Shown in pieces: positions 1-64,000 of a stretch of 64,000 nt of DNA. The notes under the pieces were generated by a model, which had not been told where the DNA came from, did no database searches, and saw nothing but the letters and a program-made list of their open reading frames with translations. Source of the stretch: Ignavibacteriota bacterium (GTDB lineage Bacteria; Bacteroidota; Ignavibacteria; UBA10030; SZUA-254); NCBI GenBank assembly GCA_016212665.1, contig JACREZ010000016.1:124001-188000 (forward strand), given 5' to 3'. Every line of letters begins with the position of its first letter. The first letter of the stretch is position 1. Both the position numbers and the translations under genes were made by a program.

Positions 1-381
1 TTTTCCAACGATGATCTGACCGCTCCGCTTGCTTCCGGTTCGAATAAGATTGATGCATACGTTATTCTTCCGTGTTCGACTTCTACACTCGGAAAAATTG
101 TCTGTGGCATCGGCGATTCACTCATCACCCGCACAGCACAGGTTTGTTTGAAGGAGCGATACAAACTTATTTTGTGCGTTCGTGAAACACCGCTTGCAAC
201 CAACACGCTCGAACAATGCGCGAAACTTTCAAGTTACGGCGCAATCATTATGCCGATTAGTCCGCCGTTATATTATGTTCCGAAAACTGTCGAAGAATAT
301 ATTAACGGATTTGTTGAGAAGTTGATTGGCGTGGTTGGCGCGAAGGAAGTGCGCGGGTGGAGAGCATCTGAACTGGAGTAA
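1..381 (+). CDS. ubiX: UbiX-like flavin prenyltransferase, 5'-truncated by the window edge
   Basis: The frame is open from base 1, so the gene starts before the window; about 126 C-terminal residues are visible. UbiX makes the prenylated FMN cofactor used by UbiD-type decarboxylases. The visible part carries the family's hallmark segments: the PCSTSTLGKI phosphate-binding stretch, a GIGDSLITRTAQV helix, LKERYKLIL, the VRETPL motif, and late in the protein IIMPISPPLYY. It lies 1.1 kb upstream of a UbiD-family gene on the same strand and in a cluster of futalosine-pathway menaquinone genes, so it probably supplies the cofactor for that decarboxylase. The stop codon sits inside a degenerate GGAG-type repeat. 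A TTG inside the frame at 148 is not the real start. Confidence 0.9.
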   Translation, partial: FSNDDLTAPLASGSNKIDAYVILPCSTSTLGKIVCGIGDSLITRTAQVCLKERYKLILCVRETPLATNTLEQCAKLSSYGAIIMPISPPLYYVPKTVEEYINGFVEKLIGVVGAKEVRGWRASELE

Positions 382-440
382 TGGAATGGTGGAGTTTTGG
401 AGTATTTCTGATTTCCGATTTTTGATTGCTGATTCTTTTT
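374..440. repeat. Degenerate short repeats after ubiX
   Basis: The stretch contains imperfect iterations of a TGGAG/ATGG unit overlapping the ubiX stop codon, followed by a TGATTTCCGATTTTTGATT-type unit. The second unit resembles the one after mqnC at 8349-8384, so these look like members of dispersed families. No gene is visible between ubiX and the nuclease gene. Confidence 0.5.
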
Positions 441-480
441 AGTCAAACGAAATCAATTCTACATTCTCAGTTCATCGTAT

Positions 481-1509
481 ATGTCTGATAAAATTCAAAC
501 ACAAGAACATCTCTTTGTAGAAGTTGCGCAACTTATTCAGGACGCGCGAAGGAAAGCGCTCCAATCCGTCAATACCCAACTCATTGATTTGTATTGGCAG
601 GTGGGCGAGTACATCAGCCGGAAAGTTGAATCGGCGGTGTGGGGTGAAGGTGTGGTAAAGCAACTTGCAGAGTACATTGCACGTGAATTACCGGATGTAA
701 AGGGATTTACCCGACGTAATCTGTTTAGAATGAAACAATTCTATGAGGTTTATAGAGATGATGAAAAAGTCTCACCACTGGTGAGACAATTACCGTGGAC
801 ACATAACATCATTATCCTCAGTAAATGTAAAAGTTCTGAAGAACGAAAATTTTATATTGAACTATCATTTCGTGAAAAATATTCAAAGAGGGAATTAGAA
901 CATCAAATTGATGGCGCATTGTTCGAACGTACAATCCTTTCACCTCCAAAAGTGTCACCGCTGGTGACACAATTGTATCCTCTTGCCACACAAGTATTTA
1001 GGGATACGTACCTTCTCGATTTTCTCAATCTTCCGGAAGGTCATTCCGAATCAGAGTTACAACAAGGATTGGTGGCAAACTTAAAAAAATTCTTGCTTGA
1101 ACTTGGTCGGGACTTCTGTTTTATCGGGGAACGATTTCAGTTACAAGTTGGCGGAAAAGATTTTTTCGTTGATTTACTTTTTTACCATCGAGGGCTGGAA
1201 TGTTTAGTTGATTTTGAATTGAAGATTGATGACTTCAAGCCGGAGTATCTTGGAAAAATGGAGTTTTACCTTGAGGCATTAGACAGGGATATCAAAAAGC
1301 CGCATGAAAAACCAAGTGTAGGCGTGTTGCTTTGCAAATCGAAAGACGCGGAGATTGTGGAGTATGCGCTCAGCCGGACACTCTCCCCGACACTCATCGC
1401 CGAGTATAAAACAGCATTGCCGGATAAATATTTGTTACAGCAGAAACTTCATGAGTTTTATGAACTGCAAACCGAACTGCTCATGAGAGAATCAGAAAAA
1501 GAGGAGTGA
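481..1509 (+). CDS. DUF1016/YhcG-type PDDEXK nuclease family protein
   Basis: A 342-residue protein. The N-terminal ~170 residues match the DUF1016 N-terminal domain (LIDLYWQVGEYIS, FTRRNLFRMKQFYE, QLPWTHN). The C-terminal half is the YhcG PDDEXK-like domain with D231 and the E246-L-K248 triad, followed by PEYLGKMEFYL. Family members are putative DNA-processing enzymes often found near restriction-modification genes; the substrate is not established. Its stop overlaps the start of ubiD (TGATG), so an accessory nuclease is translationally coupled to a menaquinone decarboxylase gene, which suggests insertion into an older operon. Two 19-base palindromes lie inside the gene and encode near-identical VSPLV(R/T)QL peptides. 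Confidence 0.85.
   Translation: MSDKIQTQEHLFVEVAQLIQDARRKALQSVNTQLIDLYWQVGEYISRKVESAVWGEGVVKQLAEYIARELPDVKGFTRRNLFRMKQFYEVYRDDEKVSPLVRQLPWTHNIIILSKCKSSEERKFYIELSFREKYSKRELEHQIDGALFERTILSPPKVSPLVTQLYPLATQVFRDTYLLDFLNLPEGHSESELQQGLVANLKKFLLELGRDFCFIGERFQLQVGGKDFFVDLLFYHRGLECLVDFELKIDDFKPEYLGKMEFYLEALDRDIKKPHEKPSVGVLLCKSKDAEIVEYALSRTLSPTLIAEYKTALPDKYLLQQKLHEFYELQTELLMRESEKEE
769..787. repeat. Perfect intragenic palindrome (copy 1)
   Basis: Arms GTCTCACCA and TGGTGAGAC are separated by one base. It lies inside the DUF1016 gene and encodes part of VSPLVRQL. A close relative starts 183 bases (61 codons) downstream at 952. Confidence 0.7.
952..970. repeat. Perfect intragenic palindrome (copy 2)
   Basis: Arms GTGTCACC and GGTGACAC are separated by three bases. 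It encodes part of VSPLVTQL, nearly the same peptide as copy 1 at 769-787. Confidence 0.7.
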
Positions 1510-3380
1510 TGCAAAGTTCATTTACGGATTTCCAATCATACATTCACGCAATAGAAAAAGCAGGCGAACTCCATCGCACGCAAGTTGAAATTGACCCCGC
1601 TCTCGAGCTGACGGAAATTTCTGTTCGTGCATTGCGTGAAGGAAAACCTGCGTTACTTGTTGAGCGACCGAAAGGTTCATCATTTCCGCTTGTCATCAAT
1701 CATTTTTCAAGTGCAAAAAGAATTGAGTTATCGCTTGGCAGACATCCGGACGAAATCGGACACGAACTCATTTCGTTTCTTGAACAAGCGATGCCACCGA
1801 CTCTCAAAACATTGCTTGATAATAAACCGACATTGAAACGATTTCTCAATGCACGACCGAAAAATGTTCCTTCGGGAATTTCACAGCAAGTAATCACTCA
1901 GCCAAATCTTGATGCACTTCCGATTCAGGTTTGCTGGGAATTGGACGGCGGAAAGTTTATCACCTACGGACAAATCTTCACCTACGACCCGCGCACGAAC
2001 AAAAGAAATATCGGTGTTTACCGGATGCATGTGTTTGATAAAGCAACGACGGGAATGCACTGGCAAATTCAAAAAGGAGGCGGCTTCCATTATTTTCAGG
2101 CAGAGAAACTTGGACGGGATTTGGAACTTGCCGTTGCGCTCGGTACTTCTCCTGCACTAACGTTTGCAACAATCGCCGCATTGCCGGAAGGAATTGACGA
2201 AGCGATGTTTGCCGGATTCTTGCAAAACAAACGTGTCGAGTTCACGAACGGGAAATCCATTTCGATTTCCGTTCCTGCAAATGCTGAGTTTGTTCTCGAG
2301 GGAATCGTTCCGCAAAAAGAACGAAGAATGGAAGGACCGTTCGGCGACCACTTCGGACATTATTCTGCCGCCGCAGAGTTTCCGGTTTTCCACATCAAGG
2401 CAATCACGCACAGAAAAAATCCGATTTACCCTGCAATCGTGGTCGGCAAGCCGCCGATGGAAGATAAATTTCTCGGCGATGCGACACAGCGGATGCTCGG
2501 TCCGCTTGCGAAACTTATTCACAAAGAAGTAACCGATTTGTGGGCGTACTACGAAGCGGGCTTTCACAACCTGCTTGTCGTTGCCATCGAACAGCGTTAC
2601 CAAAAGGAAGCGATGAAAGCCGCGCTCGGCTTGATGGGAACAGACCAACTTTCGCTCACGAAATGTATCATCACTGTTTCCTCTGGCGTAAACGTTCGCG
2701 ATTGGCACGCTGTGTTGAATGAAATCAAGCACAACTTCGACCCGCATTACGACTTCGTCATGATTCCCAAAGTCCCGCTCGACACGCTCGACTTCACATC
2801 GTACAAAATGAATCTTGGAAGTAAGATGATACTCGACGCGACGCGTAAGGTCGTAGGTGATAGGTTGAAGGTTATAGATGATAGGTCAAAGGTGTTAGGT
2901 GAAAGTGATTTCAAATCTTTTATTACAAATCTCAGGACACTCGACAGGCGAATTCTTGATATAAATTTCATTGATGATTCCTTACTGCTGGTAAAAGTAG
3001 ATTCGCCTATTTCCTATCATCTAAAACCTGATACCAATAACCTATCACCTAACACTTATGACCTCTCACCTACGACCGGCATGGATGTGCTCAAAAAACT
3101 CCTCCAACGCAACGAACTCCAATATCTGAAAATGGTAGCAGTAGTAAGCGAAGATGTGGACATTCACAACAAGGAGAGTTATATTTGGGGTGTCTTTACA
3201 CGATTCGATTGCGAGCGTGATGTTTTGTTCACAGAACAAAAGATGCTCGGCATTTCTCCCGTGTACAACGGCGTGATGGGAATTGATGCAACATGGAAAC
3301 CCGGCTATCCCGAACCGCTCACCATGCCCGAAGAAATTGTGAAACGAGTTGATGAGAAGTGGGGAAAGATTTGGAAGTGA
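1509..3380 (+). CDS. ubiD: UbiD-family decarboxylase, probably for menaquinone biosynthesis
   Basis: I place the start at ATG 1509, which overlaps the upstream TGA; a GTG at 1506 is also possible. This gives 623 residues. UbiD enzymes use prenyl-FMN from UbiX to decarboxylate aromatic or unsaturated acids. Family marks include VPANAEFVLEG, the EGPFGDHFGHYS loop, PPMEDKFLGDATQ and GSKMILDATRK. In futalosine-pathway organisms such homologues are proposed to decarboxylate a naphthoate intermediate; the adjacent mqn genes support that, but the substrate is inferred. Residues ~446-466 and ~500-524 are encoded by the two arms of an inverted, repeat-rich element that looks like an in-frame insertion in the C-terminal third. 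Confidence 0.87.
   Translation: MQSSFTDFQSYIHAIEKAGELHRTQVEIDPALELTEISVRALREGKPALLVERPKGSSFPLVINHFSSAKRIELSLGRHPDEIGHELISFLEQAMPPTLKTLLDNKPTLKRFLNARPKNVPSGISQQVITQPNLDALPIQVCWELDGGKFITYGQIFTYDPRTNKRNIGVYRMHVFDKATTGMHWQIQKGGGFHYFQAEKLGRDLELAVALGTSPALTFATIAALPEGIDEAMFAGFLQNKRVEFTNGKSISISVPANAEFVLEGIVPQKERRMEGPFGDHFGHYSAAAEFPVFHIKAITHRKNPIYPAIVVGKPPMEDKFLGDATQRMLGPLAKLIHKEVTDLWAYYEAGFHNLLVVAIEQRYQKEAMKAALGLMGTDQLSLTKCIITVSSGVNVRDWHAVLNEIKHNFDPHYDFVMIPKVPLDTLDFTSYKMNLGSKMILDATRKVVGDRLKVIDDRSKVLGESDFKSFITNLRTLDRRILDINFIDDSLLLVKVDSPISYHLKPDTNNLSPNTYDLSPTTGMDVLKKLLQRNELQYLKMVAVVSEDVDIHNKESYIWGVFTRFDCERDVLFTEQKMLGISPVYNGVMGIDATWKPGYPEPLTMPEEIVKRVDEKWGKIWK
2845..2905. repeat. Left arm of an in-frame inverted repeat inside ubiD
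   Basis: Degenerate GGTCGTAGGTGATAGGTT-type units that are approximately the reverse complement of 3007-3078. They encode a charged stretch with KVVGDRLKVIDDR that I cannot relate to the UbiD fold. Confidence 0.7.
3007..3078. repeat. Right arm of an in-frame inverted repeat inside ubiD
   Basis: Degenerate CCTATCACCTAACAC / CTCACCTACGACC units, the approximate reverse complement of 2845-2905. They encode an N/S/P/T-rich peptide (LSPNTYDLSPTT). The reading frame stays open across the element. Confidence 0.7.
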
Positions 3381-3390
3381 TTTTCCTTGT

Positions 3391-4380
3391 ATGAAATATT
3401 TTCTCTATCTGTTGTTGACTGTGATTGCTTTTTGGTGTTGCGAAGAAAGTACCGTTAAGCACGTTGTCATTATTGGACGTCCCGAATGGTCGCCGACAGG
3501 AAACACAATCGCAATTTTAAAAGATGAATTTGATGTTCGTTCTGACGGATGTGATTGTGGTGAGCAACCATTATCAACTCCACCGGCGATTACGAATAAT
3601 TTATTTCTTGTTGACACGAATGGTGTGATACATAACCAACTTACAGATGATGTATTGAATATAGCGATGTATGAATGGTCACCATCAGGGAAAATGATAG
3701 CATTTACATCGTACGGGCGTGGTGTAGGAATCATTGACACAAATTTTCAGGTTAAATTATTAGGAAGTAGTGGCATAACTGTACATTGGTCTGCGGATGG
3801 GAGTGAGATACTTTTCACAAATGTTTCAGGAAATAATGCTCAATTGGTTGCAAGAAAAATTTCAGACGGCACACGAAGAATCCTCTTTGAAGATTCAGCG
3901 ACAATGATAACATCACACAGTTGGTCGAAAGGGAATCGGATTGCAGTGGCATATTCCAGGTCTTCATACAATTATCTTGCAATGATGAACCATAACGGAA
4001 CTGATTTCAGGATTCTCGATTCCAATGCTGTTAGCGGCATTGCTTCGCTCACTTGGTCGCCTGATGATTCACTGATTGCTTATACGTACGATGTCTCGTC
4101 GTATGCAAGTCAGCAGGTGTTTTATTTCAATATCTACACGAACGAAAAGATTCAGAGGACAAACTTTCCTGCCGGCAAAAGCTCCATTTCTGGATTGCGT
4201 TTTTCTCCCGATGGTAAGTATATTAGTGTTGTGAGCAGTCTCGGATTATACATTATTGAGAGAATGGGTCCATCAGCACAGCAAATTATAACAGGATTTT
4301 CAGATTGCAGTTGGTCGCAGGATTCAAGAAGAATAGTATATGTTGAAAATAATTCCATCAAGATAGCAACCATACAATAA
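3391..4380 (+). CDS. Exported seven-bladed TolB/WD40-like beta-propeller protein
   Basis: Start at ATG 3391 gives 329 residues and places a hydrophobic leader (FLYLLLTVIAF) ending at two cysteines at the N-terminus, so this may be a lipoprotein, although the lipobox is not canonical. Seven PD40-like repeats are visible as W/F-S-x-D/G motifs: EWSPTG, EWSPSG, HWSADG, SWSKGN, TWSPDD, RFSPDG and SWSQDS. Such propellers act in the periplasm or on the cell surface as binding scaffolds; no catalytic site is seen. It lies 10 bases after ubiD but has no evident role in quinone synthesis. Confidence 0.75.
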   Translation: MKYFLYLLLTVIAFWCCEESTVKHVVIIGRPEWSPTGNTIAILKDEFDVRSDGCDCGEQPLSTPPAITNNLFLVDTNGVIHNQLTDDVLNIAMYEWSPSGKMIAFTSYGRGVGIIDTNFQVKLLGSSGITVHWSADGSEILFTNVSGNNAQLVARKISDGTRRILFEDSATMITSHSWSKGNRIAVAYSRSSYNYLAMMNHNGTDFRILDSNAVSGIASLTWSPDDSLIAYTYDVSSYASQQVFYFNIYTNEKIQRTNFPAGKSSISGLRFSPDGKYISVVSSLGLYIIERMGPSAQQIITGFSDCSWSQDSRRIVYVENNSIKIATIQ

Positions 4381-4395
4381 CATCATATTGGCATT

Positions 4396-4593
4396 ATGAA
4401 TTTTAACTTCCGCGATAATTCTCTAACTCCCATCTTCCAAAAAATCCAATCCGGAGAACGTCTCTCCCTCGAAGATGGACTCCCGTATTCCACTAAAACG
4501 ACAAACGGTCACTCAGTTTCCCGAATGACCGTTAAACCAATGTTGCTCACATTGGCGCTGTTAGACAGCATTAATATAGCATATATCATATAA
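4396..4593 (+). pseudogene. Remnant copy of the 5' end of mqnE
   Basis: Bases 4396-4481 duplicate the first 86 bases of the intact mqnE-mqnA gene (5262-5347). The first third differs at about nine positions and the last ~50 bases are identical. Homology then stops abruptly and the frame runs into unrelated sequence. The remnant could encode 65 residues, but nothing supports a function. Together with the intact copy it brackets the NYN gene, which points to insertion or recombination with a diverged mqnE copy. Confidence 0.8.
4504..4569. repeat. Cluster of three consecutive stem-loops before the NYN gene
   Basis: Three inverted repeats in a row: AACGGTCA/TGACCGTT (4504-4533), CCAATG/CATTGG (4537-4555) and GCTGT/ACAGC (4557-4569). 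No T-tract follows, so this is not a simple terminator. It starts just after the mqnE remnant and ends 40 bases before the NYN gene. The style resembles the four-hairpin cluster at 63260-63375. Confidence 0.65.
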
Positions 4594-4608
4594 TTATTCA
4601 ACTCTTTC

Positions 4609-5232
4609 ATGTCTTTACAACAAAAAAAAGTTATTGTTTACATAGATGGTTTCAATCTCTATTTTGGGTTACTACAAAAGGGTTGGAAAAAGTATTTATG
4701 GCTTGATTTACAAAAATTAGCAGTTTCATTGCTAAAACAAGGTGAGACTTTGGTCCACACAAAATATTTCACATCAAGAATTTCAAAACCGCTTTCTAAA
4801 CAACGACGGCAAAGTTTATTTTTAGATGCGCTGAATACACTATCGGAACTTTCAATATTTTATGGTCGCTATCAGGCAGAGCTTCGAACTTGTGAAAATT
4901 GTGGATTTACTTCCTTTATTTCGAACGAAAAGAAAACCGATGTTAACATAGCTACAGAACTATTGGTAGATGCGTTTCAAAATAGTTTTGACGTTGCAAT
5001 CCTTATTACTGCAGACGCAGACTTAACTGCCCCTATAGTTGCAATTCGTAAGTTATTCCCTACAAAGTCTGTATTAGTCGCTTTTCCTCCGGAACGACAT
5101 TCTTACGAACTAAAACAGAATGCCTCTGGTGTTTATCACATCGGGGAGGAAAAGTTATCTAATAATCTTCTACCGGAAAAAATAATTACAAAATCAGGTT
5201 TTGTAATCCAACGTCCTGACAAATGGAAATAA
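4609..5232 (+). CDS. NYN domain (DUF88/LabA-like) putative ribonuclease
   Basis: A 207-residue single-domain protein. NYN domains are PIN-like, metal-dependent nuclease folds thought to act on RNA. The acidic residues expected for the active site are in place: D13 (YIDGFN), D111 (KKTDVNIATELLVDA) and D136/D138 (ITADADLTAP). A Cys pair (CENCG) in the middle may bind a metal; only two cysteines are seen there. The gene is visibly more AT-rich than mqnE, is bracketed by duplicated mqnE 5' sequence and is preceded by three hairpins, all consistent with recent acquisition. The target is unknown. Confidence 0.82.
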   Translation: MSLQQKKVIVYIDGFNLYFGLLQKGWKKYLWLDLQKLAVSLLKQGETLVHTKYFTSRISKPLSKQRRQSLFLDALNTLSELSIFYGRYQAELRTCENCGFTSFISNEKKTDVNIATELLVDAFQNSFDVAILITADADLTAPIVAIRKLFPTKSVLVAFPPERHSYELKQNASGVYHIGEEKLSNNLLPEKIITKSGFVIQRPDKWK

Positions 5233-5261
5233 TTCAGTTTGCCTTTTTGAATTAGAATATT

Positions 5262-7124
5262 ATGACTCTCAACTTCCGCGAAAAATCCTTAATCCCCATC
5301 TTCCAAAAAATCCAATCCGGAGAACGTCTCTCCCTCGAAGATGGACTGACACTCTACAACACCAACGACATCATTTCGCTTGGGAAGATGGCGAACTATG
5401 CTCAGCAACGAAAGAGCGGCGATGCTGTCTATTTCGTGCTGAATCAGAAAATCGAACATACAAATATTTGTGTTCTCTCGTGCAAGTTCTGTGACTTCGC
5501 CGTGAAGAAGGGAGATGCCGACGCGTACGAGATGACGACGGAAGAAATTCTCTCCAAGATTACTCCCGAAATTACGGAAGTCCACATCACCGGCGGAATG
5601 CCTGCTGACTGGAAGTGGGAACGTTACCTTGATATCGTCCGCTCAATTCACGAGAAGTTTCCGAATGCAGATGCGAAAGCGTACACCGCAGTCGAGATAG
5701 ATTTCTTTCACAAGAAATTCAAATTACCGATTGAGGAAGTGTTGCGTCAACTGAAAGAAGCAGGTTTGCGGACAATGCCCGGCGGCGGAGCGGAGATTTT
5801 CTCCGAGCGTGTGCGGCGGTTGTTGTTCAATCAAAAGATTGGTGGTCATGTTTGGCTCAACATTCACAAGACAGCGCACAAAATGGGAATTCCCACCAAC
5901 GCAACGATGCTCTACGGTCATATCGAGACGATTGAAGAGCGGCTCATTCACATGCTCAAACTTCGCGAAGCGCAGGATGAGACAGGTGGATTCCTTACGT
6001 TCATTCCGCTTGCGTTTCAGCCCGGCGACACAGGCATCAAACCCACCAATCAATTCACTTCCGCAATTGACGATTTGAAAACGATTGCCATCTCGCGGCT
6101 CATGCTCGATAACTTCCCGCACATCAAAGCATACTGGGTGATGCTCACGGAAGAAGTCGCATCGGTTGCGCTCAACTTCGGAGCGGATGATATGGACGGA
6201 ACAGTCGGACATGAACGTATTGCTCACGATGCCGGCGCAATTTCTCCGATGCAACTGACGAAAGAACACATCATCAAAATTATCAAAGATGCCGGAAAGA
6301 TTCCGGTGGAGCGGGACGTATATTACAATCCGCTCAATGTTTATGCCGACCATGTCGTCGGAAAGATTCCGTACCTGAATTCAATTCCGTTCTACGCGCA
6401 TTTCGAGAAGCGGCAGTTCAGAATTCTTCCTGTTGCGCCGCGCCGCATGGGAGTTCTCAGCGAGAAACGACAAATTGACGCCGGACTTTTTTCTCTGATG
6501 GATTATTTCAAGCAAGAGCAAGACATGGAGTTGATGGGTTGGTGCCTTGCTTCGCGTGATCAGGTGAAAAGCGTTATGTTGTTTTCCAAAGAAGGGTGGG
6601 GAGATTTGAACGGAAAGAAAATCGGTATCACCGATGACACGGCAACGTCTGTGCATCTGCTCCGTGTGTTGCTGGAAAAGAAATACAACGTGCGTGCAAA
6701 GTTCGAGCGGCTTCACGCCGGAGTGAACGACGTCTCAGCGTATGATGCAGTTCTTCTTATCGGCGATGAAGCAATGAAGCGGAACAAATCCGGTTTGCAC
6801 GGCTTCGAACTTGTATATGATTTGGCAAAAGAATGGTACGACTGGAAAAAGATGCCGTTCGTGTTTGCAGTCTGGGCGATGAAGAAATCACTTGATGAAT
6901 CAGTGAAGAACGAACTGAAAGAAATTATCACCCAGTCACTTGAGAAATCTGAAATTGATTTCGTTGCGGACGCGAGATTGCATGGAAAAGAAATCGGCTG
7001 GAGCGAGCAGGAAACACGCGAATATCTCGAAGGATTCAACTTCCATCTCGGCGAGCGGGAGATGGAAGCGATGATGGAGTTCCGGAGTTTGGTGGGAGAA
7101 GTACAATTCGAGAAAGTGAAATAA
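5262..7124 (+). CDS. mqnE: Fused aminofutalosine synthase (MqnE) and chorismate dehydratase (MqnA)
   Basis: A 620-residue protein. Residues 1 to ~362 are a radical-SAM MqnE domain with the cluster cysteines C70-x3-C74-x2-C77, the TGGMPADWKWERY segment and MPGGGAEIF. From ~365 (VGKIPYLNSIPFY) the sequence is MqnA-like, a periplasmic-binding-protein fold that dehydrates chorismate to 3-enolpyruvylbenzoate, with LNGKKIGITDDTATS and HGFELVYDLAKEW. MqnA makes the substrate that MqnE joins to SAM, so the fusion links two consecutive steps. Most organisms encode these separately, to my knowledge. mqnC follows 128 bases downstream. Domain calls rest on motif recognition. Confidence 0.88.
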   Translation: MTLNFREKSLIPIFQKIQSGERLSLEDGLTLYNTNDIISLGKMANYAQQRKSGDAVYFVLNQKIEHTNICVLSCKFCDFAVKKGDADAYEMTTEEILSKITPEITEVHITGGMPADWKWERYLDIVRSIHEKFPNADAKAYTAVEIDFFHKKFKLPIEEVLRQLKEAGLRTMPGGGAEIFSERVRRLLFNQKIGGHVWLNIHKTAHKMGIPTNATMLYGHIETIEERLIHMLKLREAQDETGGFLTFIPLAFQPGDTGIKPTNQFTSAIDDLKTIAISRLMLDNFPHIKAYWVMLTEEVASVALNFGADDMDGTVGHERIAHDAGAISPMQLTKEHIIKIIKDAGKIPVERDVYYNPLNVYADHVVGKIPYLNSIPFYAHFEKRQFRILPVAPRRMGVLSEKRQIDAGLFSLMDYFKQEQDMELMGWCLASRDQVKSVMLFSKEGWGDLNGKKIGITDDTATSVHLLRVLLEKKYNVRAKFERLHAGVNDVSAYDAVLLIGDEAMKRNKSGLHGFELVYDLAKEWYDWKKMPFVFAVWAMKKSLDESVKNELKEIITQSLEKSEIDFVADARLHGKEIGWSEQETREYLEGFNFHLGEREMEAMMEFRSLVGEVQFEKVK

Positions 7125-7141
7125 ATTGCTATTAATATATT

Positions 7142-7229
7142 TACCACGGATGACACAGATATTTACACGGATTTTCACAGATATGTTATCAGTGAACATC
7201 AGTGCTTCTTCCGTGTCATCCGCGGTTAG
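7142..7229. repeat. Imperfect inverted repeat of the CACGGAT-ACACAGA type
   Basis: The ends ACCACGGATGACAC and GTGTCATCCGCGGT are inverted with one mismatch. Between them are degenerate TTTACACGGATTTTCACAGA units. A second member lies at 32394-32490. It separates mqnE-mqnA from mqnC. Confidence 0.75.
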
Positions 7230-7252
7230 TTATGGTATAAAGAGTTCTTAAA

Positions 7253-8347
7253 ATGACATTATCATCTATCTATCAAAAAACACAAATCCAACAACGTCTC
7301 ACCTCCGAAGAAGGACTCTTCCTTCTGAAGAATGCCGAACTGCTTGACCTCGGCGGGCTTGCGAACGAAATTCGTTTCAGGAAAAATCCAAAGCCGCAGG
7401 TTACATTCGTGATTGATACGAACCCGAACTACACGAACATCTGCAACATTGATTGCATCTTTTGCGCGTTCTATCGTCATGCCGGAGAGAAGGGAGAGTA
7501 CACTTACTCCGTTGACCAAATGATTGAGAATTTCAAGCGAGCGGCGGCACAAGGCGTAACAACAATTTTGCTGCAAGGCGGAGTCAATCCGGCGCTTCCG
7601 TTTGAATATTACATCAAGATGGTGGAACGAACGGTGAAGGAGGTACCTGAAGTTACTCCGCATTTTTATTCGACGTCAGAAATACTTGGGATGTCTGAAG
7701 TTTCAGGCCTCACGGTTCAGGAGGTGTTACAAAAACTTTGGGATGCAGGACAGCGAACGATTCCCGGCGGCGGTGCGGAGATTCTTTCCGACAGAGTGAA
7801 GAAGAAAATTTCTCATCTGAAAGGAACGAGCTCAGATTGGTTGAACGTGATGCGTGAAGCGCACAAAGTCGGGTTCAAATCAACGGCGACGATGATGTAC
7901 GGACATTTGGAAAACGATGATGACATCATCACGCATCTAGAAAGCATCAGGCAATTGCAGGATGAGTATCATGGGTTCACGGCGTTTGTCCCGTGGAGTT
8001 TCAAGCCGGGAAATACGCCGCTGGAAAAAATCATTCCGCACTACGCAACACCGACTCGTTATTTGCAGATGCTCGCCTTCTCCCGGATTTATCTCGATAA
8101 CTTCGCTCACATTCAGGCGTCGTGGTTTTCGGAAGGAAAGAAGACGGGACAAATCGCTCTCCACTTCGGCGCAGATGATTTTGGTGGAACGCTGTTCGAG
8201 GAGAATGTTCACGCCGAAGCGAACTTCATCAACAAAACAAATGTGGACGAAGTGATACAAATGATCCGTGATGCAGGATTCACGCCGGTGCAGAGAACGA
8301 CATTGTATGAGACGTTGAAGGTGTATGAGAAGAAGGAAGCGGCGTGA
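7253..8347 (+). CDS. mqnC: Cyclic dehypoxanthinyl futalosine synthase
   Basis: A 364-residue radical-SAM enzyme that cyclises dehypoxanthinyl futalosine in the futalosine route to menaquinone. The cluster cysteines are C64-x3-C68-x2-C71 in TNICNIDCIFCAF. Other MqnC marks are LLQGGVNPALPFEYY, TIPGGGAEIL, SWFSEGKKTGQIALHFGADDFGG and GFTPVQR. Length fits the family. It follows mqnE-mqnA on the same strand. The futalosine hydrolase gene (mqnB) that should supply its substrate is not in this window. Its N-terminus resembles that of mqnE, as expected for sister families. Confidence 0.93.
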   Translation: MTLSSIYQKTQIQQRLTSEEGLFLLKNAELLDLGGLANEIRFRKNPKPQVTFVIDTNPNYTNICNIDCIFCAFYRHAGEKGEYTYSVDQMIENFKRAAAQGVTTILLQGGVNPALPFEYYIKMVERTVKEVPEVTPHFYSTSEILGMSEVSGLTVQEVLQKLWDAGQRTIPGGGAEILSDRVKKKISHLKGTSSDWLNVMREAHKVGFKSTATMMYGHLENDDDIITHLESIRQLQDEYHGFTAFVPWSFKPGNTPLEKIIPHYATPTRYLQMLAFSRIYLDNFAHIQASWFSEGKKTGQIALHFGADDFGGTLFEENVHAEANFINKTNVDEVIQMIRDAGFTPVQRTTLYETLKVYEKKEAA

Positions 8348-8348
8348 A

Positions 8349-8384
8349 ATGATTGACGATTTATGATTGCTGATTTCTGAATTA
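8349..8384. repeat. Degenerate GATT repeat after mqnC
   Basis: ATGATTGACGATTTATGATTGCTGATT-type units begin one base after the mqnC stop. The unit resembles 409-440. Confidence 0.45.
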
Positions 8385-8406
8385 TTTTTTCATAAGGATT
8401 TCTGTT

Positions 8407-9036
8407 ATGAAATATCAAATAAAAAAATCCAACTTTCCTTGGTGGATTTCCTTTTTGGTGCTCGCTCCTTACTTTGTCGGATTCTCTCCAACTGATTCCT
8501 CCTTCAGTGATATATCCGTCGGTCTTGGAGGCGGACATTTTGTTTATGAAGATTGCCATGGCACACACGAGAAAAATTTTGTGGACATCGGAGTCAGCGG
8601 CTCGTATAAATTCGATGGACCGTTCCGTGTCGGTGGAATGTTTGGCGTTGCAGATTTTTCTGAAGACGATGAACAAGTCCTTGCTCCTATTCTCTATCCC
8701 GATGTTGCGTTAGATTGGAAACCGTTTTCCATTGGTACAACCGGAATGCGTATCGGTAACCGTGACGAATTAAATGTTCAAATTGGTTGGCTGAACAGCG
8801 CGCCCGCATTTTCAGGCAAAGGATTTTTTCACACCGGCGTTGAGTTCGCTCCCGGCGAGCCGTTTTCCAAAGTGTATGTCGGTGCGAACGCGTTGCCGTA
8901 TTTCAACTGGGGCGTTATTCTTCAACCGGAATTTCCTCTTTCAAATAACAATTATCTTTTTGTTACCGGACGATACGGAACCTATCATGAGTTAGATGAG
9001 TGGGGAATGTCGGTTGGAATCAGGATGAGAAAATAG
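8407..9036 (+). CDS. Probable outer-membrane beta-barrel protein, family not recognised
   Basis: A 209-residue protein with a hydrophobic export segment near residues 11-27 (WWISFLVLAPYFVGF). The remainder alternates polar and aromatic or hydrophobic residues in short glycine-separated strands (ISVGLGGGHFVYED, FVDIGVSGSYKF, FRVGGMFGVADF), as in small outer-membrane barrels, and ends in GMSVGIRMRK. I see no enzymatic motif. It is downstream of mqnC on the same strand, separated by a short repeat; a role in quinone synthesis is not implied. Confidence 0.6.
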   Translation: MKYQIKKSNFPWWISFLVLAPYFVGFSPTDSSFSDISVGLGGGHFVYEDCHGTHEKNFVDIGVSGSYKFDGPFRVGGMFGVADFSEDDEQVLAPILYPDVALDWKPFSIGTTGMRIGNRDELNVQIGWLNSAPAFSGKGFFHTGVEFAPGEPFSKVYVGANALPYFNWGVILQPEFPLSNNNYLFVTGRYGTYHELDEWGMSVGIRMRK

Positions 9037-9045
9037 CGGAACAGT

Positions 9046-9402
9046 TTATCCGTTTTTTCGGTGTTGTTCTTCCAAATGAAATTTGTGGAGGAACCGATGG
9101 AAGACAGGAACTAAAAGAATAGTGAATGAAGCAAGAAAAACAATACCGGCAAACAACGCGAAAAATGTTGCAAACAGTTTTCCCGCCAAGTTGTGAATTT
9201 CTCCTACCAGACCCATTCCTCCCAATAACATAGCAGAATTCAGGAGAGCATCATCCCACGCTTGTTCGGCAAGCCAATGGAAGCCGAACACTCCTAAAAG
9301 AAGTGAACTTAATAACAGGAGCAGGCTAAAGATAGCATGTCCTTGTATTCGTTGTTTGAATTGGCGTTTAGGGAGAAGCGGTTCAGTGCGATGTTCAAAC
9401 AT
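9046..9402 (-). CDS. Small membrane protein resembling a two-helix ion-channel pore
   Basis: A 118-residue protein with two clear hydrophobic helices (FSLLLLLSSLLLGVFGFHWL; ATFFALFAGIVFLASFTILLV). Between them DALLNSAMLLGGMGLVGEI occupies the place of a pore helix and selectivity filter, and GKLFATFFALFAG resembles the inner helix of Ion_trans_2 proteins. The filter lacks the potassium signature TVGYG, so conductance is doubtful. It starts four bases after the stop of the methyltransferase gene on the same strand and is probably co-transcribed with it. Confidence 0.55.
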   Translation of the reverse strand: MFEHRTEPLLPKRQFKQRIQGHAIFSLLLLLSSLLLGVFGFHWLAEQAWDDALLNSAMLLGGMGLVGEIHNLAGKLFATFFALFAGIVFLASFTILLVPVFHRFLHKFHLEEQHRKNG

Positions 9403-9406
9403 TTTT

Positions 9407-10234
9407 TTAGCCTATCTTCTCAGCGACAATTTCTAGCACAAGAGGCGTTATCATCAATGAAGACGGGTCAGCTTCTGCCTCGCGAAGTTCTCTGCGAACA
9501 GAATCTACCCACATCTCATCAACTTTGCCGAGTTCAAGCAGTCGCTGAAGGTGAGTTTCAATAAATGAAGAGGGCCACTGCCAGATAAAATTATTTCGCG
9601 GGATGGTAAAAATAATCGGAGTTGTTTGGCGCACGGCAAAGCCTGCGTTGTGCAACATGTGCGGAAGTTCCAATGCAATGTCCGGTTCACCTCCTGATTC
9701 GCGCCAATTTTTCATGACTTCATGAACGAATGATTCAATAGCAGGTTTACGTGGCGCAAGACGGTATGTTCGGTAATCAATGTATTCGTGAAAGATGGCA
9801 ACGCCGCCGGGTTTCAGCACGTGGGCGAGAGAAGCAACCAACTTTGAAGGAGAGGAGACAAACGCCGCAACCCAACGACACCATGTTGCATCAAGTTCTG
9901 TAATATCGCTGAACGAGTCCAACATCAAATCAAGGTTGAGGAGTTGTACGTTTGTAAGTCCGCGCAACTTGCATTGTGCTTCAGTAAATTGAACAAATCG
10001 TTCCGACCGTTCGAGAGCAAAAACCTGTCCCATTGGTCCGACAATTTCCGCAAGGTCAATTGTTGCGTAGCCCGGACCGGCTCCGACATCCATAACACGC
10101 GAACCCGTCGTGATGCCTGCCTTGCGCCAGCACTCAAGCATCTTCGGTCGCCAGACTCTATGCTGTAAGCCGAGCCGTTCAATTTCTTCGTCGTGTGTGC
10201 CGAGGATGTAATCGCGTTCTGGATGAGTTGGCAT
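9407..10234 (-). CDS. Class I SAM-dependent methyltransferase
   Basis: A 275-residue protein. The SAM-binding motif I is clear (VMDVGAGPGYATIDLA, residues ~47-62), followed by an acidic strand end (VFALERSERFV) and a post-motif region with LKPGGVAIFHEYIDY. The C-terminal ~100 residues probably form the acceptor-binding part, which I cannot assign. Because it lies among menaquinone genes a quinone methyltransferase is conceivable, but the sequence does not look like a standard UbiE/MenG, so I leave the substrate open. It lies upstream of the small pore-like protein. Confidence 0.8.
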   Translation of the reverse strand: MPTHPERDYILGTHDEEIERLGLQHRVWRPKMLECWRKAGITTGSRVMDVGAGPGYATIDLAEIVGPMGQVFALERSERFVQFTEAQCKLRGLTNVQLLNLDLMLDSFSDITELDATWCRWVAAFVSSPSKLVASLAHVLKPGGVAIFHEYIDYRTYRLAPRKPAIESFVHEVMKNWRESGGEPDIALELPHMLHNAGFAVRQTTPIIFTIPRNNFIWQWPSSFIETHLQRLLELGKVDEMWVDSVRRELREAEADPSSLMITPLVLEIVAEKIG

Positions 10235-10289
10235 AAAATAATTCTTTTTCAGAAATAATGTTTTGTGTTTTTCAATGCTATCAGTGAAC

Positions 10290-11147
10290 TTATATTAGTA
10301 TGAAATCGGGTAATTGTGGAATCAGATTTTTCTCCAATGCTTTCTCAAACAACAACTCCAACGCTCGCTTTCCCTTCTCACCCATATCAATTGTCAACTC
10401 GCTCACGTACATCTTCACAAACTTTTCTCCGAGCGAGTAATCAATCCCGCGTCCCCATTGCATAGCGTAGGGGATTGCTTCATCCTGATGCGCGTAACCA
10501 TACGCGATGCTTTCTTTCAGACCGAGTGAAAGTTTTCTTGCCAACTCTTCTCCCAAATCTTTTCGCACGACATCAAGCCCAAGCGGAAGCGGAAGACCGT
10601 AGGTTTGTTTCTCCCACAACTCACCGAAATCTAAAATCTTATTGTAACCAAGCGATTGATACGTAATTTGTCCTTCGTGAATCAACAACCCGGCATCAAC
10701 TGTTCCGTCATCAACCGCCTGCATGATTGCATCGAACGGCATGTCAACATTTGTTATCCCGTCGGTGAAGATTTTAAAAAGCAATGTAGCCGTTGTAAGC
10801 GGTCCGGGAGTGCCAACAGTTTTTCCTTTCAACTCATCAAGAGATTTATATTTTCTTGAAATAATGACAGGTCCGTATCCTTCGCCCATACTTGCGCCGG
10901 TTCTCATAATCCAATACTTATCAGCAACATACGGATATGAGTGTGCGGAGATTGCGGTAACTTCAAGTGGGGGAACGCTCTGAAATTTTCCTGTTTGCAT
11001 CGCCCGTTCATTTAATGTTTGAATATCTTCCAGCAAATGTTCGATGATGATTCCATCGAGTTTCACCTTGCCGCTTGCCAATCCATAAAACATGAAGGCG
11101 TCGTCGGGGTCAGGGCTGTGGCCTACTTTAATAATTCGTTCTTGCAT
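10290..11147 (-). CDS. mqnD: 1,4-dihydroxy-6-naphthoate synthase
   Basis: A 285-residue protein of the MqnD family, which converts cyclic dehypoxanthinyl futalosine to 1,4-dihydroxy-6-naphthoate, the step after MqnC. The N-terminal HSPDPDDAFMFYGLASGK motif is diagnostic, followed by LEDIQTLNERA, the TPGPLTTATLLFKIF strand-loop and the GLLIHEGQITYQSLG segment. It is on the opposite strand from mqnC, about 1.9 kb away. With the MqnE-MqnA fusion and MqnC it completes the pathway here apart from mqnB. Confidence 0.93.
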   Translation of the reverse strand: MQERIIKVGHSPDPDDAFMFYGLASGKVKLDGIIIEHLLEDIQTLNERAMQTGKFQSVPPLEVTAISAHSYPYVADKYWIMRTGASMGEGYGPVIISRKYKSLDELKGKTVGTPGPLTTATLLFKIFTDGITNVDMPFDAIMQAVDDGTVDAGLLIHEGQITYQSLGYNKILDFGELWEKQTYGLPLPLGLDVVRKDLGEELARKLSLGLKESIAYGYAHQDEAIPYAMQWGRGIDYSLGEKFVKMYVSELTIDMGEKGKRALELLFEKALEKNLIPQLPDFILI

Positions 11148-11245
11148 TAACTTTCTAACTTATTTTGAATGAAGATAATCAATTTGAGTGAGTCTCGAAA
11201 AAATGGTTGACTGTCTACGGCTCGTAGAGTTGGCGGTTCGTGGTT

Positions 11246-11275
11246 GGAGGTTTGAGGTTTGAGGTTTGAGGTTAC
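11246..11275. repeat. Tandem GGTTTGA repeat at the end of the trpF-like gene
   Basis: Three to four head-to-tail copies of a GAGGTTT unit. Read on the minus strand they give TAACCTCAAACCTC, and that TAA is the stop codon of the adjacent gene. The same motif occurs at the stop of the heptosyltransferase gene near 22566. Confidence 0.65.
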
Positions 11276-11943
11276 TGTGTTGAAAAAGTGTTTACCATTT
11301 CGAAAAATTGTCTGAGTTTAATTTCGTCAAGCGTTCCGTTCGTTCTTACTCCACTACATATATCAACGCCAAACGGCTGTACTTGTTGAATTGCTTCCCG
11401 GACATTTTCAGGCTTCAATCCTCCGGCAAGAAATATCGGAACTGAAACTGTCTCCCGGATTTTTCGACTGATGTTCCAGTCGTGAACTCGTCCTGTCCCG
11501 CCGAGTTCTTTTACTGTAAGTGATGGATTTCCTGAATCAAGAAGCAACGCGTCAACAAGCGGTGCGATTGCTTGTGCTTCTTCGATTGATGATTCACTTT
11601 GCACATGAATCACCTGCACAATGCGAATGCCGGGCATTGCTTGATGTAGTTTTGAATATCCATCAATCGGAAAAGTGTCAACAAGTTGAATTGTATTCAC
11701 TTTCGTTCGTCGTTGTTGAGCAATGACTTCTTCGGGAGTTTGCTTGCACGTGAGGAGAAACGTAGCAACACCAGGCGGAACAGTCGCCGCGATTTCTGTG
11801 ATAAGGGATTCGGAAATCGGACCGGGACCGCTCGGCATTTCGGAAACAAGCCCAAGCGCTGAGGCGCCGTAGCGAATGGCAAGTTGCGCTTCATCAATGG
11901 TGGAGATACAACAGATTTTAACGCGTGGTTGAGTTTCTTTCAT
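11272..11943 (-). CDS. TrpF-like phosphoribosylanthranilate isomerase family protein
   Basis: A 223-residue TIM-barrel protein. TrpF isomerises phosphoribosylanthranilate in tryptophan synthesis. Seen here are VKICCIS, with C11 in the place of the catalytic cysteine, a LLLDSG strand whose Asp fits the catalytic acid, the IFLAGGLKPENV phosphate-binding turn and GVDICSGVR. The usual N-terminal motif is VKICG, so the Gly-to-Cys change is notable. No other trp gene is in the window; as a stand-alone copy it may be a divergent paralogue acting on another sugar phosphate. The stop codon lies in a GGTTTGA repeat. Confidence 0.72.
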   Translation of the reverse strand: MKETQPRVKICCISTIDEAQLAIRYGASALGLVSEMPSGPGPISESLITEIAATVPPGVATFLLTCKQTPEEVIAQQRRTKVNTIQLVDTFPIDGYSKLHQAMPGIRIVQVIHVQSESSIEEAQAIAPLVDALLLDSGNPSLTVKELGGTGRVHDWNISRKIRETVSVPIFLAGGLKPENVREAIQQVQPFGVDICSGVRTNGTLDEIKLRQFFEMVNTFSTQ

Positions 11944-12032
11944 CAGCTATCAGGTTGAGCATTTTTGATGTTTTCATACAATAAAATGAGTGACAATTAT
12001 ACGAAAAACTTTCGTCAGTTTGTTTCGTATCC

Positions 12033-12097
12033 GTGAGTGTTATACTCACATATCTGAAATCACTAATAAAGATACCGAAGGAAATATTTTCGGTATC
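12033..12097. repeat. Two stem-loops between the trpF-like gene and the 1039-residue gene
   Basis: Arms GTGAGT/ACTCAC (12033-12049) and GATACCGAA/TTCGGTATC (12071-12097). Both genes are on the minus strand, so these lie downstream of the large gene. There is no clear T-tract, so I do not call a terminator. Confidence 0.5.
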
Positions 12098-12140
12098 ATA
12101 CAGGATGATAAGAACGCGGGGATGTAATAAATCTGTTGAA

Positions 12141-12210
12141 CGTCAGCCTGAGCGAAGTCGAAGGCTCAAGTCGGATCGCATTCATGCTTCGACTACGCTC
12201 ATCATGACGA
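12141..12210. repeat. Inverted repeat of the CTGAGCGAAGTCGAAG type
   Basis: CGTCAGCCTGAGCGAAGTCG and, inverted, CGACTACGCTCATCATGACG. From general knowledge, repeats reading GTCA-CTGAGCGAAGTCGAAG are common in several bacterial phyla. It lies just downstream of the 1039-residue gene. Confidence 0.65.
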
Positions 12211-12233
12211 GGTTTTGTTTGAGGTTATCCGGA

Positions 12234-15200
12234 TTATCTCAACGTCACATCAAAAAATCTGTTCTGCTCGAAGATAGTGACATACCGTTTGTTCCCATCT
12301 TCATCGAACGGGACGAGGAAGCCGATGAGGATTCCGATTTTTTTGTTCAATGAATAATCGAGTCCGAAATTTTCGTTTCGGGGTAATTCGATTTCGTACC
12401 GATAACCATCTCCTATTTTTTGCAATGACGTTTTCACAGAATACGTTTTTGCAAGTTCAGCATCCATGAAGGGCCACTGAGACGGGTCGGTTGTGTTGAA
12501 GATTTGCAGTTTGGATTCAAGCGTTCCATCATTTTTCGGCGTGAAATTGATGAGGAAATTATCTCTCCCAAAAAACCAACCATCCGTATCTGCATCAAGC
12601 ATAAGTTTCATGGGGACAGATTTGTCGGTTTCAACAGTGAACTTCAATGAAGATGAATCCCACGAAGCAAGAACCGTCGCCCGAATTTTATTATCTTCAA
12701 TCGAAGCAAAGTGTTTCACTTCACCGTTTGTAATTTCCGGCTTGATGTTCATACAGGGATACGGGTCAAGGTTGTCCGTTATAGTATCACCATCCGTATC
12801 TTTATGATTGAGATTCGGGAAGCGCGGAGTGCCCGCCATTGTTTCTCCCCAACCTTCCGTCAACCAGTTCGAAAACGATGTTTCATTCAAATCAGAAACG
12901 CCGTCGCCGTCGGTATCCAATTTTGTCGGGTCGCTTCCGAGACGGAATTCGTCGAGCGGCAGATGCGGAGCGTTGTCGGGAATTCCATCGCTATCGGTTG
13001 TCGTATCAATCGAAGTGAATTTCAAATCGAGCCATTCTTCATCCGGCACGATGTTGAGAATGTGCCGGTTTGCGTCGAAGTGTTCGCCGAAGTCTGCCGC
13101 AGTTCCAATCGTCGGCGAGATGTGGTTGAACCAGTATTCAGGATAACCGCTCATCATAAAAATATCATCAAGTTGATGATTGTATTCGTGAACCATCAGC
13201 CAGTTGTTTCCCGCGTTGTGATTTGCTTTCGTCACGTCCCACCATGAGATGCCATATCCTTTTCCTGTTCCGACACCGTTCGTGAACGCGCCTCCTTTTC
13301 CGGCAAGCATATATTTTTTCAATGTCGTATCGAACTGCTGTGTGCAAGTAAGATAGAGAACTGCTGAATAGTTTTTAATCTCCTTTCCGTTTTGTTTTAG
13401 AACTGTTTCGAGCATCGAATCAATCGGAGGGTACCACCATTCAGTTCCGTAGAGTTGATTCCGCTTGAACGGAATGTTCACAACGACGAATTCATTCTCA
13501 AGAAAAAAGTTGAAACGTGAATGAATCCAATAAAACTTAATGCCATCATCAATTTGTTGTTTGATGCGCTCGACTTCCTGCGCGGGCAATTGAGGAACAG
13601 CGTTGTCTCCTTGTTGCAGGAGTTTCTCATCCGTGACGTTTGTGAAAATAAGAGTCACCATCGGAAGTTTGGCAAACTGTTTCGTCGTTGGAGCGGCAGA
13701 AGTTCGGAGCGGGAAGAACCGGGAAAACTTAGAGCGGAGTGGCATCATCCAGTTTGCGGGTGAAATATGGTAACGATACGTCGTCGCCGCGTTCAGTTTG
13801 TTGATGGTAATTTTGTGTGATGTTGCTGGCTTCTGTTCTTTGAACGTTCCAATGGTATCTTCGCCGAGCGTGAGCAAGACCTGTCCGAGAGTTTTCTGTT
13901 GAGTCGTCCATTCAATAATTGCAGTTGAATTATCTTTGAAACTGACTTGCGGCGTGATGTCGGAAATTGACGGAGCCATCTGAACAATTCTGCCTCCGGT
14001 AAAATCGGAAGTATAGACATTGCCGGAAGTATCAACAACAATTCCCCACGGTGTCAGAAAGTTGATTGCCCGTCCGGAGAATGTATTGAGCAATGTTCCG
14101 CTCGTATCATAGTGTTTGATTTGATTGACGACGCTGAGATAGACATTTCCTTTTCGCACAGCGATGCCGCGACCTTCGCCGCCGCCGTAACTGAAAAATC
14201 CTTTCCATGTCGCTTTTGTTCCGTCCCAGGAAAATTTCTCCACCTGACTCAATCCCGTATTGACAACATAGACCATGTTCCCTTCAATAGCGAGGTCGAG
14301 CGGTTTCCTGAGTTTGTCTGCACCGAACTCAGTGAGAACCTTCAGACTTTCATCAAAAACTTGTACACGATGATTGGTTTCTTCAAGAGTGAAAATTTGC
14401 CGTTGATTGTTTATCGCTACAGAAACCAATCCATCGAACGTGCCGCGGTCTTTTCCTTTCCATCCCGTTGCGACTTTCCATGCGCCATCGAACGTGAAGA
14501 GATGAAGTTTGCCTGAACCTTTGTCTGCTACGACGAAGGTTTCCTTATCTAACAATGCAACGGCGACGGGCTGATGAAATTGTCCGTTCGAGGAGGCAGG
14601 CGAACCGATGATAGTGGATGTATTGCTGTCCGCAGAAAGAACCCTGACGATACCGTTCACTTCATCGGGAACGATGAACTGACGATTTGGCGTGATGGCA
14701 AATTTCTTCGTCCATGTTAAATCAAATGGACGAACACCCGGCTCGACACGGGACAACCGAAACTTTGTGAACTGCACTTCTCCGGCAGAACTCTGCAAGC
14801 CGCAGTAACCGGAACGATAGACGAGCGGCTCGTTCGTTTTCAAGAACTTACCATCGAGTTTTACCGAGTACACATCGTTCTCCCTGTCCACTTTCAGATG
14901 AAGCGTATGGACGATGTTGACATCGAACGAATCAACTTTCACGGAAGATGTTGCGGTGAATTCGCCGCCAGAAAAATATCCAAGCAGAAACACCGACTTC
15001 CCATCGAAGCGAATCATCTGCGCGTACTGTGTGCTTGTCCGTTGATATGAAGAGAACATCAAGCCCGCTCCAACATCTCCTTTGATGTGTTTGAATGTTA
15101 CTTCAATCTCGAATGATTCGTTGAGGAATACATTGTACATGCTCGCGCAGTCGTAGTCTGATGCTTTTTGAAAATACGATTCGTTAATGACTTGCCATGA

Positions 15201-15353
15201 ACCTTTGACCGGACTCCAAATGGGAGTTCCGTCCGACCCGTTTTTGTATGTGTTGAATCGGTCAAGAAAATAAATGCTCGATGTTATCTGCCCGAATGTG
15301 GTGCAGATGAAGAGGAGGAAGATGAGTGAAAGAGATAGTGTTCGCATGTTCAT
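12234..15353 (-). CDS. Large secreted mosaic protein with NHL propeller and a putative HEYNH zinc site
   Basis: A 1039-residue protein with a signal peptide (LSLSLIFLLFICTTFGQ). Visible parts in order: a concanavalin-like region (~30-205, DVGAGLMFSSYQ, CGLQSSAGEVQFTKFRLS); NHL-type propeller repeats (~210-445); a fibronectin-III-like domain (~455-540, TTYRYHISPA); a region around residue 721 containing MVHEYNHQLDD, an HExxH-like motif followed by Asp; calcium-binding thrombospondin-3-like repeats (DSDGIPDN, DTDGDGVSD, DTDGDTITDN); and a C-terminal beta-rich domain (~885-1039). A secreted metallohydrolase or surface-binding role is possible, but the peptidase call rests on one motif. No clear sorting domain is seen at the C-terminus. 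Confidence 0.7.
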   Translation of the reverse strand: MNMRTLSLSLIFLLFICTTFGQITSSIYFLDRFNTYKNGSDGTPIWSPVKGSWQVINESYFQKASDYDCASMYNVFLNESFEIEVTFKHIKGDVGAGLMFSSYQRTSTQYAQMIRFDGKSVFLLGYFSGGEFTATSSVKVDSFDVNIVHTLHLKVDRENDVYSVKLDGKFLKTNEPLVYRSGYCGLQSSAGEVQFTKFRLSRVEPGVRPFDLTWTKKFAITPNRQFIVPDEVNGIVRVLSADSNTSTIIGSPASSNGQFHQPVAVALLDKETFVVADKGSGKLHLFTFDGAWKVATGWKGKDRGTFDGLVSVAINNQRQIFTLEETNHRVQVFDESLKVLTEFGADKLRKPLDLAIEGNMVYVVNTGLSQVEKFSWDGTKATWKGFFSYGGGEGRGIAVRKGNVYLSVVNQIKHYDTSGTLLNTFSGRAINFLTPWGIVVDTSGNVYTSDFTGGRIVQMAPSISDITPQVSFKDNSTAIIEWTTQQKTLGQVLLTLGEDTIGTFKEQKPATSHKITINKLNAATTYRYHISPANWMMPLRSKFSRFFPLRTSAAPTTKQFAKLPMVTLIFTNVTDEKLLQQGDNAVPQLPAQEVERIKQQIDDGIKFYWIHSRFNFFLENEFVVVNIPFKRNQLYGTEWWYPPIDSMLETVLKQNGKEIKNYSAVLYLTCTQQFDTTLKKYMLAGKGGAFTNGVGTGKGYGISWWDVTKANHNAGNNWLMVHEYNHQLDDIFMMSGYPEYWFNHISPTIGTAADFGEHFDANRHILNIVPDEEWLDLKFTSIDTTTDSDGIPDNAPHLPLDEFRLGSDPTKLDTDGDGVSDLNETSFSNWLTEGWGETMAGTPRFPNLNHKDTDGDTITDNLDPYPCMNIKPEITNGEVKHFASIEDNKIRATVLASWDSSSLKFTVETDKSVPMKLMLDADTDGWFFGRDNFLINFTPKNDGTLESKLQIFNTTDPSQWPFMDAELAKTYSVKTSLQKIGDGYRYEIELPRNENFGLDYSLNKKIGILIGFLVPFDEDGNKRYVTIFEQNRFFDVTLR

Positions 15354-15510
15354 TCCGAAATAGTCGGAAGAAAATAGGAACGAGATTGGTGAATAGCAAA
15401 TAGAGAGGGGGAAAGGATGTCAAAGAAAGAATGTTGAATATCCAATATCGAATGTATAATGAAAAACTATTTCAATAATCCGCAATTGGCAATCCGCAAT
15501 GATTCGGGGA
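15339..15510. repeat. 5' region of the 1039-residue gene, duplicated at 16454-16624
   Basis: The segment covers the start and upstream region of the large gene. It shares a 27-base identical core within GGAAGAAAATAGGAACGAG-type sequence, and flanking similarity including TTCGCAT before it and AATCCGCAAT-type units after it, with 16454-16624. Confidence 0.65.
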
Positions 15511-15525
15511 AATCTGGATATCCAC

Positions 15526-16014
15526 TCAGTAAATGAACGGTATGAATTTGGACACCCGCAGTTTGTACCTTGCATAATCCGGGAATTGCTTCAAGAGGAA
15601 TTCTTCTTCCTTGCGTGATTTGAGGTCAAAGCAGATGAAGAGGAACGATGAGTAGAGCAACGTCAGCCATCCGTGAACAATCAACGCGTAGCCGATGGTG
15701 AGCAAGAACAATCCTCCGTATATCGGATGACGAACGAAACGATATGGACCTTTTTCAACCAGCGTTGTATTCTCTTTCGGTTTCGGGAGCGGAGTAATAT
15801 TTTTCCCAAGAGCGACGATTCCACATATGAGCAAAACCATACCTGCTATTGCAAATATTTTTCCTGCAATTGCAGCAACCTGTGCGACCGAAGAATTCCA
15901 CGCAGGCAAGCCCGGAAATGTGCGCGGTCCCAGAAAAACGAGAAGACCGAATATATCCTGAGCAACGACATACCACTCTCCCCGCAATCCTCGCCACCAT
16001 CTGTTTGTTTTCAT
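15526..16014 (-). CDS. Isoprenylcysteine carboxyl methyltransferase (ICMT)-like membrane protein
   Basis: A 162-residue integral membrane protein with three to four hydrophobic segments. The C-terminal motif GPYRFVRHPIYGGLFLL and the downstream E-E-E-F-L-x-Q-F-P-D-Y-x-x-Y pattern are those of the ICMT/phospholipid methyltransferase superfamily, which binds SAM at the membrane interface. Bacterial members act on unknown, probably lipid, acceptors. With the DUF1905 gene it sits between two copies of the 5' region of the 1039-residue gene. Confidence 0.78.
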   Translation of the reverse strand: MKTNRWWRGLRGEWYVVAQDIFGLLVFLGPRTFPGLPAWNSSVAQVAAIAGKIFAIAGMVLLICGIVALGKNITPLPKPKENTTLVEKGPYRFVRHPIYGGLFLLTIGYALIVHGWLTLLYSSFLFICFDLKSRKEEEFLLKQFPDYARYKLRVSKFIPFIY

Positions 16015-16054
16015 TTTGTTTACACCGTTAGAACTTTCATCCAGACGGAAAGAA

Positions 16055-16357
16055 TCATACCCGTATCTCCAGAGTAATGGTTATTACCACACCCTCGACG
16101 ATGTTTTCCTTTTTCCGCACTTCTGCTTTCACAGGAAGAAGGAACGCTCCGGATTTCTTATCAGGAAAAATGGAAGTTCTCCAACTTGTGTTTCCGATGG
16201 TAGCAAGAACCGGTAATGAACCCCACGGTTTTTGCATATCTCCGAAAGTCGCTTTTATTTCTGCCGACTGCTTTTTCGGTAACGTTACAAAATGCCAGCC
16301 GCCAACTCCGGCATACTGCCATACTTTTGCTTTGAGTTTGTAGAAGGTTTGAGACAT
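16055..16357 (-). CDS. DUF1905 domain protein
   Basis: A 100-residue protein covering one whole DUF1905 domain. It shows the family's conserved stretches GVGGWHFVTLPKKQS, WGSLPVLATIGNTSWRTS, FPDKKSGAFLLPVKAEVRKKE and a C-terminal ITLEI strand. The function of the family is not known. It is upstream of the ICMT-like gene on the same strand (40 bases apart). Confidence 0.85.
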   Translation of the reverse strand: MSQTFYKLKAKVWQYAGVGGWHFVTLPKKQSAEIKATFGDMQKPWGSLPVLATIGNTSWRTSIFPDKKSGAFLLPVKAEVRKKENIVEGVVITITLEIRV

Positions 16358-16453
16358 GGTTGGCGAAGAATCTTTTGGGTTTAAGAACTAATGTACTTAT
16401 TACTACATTTTGCTTGGAGAGGTTAACTCTCTCACAGACGAAAGAGTAAAAAA

Positions 16454-16624
16454 GTTGTTCGCATATTCAATCCAAAATCGTTGGAAGAAAATAGGAACGA
16501 GATTGGTGATTAGCAAATAAGGAGAAGAAAAGAATTTTCGAGAATGAATTTTCAATATTCAACATCGAATTTAGAATAATGGACTATGTCATAATCCGCA
16601 ATCGACAATTCGCAATCCGAAATA
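16454..16624. repeat. Second copy of the 5' region of the 1039-residue gene
   Basis: Aligns with 15339-15510 from TTCGCAT through the 27-base identical core to AATCCGCAAT-type units. The start codon seen in the first copy is not preserved. It is located between DUF1905 and tRNA-Leu. Confidence 0.6.
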
Positions 16625-16627
16625 AGA

Positions 16628-16716
16628 TGGTGCAGAAGGTGGGAGTTGAACCCACACCCGGGGTAAGCCGGACTGGATTTTGAGTCCAGCGCGTCTGCCA
16701 GTTCCGCCACTTCTGC
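16628..16716 (-). tRNA. tRNA-Leu (anticodon CAA)
   Basis: On the minus strand the sequence folds as a class II tRNA: acceptor GCAGAAG pairs with CTTCTGC, discriminator A, and CCA is encoded. The anticodon stem CTGGA/TCCAG closes a seven-base loop CTCAAAA with anticodon CAA, reading UUG. The T-arm is GTGGG-TTCAACT-CCCAC, and a long variable arm lies between, as expected for leucine tRNAs. Confidence 0.95.
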
Positions 16717-16879
16717 ATATTCTGTTGGAAAGGCAGGGCAAATATAGAAACTTTGAGGCATAAATCAAAAACAGATTTTCATGTTAAAAAATGTTAATGA
16801 ATGTAACTTTCTTTTTCTGCAAACCGTATTCAGTGTGGAACAATTTTCAAATGATAGTACGAAGAAAGGAAAAGAATTT

Positions 16880-17494
16880 ATGAAAACGGTTTTTGCCATT
16901 GCATTGGTTTTGTTGTTCGTCGGATGTAATCCGAACCAGTGGGGAACGAAGGAAGTCATTGACGGTTCGTCGCTTCAACGAGGGGAACAAATTACTATTG
17001 AGCAACATACTGGAGAAACTACTTCGGGTGAGTTTCTCGGGACAACAACATTATCTCCCGAACAGTATCAGGAATATTATGTGCGAGCAACACAGCAAAA
17101 CGGAACTTCCTATTTGTTGCCAATTCCGGGCGAGCAAATCCGGTTTGCCACTTCTTTATCGAAAGAAAAATTATGGGAAGGAACATATGCAGGATTTGAT
17201 GAACATTCATTGAAAGTGAAGTTCGATGAAAACTCTGAAGAGGAAATTTATTTATCAAGTATTACAAAAATGTCAGGTCGTGAAGGAGAAGTCCTTGAGC
17301 GGATGAGACTTCGTTCCCTTTTTCAGAACGGAGAAATTCCAATCATGACTGCATTTGTTATGAAGGGAACGAAGGGAGATGTGATGGTTCCTCTTTCCTC
17401 CATCAAAGCGCTTATTGTTCATCCTTCAGGTAACGGCGTGAAGCAAGTTACGTTGAGCGGTGAAATGCTCAGAAATGCGGTTGCTCAACAATAG
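16880..17494 (+). CDS. Lipoprotein of unknown function
   Basis: Start at ATG 16880, preceded by a GAAAGGA purine run. The 204-residue protein has a lipoprotein signal ending at LLFVGC. The mature part is a mixture of short beta-strand-like stretches (EQITIEQHTGETTSGEFLG, YLLPIPGEQIRFA, GDVMVPLSSIKALIV). It resembles small barrel-like domains that alternate substrate and regulatory strands, but I do not recognise a family. It is a single gene between tRNA-Leu and a strong terminator. Confidence 0.65.
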   Translation: MKTVFAIALVLLFVGCNPNQWGTKEVIDGSSLQRGEQITIEQHTGETTSGEFLGTTTLSPEQYQEYYVRATQQNGTSYLLPIPGEQIRFATSLSKEKLWEGTYAGFDEHSLKVKFDENSEEEIYLSSITKMSGREGEVLERMRLRSLFQNGEIPIMTAFVMKGTKGDVMVPLSSIKALIVHPSGNGVKQVTLSGEMLRNAVAQQ

Positions 17495-17544
17495 AATGTT
17501 AGTGGATGATAGAATGTAACGTAGCAAGCATATCTTCCAACAGT

Positions 17545-17577
17545 AACTCCGGTTGATTTCAATCGGAGTTTTTTTTT
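17545..17577 (+). terminator. Rho-independent terminator after the lipoprotein gene
   Basis: Stem AACTCCGGTTG / CAATCGGAGTT, with one G-U pair and a short loop, followed by a run of eight or more T. It sits 50 bases after the lipoprotein stop. Confidence 0.85.
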
Positions 17578-17654
17578 GTGTCAAAAACGGTTTCTCCGTT
17601 CAGTGAAAAATTCGTATTTTCATCCGCACTTTTACCAACGGAAAAAGAAATTTC

Positions 17655-20600
17655 ATGGACAAATACAAACACACCCCTAACCCCTCTCAAGAGGGGAATT
17701 TAAACAGCAACTCAACTACACTTCAACTCAAACTCCCGAATTTCAACTACCATGACCTCTTCAAGCCGGAAAAACTTGCCGACCTGACGCATCTTTTTTT
17801 TGAAGATGTCAAAGCAAAAAATCTGGATGTGTATCAGCGATTTGATGAATACAGAAAGACGAAAGGCGAAGGATTAACCGATGTACAAATTTCGAGCCGT
17901 CTCACCGAGATGGCTCCGTACCTCAGTGAGTTTGTGGCTCACTTGTTTGGAGTGGAGACCGAAGCGAAGACGCACAAAATCCGGGCTGAACGGGAACAAA
18001 TCATTTTCACATTCAAGAAAGAGTTTTTCACACGTCGTGCGCTGAAGAAAGTGACAAAAGAGGCTGCGTTGAATGTTGAGATTGAATCACTTGATGTTCA
18101 GGTGCAATCTTTGAAGAACGCGTTCACGGAAATCCCTTCTGATGACGATGAACTTGCCATCGCCGCAATTGTGATGGAATTGGTTCGGATGGATATTAAA
18201 TGTAAATCAAGTTTCCCTGATGATGTGAAGGAACGGCTCACGGCAATTTGTTCAAACCTGAAATCTGAAAAGAGTATTCAACCGATTCTTCCAATGACAT
18301 TGGATGAAGCATCGCTCAGGAAATTTCTTGCTTCGTTGTTGGTGATGTTCGAGCAGTGGCTCGTTGCACATTATTATCGTAAAACTGAATCAATGAACGA
18401 TTGGGTAACATTCAAACAACCTCATCCGCTTGATTACGAGCATCTCGTCGAATTGAAAGTGTTGAACAGCCCTGTTCCAAATATGAATTTCGGACCGGAG
18501 GAACATTACCGACGGCGCGAAGGATTTGATTTGACGGACACGCGCTACTCACCGCGCGAAGTGATGAGCGAAGTTGATTATTGTATCTTCTGTCATGAGC
18601 GTAGCAAAGATTCATGCTCGAAAGGGTTTCAGGAAAACAACGACTACAAAAAAAATCCGCTTGGCTACACGCTTGCCGGTTGCCCACTCGACCAGAAAAT
18701 TTCTGAATCGCACGCGCTGAAACAACATGGCGATGTCATCGGCGCGCTCGCTATCATCGCGATAGATAATCCGATGTGTCCCGGAACCGGTCACCGTATT
18801 TGCAACGATTGTATGAAGGCGTGTATTTACCAGAAGCAAGACCCGGTGAATATTCCTCAGATTGAAACCGGAATATTAACAGATGTTCTCAGTCTGCCGT
18901 GGGGATTTGAAATTTATTCGTTGTTGACGAGATGGAATCCGCTTAATGTCGAGCGTCCGCACGCGCAACTGTTCAACGGGAAGAAAATTCTTGTCGTCGG
19001 AATGGGACCTGCGGGATATACGCTCTCACATTATTTTCTGAATGAGGGATTCGGTGTTGTCGGCATTGACGGATTAAAGATTGAGCCGTTGCCGGTCGAA
19101 TTCACCGGAGATGAGACAACGCCGTTCAAACCAATCAAGGATGCATCTGTTCTCTTCAGCAAATTAAGCGAACGTGTGCTTCTTGGTTTCGGCGGAGTTT
19201 CGGAATACGGCATCACGGTTCGTTGGGATAAAAACTTTCTTGGCATTATCTATTTGAATTTGCTTCGCCGCGAATATTTCCGTTTATATGATGGTGTTCG
19301 TTTCGGCGGAACGCTGACGCTCGAAGATATTTGGGAACTTGGCTTCGACCATGTTTCGCTTGCAACAGGCGCGGGCAAACCGACATTTGTTTCGATGAAG
19401 AACAATCTTATTCGTGGTATCAGGAAAGCAAGCGATTTCCTGATGGCGCTTCAATTGACGGGCGCGGGGAAGAAGGATTCGATGGCGAATTTACAGGTTC
19501 GACTTCCTGCAATTGTTATCGGTGGCGGCTTGACAGCGATTGATACCGCGACGGAATTGATTGCGTATTATCCGATTCAAGTTATGAAAGTCAAACAGCG
19601 ATATGATGAGCTATGTTTGAAGTCCGGTAAAGCGGCGATTGATTCATCACTCAGTGAAGAAGACAAAATCATTCTCTCAACATTTCTTGAACACGCAGAG
19701 GCAATTGTTCAGGAACGGAAACGGGCGGAGTCGGCTGGCGAACAACCAAACTACATTCCGCTCATTCGGAAGTGGGGCGGAGTGCATTTGTACTATCGCA
19801 AGTCTATGAACGATGCGCCTGCGTACCGGCTCAATCACGAAGAAATCATCAAAGCATTTGAGGAAGGAATTTCGTTTGTCGAAAATATGAGTCCGGTTGA
19901 AGCGGTGCAGGATGAGTTTGGCGCGTTGAGGGAAATGGTCTTCGAGCGAATGATGAAGGAGAACGGAAAGTGGAAATCTTCTGCTGAGTTGTTTCATGTA
20001 CCTGCCCGCTCGATGTTTGTCGCCGCGGGAACTTCTCCGAACATTATGTATGAACGCGAATATCCCGGCTCGTTCAAGTTGGATAAGTGGGATGAGTTTT
20101 ACGAAAGTTACGCCGTGAAGATGAAGGATGAAGGGAAGTTTGAAATTCAAAAAGCGGAAGAGGAAGAACTCGGCTTCTTCACCTCGCATGAGCATGAAGG
20201 AAAGTTTGTCAGTTTCTACGGCGATAATCATCCTGACTTTGAGGGGAATGTTGTGAAGGCGATGGCATCCGCGAAGCAGGGATACAAGCGCGTACTTGGC
20301 TTGTTTGAGGGACAACTGAATCCTGCCAGCGAAATCGAACGTGAAGATTGGGAAACGCTCGTGCAGGAACTCGATAACGAATTGCAACCGCATGTTGTTC
20401 GTGTTGACCGATTGACGCCGACGATTGTCGAGGTAATTATTCACGCACCGCAGGCGGCGCGTAAGTTTCATCCCGGACAATTTTACCGCTTGCAGAATTA
20501 CGAAGTTGACTCTCCGAAGATTGAAAACACGCTGTTGATGATGGAAGGAATTGCGCTCACCGGCGCGTGGGTTGATAAAGCGAAAGGATTGCTCTCGCTG

Positions 20601-21356
20601 ATTGCGCTCGAAATGGGAGCGAGTTCCCGCATGATTGGAATGTTGAAACCCGGACAGCGTGTTGTGGTGATGGGACCAACCGGCGCACCGACGGAAGTTC
20701 CAGAAAACTCGACGGTGTTATTGCTTGGCGGCGGATTGGGAAATGCCGTGTTGTTCTCCATCGCAAAAGCGGCGAAGGAAAAGAACAACAAGGTGATTTA
20801 CTTTGCGGGCTATAAGAAAGCAGAAGATATTTTTAAACGGGAAGAGATTGAAGCGGCAACCGACGTTGTTATTTTCAGCGTTGATAGCGGTCAGCCGATT
20901 CCCGCACAGAGACCGCAGGACAAATCATTTGTCGGCAATATCATTCAGGCGATGATTGCGTATGCTTCAGGACAACTTGGTGAAATTCCGATTCCGCTCA
21001 ACGAAGCATCGCGAGTGATTGCTATCGGCTCTGACCGAATGATGGAAGCAGTAACGAAAGCGCGTCACGAAAGTCTCAAGCCATATCTCAATGAGTGTCA
21101 CGAAGGAATCGCTTCGATTAATTCGCCGATGCAGTGTATGATGAAAGCAGTTTGCGCGCAGTGTCTGCAACGCCACGTCATTCCCGGCACGAACGAAGAG
21201 GTCTTCGTTTTTACCTGCTTCAATCAAGACCAAAAAATGGACGAAGTGGATTTCGCCAACCTCAACTCACGGCTGAAAGCAAACAGTTTGATGGAGAAGA
21301 TTAGTAATAAGTGGTTGGATTATATTATTGAGAAACATTCGTTGGTGAAAGTCTGA
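17655..21356 (+). CDS. Large FAD/NAD(P) Fe-S oxidoreductase, NfnB/GltD-like fused to NfnA/FNR-like
   Basis: A 1233-residue protein. After a ~300-residue helical N-terminal region come two cysteine clusters (CIFCHERSKDSC at ~310 and CPGTGHRICNDCMKAC at ~375) typical of GltD/NfnB-type Fe-S binding, then two dinucleotide-binding motifs (VVGMGPAGYTLS ~447; VIGGGLTAIDTA ~621). From ~910 there is a ferredoxin-reductase-like module with FHPGQFYRLQ for flavin, LLLGGGLGNAVLF for NAD(P), and a C-terminal Cys set (CMMKAVCAQC). The order suggests NfnB-NfnA-like NAD(P)H/ferredoxin electron transfer in one chain; bifurcation is unproven. Residues ~6-16 are encoded by a CCCCTAACCCCTCTCAAGAG repeat. Confidence 0.75.
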   Translation: MDKYKHTPNPSQEGNLNSNSTTLQLKLPNFNYHDLFKPEKLADLTHLFFEDVKAKNLDVYQRFDEYRKTKGEGLTDVQISSRLTEMAPYLSEFVAHLFGVETEAKTHKIRAEREQIIFTFKKEFFTRRALKKVTKEAALNVEIESLDVQVQSLKNAFTEIPSDDDELAIAAIVMELVRMDIKCKSSFPDDVKERLTAICSNLKSEKSIQPILPMTLDEASLRKFLASLLVMFEQWLVAHYYRKTESMNDWVTFKQPHPLDYEHLVELKVLNSPVPNMNFGPEEHYRRREGFDLTDTRYSPREVMSEVDYCIFCHERSKDSCSKGFQENNDYKKNPLGYTLAGCPLDQKISESHALKQHGDVIGALAIIAIDNPMCPGTGHRICNDCMKACIYQKQDPVNIPQIETGILTDVLSLPWGFEIYSLLTRWNPLNVERPHAQLFNGKKILVVGMGPAGYTLSHYFLNEGFGVVGIDGLKIEPLPVEFTGDETTPFKPIKDASVLFSKLSERVLLGFGGVSEYGITVRWDKNFLGIIYLNLLRREYFRLYDGVRFGGTLTLEDIWELGFDHVSLATGAGKPTFVSMKNNLIRGIRKASDFLMALQLTGAGKKDSMANLQVRLPAIVIGGGLTAIDTATELIAYYPIQVMKVKQRYDELCLKSGKAAIDSSLSEEDKIILSTFLEHAEAIVQERKRAESAGEQPNYIPLIRKWGGVHLYYRKSMNDAPAYRLNHEEIIKAFEEGISFVENMSPVEAVQDEFGALREMVFERMMKENGKWKSSAELFHVPARSMFVAAGTSPNIMYEREYPGSFKLDKWDEFYESYAVKMKDEGKFEIQKAEEEELGFFTSHEHEGKFVSFYGDNHPDFEGNVVKAMASAKQGYKRVLGLFEGQLNPASEIEREDWETLVQELDNELQPHVVRVDRLTPTIVEVIIHAPQAARKFHPGQFYRLQNYEVDSPKIENTLLMMEGIALTGAWVDKAKGLLSLIALEMGASSRMIGMLKPGQRVVVMGPTGAPTEVPENSTVLLLGGGLGNAVLFSIAKAAKEKNNKVIYFAGYKKAEDIFKREEIEAATDVVIFSVDSGQPIPAQRPQDKSFVGNIIQAMIAYASGQLGEIPIPLNEASRVIAIGSDRMMEAVTKARHESLKPYLNECHEGIASINSPMQCMMKAVCAQCLQRHVIPGTNEEVFVFTCFNQDQKMDEVDFANLNSRLKANSLMEKISNKWLDYIIEKHSLVKV
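17670..17702. repeat. CCCCTAACCCCTCTCAAGAG-type repeat inside the start of a gene
   Basis: The repeat lies in frame within the first 16 codons of the NfnB/NfnA-like gene, giving the peptide HTPNPSQEGN. It contains the palindrome CCCCTCTCAAGAGGGG. From general knowledge this is a very common dispersed bacterial repeat. Confidence 0.75.
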
Positions 21357-21362
21357 TTTTTT

Positions 21363-21407
21363 CTTTGTGTCTCCGTGGTGAAAAGAAAAACCACGGAGAC
21401 ACGGAGT
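21363..21407. repeat. Inverted repeat of the GTGTCTCCGTGG type
   Basis: Arms TGTGTCTCCGTGGT and ACCACGGAGACACGG around a ten-base A/G-rich loop, starting seven bases after the stop of the large flavoprotein. A relative is at 50724-50781. It could act as a terminator hairpin; no long T-tract follows. Confidence 0.7.
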
Positions 21408-21529
21408 TATGCATTCTCACAACATCTCTCTCATACCTCTCCTTGTATTTGTTTCATGGTGAACACAATGATGGTCAGATTCAATTGAAACTTGTCACTT
21501 CCTCCTAAAACCCCGATATTCTTCCCACC

Positions 21530-22573
21530 ATGAACCAAGTCAAACGTATCCTCCTCTCCCGCATGAAATTCATTGGTGATGTTTTGTTGACAACGCCAAT
21601 CATTCGTGCTATGCGGGAAAAATATCCTGATGCGTTCATTGCATATCTCGGTGAGAAACATGCCGCCTCGCTCCTTGAACAAAATCCATATCTGAATGAA
21701 ATCATTCCATACGACTTTACTCATCCATCAATTCTTGAATCGGCAAAGGTCGCTTTGCAACTTCGAAAACGAAAATTTGACGCTGTGGTTGATTTGTTTT
21801 CCAATCCGCGTTCCGCATTGCTTATGTACGCAAGCGGTTCTCCGATTCGCATCGGGAAGAAAGTTCAGGGACGGGGAAATCTATTCACGCATCAAATCGA
21901 AGATGATGGCAAGCCAAAGACCGCAATCGAGTTTCATTATCAATATGTGAAGCCGCTTGGCGTTGAACCGACTCATGTTCAAACAGAAATTATTCTATCC
22001 GACATCGAAAAAAAAGAAGCAAAGCGATTTCTCACATGGCAGTTTGAATCGGATGAAACGTACTCACAGCAATCTCAGCGACCGCTCATCGGTATCAATC
22101 CCGGAGCAACGTGGCCCTCAAAAATCTGGCTGAAAGAAAACTTCGCCGGACTTGCATTTCTCCTGAACAAACATCTCAACGCGCACGTCGTTCTCATTCA
22201 GGGACCGAAGGACAAACAACTTTGTGATGATGTTGCCAAACATTCACTCGCCAATGTTTCCATTCTCCCGCCGATGCAACTCCGGCAACTTGCGGCTGTG
22301 CTTTCACAACTCAATCTCTACATCACGAACGATAACGGCACGATGCACATCGCTGTTGCTGTCGGAACAACAACCATCGGCATTTTCGGACCCGGAGAAG
22401 AGAACATCTGGTTTCCGTATTCATCGCCACACCTCGCTCTTCGGAAAGATGTTCCTTGTCATCCCTGCCATCTTGATTTTTGTAATCGAACGGGAACGGA
22501 ATATATGGAGTGCATGAAGCGGCTGAGTGTGAATGATGTGTTTGAAGTCATTAAAGCACGATTACAGGTTTGA
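21530..22573 (+). CDS. Glycosyltransferase family 9 (ADP-heptose:LPS heptosyltransferase-like)
   Basis: A 347-residue GT9 protein, the family that transfers heptose to the lipopolysaccharide inner core in the cytoplasm. Seen here: the N-terminal RILLSRMKFIGDVLLTTPII motif, KFDAVVDLFSNPRS, the central IGINPGATWPSKIWLKENFA loop and ITNDNGTMHIAVAVGTTTIGIFGP near residue 271 for nucleotide-sugar binding. A Cys-rich tail (CHPCHLDFCNRTGTEYMEC) is common in the family. It implies a Gram-negative envelope with LPS. The stop codon is inside a GGTTTGAGG repeat. Confidence 0.9.
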   Translation: MNQVKRILLSRMKFIGDVLLTTPIIRAMREKYPDAFIAYLGEKHAASLLEQNPYLNEIIPYDFTHPSILESAKVALQLRKRKFDAVVDLFSNPRSALLMYASGSPIRIGKKVQGRGNLFTHQIEDDGKPKTAIEFHYQYVKPLGVEPTHVQTEIILSDIEKKEAKRFLTWQFESDETYSQQSQRPLIGINPGATWPSKIWLKENFAGLAFLLNKHLNAHVVLIQGPKDKQLCDDVAKHSLANVSILPPMQLRQLAAVLSQLNLYITNDNGTMHIAVAVGTTTIGIFGPGEENIWFPYSSPHLALRKDVPCHPCHLDFCNRTGTEYMECMKRLSVNDVFEVIKARLQV

Positions 22574-22700
22574 GGTTACTGATTACAAAACACGAAGTTG
22601 TTGGTTATTAGTCATTGGTCAATAGTCATTTGTCATTAGGAAATTACATTGTCAATCTGGAACCATAAATCGAGTAACGGATAACAGATAACGGAGAACT
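22565..22700. repeat. Patchwork of three degenerate repeats between the GT9 gene and eno
   Basis: CAGGTTTGAGGTTACTGATT overlaps the GT9 stop. Iterated GTCATTGGTCAATAGTCATT units follow at 22601-22640, and GTAACGGATAACAGATAACG at 22671-22700. The last unit matches the palindrome at 58332-58384. Confidence 0.6.
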
Positions 22701-22749
22701 TTTTCATTTTGTCACAGCATTTCCGATATTCACTACACTTTTTTTTTGA

Positions 22750-24045
<1,296 letters not shown>

Positions 24046-24181
24046 GAAAATGATATGCAGAAAATTGATATCGCAAGATGCGACTTCAAGTAACTACAAT
24101 AAAGTAACTGTTTGATGCTGTAACATGAAACGTCAAACGGTGAACTGTGTAAAATTTATTTAAACAATCAAAGAGACTGAG

Positions 24182-25243
24182 ATGATGAATTTTCTTTTCC
24201 ACAAGACCATTTTCCTGTTGGTACTTTTTTTCTTGTGCTTTGCCTCAATACAAGCTCAAGAAAAAGATTCATCCTCAGTCTCCGAGACTGTGCAATCGTT
24301 TCTGGGATTGAATCAACCGAAGGTGGGAGTGCTTGCACAACTTTCAGGCGGATTATTCAACGATGGAACAGAAACCAGACTTACCGGTACATGGAGGAAG
24401 CGAACACGGCTTTTTCTTTTCACTTCGCCAACTCAAAAATTTTCTTTCTTCACACAATTAGATATTAATCGGTCGTTCGATCTGCTTGATGTAAAACTTT
24501 CGTACAATTTTCGGGAATACCTAAGCTTTGATGCAGGGCAATTCAAGATCCCATTCGGAAAAGAGTATTTGAATAAAGACGCTAATTTACTTTTTATCAA
24601 TCGGTCCCTTGCAAGTGAAAATATCAATGCAGGTCGACAACAGGGAGTTCAAGTTCGGGGGAAAATGCTCGACCAACAACTTTCATACGTTTTGAATCTT
24701 TCAGCAGGCGGAGGAACCTCCAACGTTGATGATAATCTTTCACTCTACTCCGGGAAAATATCTTTCATTCCTTACCAAAGGAAAACAATTGATGAAAAAT
24801 TAAATATCGAACTACAAGGTAGTTTTGCATACTCGAATGACTACAACGATTTTAATTATGACGATTACAGTTTTGACGAAAGCATTTTCTGGGAAGCAGA
24901 TTGTAAGATAGATTACAATGACAATTGGCTCGAAATTGAATATCTAAAAGTACATGGACTCACTTCACTTCCAACTTCCGGCTTCCATGTTGATGTTGGA
25001 AAGAAAACTTCCGATGAGATCGAATTTGCTGCTCGATTCGATTGGTGGAATTACTACGATTCCAGATATCTCGGAGGTGGAAAATACATCGAAACGTATC
25101 CTATAAATAGAAGTTACCATGTAGGTATGAACTGGTACCTGGAAAAAGAAATCAAGATGCAACTGAACTTCCAGCATAATCAGACATTCGATTATTCTAC
25201 TGTTGTGTTGCTCTTTCAGTATGCATTAAACGCCGGAAGTTAG
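24182..25243 (+). CDS. Phosphate-selective porin O/P-like outer-membrane protein
   Basis: A 353-residue protein with a signal peptide ([15 protein letters not shown]). The body is a string of amphipathic strands with a [15 protein letters not shown] segment, characteristic of the OprO/OprP porin family, and ends in alternating aromatic strands ([13 protein letters not shown]). Two adjacent ATG codons (24182 and 24185) could serve as start. It is separated from eno by 136 bases; the substrate is not predictable from sequence. Confidence 0.78.
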
Positions 25244-25278
25244 TTTTTTATTTTTCACCTTTCTTCATATTTTCTTTC

Positions 25279-26712
25279 ATGACAACACAAATCAAATTCG
25301 GAACTGACGGCTGGCGCGGAGTTATTGCGGAAGATTACACGTTCGATAACGTCCGACGATGCACGCAGGGCTTTGCAAGCTATCTCAAATCTGTTTACTC
25401 ATCTGAACAACTCACGCGTGGCGTTGTTGTTGGTGGCGACAGGCGATTTCACTCGGAGAATTTCGCGGCAACGGCGGCAGAAGTTCTTGCGGCAAATGGA
25501 ATTCCCGTTCACTTCTGCGGCGGAGGAATTCCGACTCCTGTCATTTCGTTCAGCGTAAAAGCACGGAAAGCGCTCGGTGCTATCAACATCACGGCGAGTC
25601 ATAATCCACCAACCGATAATGGTTTCAAAGTACGTGATGAAAACGGCGGCGCAATTGACCCGGAAGGTTTGGTGAAAATCGAAGCGCTCATTCCCGATAG
25701 CGTCAGCGATGTACGGCGAATGAAATTTGCCGACGGAATTTCATCTAACTTGATTATGAAGTTCGACCCGGTTCCCGCGTATGATGAACAACTTCGACGC
25801 ATGGTTGATTTTGAAACAATCAAACAGGCAGGATTCAAAGTGCTTGTAGAACCGATGTGGGGCAACGGCGCTGGTTGGTTCTCCCGATTGCTTGCCGGTG
25901 GAAAAACTCAGGTCATCGAAATTCACAGCGAGCGAAATCCAATCTTCCCGGAAATGAGTCGCCCGGAACCAATTATTCCCAACATCAATGTCGGGTTACA
26001 AAAAGTCCGTGAACACAACGCAGATGTTCTTCTCATCACCGATGGCGATGCAGACCGATGCGGCTTCGCAGATGAGAACGGGCAATTCATTGACCAACTT
26101 CGAGCGTACGCATTGCTTGCAATGTATTTACTTGAAGTGAAAGGGGAGCGCGGCGCAATCGTCAAAACACTTTCCACAACTTCCATGCTTGATTCGCTTG
26201 GGAAGTTGTACAACATTCCGGTTCATGAAACCGGAGTTGGTTTTAAGTTTGTCGCGCCAAAGATGATGGAAACCGACGCGCTCATCGGCGGAGAAGAAAG
26301 TGGCGGCTATGCGTTCCGCAATCACGTGCCGGAGCGGGATGGAATTCTCGCCGGATTGTTCTTTCTCGATTTCATGTGCCGCACGAAAAAGAAACCGTCG
26401 GAACTTGTGCAGTGGCTCTTCTCTAAAGTCGGCGAGCATCATTACGACAGAATTGATACGGTCATTGATGCAAACCAGAAGGAAACAATTCTAACAAGAC
26501 TCAAAACACAAACCCCGAAACAAGTCGCCGGATTGAATGTCGCACAACTTAACCAGACCGATGGCTTCAAATACATCCTCGAAGACGGAAGTTGGTTGCT
26601 CATTCGTTTTTCCGGCACCGAACCGCTTGTTCGCATTTACTCGGAAGCAGGAAGCAAGGAATTGGTCAAAAGTATTTTAGAAGATGGGCGGAAATTAGTT
26701 CTCGGAAACTGA
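25279..26712 (+). CDS. Phosphoglucomutase/phosphomannomutase family protein
   Basis: A 477-residue alpha-D-phosphohexomutase. Key sites: the N-terminal [15 protein letters not shown], catalytic serine S107 in [14 protein letters not shown], the metal-binding loop D255-G-D-A-D-R, the sugar-binding loop [19 protein letters not shown] and the C-terminal phosphate-binding [15 protein letters not shown]. It interconverts hexose 1- and 6-phosphates; glucose versus mannose specificity cannot be decided here. It lies 35 bases after the porin gene. Confidence 0.93.
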
Positions 26713-26764
26713 GACGTTCAATATTCGCTCCGCTTCTTCATCATTCATTTACTAAAGGAGTTTT

Positions 26765-28087
26765 GTGAAAGGCACACTGCGCATTTATTTTTTCTTTTTT
26801 GTGTTGATTACGACATCGTATGCACAACTATCAACCAACAAAGAAACAGTCGTCGAACGATTTCTTCGTTATGTAAAGATTGACACGCAGTCTGACGAAA
26901 ATTCCTCAACCGTTCCCACAACGCAGAAGCAATTCACACTTGCCCGATTACTCGTTGAAGAACTTCACCGACTCGGACTAAGCGATGCTTTCGTTGATAG
27001 TTTTTGCATCGTGTATGCAACGCTTCCCGCCAATGTTCCGGATGCTCTGGCAACGAACATACCGGTCATCGGGTTGCTTGCTCACATGGATACCTCTCCA
27101 TCGGTAAGCGGAAGTAACGTCAATCCAATTATTCACAAAAATTATCAGGGAGGAAGCATCGTTCTTCCGAATGATTCTTCACAAATACTTTCCATCGAAA
27201 AAAATCCACGCATGAAGGAGTACATCAACAGCGACATCATTACAGCAGACGGAATGACACTCCTTGGTGCGGATGATAAAGCAGGAATTGCGGAAATCAT
27301 GTCGGCGCTTGAAATTCTCAGGGACAATCCTTCCATCAAACATGGAACACTCAAGATTGCATTTACGCCTGACGAAGAGACCGGCGCAGGTATTGAAAAA
27401 TTTGATGTGAAAAAATTTGGAGCGAGTTACGCGTACACAATTGATGGCGGCGAACTTGGAGAAATCAGTAATGAAACGTGGAGTGCGGATGCGGCGACTA
27501 TTACGGTGCATGGAAAAAGTTTTCATCCGGGAGAAGCGAAGGGATTGATGGTCAATTCGCTCTACGCGACATCATATTTTATCTCGCATATACCTGAAAT
27601 GATGAGACCGGAAACCACGGAAAAACGGGAGGGATTTCTCCACCCATACAGCGGAACACTTGAGACTGAAAAATCAACCATAAGAATTCTCTTACGGGAT
27701 TTTGAGTTGAGCGGATTGGAGAAACAACGGCAGATGTTGTATTCACTCAAAGAAGAGACGGAAAAGAAATTTCCCGGCACTATTATAGACGTTGATATAA
27801 AACCATCGTACCGGAATATGAAATTGGAACTTGATAAAGTTCCGTTTGTCATAGAGTATGCTCTCGAAGCATGCAAGCGTTCCGGCATCAAACCGAAACT
27901 TACCTCCGTTCGCGCAGGTACTGATGGCTCGAATTTAACTGAAATGGGTTTGCCCTGCCCGAATATTTTCACCGGCGGAGAGAACTTCCACAGCAAACTC
28001 GAATGGATTCCTGTGAAAGGAATGGAAAAAACTACCGAGATGATTTTGAATTTGATACAAGTTTGGACCGAAAACAAAACGAAGTAA
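26765..28087 (+). CDS. pepT: Peptidase T-like tripeptide aminopeptidase with a signal peptide
   Basis: A 440-residue M20 metallopeptidase. The GTG start at 26765 is supported by an AAAGGAG five bases upstream. Zinc and catalytic residues of PepT are visible: H107 and D109 in LLAHMDTSP, LLGADDKAG, PDEETGAG, YTIDGGELGE and a late GGENFHSKLEWIPV. PepT is usually cytoplasmic, but this one begins LRIYFFFFVLITTSYAQ, a convincing export signal, so it probably trims peptides in the periplasm. Confidence 0.9.
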   Translation: MKGTLRIYFFFFVLITTSYAQLSTNKETVVERFLRYVKIDTQSDENSSTVPTTQKQFTLARLLVEELHRLGLSDAFVDSFCIVYATLPANVPDALATNIPVIGLLAHMDTSPSVSGSNVNPIIHKNYQGGSIVLPNDSSQILSIEKNPRMKEYINSDIITADGMTLLGADDKAGIAEIMSALEILRDNPSIKHGTLKIAFTPDEETGAGIEKFDVKKFGASYAYTIDGGELGEISNETWSADAATITVHGKSFHPGEAKGLMVNSLYATSYFISHIPEMMRPETTEKREGFLHPYSGTLETEKSTIRILLRDFELSGLEKQRQMLYSLKEETEKKFPGTIIDVDIKPSYRNMKLELDKVPFVIEYALEACKRSGIKPKLTSVRAGTDGSNLTEMGLPCPNIFTGGENFHSKLEWIPVKGMEKTTEMILNLIQVWTENKTK

Positions 28088-28177
28088 CCATGTACTTCGT
28101 GGTTTGAGATTTCCGATTTTGATATTACATTAAGCCATGAACAATGAAATGAACTATTAACTTTTATTGGAGGTACA

Positions 28178-31100
28178 ATGCGCGCGCTAAAAACTCTCGC
28201 TCTTCTTTTCATTCCGTTTCTGCTGGTAGCTCAAGTTCAGCAATTTCCTTTCACAGAACATTTTGACGCTGACACATTGTTGCCAGTTGGCTGGAGTTCT
28301 TCACGAAATCGTGATACATCAAAAAACGATTTTACTATTTCCACTTCTTCTGTTCGTTCAACTCCGCACGCGGTCATCAGTACAAATGCAACTGTAAGCC
28401 AAAATCTTTACTCTCCTTTTTTTGATTTTTCAAACGAACAACCGGAGACTCTTTCCTTTTATGAGCGGCGTTCCGGCACTCATAACTCCGTACTTCTCAT
28501 TGAAGCATCGAACGATAGCGGACAAACTTTTTTTTCCATCTCAGATACATTGAAAAATGTCAGTTCATCGTACGTTCTTCGCGCTGTCGCTCTGCCCGAT
28601 TCGCTTGCAGGAAAAAACAATGTTCGGTTTCGTTGGCGAATAGTTGGCGATGGAACGGGAACAACGGGGACCATTCGCTTCGATGATATTTCTGTAACGA
28701 CTGCAACTCAGATTGATGTTGCAGTAACGTCTGTTTCATTTCTACCCCTCACTCCTTTTGTTGATGATTCAATTACTATCAGTGCGACTGTCAAAAACAT
28801 CGGTAACGATTCCGTACAGAATCTTCTCCTTTCATTTTATCTCGATGCAAACAACGACTCATTGCCTCAATCTTCGGAATTGATTTCAACGAGGCTTGTC
28901 AATGCGGTTCTTCATCAAAATGATTCGGCAACTGTTCAAACAATAATCACTTTCCCGACTGCAGGGATGTACAGAATAATCTCCAAAGCGAAAGTTACAG
29001 GCGACGAAGACTCGACGAACGACAGTCAGATGATTTCAATTTCGGTTGGATGGAAACCTCGCTCGCTTGTTGTGAATGAAATTATGTATGCACCGACTTC
29101 TCCGGAACCGGAATGGATTGAACTCACTTCAACCATTTCCGATTCCATCAATCTGCGAGGCTGGAAAATTTCCGATAAGACAACGACTACTCGTTACACA
29201 ATTACAAATTCGGATTTATGGGTTCATCAGAATGAATATCTTGTTTTGACAAAGGACTCGTCGGCTTTGTTAGAACCATATCCTTTTATTCAACATTATC
29301 TCCAACTTCCGTCAATGCCAACGCAAAACAACGACAGCGATGCGGTTGTAATCTTCGACCAACGCGGTGTCGTGATGGAGAGCGTCTATTATCATTCTAC
29401 GTGGGGAGGAAAAAATAACCGCTCGCTCGAACGGATTGAAACTACAGATTCATCAAACAGTAACGCTAATTGGGGAACATCGAACAGCATCAATCGCGCA
29501 ACTCCGGGAATGAAAAACTCACACACACCAAAAGATTTCGACCTTCTTGTTCGGTCGCTCTCTTTCATTCCTCCTTTCCCAAGTGTCGGAGATAGCATTC
29601 AAATTCAGGCAACAATTTTTAACAATGGAAAGAACAATGCGGCTTCGTTTGATGTCAGTTTTTTTGAAGATACAAACAACGATTCACTCTTCACTGCTGA
29701 TGAGTTGTTTCAAACAGTCACGCTTCATTCCTTGACTACAGGTGATTCAGTCACTATACAGGAATTAAGAACTGATATTTCGTTTGGCAATCATTTGTTT
29801 CAGGTTCGGATTACCTTTGTATCGGACGAGGATACAACGAACAACACTCAGACTGCGCTTGTTGTTGCTGGATACCAACCGCAAACAATTATCATCAACG
29901 AAATCATGTACGCCCCGCCAAGTAGTGAACCGGAGTGGATTGAATTGTACAACAACTCAGCGTTCATTGTTGACCTGAAAGATTGGAAACTGAGCAACAA
30001 AAATTCAGGAACGAAATATCTTATCAGTAATCAGCATGTTTATTTGAATCCACAGCAATACATCATTATTACAAAAGATGCGGCGCGATTGAGCAATTTG
30101 TATCCAATCATCCCTGCCGTGATGCTTGATGTACCGACACTGCCAACATATCATTTCACCAATTCAAATGATGCTGTCGCGTTGTTCGATTCCCGCAATG
30201 CTCTAATGGATTCGGTGTTCTATTCTTCAAGTTGGGGAGGAACGAACAACCGTTCGCTCGAAAGGCTTGAACCGGATGGCATTTCGCTAACACAATCTAA
30301 TTGGGGAACGTCAACAAATCCGAACAGGGCAACGCCGGGAATGAAAAACTCGCTCACGAGAAAAGAGTTTGATGTAACGATAAGACGAATAAGTTTTTCT
30401 CCTGTAAATTCTAACGCGGGAGAAAGCGTACAACTTCAAGCTGTCATCTTCAACAAAGGAAAACAAGCTTTGAACGGATTTGATGTTGCGTTTTATGAAG
30501 ATACAAACGGCGATTCGCTCTTCTCAACAGATGAACAATTTTCACTTCAACAACTCAATAACTCCATCACTCCGCTTGATTCAACAAATGTAATTGCTAC
30601 CTCCGCATCGTTGGCGATTGGAACTCACAACTTTCTTCTCCGTGTAACAACGGCGAATGATGAAGACACACTGAATAATTCACTGAAAATACAACTTGTT
30701 GTTGGCGTTCAACCACAAACGGTTGTCGTAAATGAAATCATGTACGCACCTTCGGGCAGTGAACCGGAATGGATTGAACTCTACAACCAATCAAGTTTGG
30801 TAATTGATTTGAATGGATGGAAAATCAGCAACAAAACAACTTCATCGAAATATACCATTGCGTCCTCATCCCGATTGCTTAATTCACTTGAATATATTGT
30901 TCTGACAAAAGATACTGCCAGATTCAACACGGCTCATTCGGGAACTTCCAACGTTATTGAAGTCTCAGCGATGCCGACATTCTTATTCGGTAACAATGGG
31001 GATGCAGTAGTGTTGTATGATAATAGAAACACGACGATTGACAGTGTACGATATTTTCCATCGTGGGGCGGAACAAACTCGCATTCGCTTGAAAGAATCG

Positions 31101-32392
31101 AAGCCACACTTTCTTCAAGCGATTCAACAAATTGGGGAACGTCGGAAGATTCTTTGTTCAGCACTCCCTCATTCCAAAACTCCATCACTCCGCGAGAGTA
31201 CGACCTTGCTATTTCTCGAATCTTCACAACGCTCAATAGTTCTTCAATCAACCTGAATGTTGTCGTACAGAATGTGGGACGACAATCCGCAATGACTTGG
31301 AGCGTTTCATTCTTCTTTGATGCAAACTACGATTCTATCACTCAATCATCTGAACTATTGTCGCTCCAAAACTCTTCAGATCCGCTACTCACGAACGATT
31401 CAACAATAATAATGTTTGCTTGGAATAATCCACCTTCGGGAGAGCAACGCATTATTGTTCGAATTGATTTTGAACAGGATTTGCGTTTATCAAACAATAT
31501 GCTCAACGAATTGCTCGGAGTTTCTTTTCCAACAAAATCTTTGGTTATCAATGAAATAATGTACGATCCACTTCCAGGTAGAAGTGAATGGATTGAATTA
31601 TATAATCCAACTCAAACACCAGTGAACGTAAAGAACTGGGGGCTACACGATCTTGGTGGTACATTGACTTACTCTGTTATTACTTTCGGAGTAGATGCGA
31701 TCGTGCCACCGAATGGATTCCTTCTCCTCCTCGTAACAAACGATACTTCTTATATATTCAATCGTTTCCCATATTTACTTCAACCAGATTCATTAACAAT
31801 AATATTCTGTCTGAATAGATCTGTATTGTCAATATTTAATAACGAAGGAGATGAGGTAGTACTTTTCGATTTAAGCGGCAAAACAATTGACAGCGTTCGA
31901 TACAATTCTGATTGGCATAATTCTTTGCTCGATAATGTTTCTGAACGTTCGCTTGAGCGCATCAATCCGAATCATGAAAGTACGGATAAACGAAATTGGA
32001 GTACAAGCGCTAATGCAAACGGTGGAACTCCGGGAAAACCAAATAGTATTTTTACAACGGTTGTTCCGAGCGAAGGTTCGCTTTCTGTTTCACCGAATCC
32101 ATTTTCTCCAGACGCTGATGGTTTTGAAGATTTCGTTCTGATTTCCTATAAGGTTCCAACTACAACCGCGTTGCTTCGCGTGCGATTGTATGATTCCAAA
32201 GGAAGATTAGTTCGCACACTTGCTGACCATGAGCCAAGTGGTTCGAACGGTGAACTAATTTGGGATGGGATGAATGATGAACGTGAGAAAGTCCCAATGG
32301 GAATTTATGTTATTTTGTTTGAAGCGCTTGATGGTGGCGGAAATCAAGTGCAAGCGATGAAGACTGTTGTGGTAGTGGCAGTGAAATTGTGA
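28178..32392 (+). CDS. Secreted protein with four CARDB-like/lamin-tail repeats and a FlgD-like C-terminus
   Basis: A 1404-residue protein with a signal peptide (LALLFIPFLLVAQ) and a GGAGG ribosome site. After an N-terminal jelly-roll-like region come four repeats of ~275 residues, each a CARDB-like domain followed by a lamin-tail domain. The lamin-tail starts are recognisable at ~298, ~572, ~850 and ~1123 by VNEIMYAP...EPEWIELYN and then SLERI. The last ~100 residues (SPNPFSPDADGFEDF, GRLVRTLADHEPSG, GELIWDGMND) form a FlgD-like Ig domain, often a surface anchoring or sorting module in this phylum. It is probably a surface adhesin or scaffold; no enzyme motif is seen. Confidence 0.82.
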   Translation: MRALKTLALLFIPFLLVAQVQQFPFTEHFDADTLLPVGWSSSRNRDTSKNDFTISTSSVRSTPHAVISTNATVSQNLYSPFFDFSNEQPETLSFYERRSGTHNSVLLIEASNDSGQTFFSISDTLKNVSSSYVLRAVALPDSLAGKNNVRFRWRIVGDGTGTTGTIRFDDISVTTATQIDVAVTSVSFLPLTPFVDDSITISATVKNIGNDSVQNLLLSFYLDANNDSLPQSSELISTRLVNAVLHQNDSATVQTIITFPTAGMYRIISKAKVTGDEDSTNDSQMISISVGWKPRSLVVNEIMYAPTSPEPEWIELTSTISDSINLRGWKISDKTTTTRYTITNSDLWVHQNEYLVLTKDSSALLEPYPFIQHYLQLPSMPTQNNDSDAVVIFDQRGVVMESVYYHSTWGGKNNRSLERIETTDSSNSNANWGTSNSINRATPGMKNSHTPKDFDLLVRSLSFIPPFPSVGDSIQIQATIFNNGKNNAASFDVSFFEDTNNDSLFTADELFQTVTLHSLTTGDSVTIQELRTDISFGNHLFQVRITFVSDEDTTNNTQTALVVAGYQPQTIIINEIMYAPPSSEPEWIELYNNSAFIVDLKDWKLSNKNSGTKYLISNQHVYLNPQQYIIITKDAARLSNLYPIIPAVMLDVPTLPTYHFTNSNDAVALFDSRNALMDSVFYSSSWGGTNNRSLERLEPDGISLTQSNWGTSTNPNRATPGMKNSLTRKEFDVTIRRISFSPVNSNAGESVQLQAVIFNKGKQALNGFDVAFYEDTNGDSLFSTDEQFSLQQLNNSITPLDSTNVIATSASLAIGTHNFLLRVTTANDEDTLNNSLKIQLVVGVQPQTVVVNEIMYAPSGSEPEWIELYNQSSLVIDLNGWKISNKTTSSKYTIASSSRLLNSLEYIVLTKDTARFNTAHSGTSNVIEVSAMPTFLFGNNGDAVVLYDNRNTTIDSVRYFPSWGGTNSHSLERIEATLSSSDSTNWGTSEDSLFSTPSFQNSITPREYDLAISRIFTTLNSSSINLNVVVQNVGRQSAMTWSVSFFFDANYDSITQSSELLSLQNSSDPLLTNDSTIIMFAWNNPPSGEQRIIVRIDFEQDLRLSNNMLNELLGVSFPTKSLVINEIMYDPLPGRSEWIELYNPTQTPVNVKNWGLHDLGGTLTYSVITFGVDAIVPPNGFLLLLVTNDTSYIFNRFPYLLQPDSLTIIFCLNRSVLSIFNNEGDEVVLFDLSGKTIDSVRYNSDWHNSLLDNVSERSLERINPNHESTDKRNWSTSANANGGTPGKPNSIFTTVVPSEGSLSVSPNPFSPDADGFEDFVLISYKVPTTTALLRVRLYDSKGRLVRTLADHEPSGSNGELIWDGMNDEREKVPMGIYVILFEALDGGGNQVQAMKTVVVVAVKL

Positions 32393-32393
32393 A

Positions 32394-32490
32394 ACTCATT
32401 CACCACAGATTGACACAGTAAAAGCACTGATAAACACAGATAATGTATCGGTGAAAAATCCGTGTCAGCATCAGTGTAAATCCGCGGTTA
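32394..32490. repeat. CACAGATT-ACACAGA type inverted repeat ending in the korC stop codon
   Basis: Degenerate CCACAGATTGACACAG and, inverted, CATCAGTGTAAATCCGCGG. On the minus strand the repeat begins TAACCGCGGATTTACAC, and this TAA is the korC stop codon. It is in the same family as 7142-7229. Confidence 0.75.
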
Positions 32491-33033
32491 ATTCTGAATC
32501 GCCTTCACTCCATACTCATACCCTCGATTAAACGCGTTCATGTTCAACTCTTCCGTTCCTTTCGGGACGGAGACTAACACGGCTTTCCGCATCGCTTCAA
32601 CATCAACCAACCCGGTAACGGCGGTAGTAAAACCCATCATCACGATATTCAGCACCATGCGTTTGCCAAGTTCTTCCGCAATGCGAGTGGCGGGAATGGA
32701 GAAATGCTTTACATCTTTCCTGAGATTGTGCGGAGAAACCATTTCTTCTTCCGTGATCAGCAATCCTCCCGATGCAAGTTCTGGAGTGAATTTTGTGTAT
32801 GCTTCCTGCGACATCACAATCATAATTTCCGGTGAGGTGATGTACGGGTACGCAATTGCTTCAGGAGAAACAATCACCCCTGCGCTGCACGAACTGCCCC
32901 GCGCTTCCGGTCCAAACGCCTGAATCATCGTTGCAAATTTGTTATCATAAATCGAAGCGGCGCGACCGATGATGTACCCGCTGAGAATAACACCCTGTCC
33001 GCCGAATCCGCCAATCTTAATTTCTGTTCTCAT
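32488..33033 (-). CDS. korC: 2-oxoacid:ferredoxin oxidoreductase, gamma subunit
   Basis: A 181-residue subunit of the four-gene KorDABC/OorDABC type. The N-terminal IGGFGGQGVILSGYIIGRAA and PEARGSSCSAGVIVS are typical for the gamma (catalytic accessory) subunit. It is the last gene of the minus-strand operon and starts three bases after the korB stop. Its stop codon belongs to a dispersed repeat. Confidence 0.9.
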   Translation of the reverse strand: MRTEIKIGGFGGQGVILSGYIIGRAASIYDNKFATMIQAFGPEARGSSCSAGVIVSPEAIAYPYITSPEIMIVMSQEAYTKFTPELASGGLLITEEEMVSPHNLRKDVKHFSIPATRIAEELGKRMVLNIVMMGFTTAVTGLVDVEAMRKAVLVSVPKGTEELNMNAFNRGYEYGVKAIQN

Positions 33034-33036
33034 AGT

Positions 33037-33912
33037 TTATCCGTTGTAGGGAACGAACTTATCGCCCAATCGTTTCGAGTAATATTCATTCATTGCATCA
33101 AGGTATGTCGGTCGTTCAATATCAACAAACTTCCCGACAACAATCTTTCCTTGAAAATCCAAGCCGACGGTTTTCGTATCCGCTCCATGTTTGATTTCAC
33201 TGCTTTCCTGATAGTAAATCATCTGGTCAAGTCCGTCACCGATTTTGTTGCGACGACTGTAAAGTGTCGGACATGGTGAGAGGACTTCGATGAACGAAAA
33301 TCCTTTTTTTGCCAATGCTTCTTTAATAGCTTTGGTAAGATGACGAACATGATACGTCGTCCATCTCGCGACATACACCGCGCCGCACGACTCGGCAAGA
33401 TAGGGAAGATTGAATGACTGCTCGAAGTTGCCGTACGGAGTTGTTGTTGCAGTTGCCGTGAGTGGCGTTGTCGGCGCAACTTGTCCGCCAGTCATTCCAT
33501 ACGTAAAATTGTTGATGAGAATAACTGTCATGTCGAGATTACGGCGGCAGGCATGAATGAAATGGTTTCCACCGATGGCAGTCAAATCACCATCGCCGCT
33601 GTACACGACAACTTTTAGATTGGGATTCGCGAGTTTCAACCCGGTCGCAAACGGAATAGCACGTCCGTGCGTTGTGTGAAACGAATCCAAGTTCACATAA
33701 CCTGCAACTCTTCCCGTACAACCAATACCGGAAACGACAGCCACTTTCTGTAAATCCAATCCGCTCGTTTCGAGAGCGTGTCCAAAACAATTCACCGACG
33801 TTCCGATTCCGCATCCCGGACACCAGATATGCGGCATCCGCTCCATGCGAAGATATTCTTCGACGGTATTTCCCGGAACTTCAGTTTCTATTTCATATAA
33901 TTCTTCAGGCAT
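33037..33912 (-). CDS. korB: 2-oxoacid:ferredoxin oxidoreductase, beta (thiamine) subunit
   Basis: A 291-residue subunit that binds thiamine diphosphate. The N-terminal WCPGCGIG, SGIGCTGR, HTTHGRAIPFATG and the metal/TPP motif SGDGDLTAIGGNH...INNFTYGMTGGQ are all present. It most likely oxidises 2-oxoglutarate, or runs reductively in carbon fixation, with ferredoxin as partner. A 172-base repeat-containing spacer separates it from korA, while korC follows immediately. Confidence 0.92.
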   Translation of the reverse strand: MPEELYEIETEVPGNTVEEYLRMERMPHIWCPGCGIGTSVNCFGHALETSGLDLQKVAVVSGIGCTGRVAGYVNLDSFHTTHGRAIPFATGLKLANPNLKVVVYSGDGDLTAIGGNHFIHACRRNLDMTVILINNFTYGMTGGQVAPTTPLTATATTTPYGNFEQSFNLPYLAESCGAVYVARWTTYHVRHLTKAIKEALAKKGFSFIEVLSPCPTLYSRRNKIGDGLDQMIYYQESSEIKHGADTKTVGLDFQGKIVVGKFVDIERPTYLDAMNEYYSKRLGDKFVPYNG

Positions 33913-33959
33913 AAACTCCTATTTCTCTATTTCTACTTATTTATCATTCTGACTGCTTG

Positions 33960-34082
33960 ATAGGAAAATTCGAATTTCTAATTTCTAAATCCTAAACAAA
34001 TCCTAAATATTAATTTATCAACAAGAATAATCAGTTTTTGAATTTTGACATTCGGGTTTGTTTAGGATTTCGGATTTTTTCA
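33960..34082. repeat. Repeat-filled spacer between korA and korB
   Basis: Contains the perfect inverted arms AAATCCTAAACAAA (33987-34000) and TTTGTTTAGGATTT (34057-34070) among AATTTCTAATTTCTAAATCC-type units. It could form a long hairpin in the operon mRNA. Confidence 0.7.
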
Positions 34083-34084
34083 GT

Positions 34085-35242
34085 CTATTTATTTAAGGAA
34101 ACTATTGCATTGTAGATGTCTTTTGGATTGTGAACAGTCCCACCGACATGTGGAACCAACTTCACAGGAACTTTCCCTGCGGCACATCGTTCCACTTCAA
34201 GTACAATCTGCCCCTGATTGAGTTCTGGAACAACGATCGCTTTTACTTTCGATGCGAGCGAACGGATATATTTTTCAGGGAAGGGCCATACAACAATTAA
34301 GCGAAGATGTCCGACTTTCAATCCTTCTTTCCGCGCTTGTTCGATTGCAGGAATCGCAGTGCGTGAAGTTATTCCATACGTAACAACCACAATGTCCGCC
34401 CCTTCGATTTGGTCTTCGCGGTAATCGGCAATCTTTTCTTCGTTGAGTTTAATTTTATTAATGAGTCGCGGAATTAATTTTTCCTGCGTCGCAACAGTCA
34501 TACTTGGATAGCCGCGTTCATCATGCGTCAATCCTGTTACGTGAATATTGTAACCGTCTCCCGCCTTCACCATCGGTGGAATCATTTCACCGTTTGCGTG
34601 ATACGGCATGTAGTTCTCTTTCGTTCCTTCATAAAATTTTCTTGGAACGACCTCAATCTCATCTGCCGATGGAATCATGACTCGCTCAATCATGTGTCCG
34701 ACACATTCATCCATCATAAACATGACCGGCACACGGTATTGCTCGGAAAGATTGAACGCTTTGATGGTCAAATCAAAACATTCCTGCGGCGAGTTTGGAG
34801 AAAGTGCAATGATGCTGTAATCGCCATGTGAACCCCAGCGGGCTTGCATCATATCACCTTGTGCAGGTTGCGTCGGAAGTCCGGTTGATGGACCTGCGCG
34901 CTGGACATCCACAAACACACATGGAGTTTCTGTCATCGCTGCGTAGCCGATGTGTTCCATCATCAACGAAAAACCGGGACCGCTTGTTACCGTCATGGCT
35001 TTCTTGCCGCCCCACACTGCGCCTTGAATCGCGATAGAAGATGCAATCTCATCTTCCATCTGAATAAATACTCCGCCGATATGAGGAAATCGTTCAGCAA
35101 TTCGTTCCACTACTTCGGTTGATGGAGTGATGGGGTAGCCGGCGACAAATCTACAACCAGCCGCGAGAGCGCCTTCGCTGCATGCATGGTCGCCATCAAT
35201 AAAATGCGCGCCTGTCAGTACGCCTTTCGGGTCTGCTTTCAT
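34085..35242 (-). CDS. korA: 2-oxoacid:ferredoxin oxidoreductase, alpha subunit
   Basis: The start chosen at 35242 gives 385 residues and a four-base ATGA overlap with the ferredoxin gene; a longer frame would add 29 unlikely residues. Hallmarks: GDHACSEGALAAGCRFVAGYPITPSTEV, MEDEIASSIAIQGAVWGGKKAMTVTSGPGFSLM and STGLPTQPAQGDMM. This is the KorA/OorA-type alpha subunit of 2-oxoglutarate (or related) synthase. Confidence 0.92.
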   Translation of the reverse strand: MKADPKGVLTGAHFIDGDHACSEGALAAGCRFVAGYPITPSTEVVERIAERFPHIGGVFIQMEDEIASSIAIQGAVWGGKKAMTVTSGPGFSLMMEHIGYAAMTETPCVFVDVQRAGPSTGLPTQPAQGDMMQARWGSHGDYSIIALSPNSPQECFDLTIKAFNLSEQYRVPVMFMMDECVGHMIERVMIPSADEIEVVPRKFYEGTKENYMPYHANGEMIPPMVKAGDGYNIHVTGLTHDERGYPSMTVATQEKLIPRLINKIKLNEEKIADYREDQIEGADIVVVTYGITSRTAIPAIEQARKEGLKVGHLRLIVVWPFPEKYIRSLASKVKAIVVPELNQGQIVLEVERCAAGKVPVKLVPHVGGTVHNPKDIYNAIVSLNK

Positions 35243-35532
35243 GCCGCTTTTGCTCCCTTCTTGTTGAACATAAATCCATAAATTGCAAAGTCGGGACACA
35301 TCAAGCCACAGATGTTGCAACCGTTGCACAACTCTTCCGAGATAAGAATCGGCGGGTGATAGCCCTTCTTGTTGTATTGCTTCGAAAGTTCGAGTGCATC
35401 AGTCGGGCAAAACTCGACGCAAAAACTACAGCCTTTGCATCTCTCTGCCGTAATGACAATCGTCCCTTTCGGTTTCTTTTCTTTTTTCGTTTCAGCCATT
35501 GTATTGATAATTTTTCGTTTTGATTCTATCAT
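35239..35532 (-). CDS. korD: Ferredoxin-like 2[4Fe-4S] subunit of 2-oxoacid oxidoreductase
   Basis: Up to 97 residues; a second in-frame ATG at 35499 (MAETKK) would shorten it by 11 residues and is equally plausible. Two cluster motifs are present, CKGCSFCVEFCP and CNGCNICGLMCP, each with four cysteines. It is first in the D-A-B-C operon, the order known for Helicobacter-type OorDABC, and delivers electrons between the thiamine subunit and the cell's ferredoxin pool. Confidence 0.88.
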   Translation of the reverse strand: MIESKRKIINTMAETKKEKKPKGTIVITAERCKGCSFCVEFCPTDALELSKQYNKKGYHPPILISEELCNGCNICGLMCPDFAIYGFMFNKKGAKAA

Positions 35533-35728
35533 ATATCCTGCCAGAAATTAGAGTCATATTTCTCCGATAGAACAACGCACTCAACCGTAAATATCAGATT
35601 TGAAAAACTCAGTTTGATTTCTTCTTAGATTTGAATTACAAATTCAAAATGGTGTTTACGACTTCATTGGATTTCACTTCTTTTTCCGTTAATTTGTTCA
35701 CGTTCAGTTCATTCATTTTACATCATAC

Positions 35729-37873
35729 ATGTTCACATTTACACAATTGTTCAAGTTCTTTACTGTCATATTTTTCCTGACAGGGTTGATTTCGTCGAAG
35801 GCGATGAGTCAATTCCGCATTGATACGCTCGCCAAAGCGCCCGATATTGCCTTTCCCGTTTGCATTGCCTTTCCTCCCGATGGAAGCAACCGCGTTTTCT
35901 TCACAGAAAAAAATACCGGCAAAGTTCGTGTCATCAGGAATGATTCATTGCTTGCAACTCCGTTCCTGACCGTATCTGTAACGGGCAGTGGCGAGCAGGG
36001 ATTGTTAGGAATTACTTTTCATCCGCAATACCCTGACTCTCCGTTTGTGTACATCTATTATACAAGAAGCGGTGACCGTGCAAACCAACTTATTCGATAT
36101 GAAGACCAAAATGGAATTGGTGTTAATCCTGATACGCTGATGATAATTCCCCGACTTCCCAATACGGCAACAAATCATAACGGAGGCAATATTCATTTTG
36201 GTCCCGATGGGAAATTATACGTGACGGTTGGTGAGTATGCTGTAACCTCAAATTCACAAGATACAAGCAACGGAAACAAGCGCGGAAAAATTCACCGGCT
36301 CAATCCTGATGGAAGTATTCCTGCAGACAATCCATTTCCCGGGAACTCCATCTTCGCGTACGGTTGCAGAAACAGTTTTGATTTTACATTTGATGAATTA
36401 ACCGGAAAGATGTATGCATCCGAAAACGGACCTTCATGTGATGATGAAATCAATTACATTGTGAGCGGAGGGAATTACGGTTGGCCCATCGAAGGAAATT
36501 GTTCGTACAGCAACGACCCGCAATACAAACGTCCGATGTATTACTGGTCTTCGGGACTTCCGTCCGTTACAGGCATTGCAGTGTATCGTGGCAACATGTT
36601 TCCTGACCTCTATGGAAAACTCTTCGTAACAGGGAATAATTCTCCCGGAAATATTTACCAGTTTACTCTGACAGCAAATGGAGATTCGGTCACCGGTTCT
36701 CCGACAATATTTCTGAACTACGGCTCCGGGTTAACTGATATTGAAACAGGTCCGGACGGATTTATTTACGTAGCGAACGGAACCTACGGCGGTGCAAGCC
36801 GAATCCTTCGTCTACGTCCATCAATATCGCTTCCTCCAACCCCGGCTCAAAGTTCTCCTTCAAATAATTCTATCAACCAACCAAGACGTCCCACACTTGT
36901 TTGGCAGAAAGCGACCGATGCGACTTCATATCATCTTCAACTTTCTGTTGATTCATTGTTCGCTTCGCTTGTGTTTGATGATTCAACACTGACGGACACA
37001 ACAAAACTGATGAGTCCGCTTTCGTACAACACGAAATATTTTTGGAAAGTGAAAGCAAAGAACTCGCTCGGAACAAGCGCGTTTTCCCCGGTTTGGAATT
37101 TCACGACGGTTGTTGCAACTCCTCAAGCGCCGATTCTTGAATCACCGGAAAACAATTCAACACATACAACTACTACATTGCCATTACGATGGCATGTTTC
37201 TCCGACAACGGAAACGTATCAGGTTCAAATCGCAAACGACTCATTATTCACTTCGCTCGTTGTTGATTCTTCATCAATCTTGGATACGCTGCTGACGTTC
37301 ACATCCGCTTCGCACTACGCTCATTATTTCTGGAGAGTTCGTGCTACAAATGTCGGTGGAACGAGCGGCTATTCTCAGGCATGGAAGTTTTCTATCGTTA
37401 ATTATGTTACTGCATCCATCTTCGTGAACAACCGGTGGAATCTTCTTTCTGTTCCGGTGCAGGTTCCCGATCAACGAAAGCAAATTGTATTTCCTGACGC
37501 TTCTTCTCAGGCATTCACGTTCGTTCCGTTGACAGGATACGTTACGGAAGATTCACTCGAAAACGGAACAGGGTATTGGCTGAAGTTTGATTCAACGGAA
37601 ACAATACCAATAGTCGGCGGCGCCATCACACAAGATACGCTCGAAGTGAGTGAAGGATGGAATCTTATCGGCTCGATTACTGACACCGTCGAAATAAATC
37701 TGGTTCAAACAATTCCCGAAAATCTTCTCAACTCGAATTTCTTTGGGTACGACTCCGGCTTTGTCGAATCAAACATCATTCTTCCCGGAAGCGGATATTG
37801 GATAAAGACGAATAGTTCCGGCAAAATTATTTTAACATCATCCACACGGAGAGAATTGAATGGAAGAAAATAA
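35729..37873 (+). CDS. Secreted glucose/sorbosone-dehydrogenase-like propeller with fibronectin-like domains
   Basis: A 714-residue protein with an N-terminal export segment (FFTVIFFLTGLISSKAMSQ). Residues ~30-370 match the PQQ-dependent aldose sugar dehydrogenase (GSDH) propeller: GSGEQGLLGITFHP, NHNGGNIHFGPDGKLYV, the SGGNYGWPIEG loop and TDIETGPDGFIYV. Two fibronectin-III-like domains follow (~375-560), then a C-terminal WNLLSVPV / GWNLIGS domain. It is exported; the PQQ cofactor is inferred from the family. The stop overlaps the next gene by 14 bases. Confidence 0.83.
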   Translation: MFTFTQLFKFFTVIFFLTGLISSKAMSQFRIDTLAKAPDIAFPVCIAFPPDGSNRVFFTEKNTGKVRVIRNDSLLATPFLTVSVTGSGEQGLLGITFHPQYPDSPFVYIYYTRSGDRANQLIRYEDQNGIGVNPDTLMIIPRLPNTATNHNGGNIHFGPDGKLYVTVGEYAVTSNSQDTSNGNKRGKIHRLNPDGSIPADNPFPGNSIFAYGCRNSFDFTFDELTGKMYASENGPSCDDEINYIVSGGNYGWPIEGNCSYSNDPQYKRPMYYWSSGLPSVTGIAVYRGNMFPDLYGKLFVTGNNSPGNIYQFTLTANGDSVTGSPTIFLNYGSGLTDIETGPDGFIYVANGTYGGASRILRLRPSISLPPTPAQSSPSNNSINQPRRPTLVWQKATDATSYHLQLSVDSLFASLVFDDSTLTDTTKLMSPLSYNTKYFWKVKAKNSLGTSAFSPVWNFTTVVATPQAPILESPENNSTHTTTTLPLRWHVSPTTETYQVQIANDSLFTSLVVDSSSILDTLLTFTSASHYAHYFWRVRATNVGGTSGYSQAWKFSIVNYVTASIFVNNRWNLLSVPVQVPDQRKQIVFPDASSQAFTFVPLTGYVTEDSLENGTGYWLKFDSTETIPIVGGAITQDTLEVSEGWNLIGSITDTVEINLVQTIPENLLNSNFFGYDSGFVESNIILPGSGYWIKTNSSGKIILTSSTRRELNGRK

Positions 37874-39287
37874 ATCATTCCACATGTCCCCCGATGAATT
37901 CCGTCGTCACGGCTACGCCGTCATAGATTGGATTGCAGAGTACTACAAGAACATCGAATCGTTCCCGGTTCTTTCACAGGTTCAACCGGGAGAAATACGC
38001 GCATCGCTTCCTTCTTCTCCGCCGCAACACGGAGAATCGTTCGAGACAATTCTCAACGACGTAAACAAACTAATTCTTTCCGGAATCACGCACTGGCAAT
38101 CGCCGAATTTCTTCGCATACTTTCCAGCAAATGCTTCGGCGCCTGCAATCCTCGGCGATTTGCTTTCGTCGGGACTTGGTGTGCAGGGAATGTTGTGGGC
38201 AACAAGTCCCGCCTGTACTGAGTTGGAAACGCACGTCTTTGATTGGTTGGTTGACATGCTTGGGCTTCCCGAACAATTCAAATCAACAAACGCAGGCGGC
38301 GGAGTAATTCAGGATACGGCTTCAAGCGCAACGTTGTGCGCTGTACTTGCCGCGCGTGAACGTGCGACGAACTTCAAAACAAATGAATTCGGTTGCGATG
38401 GAAAACTTGTCGCATACACTTCTTCGCAAGCACATTCATCAGTCGAGAAAGCAGGGAAGATTGCAGGAATCGGAAAGAATAATCTCCGCTTGATTGATGT
38501 TGATGAACGATTCGCGATGCGTCCTGAACTTCTCACGAAACAAATCAAAAAAGATAAGGAAGCGGGATTGATTCCGTTTTTCGTCTGTGCAACGGTTGGA
38601 ACAACTTCATCGAACGCAATGGACCCGGTAGAAACCATTGGCAGGATTTGCCGAGATGAAAATCTCTGGCTTCATGTTGATGCGGCGATGTCGGGAACGG
38701 CGGCGTTGTGTCCGGAGTTTCGGTTCATTCACAACGGCGTTGAACTTGCTGATAGTTACAGCTTCAATCCGCACAAATGGATGTTCACCAATTTCGATTG
38801 CAATTGTTTTTATGTTGCCGACCGTACAACGCTGATTAAAACGCTCAGCATCTTACCGGAATATTTGAAGAATCAGACAACCGAATCCGGCTCGGTGATT
38901 GATTATCGGGATTGGCACATTCAACTCGGGAGAAGATTTCGCTCATTGAAACTCTGGTTCGTCATTCGTCATTACGGAGTTGAAGGATTGCAATTTCACA
39001 TCCGGCGACATGTTGAACTCGCACAACAATTTGCAACGTGGGTTCTAGCAGACGAGCGATTTGAACTCGTTGTTCCTCCACCATTAAATCTCGTCTGCTT
39101 CCGTTTGAAAAACGGAGACGCTCCCAACAAACAACTTCTTGAGACATTAAACAAAAGCGGGAAGATGTATGTAACTCACACCGTGCTGAATGGAAAATTT
39201 ACCTTGCGGTTTTGCGTAGGGCAGACGAATACAGAAGAAAAGCATGTGAAGGAGGCATGGGTGAGAATTCAAGACTCCGTGTCTTAG
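37860..39287 (+). CDS. Group II pyridoxal-phosphate decarboxylase (aromatic L-amino-acid type)
   Basis: A 475-residue PLP enzyme. The cofactor lysine is K306 in SFNPHKWMFTNFDC; upstream are HWQSPNFFAYFPANAS, TSSQAHSSVEKAG and the LWLHVDAAMSGTAAL aspartate. The pattern matches aromatic amino acid decarboxylases (tryptophan/tyrosine/DOPA type), producing amines such as tryptamine. The substrate is not proven by sequence. Its start lies inside the end of the sugar dehydrogenase gene, so the two are probably co-translated. Confidence 0.88.
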   Translation: MEENKSFHMSPDEFRRHGYAVIDWIAEYYKNIESFPVLSQVQPGEIRASLPSSPPQHGESFETILNDVNKLILSGITHWQSPNFFAYFPANASAPAILGDLLSSGLGVQGMLWATSPACTELETHVFDWLVDMLGLPEQFKSTNAGGGVIQDTASSATLCAVLAARERATNFKTNEFGCDGKLVAYTSSQAHSSVEKAGKIAGIGKNNLRLIDVDERFAMRPELLTKQIKKDKEAGLIPFFVCATVGTTSSNAMDPVETIGRICRDENLWLHVDAAMSGTAALCPEFRFIHNGVELADSYSFNPHKWMFTNFDCNCFYVADRTTLIKTLSILPEYLKNQTTESGSVIDYRDWHIQLGRRFRSLKLWFVIRHYGVEGLQFHIRRHVELAQQFATWVLADERFELVVPPPLNLVCFRLKNGDAPNKQLLETLNKSGKMYVTHTVLNGKFTLRFCVGQTNTEEKHVKEAWVRIQDSVS

Positions 39288-39474
39288 TGTCCGGTGATTT
39301 TGCAACACCACGTAGAATCACTGCACAGAAACAACTCCTTCAGAATTGTATTGAATCAACCCAAAGAAAACTGAAGCAATAAATGGAAAGGTGAGTCGCA
39401 CAATTATCAATCCTTGATTGGTAAAGAGAGAACAATTTGCTACTTTAATGTGGAAACCAAGTTACAAGTCATCC

Positions 39475-39954
39475 ATGGCAACTAAGCAAAAACTTTATCT
39501 TGAAACAACAATCCCAAGTTATCTGACCTCAACTCCGAGCAGGGATTTGGTTGTTGCCGCTCATCAGCAGATTACGAGAGAATGGTGGGAGAAACGAAGA
39601 GAACATTTTGATATTTATATTTCCGAATTAGTTCTTGAGGAAGCCAAGGCTGGCGATGAGACAGCCGCGGCAAAACGATTAGATGTCTTAAAGTTGTTTC
39701 CACTGTTAGAAGTTACAAACGAAGTTAATGAACTTGCCAAAGAATTACTTATCACACGCACAATTCCTCAGAAAGCAGCGCGGGATGCAGCTCATATTGC
39801 ATATGCAACAATTCATCATATGAATTTCCTTATGACGTGGAATTGTGTTCATATTGCTAATGCTGTTATTATCCAATCAGTTGCCAAAATTTGCAGGCGC
39901 TATGGTTATGAGTTACCCTTTATTTGTACCCCGGAAGAATTATTAGGTGAATAA
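39475..39954 (+). CDS. PIN-domain protein, probable VapC-like toxin
   Basis: Start at ATG 39475 gives 159 residues beginning KLYLETTIPSYLTS, where the first active-site acid is Glu instead of Asp, as in a subgroup of PIN proteins. Further acidic positions are SELVLEEAKAGD and AARDAAHIAYA, followed by LMTWNCVHIANA. PIN toxins cleave RNA with metal ions. The small gene three bases downstream is the likely antitoxin, making this a toxin-first module. Confidence 0.78.
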   Translation: MATKQKLYLETTIPSYLTSTPSRDLVVAAHQQITREWWEKRREHFDIYISELVLEEAKAGDETAAAKRLDVLKLFPLLEVTNEVNELAKELLITRTIPQKAARDAAHIAYATIHHMNFLMTWNCVHIANAVIIQSVAKICRRYGYELPFICTPEELLGE

Positions 39955-39957
39955 ACT

Positions 39958-40122
39958 ATGTTCAAAGATCCAATTGTAGAAGAAGTTCGGGCAATCCGAG
40001 AAAAACTATCGGCAAAATTCAATTTTGATATAGACGCAATACTCGCTGACGCTAAAAAGAGAGAGAAGAAATCAGGAAGGAAGGTTGTCTCGTTTGCCAA
40101 GACGAAAAAGAAAACGGCGTAG
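39958..40122 (+). CDS. Small basic partner of the PIN toxin, probable antitoxin
   Basis: 54 residues starting MFKDPIVEEVRAIREKL and ending in a Lys/Arg-rich tail (RKVVSFAKTKKKTA). It begins three bases after the toxin stop. Short proteins with this DPIVEEVRAIREK start are, in my recollection, regularly found directly after PIN genes of this type. The antitoxin role is inferred from position; no DNA-binding fold is obvious. Confidence 0.7.
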   Translation: MFKDPIVEEVRAIREKLSAKFNFDIDAILADAKKREKKSGRKVVSFAKTKKKTA

Positions 40123-40756
40123 TGTGTTCTGAGAACCTTGCGAAGGTTTCTCGTTGGGAAAAGTTGTTGCGTCCGTTTTTGGTAAGACAACCAATGATGG
40201 AAACGTTGATTATTCGTTCGTTCCTCACTGATGCAGGTAAACGTGCGTACCAACTGATGTATAATACGAAGCGGAATTATCTTTGTGCTTGAACTGCTCG
40301 GTTTGTGATTGAACCCAACTCCTTCATAAAAAACATCTTCCCGTAAGTTGAATTTATGAGTTAAGGGTAGAATGTTTCTCGTAACAAGTACGTCGGCTCA
40401 GAAGATGGTCAGGAAGTCAATGATTGGTATAGGAGAAGTCTGTGTAAGTTCTATTCTGTTACTAAGTCTAACTTCTCTAATTAAAATGAAAGGGGGTTCA
40501 TGAGTTATTACACTTTTGGGGTTGATGACCAGTGTACAACTAAATGGAACAAATGGGATGAATATCGGATGTATGAACATTGGTGAATCTGCGGAAATGC
40601 AAGGACGTCTGGCATAAATGCAAGGATACAATGAGGGCTGTATTGTCGTAAGAGTAGAGTCAGTAAAATCATTCTGAATTAGAGGTGTTTTCATTCCACG
40701 GACTGTTGGCACATCAATTGTAGTATAGCATATCACATGAAAATAGGAACTGACGT
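40123..40756. other. 634-base gap with no convincing gene
   Basis: The first part contains an imperfect AACCTTGCGAAGGTT palindrome (near 40136-40150). On the minus strand 40398-40736 is open for 112 codons. Its translation (rich in P, S, T, I; with ISADSPMFIHPIFIP) matches no family I recognise and it lacks a clear ribosome site, so it is a possible orphan gene, a decayed gene or a shadow. The plus strand of the same region is broken by several stops. A sigma54-like site lies at the 3' end. Confidence 0.5.
40707..40722 (+). promoter_or_regulatory. Sigma54 (-24/-12)-like promoter upstream of the sensor gene
   Basis: TGGCAC-ATCAA-TTGTA matches the TGGCAC-N5-TTGCW consensus except that the -12 GC is GT. 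It is about 35 bases upstream of the sensor ATG. It is relevant because the operon encodes a sigma54-activator-like protein. Confidence 0.45.
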
Positions 40757-43165
40757 ATGAACCAATTTAAATTTATTTTGAAGTTTTTAACAATTTTCTT
40801 TGTAATACTTTTAATTGGTTCAATTACCTATTACTTCCTTGAACAGTCTGAAAATATCTTGTCGGTTGATGAGCAACTCGTGCCACAACTGCAAAACCCC
40901 CTGCTTTACAAACGTCTTGACTCCCTTGGTATAAAGTATACATCCCCAGACCACAATGAAAATGAGAAGGTCGGCATTAACGATTTGACCACTTCAAGCG
41001 AAGAAATGATAAACCGTAACGAAGTATCTGGACTAGAGGAATTGATTAATGGATATCCTGCGCACATAATAGGTGTTTTGGGTTGGGAGATGAAAACATC
41101 TATTCTGGGTGATTCTATACAAGGTTATATTGTAAAAGTCGAACCAACGGCAAGCATTGTATTTTGGAGCAATAATTTTAGACCAATTAATTTTCGTTCC
41201 GTTCGTGACTCGGTCATTACCCGTGATGACCATGAATATGTTCGTAGGGCTACGCCAGATAATGCACATGCACATAGCATTCTTATGACACGGACTCAGA
41301 ACTTCGATGAAAACACCTACTTGTATATGGTTCGCATACGAGCCGAAATTACAGATACGACCTACTATCATTTCAAAAATGTCGATGGTCAGTCTCGTTT
41401 CGAGTGTGTGTTAATTGTTTATTATTCGTTGAAGACACAACCACATTTTATTGCTAATCTTATCGTACTTGTCATTATTTTTATTGTGCTTTTATTAGTT
41501 TACTCTAAAGGTTGGATTGTGAATAAGAAATTTCACAAGTACTTCCTTGGCGCAGTTTTAGTGATGATTATTGTATTTACGGGATTTTTATTGCCCAACA
41601 TTATCCAACGACCTATTCCTGAAATGCGATTCATCGTAAATGTCCTTCGATTACTGCCGGACAATGCTTTATTCTTTATTGCTGGGCTTTACCTTTTGAC
41701 TGGAAAAGCAAAAATAAAAACTAAATGGTTTGTACTGCTTGTAATGATACATGTCCTGACCTACGGTTGGGAGATGAAATATACAATTCCAATTCTGTTT
41801 AAGTACGAGTCTATGCTTTTCGTTCCAGATCAAGTTCTACGTGAATTACCTCCCCAAATATTTGGTGGGATCGCGTTCGTAATAATTGGTATTGGAATTA
41901 TTAAACGAATCAAAGATCGCCTTGAAACATTGAAAATAATTAATCCTCCTGAAATGTATATCTGGATATCTGTCGTTATTGCGAGTGTGTTTATAATTTA
42001 CGGGATACTTCAGGTATTTTATCCCATCATTGAGAATAGAGTATTTTTCACCATTGCTTTAATAGCTAAAGCAGTTTCATTTTCTGGTATATTGCTTTTT
42101 AGTAACATGTACTTAGTATTGGGTAAGCTTAATCAACAAAGTTTATTTGCAGATACAATTATCGATGCATCACCACAAGCGATGATAGTATTCAGGGACA
42201 GTGGTATGATTGAACGTGTTTCCAAAACGACTAATATGTTATTGAAAATTACGGATGGACAAACTGGACATATGAAAGACATTCTTGCTGATGATGCTGA
42301 ATTGAAATACCTGCTTCAGTTGACGACAACAAAATTAGAGAAGGAGGGATTTCTGTTAAACTTCAAGGATGCGGAAGGTAAGAAATTAGATTGCCTGGTT
42401 TCCTACGTTCCAATAAAGGAGAATAATTGTCACATGATTACATTTAGACTTTTGGACAGGGCGGTCCTTGATGAAGTTGCGGATTCAATCCATAGTCACT
42501 CAATAAAGGGGAAAGCTATTGCAGCTCTTAATTTCCTTGATCAATTACTCAAACCAATCAAGGAAGTGTACGGTTTCAAAGAAATTGAAAACGATGAGAA
42601 ATTTATCAAGATGAAGCAACATTTAAATTATATTGTTAATAGCCTGAAGGATAAGGAAAGTTTTTATAAAGACCGCCACGGCCGAGCGAACATTACCACA
42701 TTGAATAAGGTCATAGAAAGGATAAAAGAAGCAGAAAAATGTGGTGAATTTGATAACATTTATATCACTTACGACCCTCTTTTTCTTAATGGTACTATTT
42801 ATGTACGACATGACGAGGAAATCCTTTATCAGGACATTAAAGAGTTATTATCAAATTCTGACTATAAATTTAAGCAAAAAGGTGAACGGGGAGATGTAAA
42901 AATCAGTTGTTTCAGCCCAAATGATTCAGAATTAGTGAAAATTGTTATTCAAGATTCCGGTGATCCTATCCAAGAGGATAGTGACAAATTTAAAAAATTT
43001 CGTAATTCATTGCCATCTTTCCTGCATACACCCAGACGAGGTCTTGAATCAACAAAAAGTAGTATGAATATGTTTGGCGGTGACCTCACTGCTGTTAATA
43101 TGGAAATGAATGGTACGAAAATACCAACATTCACACTTATATTATGGAAAACAAAGGAGAAATAA
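40757..43165 (+). CDS. Multi-pass membrane sensor with PAS and degenerate histidine-kinase core
   Basis: 802 residues: one N-terminal membrane helix, a ~200-residue external sensor region without a recognised fold, about seven further hydrophobic helices (~230-456, resembling 7TM sensor modules), a PAS-like domain (ADTIIDASPQAMIVFRDSG, ~466-575) and a kinase-like C-terminus. A His is present in a SIHSHSIKGKA stretch where the phospho-acceptor helix should be. The ATPase part is degenerate: IQDSGDPI stands for the G1 box and HTPRRGLESTKSSMNMFGG for the G2 region, with no standard N-box. It may sense without phosphorylating, or have relaxed motifs. It is first in an AT-rich operon with the regulator and NTPase downstream. 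Confidence 0.68.
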   Translation: MNQFKFILKFLTIFFVILLIGSITYYFLEQSENILSVDEQLVPQLQNPLLYKRLDSLGIKYTSPDHNENEKVGINDLTTSSEEMINRNEVSGLEELINGYPAHIIGVLGWEMKTSILGDSIQGYIVKVEPTASIVFWSNNFRPINFRSVRDSVITRDDHEYVRRATPDNAHAHSILMTRTQNFDENTYLYMVRIRAEITDTTYYHFKNVDGQSRFECVLIVYYSLKTQPHFIANLIVLVIIFIVLLLVYSKGWIVNKKFHKYFLGAVLVMIIVFTGFLLPNIIQRPIPEMRFIVNVLRLLPDNALFFIAGLYLLTGKAKIKTKWFVLLVMIHVLTYGWEMKYTIPILFKYESMLFVPDQVLRELPPQIFGGIAFVIIGIGIIKRIKDRLETLKIINPPEMYIWISVVIASVFIIYGILQVFYPIIENRVFFTIALIAKAVSFSGILLFSNMYLVLGKLNQQSLFADTIIDASPQAMIVFRDSGMIERVSKTTNMLLKITDGQTGHMKDILADDAELKYLLQLTTTKLEKEGFLLNFKDAEGKKLDCLVSYVPIKENNCHMITFRLLDRAVLDEVADSIHSHSIKGKAIAALNFLDQLLKPIKEVYGFKEIENDEKFIKMKQHLNYIVNSLKDKESFYKDRHGRANITTLNKVIERIKEAEKCGEFDNIYITYDPLFLNGTIYVRHDEEILYQDIKELLSNSDYKFKQKGERGDVKISCFSPNDSELVKIVIQDSGDPIQEDSDKFKKFRNSLPSFLHTPRRGLESTKSSMNMFGGDLTAVNMEMNGTKIPTFTLILWKTKEK

Positions 43166-43166
43166 T

Positions 43167-44678
43167 ATGTCATCAAGAACAAAACTGAGAATATTAATTA
43201 TCGATGATCAACCTGACGAAGTTGATCCATTAGTAACGTTGCTCAACGATAACAGTACCCAGTATGAAATGTCTGCGGAAAAAGCAGTAAGTAAAGTTGA
43301 AGCATTTGGATTCTTAGAAAATCAGGACTTTAATCTAATCTTCCTCGACATTATATGGGAAGATGGTGAAATGAAACCGACAGGGATTCAAATTTTGGAA
43401 GAAATCAAATCGTCAGTTTATGGAAACATTCCAGTAATAATGCTAACTAATTATTCACAACGTGGATATCAGAAGATAAGTCTGGATCTTGGATGTGACG
43501 GTTTTTTGGCAAAAGACAGAGATTTAAAAATCGCAAGGCTTGGTTCAGTCGAATATATGATTGAAAAGGCTCTACGTATGGGAGAAATGCGTAAAACTAA
43601 TTTAATCTATCAACAGCCAGATGAAATAATACTAAAAGGAGGGAAAAAATCGGTTTTCCCATATAGAAAACCGATAGCTCTTTTTTTCGAAAAAGGAAAG
43701 CCCTCTGATACAGATTATCAGAAGATTGCAATATATGGTACCTCAAAGCCTATGACTGAATTGTTTCTACATATAATCCGTATTTCAGCAGAACCAGCAT
43801 CACCCAACGTGTTGATAATTGGTGAAACCGGTGTGGGAAAATCAACTGTGGCTCGATTGATCCATTTTCTATGTGATCGTTCAAAAGGACCGTTTCATGA
43901 GGTTGTCTTGAATGCTATTCCAACAGAACTAATAGAATCAACACTATTTGGGATTGAAGCGAAGGTTGCTACGGGAGTACAAGCTAATACGGGTCTTATC
44001 GAAGAATGTGAAAAAGGAACTCTTTTCCTTGATGAAATCGGCGAGCTTCCATTGTCTATTCAAGTCAAGTTGTTGAGAGCAATCAGAGATAAAGTAATCA
44101 CTAGAGTCGGTGGTAAGACAGATATTAAAGTAGACTTCAAGTTAATTTCTGCCACCAACCAGAATCTAAGAACGCTTGTTAAGGAAGGCAAATTCCGGTT
44201 GGATCTTTTTCAACGTCTCTGTGGAGTCGAGTTATCAATTCCAACTTTGCGAAGACGATTTCAAGAAGATCATTCAGAGTTGGATGATCTATTGCAAAGA
44301 GAGATGGCACAGCGGAGATTCACATTTGATTTTACTCAAGAGGCAAAGAATTGCATGTTAAAACATGATTGGCCCGGGAACTATGCTGAACTTAAGACTT
44401 TATTGGATAATATATCTTTAGAGAGTGCCTCGTTTGTAGATGAAAACATGGTGGCTCCTCGATTGTTGAGAATAGACGAGGCTGCCATGCAAGCATCCAG
44501 AACTCTAACTGAGATGTTAGATATTCCTAATCATAAACTTGCGGTCAATGTATTCAAAAGAGAACACGTGGACTATTGGATTGAGAAGTCTGGAAGTTTG
44601 AAAAGAGCTGCAACTGTACTGGATATTGACGAGTCGACCATCCATCGAATTTTAGGGAAAGATCAAGAACAGCAATAG
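43167..44678 (+). CDS. NtrC-like regulator: receiver, AAA+ sigma54-type domain, Fis-like HTH
   Basis: Start at 43167, one base after the sensor stop, with AAAGGAGA just upstream; 503 residues. The receiver has D13-D14, phospho-acceptor D61 (IFLDI) and a LAKD lysine. The AAA+ domain has Walker A GETGVGKS, Walker B GTLFLDEIGEL, ATNQNLRTLVKEGKFR and WPGNYAELK. The loop that should read GAFTGA and contact sigma54 reads KVATGV here, so classical activation is doubtful. The C-terminal ~45 residues contain a Fis-like helix-turn-helix (LKRAATVLDIDESTIHRIL). Together with the sensor it looks like a two-component system. Confidence 0.82.
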   Translation: MSSRTKLRILIIDDQPDEVDPLVTLLNDNSTQYEMSAEKAVSKVEAFGFLENQDFNLIFLDIIWEDGEMKPTGIQILEEIKSSVYGNIPVIMLTNYSQRGYQKISLDLGCDGFLAKDRDLKIARLGSVEYMIEKALRMGEMRKTNLIYQQPDEIILKGGKKSVFPYRKPIALFFEKGKPSDTDYQKIAIYGTSKPMTELFLHIIRISAEPASPNVLIIGETGVGKSTVARLIHFLCDRSKGPFHEVVLNAIPTELIESTLFGIEAKVATGVQANTGLIEECEKGTLFLDEIGELPLSIQVKLLRAIRDKVITRVGGKTDIKVDFKLISATNQNLRTLVKEGKFRLDLFQRLCGVELSIPTLRRRFQEDHSELDDLLQREMAQRRFTFDFTQEAKNCMLKHDWPGNYAELKTLLDNISLESASFVDENMVAPRLLRIDEAAMQASRTLTEMLDIPNHKLAVNVFKREHVDYWIEKSGSLKRAATVLDIDESTIHRILGKDQEQQ

Positions 44679-44702
44679 TTAATCACCAGAAAGTAAATTG
44701 CT

Positions 44703-46613
44703 ATGATAAAGAAAAATGAGACACTTCAACCTTTTTCCACAGAGGTTGCACCCAACGGTTTTTATTTGGCATATCGCCGTTTTTTTGATCAAGTATTCAT
44801 CCAAGATGAATTTGAGCATGACAAACTTCGAAACCTTTATATTTATGACAGACACACATTCTCCGACCCTAAATATATTCCTGGCAAAGGTTGGGAAAAA
44901 ATTGTGGTGTTGAATGATCCAGAATTGCAGAGCGAGTTCGATATGGATAATAACTTTGGCACATACGAGAAAGAACTACTCTCGTTTATATTGGTAAATA
45001 CTAAGCCAAAGATATTAAAAATCGTTGGGGAAATTGGAAGTGGAAAATCTACTTTTCTGCAGCATATGTTTCTCAATTTTCTGCCTGATCAGAGGTTTGC
45101 TGGGAGGGGATTATGGTATCTGCATTTTGATCTTGAAAAAGTGTTTCAGCAATATGAAAATTATGGTTATGAGCAAGTAATTCAACTTCTTGAACAAGAA
45201 TTTCCACGTATGACAAAAAATTCCTCCTTCATCTCAGGTCACGGATTTCCAAATTGTCCCAGCAAAATGCAGGATATTATTGATTTTTTAAAGGATTTGG
45301 TGTACCAACTGCAATCAAACAAAGTTATTATATGTTTCGATAATGTTGATGTATTTAGACCTTCTTTCCAGAAGACTTTTTGGCAGATAGCAGAAGGACT
45401 TGCTAAAGCAACGGGTGCTACATTCATAATTTCCATGAGAGAAATTAACTCAAGATATTTTGAAACCATTTCTAATGCAAGATACATATCATATTTTATG
45501 ATGGAACAACGTCCGCCAGTTCTATCGAAAGTAATTGAGAGACGCCTGCTCCACTTTGCATATGATGACCCGCTGGTGAAGAACGTACGTAGACTGCGGA
45601 TAAAAACAGACGAAATTACAGTTGCATTTTCTGACTTTGAGGAATTTATCAAGAATTTCATAAAGATAATTTTTAGCAACGAAATCATTAGTGCGTTGGA
45701 CAACTTAACAAATTACAACGTTCGAGTCGGATTACGTTGGGTTTTGAGTTTTATCCAGAGTTGGAATTTGAATGTTGTTCAAATGGTATCGAAGCTAACT
45801 AAGTCAATCTGGGTCGGTACAACTGTTGAACATTTTGCAACCTTTGATACATTGTTAAACGCCATAGGCCTCTGGAATCATAAAACATACTTTTCACGGT
45901 GTTCCTCTATTGAGAATATTTTTTCTGCAAACCTAAAAAATTCAGCAAATGACCTTTTAATTAAGTACAGGTGTTTAAAGTATTGTCAGGTTCATGGTGA
46001 TGGAACAACAAAAGAAGGTTTGGTAACACACTTGAAGAAAATATCTTATTTAGATACTGAGATAAGAGAAGCCGTAGACCAATTATTAACACACCCCCGG
46101 AGGCTGTTGTTTTCAAATGATGGTAATGAGTTTGATGATATAGTCACAGTCGGAATTAACCAAGCTGGAAAATATTATCTGAGTAAACTGCTTTACTATC
46201 TTGATTACTTCGAATTGATTTCAGGCGACTGTTTTCTACCTATACGGAATACTAAAATATCAGATGATGATACAAGTTATATCAGCCGTATCATTGAAGC
46301 GATAAAACTGATCAAGTATATTGGCAAAATAGAATTAAGTGAAATAGAAAATGCAACTGGAAATCAAAAACTATCTCTTGAAGAGTATCGGAGAATTTAT
46401 GGAAGCGAATTATTGGCGGTTAGTATTCTGCAAAATATCAAAAGTAATATTAAAATTATCTTCGGATCTATGCGTTCCCACACACTGGCACAGCATCAAT
46501 GCATTAGAACGCTTCGGATGGTTGATTCAATTATCTCAGAACTCTCAAAAAAATATGAAGCAGGTATTTTAGTTTATCCCCAACGGGATAACAATGGAAA
46601 GGTGTCAAATTAA
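44703..46613 (+). CDS. P-loop NTPase of unknown family, possibly STAND/KAP-like
   Basis: A 636-residue protein. Walker A is GEIGSGKST (109-117) and a Walker B-like strand is VIICFDNVDVF (208-218), followed by a sensor-like TFIISMRE. The region after ~300 is helical, with an apparent winged-helix-like stretch (GTTKEGLVTHLKKI), reminiscent of STAND or KAP-type switch ATPases. I do not recognise the family. It follows the regulator by 24 bases and overlaps a 59-codon ORF at its stop, so it is likely the effector or signal-coupling part of the operon. Confidence 0.62.
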   Translation: MIKKNETLQPFSTEVAPNGFYLAYRRFFDQVFIQDEFEHDKLRNLYIYDRHTFSDPKYIPGKGWEKIVVLNDPELQSEFDMDNNFGTYEKELLSFILVNTKPKILKIVGEIGSGKSTFLQHMFLNFLPDQRFAGRGLWYLHFDLEKVFQQYENYGYEQVIQLLEQEFPRMTKNSSFISGHGFPNCPSKMQDIIDFLKDLVYQLQSNKVIICFDNVDVFRPSFQKTFWQIAEGLAKATGATFIISMREINSRYFETISNARYISYFMMEQRPPVLSKVIERRLLHFAYDDPLVKNVRRLRIKTDEITVAFSDFEEFIKNFIKIIFSNEIISALDNLTNYNVRVGLRWVLSFIQSWNLNVVQMVSKLTKSIWVGTTVEHFATFDTLLNAIGLWNHKTYFSRCSSIENIFSANLKNSANDLLIKYRCLKYCQVHGDGTTKEGLVTHLKKISYLDTEIREAVDQLLTHPRRLLFSNDGNEFDDIVTVGINQAGKYYLSKLLYYLDYFELISGDCFLPIRNTKISDDDTSYISRIIEAIKLIKYIGKIELSEIENATGNQKLSLEEYRRIYGSELLAVSILQNIKSNIKIIFGSMRSHTLAQHQCIRTLRMVDSIISELSKKYEAGILVYPQRDNNGKVSN

Positions 46614-46792
46614 TGAACAGATACGAAGCACAAGATCTGTTTAGAGATGTTTCCATCATGCGGTGGAATCGTTATTCTAAAAGACCAACATCGGGAATAG
46701 AAATACATGAGCGATCCCCGCCGGATACCTTATTCAGGTTACATGAGTTCCTCTCCATTCGTTACGCGGTTCCATATATTCTTAGTCCTTAA
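46613..46792 (+). CDS. Short ORF overlapping the NTPase stop (TAATG)
   Basis: 59 codons beginning MNRYEAQDLFRDVS, with several Arg and aromatic residues. It starts at an ATG overlapping the stop of the NTPase gene, an arrangement typical of translational coupling. No homology is recognised. It could be a genuine small component of the operon or a chance frame. Confidence 0.35.
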   Translation: MNRYEAQDLFRDVSIMRWNRYSKRPTSGIEIHERSPPDTLFRLHEFLSIRYAVPYILSP

Positions 46793-46891
46793 TGGAGTCC
46801 CAAGTCCCTATCGAACAAGGTCGACAGTAGAACAGTCCCCCTCATTATTCAGAATTCAAACCAATCTTTAACCCTAAACCTTTAACCATTT

Positions 46892-48346
46892 CTACCTTAC
46901 ATCATACCTCAAAAACCCAATAAACGCTCCGGAAAATGCAATGACAGAAAAGAAAACCAATAACCCGAAATCAAGCATCGGAAATGAGGCGTGCGTCTGT
47001 GGATGTTCATAGCTCGGCATGTCGGAAATGTTCAGCGTGCCTTTCTCACGGGGAGTTGAAAACGAAAATCCTTTTTCCGAATCCATCGTAATACGAATTC
47101 CTCCGGCTTCACCCGATTGCTTTTGCTTCTTGTCGGTGTATTGGTTGAACACATCGCGGTACGAAAGTAAACTCTGTTCATATCGTGACTTGAGATAAAT
47201 ATCTGTTTGTGCGAGGTTCATCACCGCAAGTTGGTAGGATGATGCGGGTGAGAAGCGAGAGAGAATAAATCCCAATTGTTCCTGTACGGCTTTCCGGTTG
47301 CGGAGATCTTCATTCAACTTCACGGAATAGTTGTTGATGTCCCGTTCGACCTGCTTTCTCAGCGAATCCTCCATCACCATTATCGTCCACATGTTATCGT
47401 CCTGATATTTTTCCTGTTCCTCTTCGCTCATGCCGGACATTTGCGCCTGTCGTTCCTGAAATCGTTTCTCCGAATCCTCTTTGAATTGTTCCCACCGGTC
47501 TTTTGCAAAACTATCCCGCTGTCCTTCAATCTCCGCCGCATTCGGTACGGTAACGAGTTGCCCCGCAGTAATAATTCCGACACGGGGAATAATCAGCACG
47601 AGCAAAATCCAAATAACGAAACTCAGAAGAAACGAGACATTCGAGTGTTTCGTCATAGCGGAAATAAAAATTCCGAGAGCCATGAAGAATGTAAAGTACA
47701 ATAACGAAATCCCGGTGAGTTGAAACAGACTGAACCAATGGTACGCGGTAAACGGAATTTGATAGAGCATCACGAGAAGCAAACTGATGGCAAGCGGAAT
47801 GGTGAGCGGAAGGACAAGTCCGAGCCACGAGCCGACAAACTTTGCCGTAATATATTGCACACGCGGAACTGCATTGGAAAAAACCAATTTCAACATTCCC
47901 GATTCCCGCTCGCCATTGATGGAATCGTACGTGAACAAAATAGCAAACAGCGATAACACGATTTGTACGATGAAAGTGAAATCCACAAAACGGAAGAGAG
48001 CGAAAATCGGGTCGTCCGAGTAACTGCTGTGTCGCAGTTTCACCGTGTTGAAGTGGTCAACGCTCGACCATCTGCCGATATCGTTGGTAATTCCCGTAAC
48101 AAAAATGCTGAGCGGGTCCGGCTTCCGGTAAATGCGGTTGCTAACCGCCATCCAATCGGTTTTCTCGCGGAGTTCCCGGTCAACAAGTTGCACTGCTGTT
48201 TCATGTTGCTTCACTGATGAGCGGTACTCCTGAATTCCGATGAACGTGCTGAGCAACATCAGGAGTGAACAAACCGCAAAGGTTGCTGTGAACTTTGGAC
48301 TGAGAAGAATGGACTTGAGTTCTTTTATGATGAGAGTTGTAAGCAT
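46892..48346 (-). CDS. ABC-2 type permease, DUF3526-like (paralogue 2)
   Basis: A 484-residue membrane protein: one N-terminal helix, a long external region, a block of about five helices (~130-270), a charged coiled segment rich in Glu/Gln (FQERQAQMSGMSEEEQEKY) and a final helix ending FIGFLRYDVR. It is clearly paralogous to the gene at 48495-49904, sharing SFxxDSINGERE(S/R)G, SNAVPR-QYI-K and the YDVR end. Two different permeases with one ATPase suggest a heterodimeric exporter. Confidence 0.85.
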   Translation of the reverse strand: MLTTLIIKELKSILLSPKFTATFAVCSLLMLLSTFIGIQEYRSSVKQHETAVQLVDRELREKTDWMAVSNRIYRKPDPLSIFVTGITNDIGRWSSVDHFNTVKLRHSSYSDDPIFALFRFVDFTFIVQIVLSLFAILFTYDSINGERESGMLKLVFSNAVPRVQYITAKFVGSWLGLVLPLTIPLAISLLLVMLYQIPFTAYHWFSLFQLTGISLLYFTFFMALGIFISAMTKHSNVSFLLSFVIWILLVLIIPRVGIITAGQLVTVPNAAEIEGQRDSFAKDRWEQFKEDSEKRFQERQAQMSGMSEEEQEKYQDDNMWTIMVMEDSLRKQVERDINNYSVKLNEDLRNRKAVQEQLGFILSRFSPASSYQLAVMNLAQTDIYLKSRYEQSLLSYRDVFNQYTDKKQKQSGEAGGIRITMDSEKGFSFSTPREKGTLNISDMPSYEHPQTHASFPMLDFGLLVFFSVIAFSGAFIGFLRYDVR

Positions 48347-48494
48347 AATATTATTTCGGATTTCGAATTGCCAAATGCGAATTAGACTTTATTTGATTGA
48401 CGATTTACGTCTATGACCCGTAGGGATTGCAGATTGAGTCAATTTATCATGATGATAACAGGAGACTGAAAACTGTAAACAGGAAACTGCGCTG

Positions 48495-49904
48495 TTAACG
48501 AACATCATAACGAATGAAGGCGATGTACGCTCCCACGAAGAAGAGCAGATTGAAAACAACGAGCAGTCCAAAATCAATCATGCTTGAATTAAAGACCTCG
48601 TTGAGTGTGAACGGGTGATACTCGAACACAGGCATTTCGTACGGGTCAATCTGTTTTGCTTTTTCACCATTAACTTCCATGCGAAAGACCATCATGCGTC
48701 CGCCGGGTACCATTCCTGTTTTTGCTTTGATGAAGTTCGCGTACGATTGCTGATACGCTGTCGCTTCGCTACGGAATTTATCTTTCAGTTGAAGCGATGT
48801 TCCTGAAAGTGTCATCGCCAGAAGTGAGAACGTTGTCGCGGGTGAAACGCGTGCAAGATTCAGTGCAAGATTCTGCTGAACGGTTTGACGGTTTGCTCTG
48901 TCTTCATTCAACTTGCCGGAAAATTCCTGCATCTTTTTATCACGCTCGTCATTTTGTTTTCCCATGAATTGCTGAAACTCTTCCATCTGTTTCATCGGTT
49001 CAGTGGCAGTTGATTTGAACGCAGCCATTTTTTCGCGGTCTTCTTTCCACAATTGTGAGGCGAAGCGATTCTTCTGTGAAGCAAGTTCATCAACGGAAGG
49101 AACATCAACGGCACGACCGGCAAGCAGAACCGATGCACGCGGAATTATCAACACACTCAATATCCAGATGACGAGCAACATCAAAAAAGAATGAGACGAA
49201 GAATGCGTGAGTGCGGAAACAAAAATGGAGAGAGAGAGAAACAATCCGAAGTACAACAATCCCGCGCCGATAACGAGCGTGAGGCGAAGCCATTCATCTG
49301 CATTCAACGAGATACCAAGAAGCGGAAGCGTCAGGCAACCGATGAGGATTGCGATGATGAGAGGAAGACCGAGTGCGAGAAACGAACCGAGTAATTTTCC
49401 GAGAATATATTGCTCGCGCGGTACGGCATTGGCAAACGAAAGCCGGAGTGTGCCGCGCTCTTTCTCTCCGTTGATGGAGTCGAACGCGAAGACGATGGCA
49501 AAGAGGGAAAGAACGATTTGAAAAATAAATTCCAAATCAAGAAAGCGGAAAATGGCAAACATCGGTTCGTCGTTGTAGCGACTGTCATCGGCGGTGAGTT
49601 CGCCGCGTCCCTGCATTTCAATGGTACGACCGATGTCGTTGGAAACGCCGTTCACTAAACTTGCAAGCGGTTGCGGCGGAAGAAAGATGCGATGATTGCG
49701 CACGCTGAACCAATCGGTCAAACCCTCCATCTGCTGGATGTTTTCGCGCTTTGCCGCTTCATACTGTGCGACGCTCACGTGATAATTCTTCGCGCCGATA
49801 GTGAACGAGAGAAGAATCAGTAAAGCGCACACGCCGAAACTCACAGCAAATTTCGTCGAGCTGATGATTTCACGTAATTCTTTTTCGATGATGAGTCGTG
49901 TCAT
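48495..49904 (-). CDS. ABC-2 type permease, DUF3526-like (paralogue 1)
   Basis: A 469-residue protein with the same layout as the neighbouring permease: N-terminal LIIEKELREIISSTKFAVSF, an AFDSINGEKERGTLRL loop, ANAVPREQYILGKLLGS, a run of membrane helices, a Lys/Glu/Gln-rich coiled region (KQMEEFQQFMGKQ) and a C-terminal helix ending AFIRYDVR. It begins 10 bases after the ATPase gene and is separated from paralogue 2 by a 148-base stretch with degenerate repeats. The substrate is unknown. Confidence 0.87.
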   Translation of the reverse strand: MTRLIIEKELREIISSTKFAVSFGVCALLILLSFTIGAKNYHVSVAQYEAAKRENIQQMEGLTDWFSVRNHRIFLPPQPLASLVNGVSNDIGRTIEMQGRGELTADDSRYNDEPMFAIFRFLDLEFIFQIVLSLFAIVFAFDSINGEKERGTLRLSFANAVPREQYILGKLLGSFLALGLPLIIAILIGCLTLPLLGISLNADEWLRLTLVIGAGLLYFGLFLSLSIFVSALTHSSSHSFLMLLVIWILSVLIIPRASVLLAGRAVDVPSVDELASQKNRFASQLWKEDREKMAAFKSTATEPMKQMEEFQQFMGKQNDERDKKMQEFSGKLNEDRANRQTVQQNLALNLARVSPATTFSLLAMTLSGTSLQLKDKFRSEATAYQQSYANFIKAKTGMVPGGRMMVFRMEVNGEKAKQIDPYEMPVFEYHPFTLNEVFNSSMIDFGLLVVFNLLFFVGAYIAFIRYDVR

Positions 49905-49913
49905 GGTTTCTCC

Positions 49914-50690
49914 TTACGCTGCCTGTTCGAGATGTCCCGCCATGTAGTGCATGTACAACTCGACGAGATTGGTTTCTGCCAACTCCCGCGCGGGTTGCTG
50001 CATGATGAGTGAACCTTTGCTCATGATGCCGACGATGTCGGCAATTTCTTTCGCGCGAAAAATATCGTGCGTGGACATGAGAATTGCTTTGCCTTCGCTT
50101 CGAAGCGAATCGAGCAACTTCATAAATTCATATCCGGCTTGCGGGTCAAGTCCGCTTGTCGGTTCATCAAGCAGGATTGCAGGCGCGTCTTTGAGAATCG
50201 CAATTGCAATTCCGCTTTTTTGCCTCATTCCTTTCGAGAATCCTTTGAGCCGTTTATGATGCGCTTCTTCCTGCAAGCCGACTCGAAGCAGAACTTCGCG
50301 GTAATCATTTTTTGTGTACGATGTTTTTCCTCCGAGCCGCGCGAAGAAATCAAGATTTTGAATTGCAGTAAAGTTCGGGTACAACATCACATTCTCCGAC
50401 ACATACGCGAGTTTCCCTTTCGCTCTCAACGGTTCTTTGTGTGTAACAATTCCATCAACTCTCGCTTCGCCTTCTGTCGGTTCAATGAAGTTGAGAAAGA
50501 GATTAATGGTTGTTGTCTTGCCCGCTCCGTTCCCGCCAAGCATCGCGTAAATTTCACCTTGTTTGATACCGAAAGAAACATGGTCGAGAGCGAGAATTCC
50601 GTCCTCATAACGTTTCGTCAGGTTCACGGCTTCGAGTAATAGGTTTCGGGTTTCGGGTTTGGGGTTACTGTTCGATAATTCTTGGTTCAT
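49914..50690 (-). CDS. ABC transporter ATP-binding protein
   Basis: A 258-residue ATPase with Walker A GGNGAGKTTT, signature GFSKGMRQKSGIA (a variant of LSGGQ), Walker B AILLDEPTSGLDPQ and the switch His in LMSTHDIFRAKE. It energises the two DUF3526-like permeases encoded downstream. Its first ~17 residues (with NSNPKPETRN) come from a tandem CGGGTTT repeat, so the ancestral start was probably nearer LLLEAVNLTKRYEDG. Confidence 0.93.
   Translation of the reverse strand: MNQELSNSNPKPETRNLLLEAVNLTKRYEDGILALDHVSFGIKQGEIYAMLGGNGAGKTTTINLFLNFIEPTEGEARVDGIVTHKEPLRAKGKLAYVSENVMLYPNFTAIQNLDFFARLGGKTSYTKNDYREVLLRVGLQEEAHHKRLKGFSKGMRQKSGIAIAILKDAPAILLDEPTSGLDPQAGYEFMKLLDSLRSEGKAILMSTHDIFRAKEIADIVGIMSKGSLIMQQPARELAETNLVELYMHYMAGHLEQAA
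50640..50670. repeat. Tandem CGGGTTT repeat encoding an ABC protein N-terminus
   Basis: Three imperfect copies of GGGTTTC run into GGGGTTACTG. On the minus strand this is AACCCCAAACCCGAAACC and encodes NPKPETRN within the first 17 residues of the ATPase. Confidence 0.75.
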
Positions 50691-50723
50691 TGTTTATTTA
50701 TTTATTGTTGTTTGATTTTTTTT

Positions 50724-50781
50724 CTCTGTGCCTCTGTGTCTCGGTAGTTAAATATAACCACTGAGGCACGGAGACACTGAG
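50724..50781. repeat. Long imperfect hairpin of the GTGTCTCCGTGCC type
   Basis: Two ~27-base arms (CTCTGTGCCTCTGTGTCTCG and its approximate inverse) around an AATA loop, flanked by T-rich sequence on both sides. It lies between the NEW3-protein stop and the ATPase gene, on the minus-strand operon. It may act as an intra-operon terminator or stability element; related to 21363-21407. Confidence 0.7.
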
Positions 50782-50786
50782 TTTTT

Positions 50787-52295
50787 TTATCTCTTCGATA
50801 ATTTAATTCCGAAAATCACCATGCCTGCAACAAGTCCGACGATGAGCAACACGAGCAGGGAAGTTCCGAGAATGTTCGTCTCAGCAACAACTTCCATGAC
50901 GACGGTTTTATCTTCACCGACGACCGGTTGATTGTCGGAAAGGGAAGTCGTACGGATGCGCGCTTCGTATCTTCCGATGCTCACATCGTTCGGGGGAGTG
51001 AAGCGAAGCGTTACCCGTTTTTCTTCGCCGACCTCAAGCGAGGAAATGACATTCGGTTCAATGACTTTTGTCCAGTTGAGCGGCGGGTCAACATTGATTT
51101 CGACATTGTCGAGCCGGCGTGAGCCTTCGTTCACAATTTCAATACTCATTTCCACCGATTCATCTGCTTTGATAGAGTGGAAGAGTTGTTGAGCGCGAAC
51201 GAGTAATCGCCCCTTGCCGCGAGGAAGTATTTCAAGTTTCACAAATCCGATTTTAAGATTTTCGATTTCTTCCTGCGTCCATTGGCGCGATTGAAGATTG
51301 GTTAGTTCTTTCGTTTGTTCTGTCGGAATCACAAGGACAAAAAACTGTATCGGTTTGTCCATCTCAACCGCATTGGCTGCGCGGTCGGGAAGCGTTACAT
51401 CGAGCGCGGCTTTCCGTGTGTTCACATTTTCCATGAACTTAAACTGACTGAGTCGCGCCTGCGTTGACGGGTCTTTGAAAAAGCGATTGAGTTGCGTCGG
51501 TAAATTCACAACTTCAAGATTGAACGTCTTTCCGATGCCTCCGAACAATTCCAGTGTCAAATCGAATGAGGCAGTGTTGCCGAGTTCCGCTTCCTGAGAA
51601 AACTGTTGTGATTGAACAATCACTTTGTTCACAGTAACATCTTTTTCCAAGAACACTTTCAGACTTCGTTGCGAACCGTTTCCGTAAATCATATTCACGG
51701 TGACCGCATCAAGGTCTTGCAAAAGCGTGAAGTCCAAAATCTTCGGTTCACCGAATCGCAACTCGGCAATCTTCGCTTCATACGGCTGACTGATGACGGA
51801 ACTTTCATTGTTGAGCAGAGAAATATACACGTTGTTCACAATGTCTGGTTGAAGAGAACGGAAAAGTTCATCATCAATATTCAGCAACTTCCGGAACTCA
51901 GCGCTTCCGCCCGAAGCATTTTCCACATGAAGCCGAACGCGTTTGCTTCCGTCATTCGCCTGATACTTCATCGCTTTGCTGATGGTTACATATTGCTGTT
52001 CGAACAACACGGCAAGAAGCGATTGCTGATAATTCACTTCCGCATCAGAAAAATTAGCCTGAACACGGTCGAGTTCTGCGTGCGAGATAAGTCCTTTGGT
52101 GAACAATTCTTTCTGCCGCTCGAAATCTTTCCTTGCCGCTTCAAACGCTTCCTTTGCGCGCTTCAATCCGAGAACGCGGTATTGGTCGTCGCGTTGGTTG
52201 TAGTACGTTCCGGTTTGACTCAAACTATCATAAGTAACCAGTAACCAGAAACCGGTAACCAGTAACCAACAAAAGATAAAACGTAGATGATTCAT
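50787..52295 (-). CDS. Membrane-anchored protein with coiled-coil hairpin and NEW3-like domain
   Basis: 502 residues: signal peptide, a coiled-coil segment (~38-105, KELFTKGLISHAELDRVQANF) that resembles the alpha-hairpin of HlyD/TolC-type efflux adaptors, a beta-rich middle, a NEW3-like Ig domain (~385-470, VEMSIEIVNEGSRRLDNVEI) and a C-terminal helix (LLVLLIVGLVAGMVIFGIKL) with a KR tail. The layout suggests a periplasmic protein anchored in the inner membrane, accessory to the ABC exporter encoded downstream. Residues 10-21 of the signal peptide (WLLVTGFWLLVT) are encoded by a GGTTACTGGTTAC repeat. Confidence 0.7.
   Translation of the reverse strand: MNHLRFIFCWLLVTGFWLLVTYDSLSQTGTYYNQRDDQYRVLGLKRAKEAFEAARKDFERQKELFTKGLISHAELDRVQANFSDAEVNYQQSLLAVLFEQQYVTISKAMKYQANDGSKRVRLHVENASGGSAEFRKLLNIDDELFRSLQPDIVNNVYISLLNNESSVISQPYEAKIAELRFGEPKILDFTLLQDLDAVTVNMIYGNGSQRSLKVFLEKDVTVNKVIVQSQQFSQEAELGNTASFDLTLELFGGIGKTFNLEVVNLPTQLNRFFKDPSTQARLSQFKFMENVNTRKAALDVTLPDRAANAVEMDKPIQFFVLVIPTEQTKELTNLQSRQWTQEEIENLKIGFVKLEILPRGKGRLLVRAQQLFHSIKADESVEMSIEIVNEGSRRLDNVEINVDPPLNWTKVIEPNVISSLEVGEEKRVTLRFTPPNDVSIGRYEARIRTTSLSDNQPVVGEDKTVVMEVVAETNILGTSLLVLLIVGLVAGMVIFGIKLSKR
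52231..52270. repeat. GGTTACTGGTTACC repeat inside a signal-peptide coding region
   Basis: Four imperfect copies of a TGGTTAC unit (written on the plus strand as GTAACCAGTAACCAG). They encode the hydrophobic core of the NEW3 protein's signal peptide. Confidence 0.8.
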
Positions 52296-52316
52296 GATTG
52301 AAGATTTAGGATTGAG

Positions 52317-53084
52317 TTAGTCGCCAATCGTCTTCCGAATAACTTTCATCCCGCCTTCTTCTTTCGGTTTCTTAAACGTAATCGTGTAGGTTTTTCCTGA
52401 ACGCAATGTCGCAAGTACAACCTTCTCGCCGACATCGAGTTTCCCGTATGCTTTGGAGAAATCTTTGAAGGAAGAAATTTCTTTACCATTCAGTTTGGTA
52501 ATGACGTCTCCTTTTTTCACATCGGCATCGGGAAGTTTTTCTTCTATATCATCAAACACTTCTGAAATAAACACTTCCTTCCCTTTCGAGCCGATGAGTA
52601 ATCCCACTTGCGGAATTCCCATCATATCCATTTCGCCGCCATCCATTGTTTTGACAATCATCTTCCGTTTCGGAAGTTTCTCCGGGTCGGCTTTATCGAA
52701 CGAAGCGAGCAACATGTCTTCGCCGCGCTTCATGCCGAGTTTAATTGTTGTTCCCGGCTTTGCTTCTTTATAAAGGTTTTGCAAATCGCGGATCGTTTTC
52801 ATCCTCTTCCCGTTCGCCATCAGAATGACATCGTTCAATTGAACGTCAATGTCTTCGTATCCTTTCGGTCGTGCGTTCTCCTCCATGACATTGGTGATGA
52901 CGAGGTCATCTCCTTCTTGTGTGATGAACACAGCAAGTTCGGGAACGTCAAAGATGTCGCCTTCTTCATTGACCCACGTTCCGCCACCTTCTTTCTTGAT
53001 AATCTTTTTTTCTTGCGCAGAAAGAATGGTTGTTGCCGCAATCAGTAGTGCAAAGAATAGTGTGAGATATTTATTATGTTTCAT
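52317..53084 (-). CDS. Exported protein with two PDZ domains
   Basis: A 255-residue protein with a signal peptide (LTLFFALLIAATTILSAQ). Two PDZ-like domains: one around residues 45-130 (DVQLNDVILMANGKRMKTIRDLQNLYKEAKPG) and one around 150-235 (DADVKKGDVITKLNGKEISSFKDFSKAYGKLD). There is no protease domain, so it is probably a peptide-binding scaffold. It is the first gene of the exporter operon, 21 bases before the NEW3 gene, and lies divergent from the two-component system at 53361. Confidence 0.83.
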   Translation of the reverse strand: MKHNKYLTLFFALLIAATTILSAQEKKIIKKEGGGTWVNEEGDIFDVPELAVFITQEGDDLVITNVMEENARPKGYEDIDVQLNDVILMANGKRMKTIRDLQNLYKEAKPGTTIKLGMKRGEDMLLASFDKADPEKLPKRKMIVKTMDGGEMDMMGIPQVGLLIGSKGKEVFISEVFDDIEEKLPDADVKKGDVITKLNGKEISSFKDFSKAYGKLDVGEKVVLATLRSGKTYTITFKKPKEEGGMKVIRKTIGD

Positions 53085-53120
53085 AAAATAAATCCTTGTG
53101 GTATAGTTTAAAAAGTAACT

Positions 53121-53229
53121 GTCATTACGAGGAGTCCCGATGAAATCGAGACGACGAAGTAATCTCTTACAATGATTTCAGATTCGCCATGAGATTGCTT
53201 CGCCTCGCTGAAGCGTGGCTCGCAATGAC
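53121..53229. repeat. GTCATT-GAG...GCAATGAC inverted repeat
   Basis: The ends GTCATTACGAG and CTCGCAATGAC are approximately inverted, with inner GAAGTAATCTC / GAGATTGCTTC arms. From general knowledge this is a widespread dispersed repeat type. It occupies the divergent promoter region between the PDZ gene and the histidine kinase. Confidence 0.7.
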
Positions 53230-53360
53230 TTGGTGGTCTTTGTTTTGTACACGCATAACTTACCGAAACTGTTTCGATTCTCCGAGTTAAAAAACGTTAT
53301 TTAGTGTTAACAAATGTTAATGCACGTGGTTGTTTACTCTGAAACTCGTACATTTGTGCA

Positions 53361-55169
53361 ATGAAACTAAGAACTCAAACCGTGCAACTTATTATAGCCC
53401 TGCTGGTTCTCTCGCTTGCGGGCTTGGTGTGGTTGCAATACAATTTGCTGAGTGATGCTTTTGCTTTGAAAGAGCAAACATTCCGGCAAAGCGTTCACGC
53501 GGCGATGAATCGCGTTGCTGAGCGGCTCGAAGCAACGGAAGCCGCGGGCAATGTGTTCAAGTTCATTGTGAACACGCACAAACGCTCTCCGGTGAATGTT
53601 GTTCGCGTTGATGTTGACACGACCATCGAACACAAGAGTGAACGCGACAGTGTTATTGTTTTTGCCGGTATTAAAGTTACGGAGCCGCCACTGTGGGTTG
53701 AACGGGATACGATTCGGTACAGATTGGATAAACCACAGCACGTCAAACTTCGCGTGTATGATGCGTTGGGAAGACAGGATACCGTGTTGGTTGATTCTTC
53801 ACTGAACGAGGGTGAATATTCCGTTTTGACAAACAAATCGAAATATTCGCAGGGAGATTTTTTTTACAAATTGATTCTTGACAGCATGACGTTCACGTTG
53901 AAGACGAACGAAGGCGATGCAAGCGGAGTTTTTTCCGGCGATGAAAAGTTTGAACGAAAACAACGATTGGTGGGAAAGGTGATAGAAAATCTCTCGGTCG
54001 CAGAACGTGAACCGATTGAGAGGAGAATCAATCCTATATTATTAGACTCGCTCATCAAACTCAGTCTGCATGAAAACGGCATCGAATTGCCATACGAATT
54101 CGGCGTTCGTTCTGAACGTAACGATTCACTGAGAATTGCTCAACCTTCAAACTATTCACCGGAAATTCTGACGACGGAGTTTCAGAACCAATTGTTCCCG
54201 GGTGATTTTCTTTCGAGCACAAATCAGTTGCTCTTGTATTTTCCCGGGCAGAAAATGTTTATGCTGAAGCAAGTCGGTGTACAACTTGCACTAACGATAG
54301 TGTTGATGACGATTTTGATTCTCTGTTTCGTGGTTGCTGTCCGAACAATCATCAAACAAAAACATTTTGCAGTACGGCTGACAGATTTCATCAACAATAT
54401 GACGCACGAATTCAAAACTCCCATTTCAACAATCTCGGTAGCAACCGAAACAATCATGCGGGAAGATGTCATCGAGAATAAAGAAAAGGTTCAGCGTTAC
54501 GGCAGTGTCATCCGGGATGAAAATCTGAGGATGAAAAAACAAGTTGATAAAATTCTCCAGATGGCTGTGATTGAAGAGGGAGATTTTGAATTGAAATGTT
54601 CCCCGATTGAAGTTCATGAACTGATTGAAAGAGCAACCGCGAACATTGCGTTGCAAGTGGAAGCAAAACAGGGAACCATTTCGTGCAACTATGGTGCGCT
54701 TCATTCTGTCGTTAATGGAGAGCGCGTTCATGTTGAAAATATCCTTCACAATATTCTTGATAACGCGAACAAATATTCGCCGGAAAAGCCGTCAATTGAA
54801 GTCCATACTTCCAACTCGTTCAGTAAAAATGCTTTCATACTCCACAAAACTGTCATTCCGAACCCCGCTTCAGCGGGTGAGGAATCTCGTGCCTCGATTA
54901 TTGCTGATTCTTCACCACAGTATTTGATAGTAACAATTGAAGACCATGGAATCGGTATCAACGAAGAGGAATTAAAGAAAGTGTTCGATAAATATTACCG
55001 TGTCCCGACCTGCAACAGGCATGATGTAAAAGGATTCGGGCTTGGACTCAGTTATGTGAAACTGATGATGAACGCGCACGGAGGAGATGTAATAATTGCA
55101 AGCGAACCCGGAAAAGGGACAACGGTTCAATTGATATTTCCTTTGCTTGATGGAGAGATGAATGGCTGA
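53361..55169 (+). CDS. Membrane sensor histidine kinase with a repeat-derived insertion
   Basis: 602 residues: membrane helix 1 (IIALLVLSLAGLVWLQY), an external domain of ~280 residues, helix 2 (LALTIVLMTILILCFVVAV), an H-box with phospho-acceptor H349 (NNMTHEFKTPIS) and an ATPase domain with N-box HNILDNANKYS, G1 EDHGIGI and G2 GFGLGLSYV. Within the ATPase domain, between strands SIEVHTSNSF and PQYLIVTIEDHG, ~30 extra residues include TVIPNPASAGEESR, encoded by a dispersed repeat. It overlaps the response regulator by 8 bases. The divergent PDZ/ABC operon is a plausible target. Confidence 0.9.
   Translation: MKLRTQTVQLIIALLVLSLAGLVWLQYNLLSDAFALKEQTFRQSVHAAMNRVAERLEATEAAGNVFKFIVNTHKRSPVNVVRVDVDTTIEHKSERDSVIVFAGIKVTEPPLWVERDTIRYRLDKPQHVKLRVYDALGRQDTVLVDSSLNEGEYSVLTNKSKYSQGDFFYKLILDSMTFTLKTNEGDASGVFSGDEKFERKQRLVGKVIENLSVAEREPIERRINPILLDSLIKLSLHENGIELPYEFGVRSERNDSLRIAQPSNYSPEILTTEFQNQLFPGDFLSSTNQLLLYFPGQKMFMLKQVGVQLALTIVLMTILILCFVVAVRTIIKQKHFAVRLTDFINNMTHEFKTPISTISVATETIMREDVIENKEKVQRYGSVIRDENLRMKKQVDKILQMAVIEEGDFELKCSPIEVHELIERATANIALQVEAKQGTISCNYGALHSVVNGERVHVENILHNILDNANKYSPEKPSIEVHTSNSFSKNAFILHKTVIPNPASAGEESRASIIADSSPQYLIVTIEDHGIGINEEELKKVFDKYYRVPTCNRHDVKGFGLGLSYVKLMMNAHGGDVIIASEPGKGTTVQLIFPLLDGEMNG
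54851..54889. repeat. GTCATTCCGAACC...GGAATCTC repeat in frame inside the kinase gene
   Basis: TGTCATTCCGAACCCCGC and the hairpin CCCGCTTCAGCGGG followed by TGAGGAATCTC. It resembles dispersed GTCATTCCGAG-type repeats of other genomes, and lies in frame at about residues 497-510 of the ATPase domain. Confidence 0.75.
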
Positions 55170-55857
55170 AAAAAAAATATTATTGTTAGAAGACGACCCG
55201 AATCTCGGATTCATGCTTCAGGAGAACTTGGAACTGCGCGGCTACGAAGTGAAACTCTGCACAAACGGCGATGACGGTATGAAAGCCTATACTGCCGAAC
55301 GATTCGATTTATGTCTCGTTGATGTGATGATGCCGAAGAAAGACGGTTTCACTTTTGCACGGGAAGTCCGCGAGCGCGACCAACAAACGCCGCTTATTTT
55401 TCTCACGGCAAAATCATTGAAGGAAGATAGAATCGAAGGATTGAAAATCGGCGCGGACGATTACATCACGAAACCGTTCAGCATGGAAGAACTTGCGTTA
55501 AGAATTCAGGCGGTTCTGAAACGAAGTGTTGCACCTTCTCACCATTCACACGACGGAACAACCTTCACCATCGGGAATTATGTGTTTGATTACGAACGGC
55601 AAACGCTTCAAATAAAAAATAAAAAACAAAAGTTGACAGCAAAAGAAGCAGAGTTGCTGAAGTTGTTTTGTCTTCATCTCAACGCAACGCTCGAACGTGA
55701 ACTTGCACTGAAAGAAATATGGGGCGACGACAGTTACTTCAACGGTCGAAGCATGGATGTTTTTATTTCACGACTCCGTTCCTATCTCAAAAGCGATTCA
55801 CGGATTGAGATTCTGAATGTTCATGGGAAGGGATTTAAGTTAGTGGTAACTGAATGA
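55162..55857 (+). CDS. OmpR-family response regulator
   Basis: 231 residues. Receiver with acidic pair E10-D11-D12, phospho-acceptor D54 (VDVMMPKKDG), Thr in FLTAK and Lys in ADDYITKPF. The C-terminal winged-helix DNA-binding domain includes LTAKEAELLKLF and NGRSMDVFISRLRSYL. It is translated from an ATG that overlaps the end of the kinase gene, so the pair forms a co-translated two-component system. Confidence 0.95.
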   Translation: MAEKKILLLEDDPNLGFMLQENLELRGYEVKLCTNGDDGMKAYTAERFDLCLVDVMMPKKDGFTFAREVRERDQQTPLIFLTAKSLKEDRIEGLKIGADDYITKPFSMEELALRIQAVLKRSVAPSHHSHDGTTFTIGNYVFDYERQTLQIKNKKQKLTAKEAELLKLFCLHLNATLERELALKEIWGDDSYFNGRSMDVFISRLRSYLKSDSRIEILNVHGKGFKLVVTE

Positions 55858-55922
55858 TAGAATCTTTATCTTTGACTTGATGAAGATTCTCATTATTTTA
55901 TAGAAATAAATTATCACAATAT

Positions 55923-56132
55923 ATGTCCGATACATTAATTTATAGTAAACTCTCAACTTTGCCGGATAATCTCAAACATGAGGTCGTAGACTTTATTGAT
56001 TTTCTCATAGCAAAAAAGGAGAAAGAATCAGCCCCTTTCGAGGGTCCCAAATTTGGATGTGCTAAAGGGCAAATTATGATGTCTGATGATTTTGATGCTC
56101 CACTTGAGGACTTCAAGGAATACATGGAATGA
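55923..56132 (+). CDS. DUF2281-type antitoxin
   Basis: 69 residues. The N-terminal helix pair (LSTLPDNLKHEVVDFIDFLIAKK) is the DUF2281/VapB-like antitoxin pattern, and the tail has FGCAKGQIMMSDDFDAPLEDF, usual for these proteins. The stop overlaps the toxin start by four bases (ATGA), the standard arrangement of type II modules in which the antitoxin represses the operon. Confidence 0.88.
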   Translation: MSDTLIYSKLSTLPDNLKHEVVDFIDFLIAKKEKESAPFEGPKFGCAKGQIMMSDDFDAPLEDFKEYME

Positions 56133-56515
56133 AATTGTTGCTTGATAGCCATGCTTTGTTGTGGTTCTTTAATGGTGACGAAAAATTATCAACAACAGCA
56201 CGTGCAGAGATTGAAAACAAGTCAAACATAAAATTTGTTAGCAGTGCTTCTATTTGGGAAATGGCAATAAAAATCCACCTGAAAAAATTATCTTTTTCTT
56301 CTGATGTTCAGGGGATACTTTCACTAATAAGACAGAACGGATTTGCAGTCTTGCAATTGGAATCAGAACACTTTATTCATTTGACCACACTTCCATTCTA
56401 CCATCGCGACCCGTTCGACCGAATGATAATCACTCAGGCAATCTGTGAGGACATGACCATTGTTACAAAAGATAAGCAATTCACTCCTTATGAAGTGAAG
56501 ATTTTATGGGATTGA
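56129..56515 (+). CDS. vapC: VapC-family PIN toxin
   Basis: A 128-residue PIN ribonuclease. The acidic active-site residues are in LLLDSHALLW (D6), SSASIWEMAIK (E), HRDPFDRMI (D) and IVTKDKQF (D). It overlaps the DUF2281 antitoxin gene. PIN toxins cleave RNA such as tRNA or rRNA, but the target is not predictable here. This is the second PIN module in the window and belongs to a different subgroup from the one at 39475. Confidence 0.92.
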   Translation: MKLLLDSHALLWFFNGDEKLSTTARAEIENKSNIKFVSSASIWEMAIKIHLKKLSFSSDVQGILSLIRQNGFAVLQLESEHFIHLTTLPFYHRDPFDRMIITQAICEDMTIVTKDKQFTPYEVKILWD

Positions 56516-56659
56516 AATAGGGGGTTGTGTAGCACCATTTATGATTCCTTCTTTCTTGGAATTTTATCAGCACAATAGGTGTTTGGTAATCGGTCTCAAA
56601 CTTTCTACATTTATTAAGAATTTTTCAAAAACAATTTAATTTTAGGGAACTATCCTGTC

Positions 56660-58318
56660 ATGAAACGCCAAGTATCAATCTGGACTGCCTCTGCTCTTAT
56701 TCTTCTTTCGCTCGTTATCGGCTTCGGTGTTGACCGTGTCATCTCGGGTGATTCGCTCTTCGAACAGATGAAAAAATTCCAAGACGTTCTTTCACTCACT
56801 CAAAAATTTTATGTTGACGAAGTTGATGTTGCTAAACTTAACGAAGCGGCAATCAACGGCTTGCTCGGTCAACTTGACCCGCACTCTATCTATATGCCGC
56901 CGCGTGTCACCGAGCGGGAAGCGGAACAATTTCAGGGCTCGTATCAGGGCGTGGGCTTGCAAATTGTTTCTTTGAATGATACGATTACGGTTGCCGAACC
57001 TATGGGCGGAAGTCCCGCAGCGCGGCTTGGTATTTTATCAAACGATAAGATTGTGAAGATTGGTGATTCGACAGCGGTGGGAATTACGACCGAACAGGCA
57101 TCAAAAAAATTACGCGGACCGAAAGGGACGAAAGTAACAGTAACGATTTCACGAACCGGAGTTCCCGAACCGCTCGTCTATGAAATTACGAGAGACCTTA
57201 TTGCATTGACAAGTCTCGATGTTGCCATAATGCTTGATGAAACAACCGGCTATGTGAGCATCAATCGTTTCAGCGCGACGACAACAAAAGAATTGGTAGA
57301 AGCGTTGGCGAAGTTGAAAAGTCAAGGGATGAGCCAACTTGTGCTTGATTTGCGCGATAACCCCGGCGGCTACATGCACGAAGCAGTGAAGATGTCCGAT
57401 TTGTTTATCGAAGGGGCGAAGGATGATGAGCAACGGAAAATTGTTTATACAAAATCACGGAGCGGTGGGATGGATGAATCGTACTTTGCAAAGAGCGGAG
57501 ATGAATATGAGAAACTTCCCCTCATTGTTCTTATCAGTCACGCCTCTGCAAGCGCAAGCGAAATTGTTTCCGGCGCAATTCAGGATTGGGACAGAGGATT
57601 GGTGGTCGGTGAAACGAGTTTCGGGAAAGGTCTCGTTCAGCGGCAGTGGGATTTGAACGATGGTTCCGCCGTTCGGTTGACGATTGCGCGCTATTATACT
57701 CCGAGCGGACGATTGATTCAACGTCCCTATTCCGGAAAAGGGAAAGGACAATACATAAAAGAAGCGGCGCAACGAGATGAAGAAGAGGGGGACAACATCG
57801 GACATGAAATTGATTCAACTATTACAAGCGATTCAACGAAGCCGAAGTATAAAACAGACGGCGGGCGCATTGTCTATGGCGGCGGCGGCATCACTCCGGA
57901 TTATATCGTGAAGCCGATGGAACTGACAGAACTGACGAAGAATATGATGCGACGCGATGTGTATTATCAATTCATCTCCGCGTATCTCGATGGTGACGGA
58001 CAATCGTTGCGTGGAACGTACGGCTCAGACTTACGAGGCTTTGCAAAATCATTTGAAGTTTCAGAAGACATGTTCAAGAAGTTCAAAGAGTTTGTTGGCA
58101 AGAAAGATGTGAAAATTGATGATGAGCAGTTTGCGAAAGACGAATTCTTCAACAAGGTTCGATTGAAATCGTACATTGCACGTTCGTTCTGGAGCGATGA
58201 GGGCTGGTACACAATCACCCAAAACATTGATACGCAACTGAAAAAAGCAGTCACACTCTTTCCTGAAGCGGAGAAGATTGCAGGATTTGTTGAACAGAAA
58301 AGTAAATCGAAAAACTGA
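56660..58318 (+). CDS. ctpA: S41-family C-terminal processing protease
   Basis: 552 residues: N-terminal membrane helix (ASALILLSLVIGFGVDRVI), a PDZ domain (~85-170, SYQGVGLQIV, GGSPAARLGILSNDKIV), then the S41 protease domain with LDLRDNPGGYMHEAV, the serine motif HASASASEIV (~294-303) and GETSFGKG carrying the catalytic lysine. The C-terminal ~150 residues are a family-specific extension. It cleaves C-termini of periplasmic proteins. It is convergent with rlmD across a strong palindrome. Confidence 0.92.
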   Translation: MKRQVSIWTASALILLSLVIGFGVDRVISGDSLFEQMKKFQDVLSLTQKFYVDEVDVAKLNEAAINGLLGQLDPHSIYMPPRVTEREAEQFQGSYQGVGLQIVSLNDTITVAEPMGGSPAARLGILSNDKIVKIGDSTAVGITTEQASKKLRGPKGTKVTVTISRTGVPEPLVYEITRDLIALTSLDVAIMLDETTGYVSINRFSATTTKELVEALAKLKSQGMSQLVLDLRDNPGGYMHEAVKMSDLFIEGAKDDEQRKIVYTKSRSGGMDESYFAKSGDEYEKLPLIVLISHASASASEIVSGAIQDWDRGLVVGETSFGKGLVQRQWDLNDGSAVRLTIARYYTPSGRLIQRPYSGKGKGQYIKEAAQRDEEEGDNIGHEIDSTITSDSTKPKYKTDGGRIVYGGGGITPDYIVKPMELTELTKNMMRRDVYYQFISAYLDGDGQSLRGTYGSDLRGFAKSFEVSEDMFKKFKEFVGKKDVKIDDEQFAKDEFFNKVRLKSYIARSFWSDEGWYTITQNIDTQLKKAVTLFPEAEKIAGFVEQKSKSKN

Positions 58319-58331
58319 GAGTTGATTATTC

Positions 58332-58384
58332 GTTATCTGTTATCCGTTACTCGTTGTTCGTACGAGTAACGGATAACAGGTAAC
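58332..58384. terminator. Near-perfect palindrome between convergent ctpA and rlmD, probable bidirectional terminator
   Basis: Two ~22-base arms (TCTGTTATCCGTTACTCG and CGAGTAACGGATAACAG) separated by about nine bases. There is no long T-tract. The arm unit GTAACGGATAACAG also occurs at 22671-22700, so this is a dispersed repeat that may serve as terminator for both genes. Confidence 0.6.
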
Positions 58385-58387
58385 GTA

Positions 58388-59818
58388 TCACTTCGCGCAC
58401 GTGAATCGCGCAACAGTCTCAATATGGTCGGTGTGCGGAAACATATCAACCGGCTGAATAACATCGAGCGAGAACCCACCATCAGCAAGCATTTTAGCGT
58501 CGCGTGCTTGTGTTGATGGATTGCAACTGACGTACACAATTCTCTCTGGCTTCAATCTGATAATCTGGTCAATAACTTTCGGGTGAACGCCGCTTCGGGG
58601 CGGGTCCAGCACAACGACATTTGGTTTCGGGTGTTCGTGAAGCCACCCGGCTTTTGTCTGCTCTTCATCTTTTTTCGAGTACAATCCTTCCGTGAGATTT
58701 CCCTTCAGGAAAAAGCAATTCACCACTTTGTTTAGTTCTGCATTTCGTTGTGCATCGGCAATTGCGCTTTCAACCACTTCAATTCCGACAACACGTTCAC
58801 ACGCATCCGAGAGAAACAACGCAATCGTTCCTGTGCCGCTGTACAAATCATACACAACATCGGTTGGTTGAAGTGCGACAAATTCTTTTGCAATCGAATA
58901 CAATTTTTCCGTTTGCAATGTATTCGTCTGAAAGAATGAGTTTGCGGAAATATGAAATGTGTAAGTTCCAATCTTCTCGGTTATGTAGCCGTTGCCGTAA
59001 TACACTTTTTCCTTGTCACCGAACGCCACCATTGATTTTCTCTCAGTGATGTTATTGACGATCGTTGTCGTATCAGGAAATTCTTTCAACAACAACGTAG
59101 TCATTTTCTGCATTGCTTCCTGCCAATCGTTTGTCGTGACGAGGTTAATCATCCGCTCTCCGGTATGCTTTGCTTCGCGAATAACCAAATGGCGCAAGTA
59201 CCCGGTGTGTGTTTTGGTTGAGTAGGCATTCATCTCCCACAACTGACAAATCTCCCGTACGGTATTAAGAATTCGTGTGCTGGTTTCCGATTGCAGGTAA
59301 CACTCCTCGACATTCAGAACTTTATCGTACCGTTCGGGAATGTGTAATCCAACTGCAACTTCCCGTTTGATTTCATCTTTGTGTTCCATCTCCTCGCTCG
59401 TTAGCCATCGCTCGTTTGAAAAAGTAAACTCCATCTTGTTTCTATAAAAGTATGGCGGTTCACAGCCAATCACGGGACGAACATCGAGGTTTTCAAATCC
59501 ACCGATACGTTTGAACACATCAACAATATTCTTGTGCTTGAACTGAAGTTGCGCTTCGTACGCAAGCGATTGCCACCGGCAACCGCCGCACGTACCGAAA
59601 TGTTTGCATTTTGCTTCAATTCGATGCGGCGACGGAGTGAGAATCTCCACTGCACGCGCTTCTGCGTAATTCTTCTTGAGTTTCCAGATTTTTGCTTTGA
59701 CAATATCACCCGGTACCGCGTCCTCAACAAAGAAAACTAAGCCCTCATGATGTGCAACTGTTTTTCCGTCGCCGGAAAGACTTTCAATAGTTAATACAAT
59801 TTCAGAATTTTTTTCCAT
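58388..59818 (-). CDS. rlmD: 23S rRNA (uracil-5-)-methyltransferase RlmD/RumA family
   Basis: Start at 59818 (MEKNSEIVL) gives 476 residues; an upstream ATG at 59872 would add 18 residues without similarity. An N-terminal TRAM-like domain is followed by Fe-S cysteines (CKHFGTCGGCRWQ). The SAM motif YDLYSGTGTIALFL is followed by IEVVESAI, LDPPRSGV and the catalytic cysteine in YVSCNPSTQ. Family members methylate U1939 (or U747) of 23S rRNA; assignment of the exact site is not possible from sequence alone. Confidence 0.9.
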   Translation of the reverse strand: MEKNSEIVLTIESLSGDGKTVAHHEGLVFFVEDAVPGDIVKAKIWKLKKNYAEARAVEILTPSPHRIEAKCKHFGTCGGCRWQSLAYEAQLQFKHKNIVDVFKRIGGFENLDVRPVIGCEPPYFYRNKMEFTFSNERWLTSEEMEHKDEIKREVAVGLHIPERYDKVLNVEECYLQSETSTRILNTVREICQLWEMNAYSTKTHTGYLRHLVIREAKHTGERMINLVTTNDWQEAMQKMTTLLLKEFPDTTTIVNNITERKSMVAFGDKEKVYYGNGYITEKIGTYTFHISANSFFQTNTLQTEKLYSIAKEFVALQPTDVVYDLYSGTGTIALFLSDACERVVGIEVVESAIADAQRNAELNKVVNCFFLKGNLTEGLYSKKDEEQTKAGWLHEHPKPNVVVLDPPRSGVHPKVIDQIIRLKPERIVYVSCNPSTQARDAKMLADGGFSLDVIQPVDMFPHTDHIETVARFTCAK

Positions 59819-59928
59819 AGCGGGATGAATATACGGAAATGCGGGACGAGATTCATCTTTCGTATGAGACAACAGGGATGAGATGCGTCTCTATGAATCA
59901 TGGTCGCTTTTTGGTATATTTTCCCCGC

Positions 59929-60609
59929 ATGAAACGCTTTTCTTGTTTTATCTTCGATTTAGACGGCACACTTACCCAAACGAATGAACTGATTTTTGCT
60001 ACGTTCAATCATGTCACCGAAAAATATGTTGGCAAAAGTTTCACACCGAAGGAAATTACCGGCATGTTCGGTCCGCCGGAAGAAATCGCCATTGAGCGGA
60101 TTGTCGGGAAGGAACGGGTTGAGGAAGCGTTGGACGATTTCTTCACATTTTATGAATCCCATCATTCGTCAATGGCGAATGCGTATGATGGCATCCAAGA
60201 GATTTTAGAATATCTCAAAGAGCAGGGAATTCTTCTGGCAATTTTTACCGGTAAAGGAAGACGAAGCACACTTATCACGCTGAATGCACTTGGCATACAA
60301 CACAACTTCGATTTGATTGTAACAGGAACCGATGTTGTGAATCATAAACCATCATCAGAAGGTATTAAGAAAGTTCTTGGCGCGTTCGGAATAGAACCCA
60401 GTGAAGCGTTGATGGTTGGTGATGCAGTCAATGATATAAAAGCGGCAAATGAAGCAGGAGTTCAGATGGCGGCGGTTGTTTGGGATTCATACGGAAAAGA
60501 ACAAGTCATGCAGATGGATGTGGAATATCTTTTTCATAGCGTCGAAGAGTTTGGGGAGTGGATTCGTTCGATTGTTCACAATTCTGCTCTAAACACGGTC
60601 AATATTTAA
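59929..60609 (+). CDS. HAD-superfamily hydrolase (phosphoglycolate-phosphatase-like)
   Basis: Start at ATG 59929 puts HAD motif I at the N-terminus (FIFDLDGTLT, D10/D12), giving 226 residues. Motif II is AIFTGKGRRS, the motif III Lys is in NHKPSSEG and motif IV is MVGDAVNDIKAA. The helical cap between motifs I and II matches the PGP/PGMB subgroup. The substrate is unknown. It is divergent from rlmD with short spacing. Its TAA stop begins a CCGCAAAG repeat. Confidence 0.88.
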   Translation: MKRFSCFIFDLDGTLTQTNELIFATFNHVTEKYVGKSFTPKEITGMFGPPEEIAIERIVGKERVEEALDDFFTFYESHHSSMANAYDGIQEILEYLKEQGILLAIFTGKGRRSTLITLNALGIQHNFDLIVTGTDVVNHKPSSEGIKKVLGAFGIEPSEALMVGDAVNDIKAANEAGVQMAAVVWDSYGKEQVMQMDVEYLFHSVEEFGEWIRSIVHNSALNTVNI

Positions 60610-60650
60610 CCGCAAAGAGCGCAAAGAAGACGCGGAGTGACGCGAAGAAA
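60607..60650. repeat. TAACCGCAAAGAGCG repeat starting at the HAD stop codon
   Basis: The TAACCGCAAAGAGCGCAAAG unit begins with the stop codon itself and continues into GACGCGGAGTGACGCG. From general knowledge this is a frequent dispersed repeat. Confidence 0.7.
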
Positions 60651-60661
60651 TTCAGGATATC

Positions 60662-62224
60662 ATGTTCTCATTATTTTCATCAGATACGAAGAAGAATGTT
60701 AGTCGGGATACGTTTGTAAAAATGCTGGCAATCGTCGGAGTGCCGGTCGTTGTCATCGTTTTTTATATCACGGCAAGTTTGCATTTCAGTTACACTCCGG
60801 ATGACACGTTCATCTATCTTCAGTTTGCGCGAAACGTTATTGCGGGAGATGGAATGTCATTCAACGCAGGAGAGCCGACATACGGATTTACAAGTCCGCT
60901 CTGGTTACTTCTGGTTTCGCTCGGCGGGAAGATGGGAATTGATTTGTACATCGCCGCGAAAACGTTGGATTTAGTTCTCGCTTCTGCCGCAATAGTTGTC
61001 TTCTTTATTCTTGCGATTGAAATGATTCGGAATATTGTCACAGCATTTCTCGCGACGATAGTGTTTTCTTCAAGCGCTTGGTTTATTCGTTGGGCTGGGA
61101 GCGGAATGGAAACTTCGCTCGCCGTGCTTCTTGTTTTACTCACGTTTTTGTATTGCATGAGAAATGAATATTTGCTTGCAACCGTGTTTACTGCGTTGCT
61201 CACGTTTGTTCGCCCGGAAGCATTTCTTCTGATGACTCTCATTCTTGTTGATGTTATCATCAATTCTCATGATAAACAGCGGGCGATGAGGTTGAACGTA
61301 AAACTGATATTGATGTACGTTGCATTTCTAACGCCGTGGCTCATTTATGCGCAGGGTATATTCGGAACGATGATTCCCAACACGGCGCTTGCAAAATCGG
61401 GATTGAACTTCGATGTGAAAGACATGTGGCAAACACTCGTCAAAACATTCGGGACCATCGGAATTACAGAAGGTGCAACACTTGCCGTGCTGATTGTTTG
61501 TCTCATCATTTTCTTTTTCAAAAAAAATCAAAAGGAACGGACAGAAGAGGAACACCTCGAACGATTTTTTGTTTTCCGACAGAGTTTCCTCGGGTTGATG
61601 TGGTGTGTGTTATTAATTCTTTATTATAGTGTTACCGGCGTGAATGTTTTCTCGCGGTATTTGGTCATCGTCGTTCCGTTTATTATTCTCAATGCGTTTT
61701 TATTGTTCTCGTATGTTTTGAGAAATTCACCTGCACAGCGATTTATGTTTGCCGGGATGGTAGTTCTCGCTCTTGCGGGTTCGCTCGAAAACAGAATTGT
61801 GTATCATCAGATAGTGTTGCCGCGAGCAGAGTCGTTCCAGCGGGGAATTATGGATTACTGTTTCGTTTCGATTGGAAAATGGCTGAGAGATAACACACCC
61901 GAAGGCTCGACGGTTGTCATGCCGGATATCGGGGCAGTCGGATATTTTTCACAACGGAAAATTTTTGATACTGCCGGGTTGATTTCTCCCGAAGTGATTC
62001 CGCTTCTTCATCAGGGAAACACGCCGTACGGAATCATCGGAAAAAAATACTATCAGTCATTTTGCAAAGCAGATTACCTTGTGCATAATGCGGAGCGACC
62101 GTTTGCGTTGAACGACAGCACGTTGATTCCGTTATTCACAAAAATGGTCGGCAGTTTACGCATCGGTGAAACTGCGCCGCAGTATTATTCAGTCTATCAG
62201 GTTCGTCATTCGGAGATTCAGTAA
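60662..62224 (+). CDS. GT-C fold membrane glycosyltransferase-like protein
   Basis: A 520-residue protein with about ten hydrophobic helices. The first external loop carries D47-D48 in SYTPDDTFIYLQFARN, the acidic pair expected for GT-C enzymes that use lipid-linked sugars, followed by EPTYGFTSPLW. The C-terminal ~110 residues form a soluble part (VVMPDIGAVGYFSQRKIFDTAGL). The donor and acceptor are unknown. Its stop overlaps the oxidoreductase start by one base (TAATG), and the pair is probably one transcription unit. Confidence 0.78.
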   Translation: MFSLFSSDTKKNVSRDTFVKMLAIVGVPVVVIVFYITASLHFSYTPDDTFIYLQFARNVIAGDGMSFNAGEPTYGFTSPLWLLLVSLGGKMGIDLYIAAKTLDLVLASAAIVVFFILAIEMIRNIVTAFLATIVFSSSAWFIRWAGSGMETSLAVLLVLLTFLYCMRNEYLLATVFTALLTFVRPEAFLLMTLILVDVIINSHDKQRAMRLNVKLILMYVAFLTPWLIYAQGIFGTMIPNTALAKSGLNFDVKDMWQTLVKTFGTIGITEGATLAVLIVCLIIFFFKKNQKERTEEEHLERFFVFRQSFLGLMWCVLLILYYSVTGVNVFSRYLVIVVPFIILNAFLLFSYVLRNSPAQRFMFAGMVVLALAGSLENRIVYHQIVLPRAESFQRGIMDYCFVSIGKWLRDNTPEGSTVVMPDIGAVGYFSQRKIFDTAGLISPEVIPLLHQGNTPYGIIGKKYYQSFCKADYLVHNAERPFALNDSTLIPLFTKMVGSLRIGETAPQYYSVYQVRHSEIQ

Positions 62225-63213
62225 TGGAAAATAAACTTAAGGTTGGTGTCATTGGCGTTGGTCATCTCGGTTCGCTTCATGCGAAGATGTACGCGGGAAT
62301 CGATTCGGCGCAACTTGTCGGTTTGTTTGATGTTGATTCAGCGCGGGCAAATGAACGCGCCCGTGAGTACAACTGTAAAGCGTTTCTTTCGGTTGAGGAA
62401 TTGCTCGATGCAACTGACGCAGTGAGTGTTACGACTCCGACAACATTACATTGTGGAATTGCAAGTGAGGCAATCAAACGCGGTAAGCATGTCTTTATCG
62501 AAAAGCCAATTACGACAACGATTGAAGAAGCGAAAGAGTTAGTCAAACTTTCCCGTAAGCACAACGTGAAGATTCAGGTCGGACATATCGAGCGGTTCAA
62601 CCCGGCGTTGCTTGCGTTGGAGAAATATCGGATTCGCCCGATGTTTGTGGAATCGCACCGGCTTGCGCAGTTCAACCCGCGCGGGACGGATGTTGCCGTT
62701 GTACTCGATTTGATGATTCACGACATTGATATTATCTTAAGTCTCGTGCAATCAAAAGTGAAAAATATTCAGGCAAACGGCGTTGCGGTTGTTTCCGATA
62801 CGGCGGATATTGCCAACGCGAGAATTCAGTTTGAAAACGGATGCGTTGCCAATGTTACGGCGAGCCGCATCTCTCAAAAAAAGATGAGAAAAATGCGGTT
62901 GTTCCAACGCGACGCATATATCTCCGTTGATTTTTCCGATGGCGTAGCGGAAGTGTTCCGGCTTGTGGATGAGGATGATGAAAGCGCAAAGCACACGATG
63001 CGTCTCGGCGCAATCACACAGGGGAAAGTGCAACGAAAGATTGTCTATGAGCAACCGGAAATCAAAGAAGTGAATGCGCTGAAGTATGAACTTGAACTGT
63101 TCGTTGATGCCGTGTTGAATGACAAACAGCCGCCCGTGACGGCGGAAGAAGGTTTGCAGGCGCTGGAAGTTGCACAGCAGATTGTTGAGACAATCAATCA
63201 GAATAAAATGTAG
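62224..63213 (+). CDS. Gfo/Idh/MocA-family NAD(P)-dependent oxidoreductase
   Basis: A 329-residue protein. The Rossmann motif GVIGVGHLGSLHAKMY is at the N-terminus, then LFDVDSARANERA, VTTPTTLHCGIASEAIKRGKHVFIEKPI with the family's EKP motif, and GHIERFNPALLAL. It oxidises or reduces a sugar or a related cyclic compound. Because the preceding gene is a membrane glycosyltransferase, a role in nucleotide-sugar or lipid-sugar metabolism is plausible but inferred. Similar proteins are found in LpxB-type lipid A contexts. Confidence 0.9.
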   Translation: MENKLKVGVIGVGHLGSLHAKMYAGIDSAQLVGLFDVDSARANERAREYNCKAFLSVEELLDATDAVSVTTPTTLHCGIASEAIKRGKHVFIEKPITTTIEEAKELVKLSRKHNVKIQVGHIERFNPALLALEKYRIRPMFVESHRLAQFNPRGTDVAVVLDLMIHDIDIILSLVQSKVKNIQANGVAVVSDTADIANARIQFENGCVANVTASRISQKKMRKMRLFQRDAYISVDFSDGVAEVFRLVDEDDESAKHTMRLGAITQGKVQRKIVYEQPEIKEVNALKYELELFVDAVLNDKQPPVTAEEGLQALEVAQQIVETINQNKM

Positions 63214-63259
63214 TGAATTTTGTTTTGAGTCAATTGTTGTCATGGAAATTTCTTTGTAG

Positions 63260-63375
63260 TAGCATTGCCGTAAACGGCAACGCTACAGTTCGGCAAGCAT
63301 TCTTGAAGAATGCTTTTTCCGTTCAGTCGGATTTATCCGACTTGGAAACTTTAGCGTCACCGTTTACGGTGATGC
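63260..63375. repeat. Four consecutive palindromes
   Basis: TAGCATTGCCGT/ACGGCAACGCTA (63260-63285, one mismatch), AGCATTCTT/AAGAATGCT (63296-63314), AGTCGGAT/ATCCGACT (63325-63342) and GCGTCACCGT/ACGGTGATGC (63354-63375). Each would form a tight hairpin. The first and last are related to each other. They fill the gap before the CCA-adding-enzyme gene. Confidence 0.75.
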
Positions 63376-63410
63376 GGTTGAGTCATCAATCAGTTTAATT
63401 GTTCTTTTGC

Positions 63411-64000
63411 ATGAAAGTAGAATCAATAAAAATTACAAATGAAACGCTTCTCCGCATCGGGAAGATTGCGGATGAATTAAATGTCAAAACGTATGTTGTC
63501 GGCGGGTACGTGCGCGATAAACTACTCGGCAAAGAAGTGCAGGATATTGACATCGTTGTCGTCGGTGACGGCGTGAATTTTGCACGCCAAGTTGCAGAAC
63601 GATTCGGAACGAAGAATGTTATCGTGTTTGAGAAGTTCGGAACGGCAATGCTTCCGCTTGAATCAGGGAAAATTGAGTTTGTCGCCGCGCGGGAAGAAAG
63701 TTACTCGAAGGATTCACGCAAACCTGTTGTAAAACCCGCTTCGCTTGAAAGCGATTTATCGCGTCGTGATTTTACCATCAATGCGCTTGCGGCTTCCATC
63801 AACAGAGAGAAATTCGGAGAAGTGCTCGACCCGTTCGATGGGCAGACTGATTTGGAAAACAAAATCATCAAAACGCCTCTTGACCCCGAGCGAACGTTTG
63901 ACGATGACCCGCTCCGGATGATGAGAGCGTTGCGTTTTGCTTCACAATTGGATTTTTTCATTGAAGCGACGACGCTGAATGCCGTCCGAAATATGGCGGA
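63411..64000 (+). CDS. cca: CCA tRNA nucleotidyltransferase/poly(A) polymerase family, 3'-truncated by the window edge
   Basis: The reading frame starts at ATG 63411 and is still open at base 64000, giving about 196 residues. The nucleotidyltransferase head domain is complete: YVVGGYVRDKLLG, then the metal-binding D45-x-D47 (QDIDIV), FVAAREESY, SDLSRRDFTINALA and LDPFDG, and FDDDPLRMMRALRFASQL. This class adds or repairs the tRNA 3' CCA end. The tRNA gene here already encodes CCA, so the enzyme may act mainly in repair. Confidence 0.93.
   Translation, partial: MKVESIKITNETLLRIGKIADELNVKTYVVGGYVRDKLLGKEVQDIDIVVVGDGVNFARQVAERFGTKNVIVFEKFGTAMLPLESGKIEFVAAREESYSKDSRKPVVKPASLESDLSRRDFTINALAASINREKFGEVLDPFDGQTDLENKIIKTPLDPERTFDDDPLRMMRALRFASQLDFFIEATTLNAVRNMA

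Follow-up and report, generated by a model that had tools for sequence, protein, structure and literature searches.

A conserved predicted RNA element upstream of HEC-09 NYN nuclease genes and its occurrence at an integration hotspot before mqnE

Introduction

In the window analysed here (64 000 nt of a draft genome of an Ignavibacteriota bacterium), the 5′ end of an mqnE-type gene is present twice in the same orientation, and the DNA between the two copies contains hairpins and a gene for an NYN-domain nuclease. The locus raises the question of how this DNA came to lie between two copies of one gene start, and whether the hairpins and the nuclease gene belong together. An earlier note, made from the sequence alone, had read the locus as the entry of a cassette carrying a foreign mqnE start, resolved by recombination within the identical part of the repeat. 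The reading favoured below, which we consider fairly likely, is that 4482–5258 is an inserted module of RNA element and NYN gene which entered a hotspot at mqnE together with a related, foreign mqnE start. It would be a small candidate anti-phage module made up of a folded RNA and a nuclease gene, the RNA probably controlling the nuclease. The features of the locus are listed in Table 1.

Table 1. Features of the mqnE locus in the window (R2 is a covariance model of the RNA element).
Feature	Position	Strand	Evidence
Left border of the hotspot: UbiD-family gene (1506–3380) and PD40 beta-propeller gene (3349–4380)	1506–4380	+	Pfam and relatives
Truncated copy of the mqnE 5′ end (codons 1–29, from 4396)	4393–4481	+	90% over 89 nt
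Joint of 13 nt from the mqnE remnant to the RNA element	4482–4494	+	No counterpart among four close copies
Conserved structured RNA element (predicted): hairpin 1 (4504–4533), linker, hairpin 2 (4537–4555), GCTGTTA tail	4495–4565	+	R2 E = 9.9e-14, window in R2 training set
Third small hairpin	4557–4569	+	Not conserved in the other three close copies
NYN-domain nuclease gene, 207 amino acids, PADLOC candidate defence family HEC-09	4609–5232	+	PF01936 E = 5.5e-11; PDLC04163 E = 1.1e-82
Second repeat copy, the 5′ end of intact mqnE	5259–5347	+	Repeat match
Intact fused mqnE-type gene: radical SAM part and menaquinone-synthesis domain	5262–7124	+	Domain content

Results and discussion

Two copies of the mqnE start

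The two copies were recovered by a repeat search of the window as a direct repeat (4393–4481 against 5259–5347), and the E value of 1.3e-29 obtained with BLAST for the 86-nt core shows that the repeat is not due to chance. Over this core, which spans codons 1–29 of mqnE, 24 of the first 33 bases and all of the following 53 are the same in both copies (nine differences, then none; Fisher p = 8e-5 for the uneven split), much as the earlier note had described them. The upstream copy opens a reading frame of 65 amino acids (4396–4593); the downstream copy begins a gene for 620 amino acids with radical SAM, CofH_C and VitK2_biosynth domains, and it is by this domain content that the gene was named mqnE-type. 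The remnant begins 15 nt after the PD40 stop codon, and as mqnE lies 0–30 bases past PD40 in relatives, the remnant stands in the native place of mqnE.

When the mqnE start of the window was compared with that of G002, a genome of the same genus, 11 differences were found in the first 33 bases and one in the next 53. The same split is thus seen between congeners, so the 53 identical bases are merely a conserved stretch, and they were ruled out as proof of recombination inside the repeat. The two starts in the window diverge about as much as those of congeneric species, and one of them is therefore probably foreign to the genome; no donor of such a start was found. A foreign start with congener-level divergence explains the pattern, and the crossover inside the identical part that had been proposed is not needed. 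Of the proposed cassette the probable foreign start is retained; the upstream copy holds the native position, and either copy may be the foreign one.

An artefact of chance or assembly is hardly credible: the draft assembly has 45 contigs, but the copies differ by nine bases, an independent draft genome has the same arrangement and two more relatives have comparable ones. When the 339-kb contig of the window and a further 100 kb were surveyed for repeats, 41 pairs, not filtered by gene context, were obtained, and among the six of these pairs that were examined there was no other gene-start bracket.

The mqnE junction in relatives

Some match to mqnE was obtained in 55 of 60 genomes, and 41 of these loci were examined (38 retrieved, together with those of the window genome G000, of G002 and of G003). 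One, in G030, was cut by a contig end, which left 40 usable junctions from the window's bacterial order. The usual gene order is ubiD, sometimes PD40, and then mqnE. In G009, G012 and G013 a single mqnE start lies within 0–30 bases of the PD40 gene, and in others ubiD is close, so that the empty site anticipated by the earlier note exists. The DNA before mqnE measures 0–235 bp at 26 junctions and more than 800 bp at 14, the insert lengths being lower bounds in G003 and G028, where ubiD was not reached.

The cargo sampled with Pfam and PADLOC often consists of defence or toxin–antitoxin genes (DNA methyltransferases, pairs of HEPN and nucleotidyltransferase genes, HicA, PemK, AAA ATPases and PD-(D/E)XK). 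Other functions occur as well, such as a PmbA/TldD-type gene in G034 and a Tle1-like lipase domain in G023, and several cargo proteins had no match in Pfam or PADLOC. Pieces of the flanks are duplicated at the junction in four of 22 genomes tested: in the window (86 nt), in G003 twice (395 nt at 90.6% and 115 nt at 81%), in G036 (98 nt at 94.9%) and in G034 (106 nt at 82%). In G034 and G036 the duplicated piece is the 3′ end of ubiD (a piece tested for in the genomes other than G003 and G028), and in G003 there is a second, larger copy of the mqnE start; similar layouts with other cargo, which the earlier note had suggested looking for, are thus present. The ubiD/PD40–mqnE junction is a recurrent integration hotspot.

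A protein match to the NYN gene was found in 13 of 98 genomes of the order. The gene is not a fixed resident at mqnE: it occupies this site at two of the 40 junctions, those of G000 and G003, in a comparison that covered the NYN-positive genomes other than G029 (in which no mqnE was found), G068, G079 and G080. No remnant without an insert was seen among the relatives examined.

Vertical inheritance would offer a different history, in which the ancestor of G000 and G003 already possessed remnant, RNA element and NYN gene side by side and conservation or gene conversion accounts for the 53 identical bases. The order remnant–RNA–NYN–mqnE is indeed shared by both genomes, 26 of the first 33 nt match between the two NYN-linked remnants (the top value of the cross-genus pairs compared) and the synonymous sites of the NYN genes look saturated. 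Against this, the congener G002 has neither remnant nor NYN gene at its mqnE site, and both are likewise missing from G010 and G012, the mqnE genes of which are closer to that of the window than is that of G003. We regard this history as unlikely.

Under the insertion reading, the module, together with a related mqnE start carried on the same DNA, would have arrived between ubiD/PD40 and mqnE. The right-hand joint would have been made through mqnE homology and the left-hand joint by an illegitimate event, so that the resident mqnE start was left as the 86-nt remnant and an intact mqnE was kept downstream; this order of recombination steps is the one that we infer.

The NYN nuclease gene

The gene between the copies had been called AT-rich, which agrees with its GC content of 0.348 against 0.435 for the window. 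Its product matches the PADLOC HEC-09 profile PDLC04163 over nearly its full length (residues 6–207 of 207; profile positions 2–203 of 203). Residues D13, N16, E107, D111, D136 and D138 are common to 16 aligned sequences, that of the window included, and these shared residues are consistent with a predicted active nuclease of the NYN/PIN type. The sole PDB match to the family profile was 2qip (E = 0.0019), and a model of the NYN protein predicted from two sequences was of low quality (mean pLDDT 50.3).

The name HEC-09 presumably derives from a candidate embedded in a known defence system. PADLOC defines the family by a protein profile that includes no RNA and treats it as a candidate single-gene defence. 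One paper naming the family was found, and it reports a correlation of HEC-09 with phage susceptibility (PMC12447246).

A conserved RNA element

Three hairpins had been noted between the copies. They fold within 4482–4608 (−25.1 kcal/mol, z −3.4), and only the first two are conserved elsewhere; the third was ruled out as part of the element, being without conservation in the other three close copies. It had escaped the earlier note that these two form a conserved feature accompanying the NYN gene. The 70-base hairpin region was matched at 90% in G036 and G065, at other loci, and the copies there are 94% and 91% identical, respectively, to that of the window; no second copy in the window's own genome was detected by blastn. 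Between G000 and G003 the element is identical at 65 of 70 positions, compared with 12 of 65 fourfold sites in the NYN gene and 68 of 186 in mqnE (element against NYN, p = 1e-19). The open frame that runs through the hairpins was ruled out as coding, seven of nine variable codons altering the amino acid.

A covariance model, R1, was built from the four close copies, the window's included. With it, diverged copies were found directly upstream of HEC-09 NYN genes in G029, G040 and G054 and at ten more HEC-09 loci among 38 sources with NYN genes, all of them outside R1. Covariance models were needed for these diverged copies, since blastn over 395 genomes of the phylum returned only the window's own copy. 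The hairpin region gave no blastn match in plasmids and phages; a degenerate hairpin pattern gave none in viral contigs and three in genome contigs, all within G036, G003 and G065. Readings of the hairpins as integron attC sites or REP-like sequences gave no result by eye.

In an alignment of 23 copies, 91.9% of the cells in the two helices are paired. Changes on both sides of a pair were counted in 68 cells against 24.1 in shuffles, a value reached by none of 500 shuffles, which ignore relatedness and were applied to a structure drawn from the same 23 sequences. In versions shifted by 1–3 columns, pairing was seen in 30–46% of cells. Further pair types were not above the shuffles, 98 of 500 of which reach the observed value. 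On this alignment 4495–4565 is established as a predicted RNA element that is conserved and covaries.

A search with Rfam gave no match over the element up to E = 1 at four loci, that of the window included, and a further run gave nothing over it at threshold. Matches below threshold were obtained elsewhere, to BjrC68 (30.3 and 25.4 bits against a threshold of 39, on the opposite strand) and, at a remote HEC-09 locus, to anti-hemB (22.3 bits against 49.5); among the papers on these two weak Rfam names, the term NYN is absent from PMC5688073. Among the literature matches listed, which cover few subscription papers and no preprints outside PubMed Central, none describes an RNA associated with HEC-09 or NYN genes. 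The element appears to be undescribed.

Linkage of the element to HEC-09 genes

A wider covariance model, R2, gave 43 matches in 36 of 395 genomes of the phylum, with a single copy in 29 of the 36. The element lies 52–60 nt before the HEC-09 profile match in all 16 genes that score at least 270 bits; it precedes none of the four at 200–270 bits and six of 31 weaker ones, some of which are pieces of genes. Because 12 of the 16 core loci are in the R2 training set, the linkage rests on the blind result with R1, which had no knowledge of the 15 core loci other than the window and found ten of them, three of the ten being identical in sequence. Weak R1 matches at the level of the order (G021, G061 and G059, 29–32 bits) were not relied on and were left out of A6 and R2; G021 is still in A5 and in the 27 loci used below for the gene-start duplication test.

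An HEC-09 match on the same strand lies within 300 nt of 22 of the 43 R2 matches, and 21 are without one. Twelve of these 21 gene-less copies were retrieved: four keep an NYN start of ~20–31 codons and eight keep none, one of the eight being cut by a contig end. In G054 ~35 NYN codons are kept, and its congener G042 carries the RNA but no NYN match; in G036 and G065 the element is present in genomes with no NYN match. Most gene-less copies are probably decayed modules. Other defence-type genes lie near some of them, for example Abi_2 in G309, which keeps an NYN start.

Among named plasmid and phage loci with an NYN homologue, the element was found on the strand of the gene in two of 12. The R2 match was E = 4e-11 on a Thermus oshimai plasmid and weak (E = 7e-4) on a Microbacterium plasmid; both copies had been picked by eye from folds and are in the R2 training set. 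Weak R2 matches at the Streptomyces loci L173 and L158 are on the opposite strand and were not counted.

At the remote HEC-09 genes the window-type element is absent by R2, and these genes have upstream hairpins of their own. A terminator-like stem followed by a T-run lies between hairpins and gene at 13 of 16 remote loci, against none of 14 in the window's clade. Promoter-like sites within 4300–5300 of the window are at the level of chance (four found, 4.3 expected), and hairpin 1 resembles a terminator on the opposite strand (one such site, 0.7 expected).

These signals bear on whether the hairpins act in cis, as an autoregulatory leader of the NYN mRNA that is bound or cut by the nuclease, with no separate RNA partner. 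Such a leader would run in the direction of the gene at a near-constant distance, as the element does in the core clade, and would agree with the missing terminator-like site in the window's clade and with promoter-like sites that are not in excess; it would not be expected to persist without the gene, as in G036, G065 and the eight retrieved copies without an NYN start, and the terminator-like stems of the remote loci are those expected for a separate small RNA. We consider a cis leader possible but rather doubtful.

In the two-part reading, the double-hairpin element and the HEC-09 gene at its near-constant spacing would form one module. The element would be transcribed, its RNA may bind or restrain the nuclease in the manner of the RNA antitoxins of type III toxin–antitoxin systems and of AbiF, and the module may act against phage. 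For the family as a whole we suggest tentatively that HEC-09 could be a two-component RNA–nuclease system, type III-like with a different toxin domain, in the phylum and on Thermus and, more weakly, Microbacterium plasmids, in which the RNA guides or restrains the nuclease; the remote branches would have another RNA type, one that bears a terminator.

The likeness to the type III systems ToxIN, CptIN and TenpIN would lie in a structured element directly upstream of a nuclease gene and in the same direction; here it covaries, is found at 16 of 16 core genes and is a predicted RNA. Type III loci are described as having a terminator between RNA and toxin gene (PMC5086642); terminator-like sites are present at the 13 remote loci and lacking in the window's clade. 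The HEC-09 loci differ in having one double-hairpin unit instead of a tandem-repeat antitoxin, and an NYN domain instead of a toxin of the ToxN, CptN or TenpN type. In Clostridioides difficile the non-coding RNA RCd22, which has two conserved motifs and is associated with AbiF, is reported to neutralize this defence protein (PMC12373285). That pair resembles the present one as a defence protein with an associated RNA, but AbiF belongs to an unrelated protein family (Abi_2/AbiD/F). Should the RNA turn out to be a partner, the second component of a candidate defence family now treated as one gene has been overlooked, and results obtained with only the gene may be misleading.

Gene-start remnants and mobility

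Duplication of the start of the downstream gene upstream of the RNA was found at five of 27 RNA loci: in the window, G003, G030 (a remnant of a Bro-N gene start, 244 nt at 73%) and the near-identical loci of G277 and G323 (a remnant of an hsdR start, 46 nt at 80%). Two more loci have short repeats not tied to a gene start, and 20 have none that is reliable; the Thermus locus, with many weak tblastx matches, and a locus with 185 nt of upstream sequence only are among the 20. A clear gene-start duplication is missing from 22 of the 27 loci, so the module does not always come with one. Breakpoints differ greatly from case to case and so speak against the action of a site-specific recombinase.

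The hairpins might alternatively be a DNA mobility signal, a folded end for a transposase (possibly of the Y1/IS200 type) with the NYN gene as passenger. Y1_Tnp genes just upstream in G030 and G277, copies of the element at unrelated loci and the duplicated gene starts that adjoin some modules would suit such a signal. However, no matching end was found by eye on the right side, the distance to the start of the NYN gene hardly varies, 29 of the 36 carrier genomes have one copy only and no transposase is among the six window genes scanned between 481 and 8347, so that we judge this improbable.

The insertion reading has a known counterpart in insertion with long target duplication. Restriction-modification genes of Helicobacter pylori and other organisms are reported to be bracketed by direct host copies of ~100 bp (PMC3874152, PMC1643837, PMC3031569). 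The window resembles these cases in its direct copies of about this length around the cargo and in the unduplicated empty site of G009, G012, G013 and others. It differs in its cargo of RNA and NYN gene, in copies that are partly diverged (nine of 33 bases), which points to a foreign start, and in the recurrence of similar events at one operon junction. This kind of insertion is thus already known, whereas the RNA linked to HEC-09 appears to be new. The mqnE junction, found empty, filled or scarred in different genomes, provides a natural setting in which to follow how small defence modules lacking their own integrase pass from one species to another.

Two further bracketed arrangements were observed. 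In G297 a repeat of 372 bp at 96%, consisting of the RNA and the NYN start, brackets AbiEii and TIR genes, and in G079 a distant NYN gene is bracketed by copies of the 3′ end of an alpha-galactosidase gene.

RNA element and remote NYN genes

The Rfam family BjrC68 matched the double-hairpin RNA element on the opposite strand in L041 and L042, where the scores of 25.4 and 30.3 bits fall below the gathering threshold of 39; family and element may be distantly related. Small E. coli, Salmonella and Klebsiella plasmids (L175–L177) carry remote NYN genes with a strong hairpin just 5′; the one tested among these, from L176, belongs to HEC-09, the PADLOC candidate defence family that contains the window NYN gene.

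Repeats and neighbouring genes

In L214 (G297:C73) AbiEii-type and TIR-domain genes are enclosed by a direct repeat, of which the downstream copy carries the intact RNA–NYN pair. In L052 (G079:C98) the repeat copies enclose two ORFs, one of them a distant NYN gene, and a possible PIN-type toxin–antitoxin pair, named by eye, is similarly flanked in the genome under study (L127, G000:C3).

Coordinates of repeats and neighbouring features
Feature	Locus	Positions	Length	Identity
Direct repeat, RNA element + NYN start	L214	297–667 and 5859–6229 (oriented)	372 bp	96%
Repeat of alpha-galactosidase 3′ end	L052	611–783 and 2804–2975	173 bp	79%
Intergenic repeat	L127	4946–5018 and 5835–5907	73 bp	90%
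Y1 transposase gene	L137 (G030)	795–1274
Y1 transposase gene	L154 (G277)	2448–2909
Group II intron match	L148 (G448)	2840–2914, minus strand
YhcG/DUF1016-type gene	window	481–1509

Y1 (IS200-like) transposase genes were located immediately 5′ of the gene-start remnants, the upstream duplicates of the starts of a Bro-N gene (G030) and hsdR (G277). The group II intron match exceeded the gathering score and lies 3′ of the RNA–NYN pair. To the left of the integration hotspot, the YhcG/DUF1016-type nuclease gene overlaps the ubiD gene start and is possibly further cargo on this other side.
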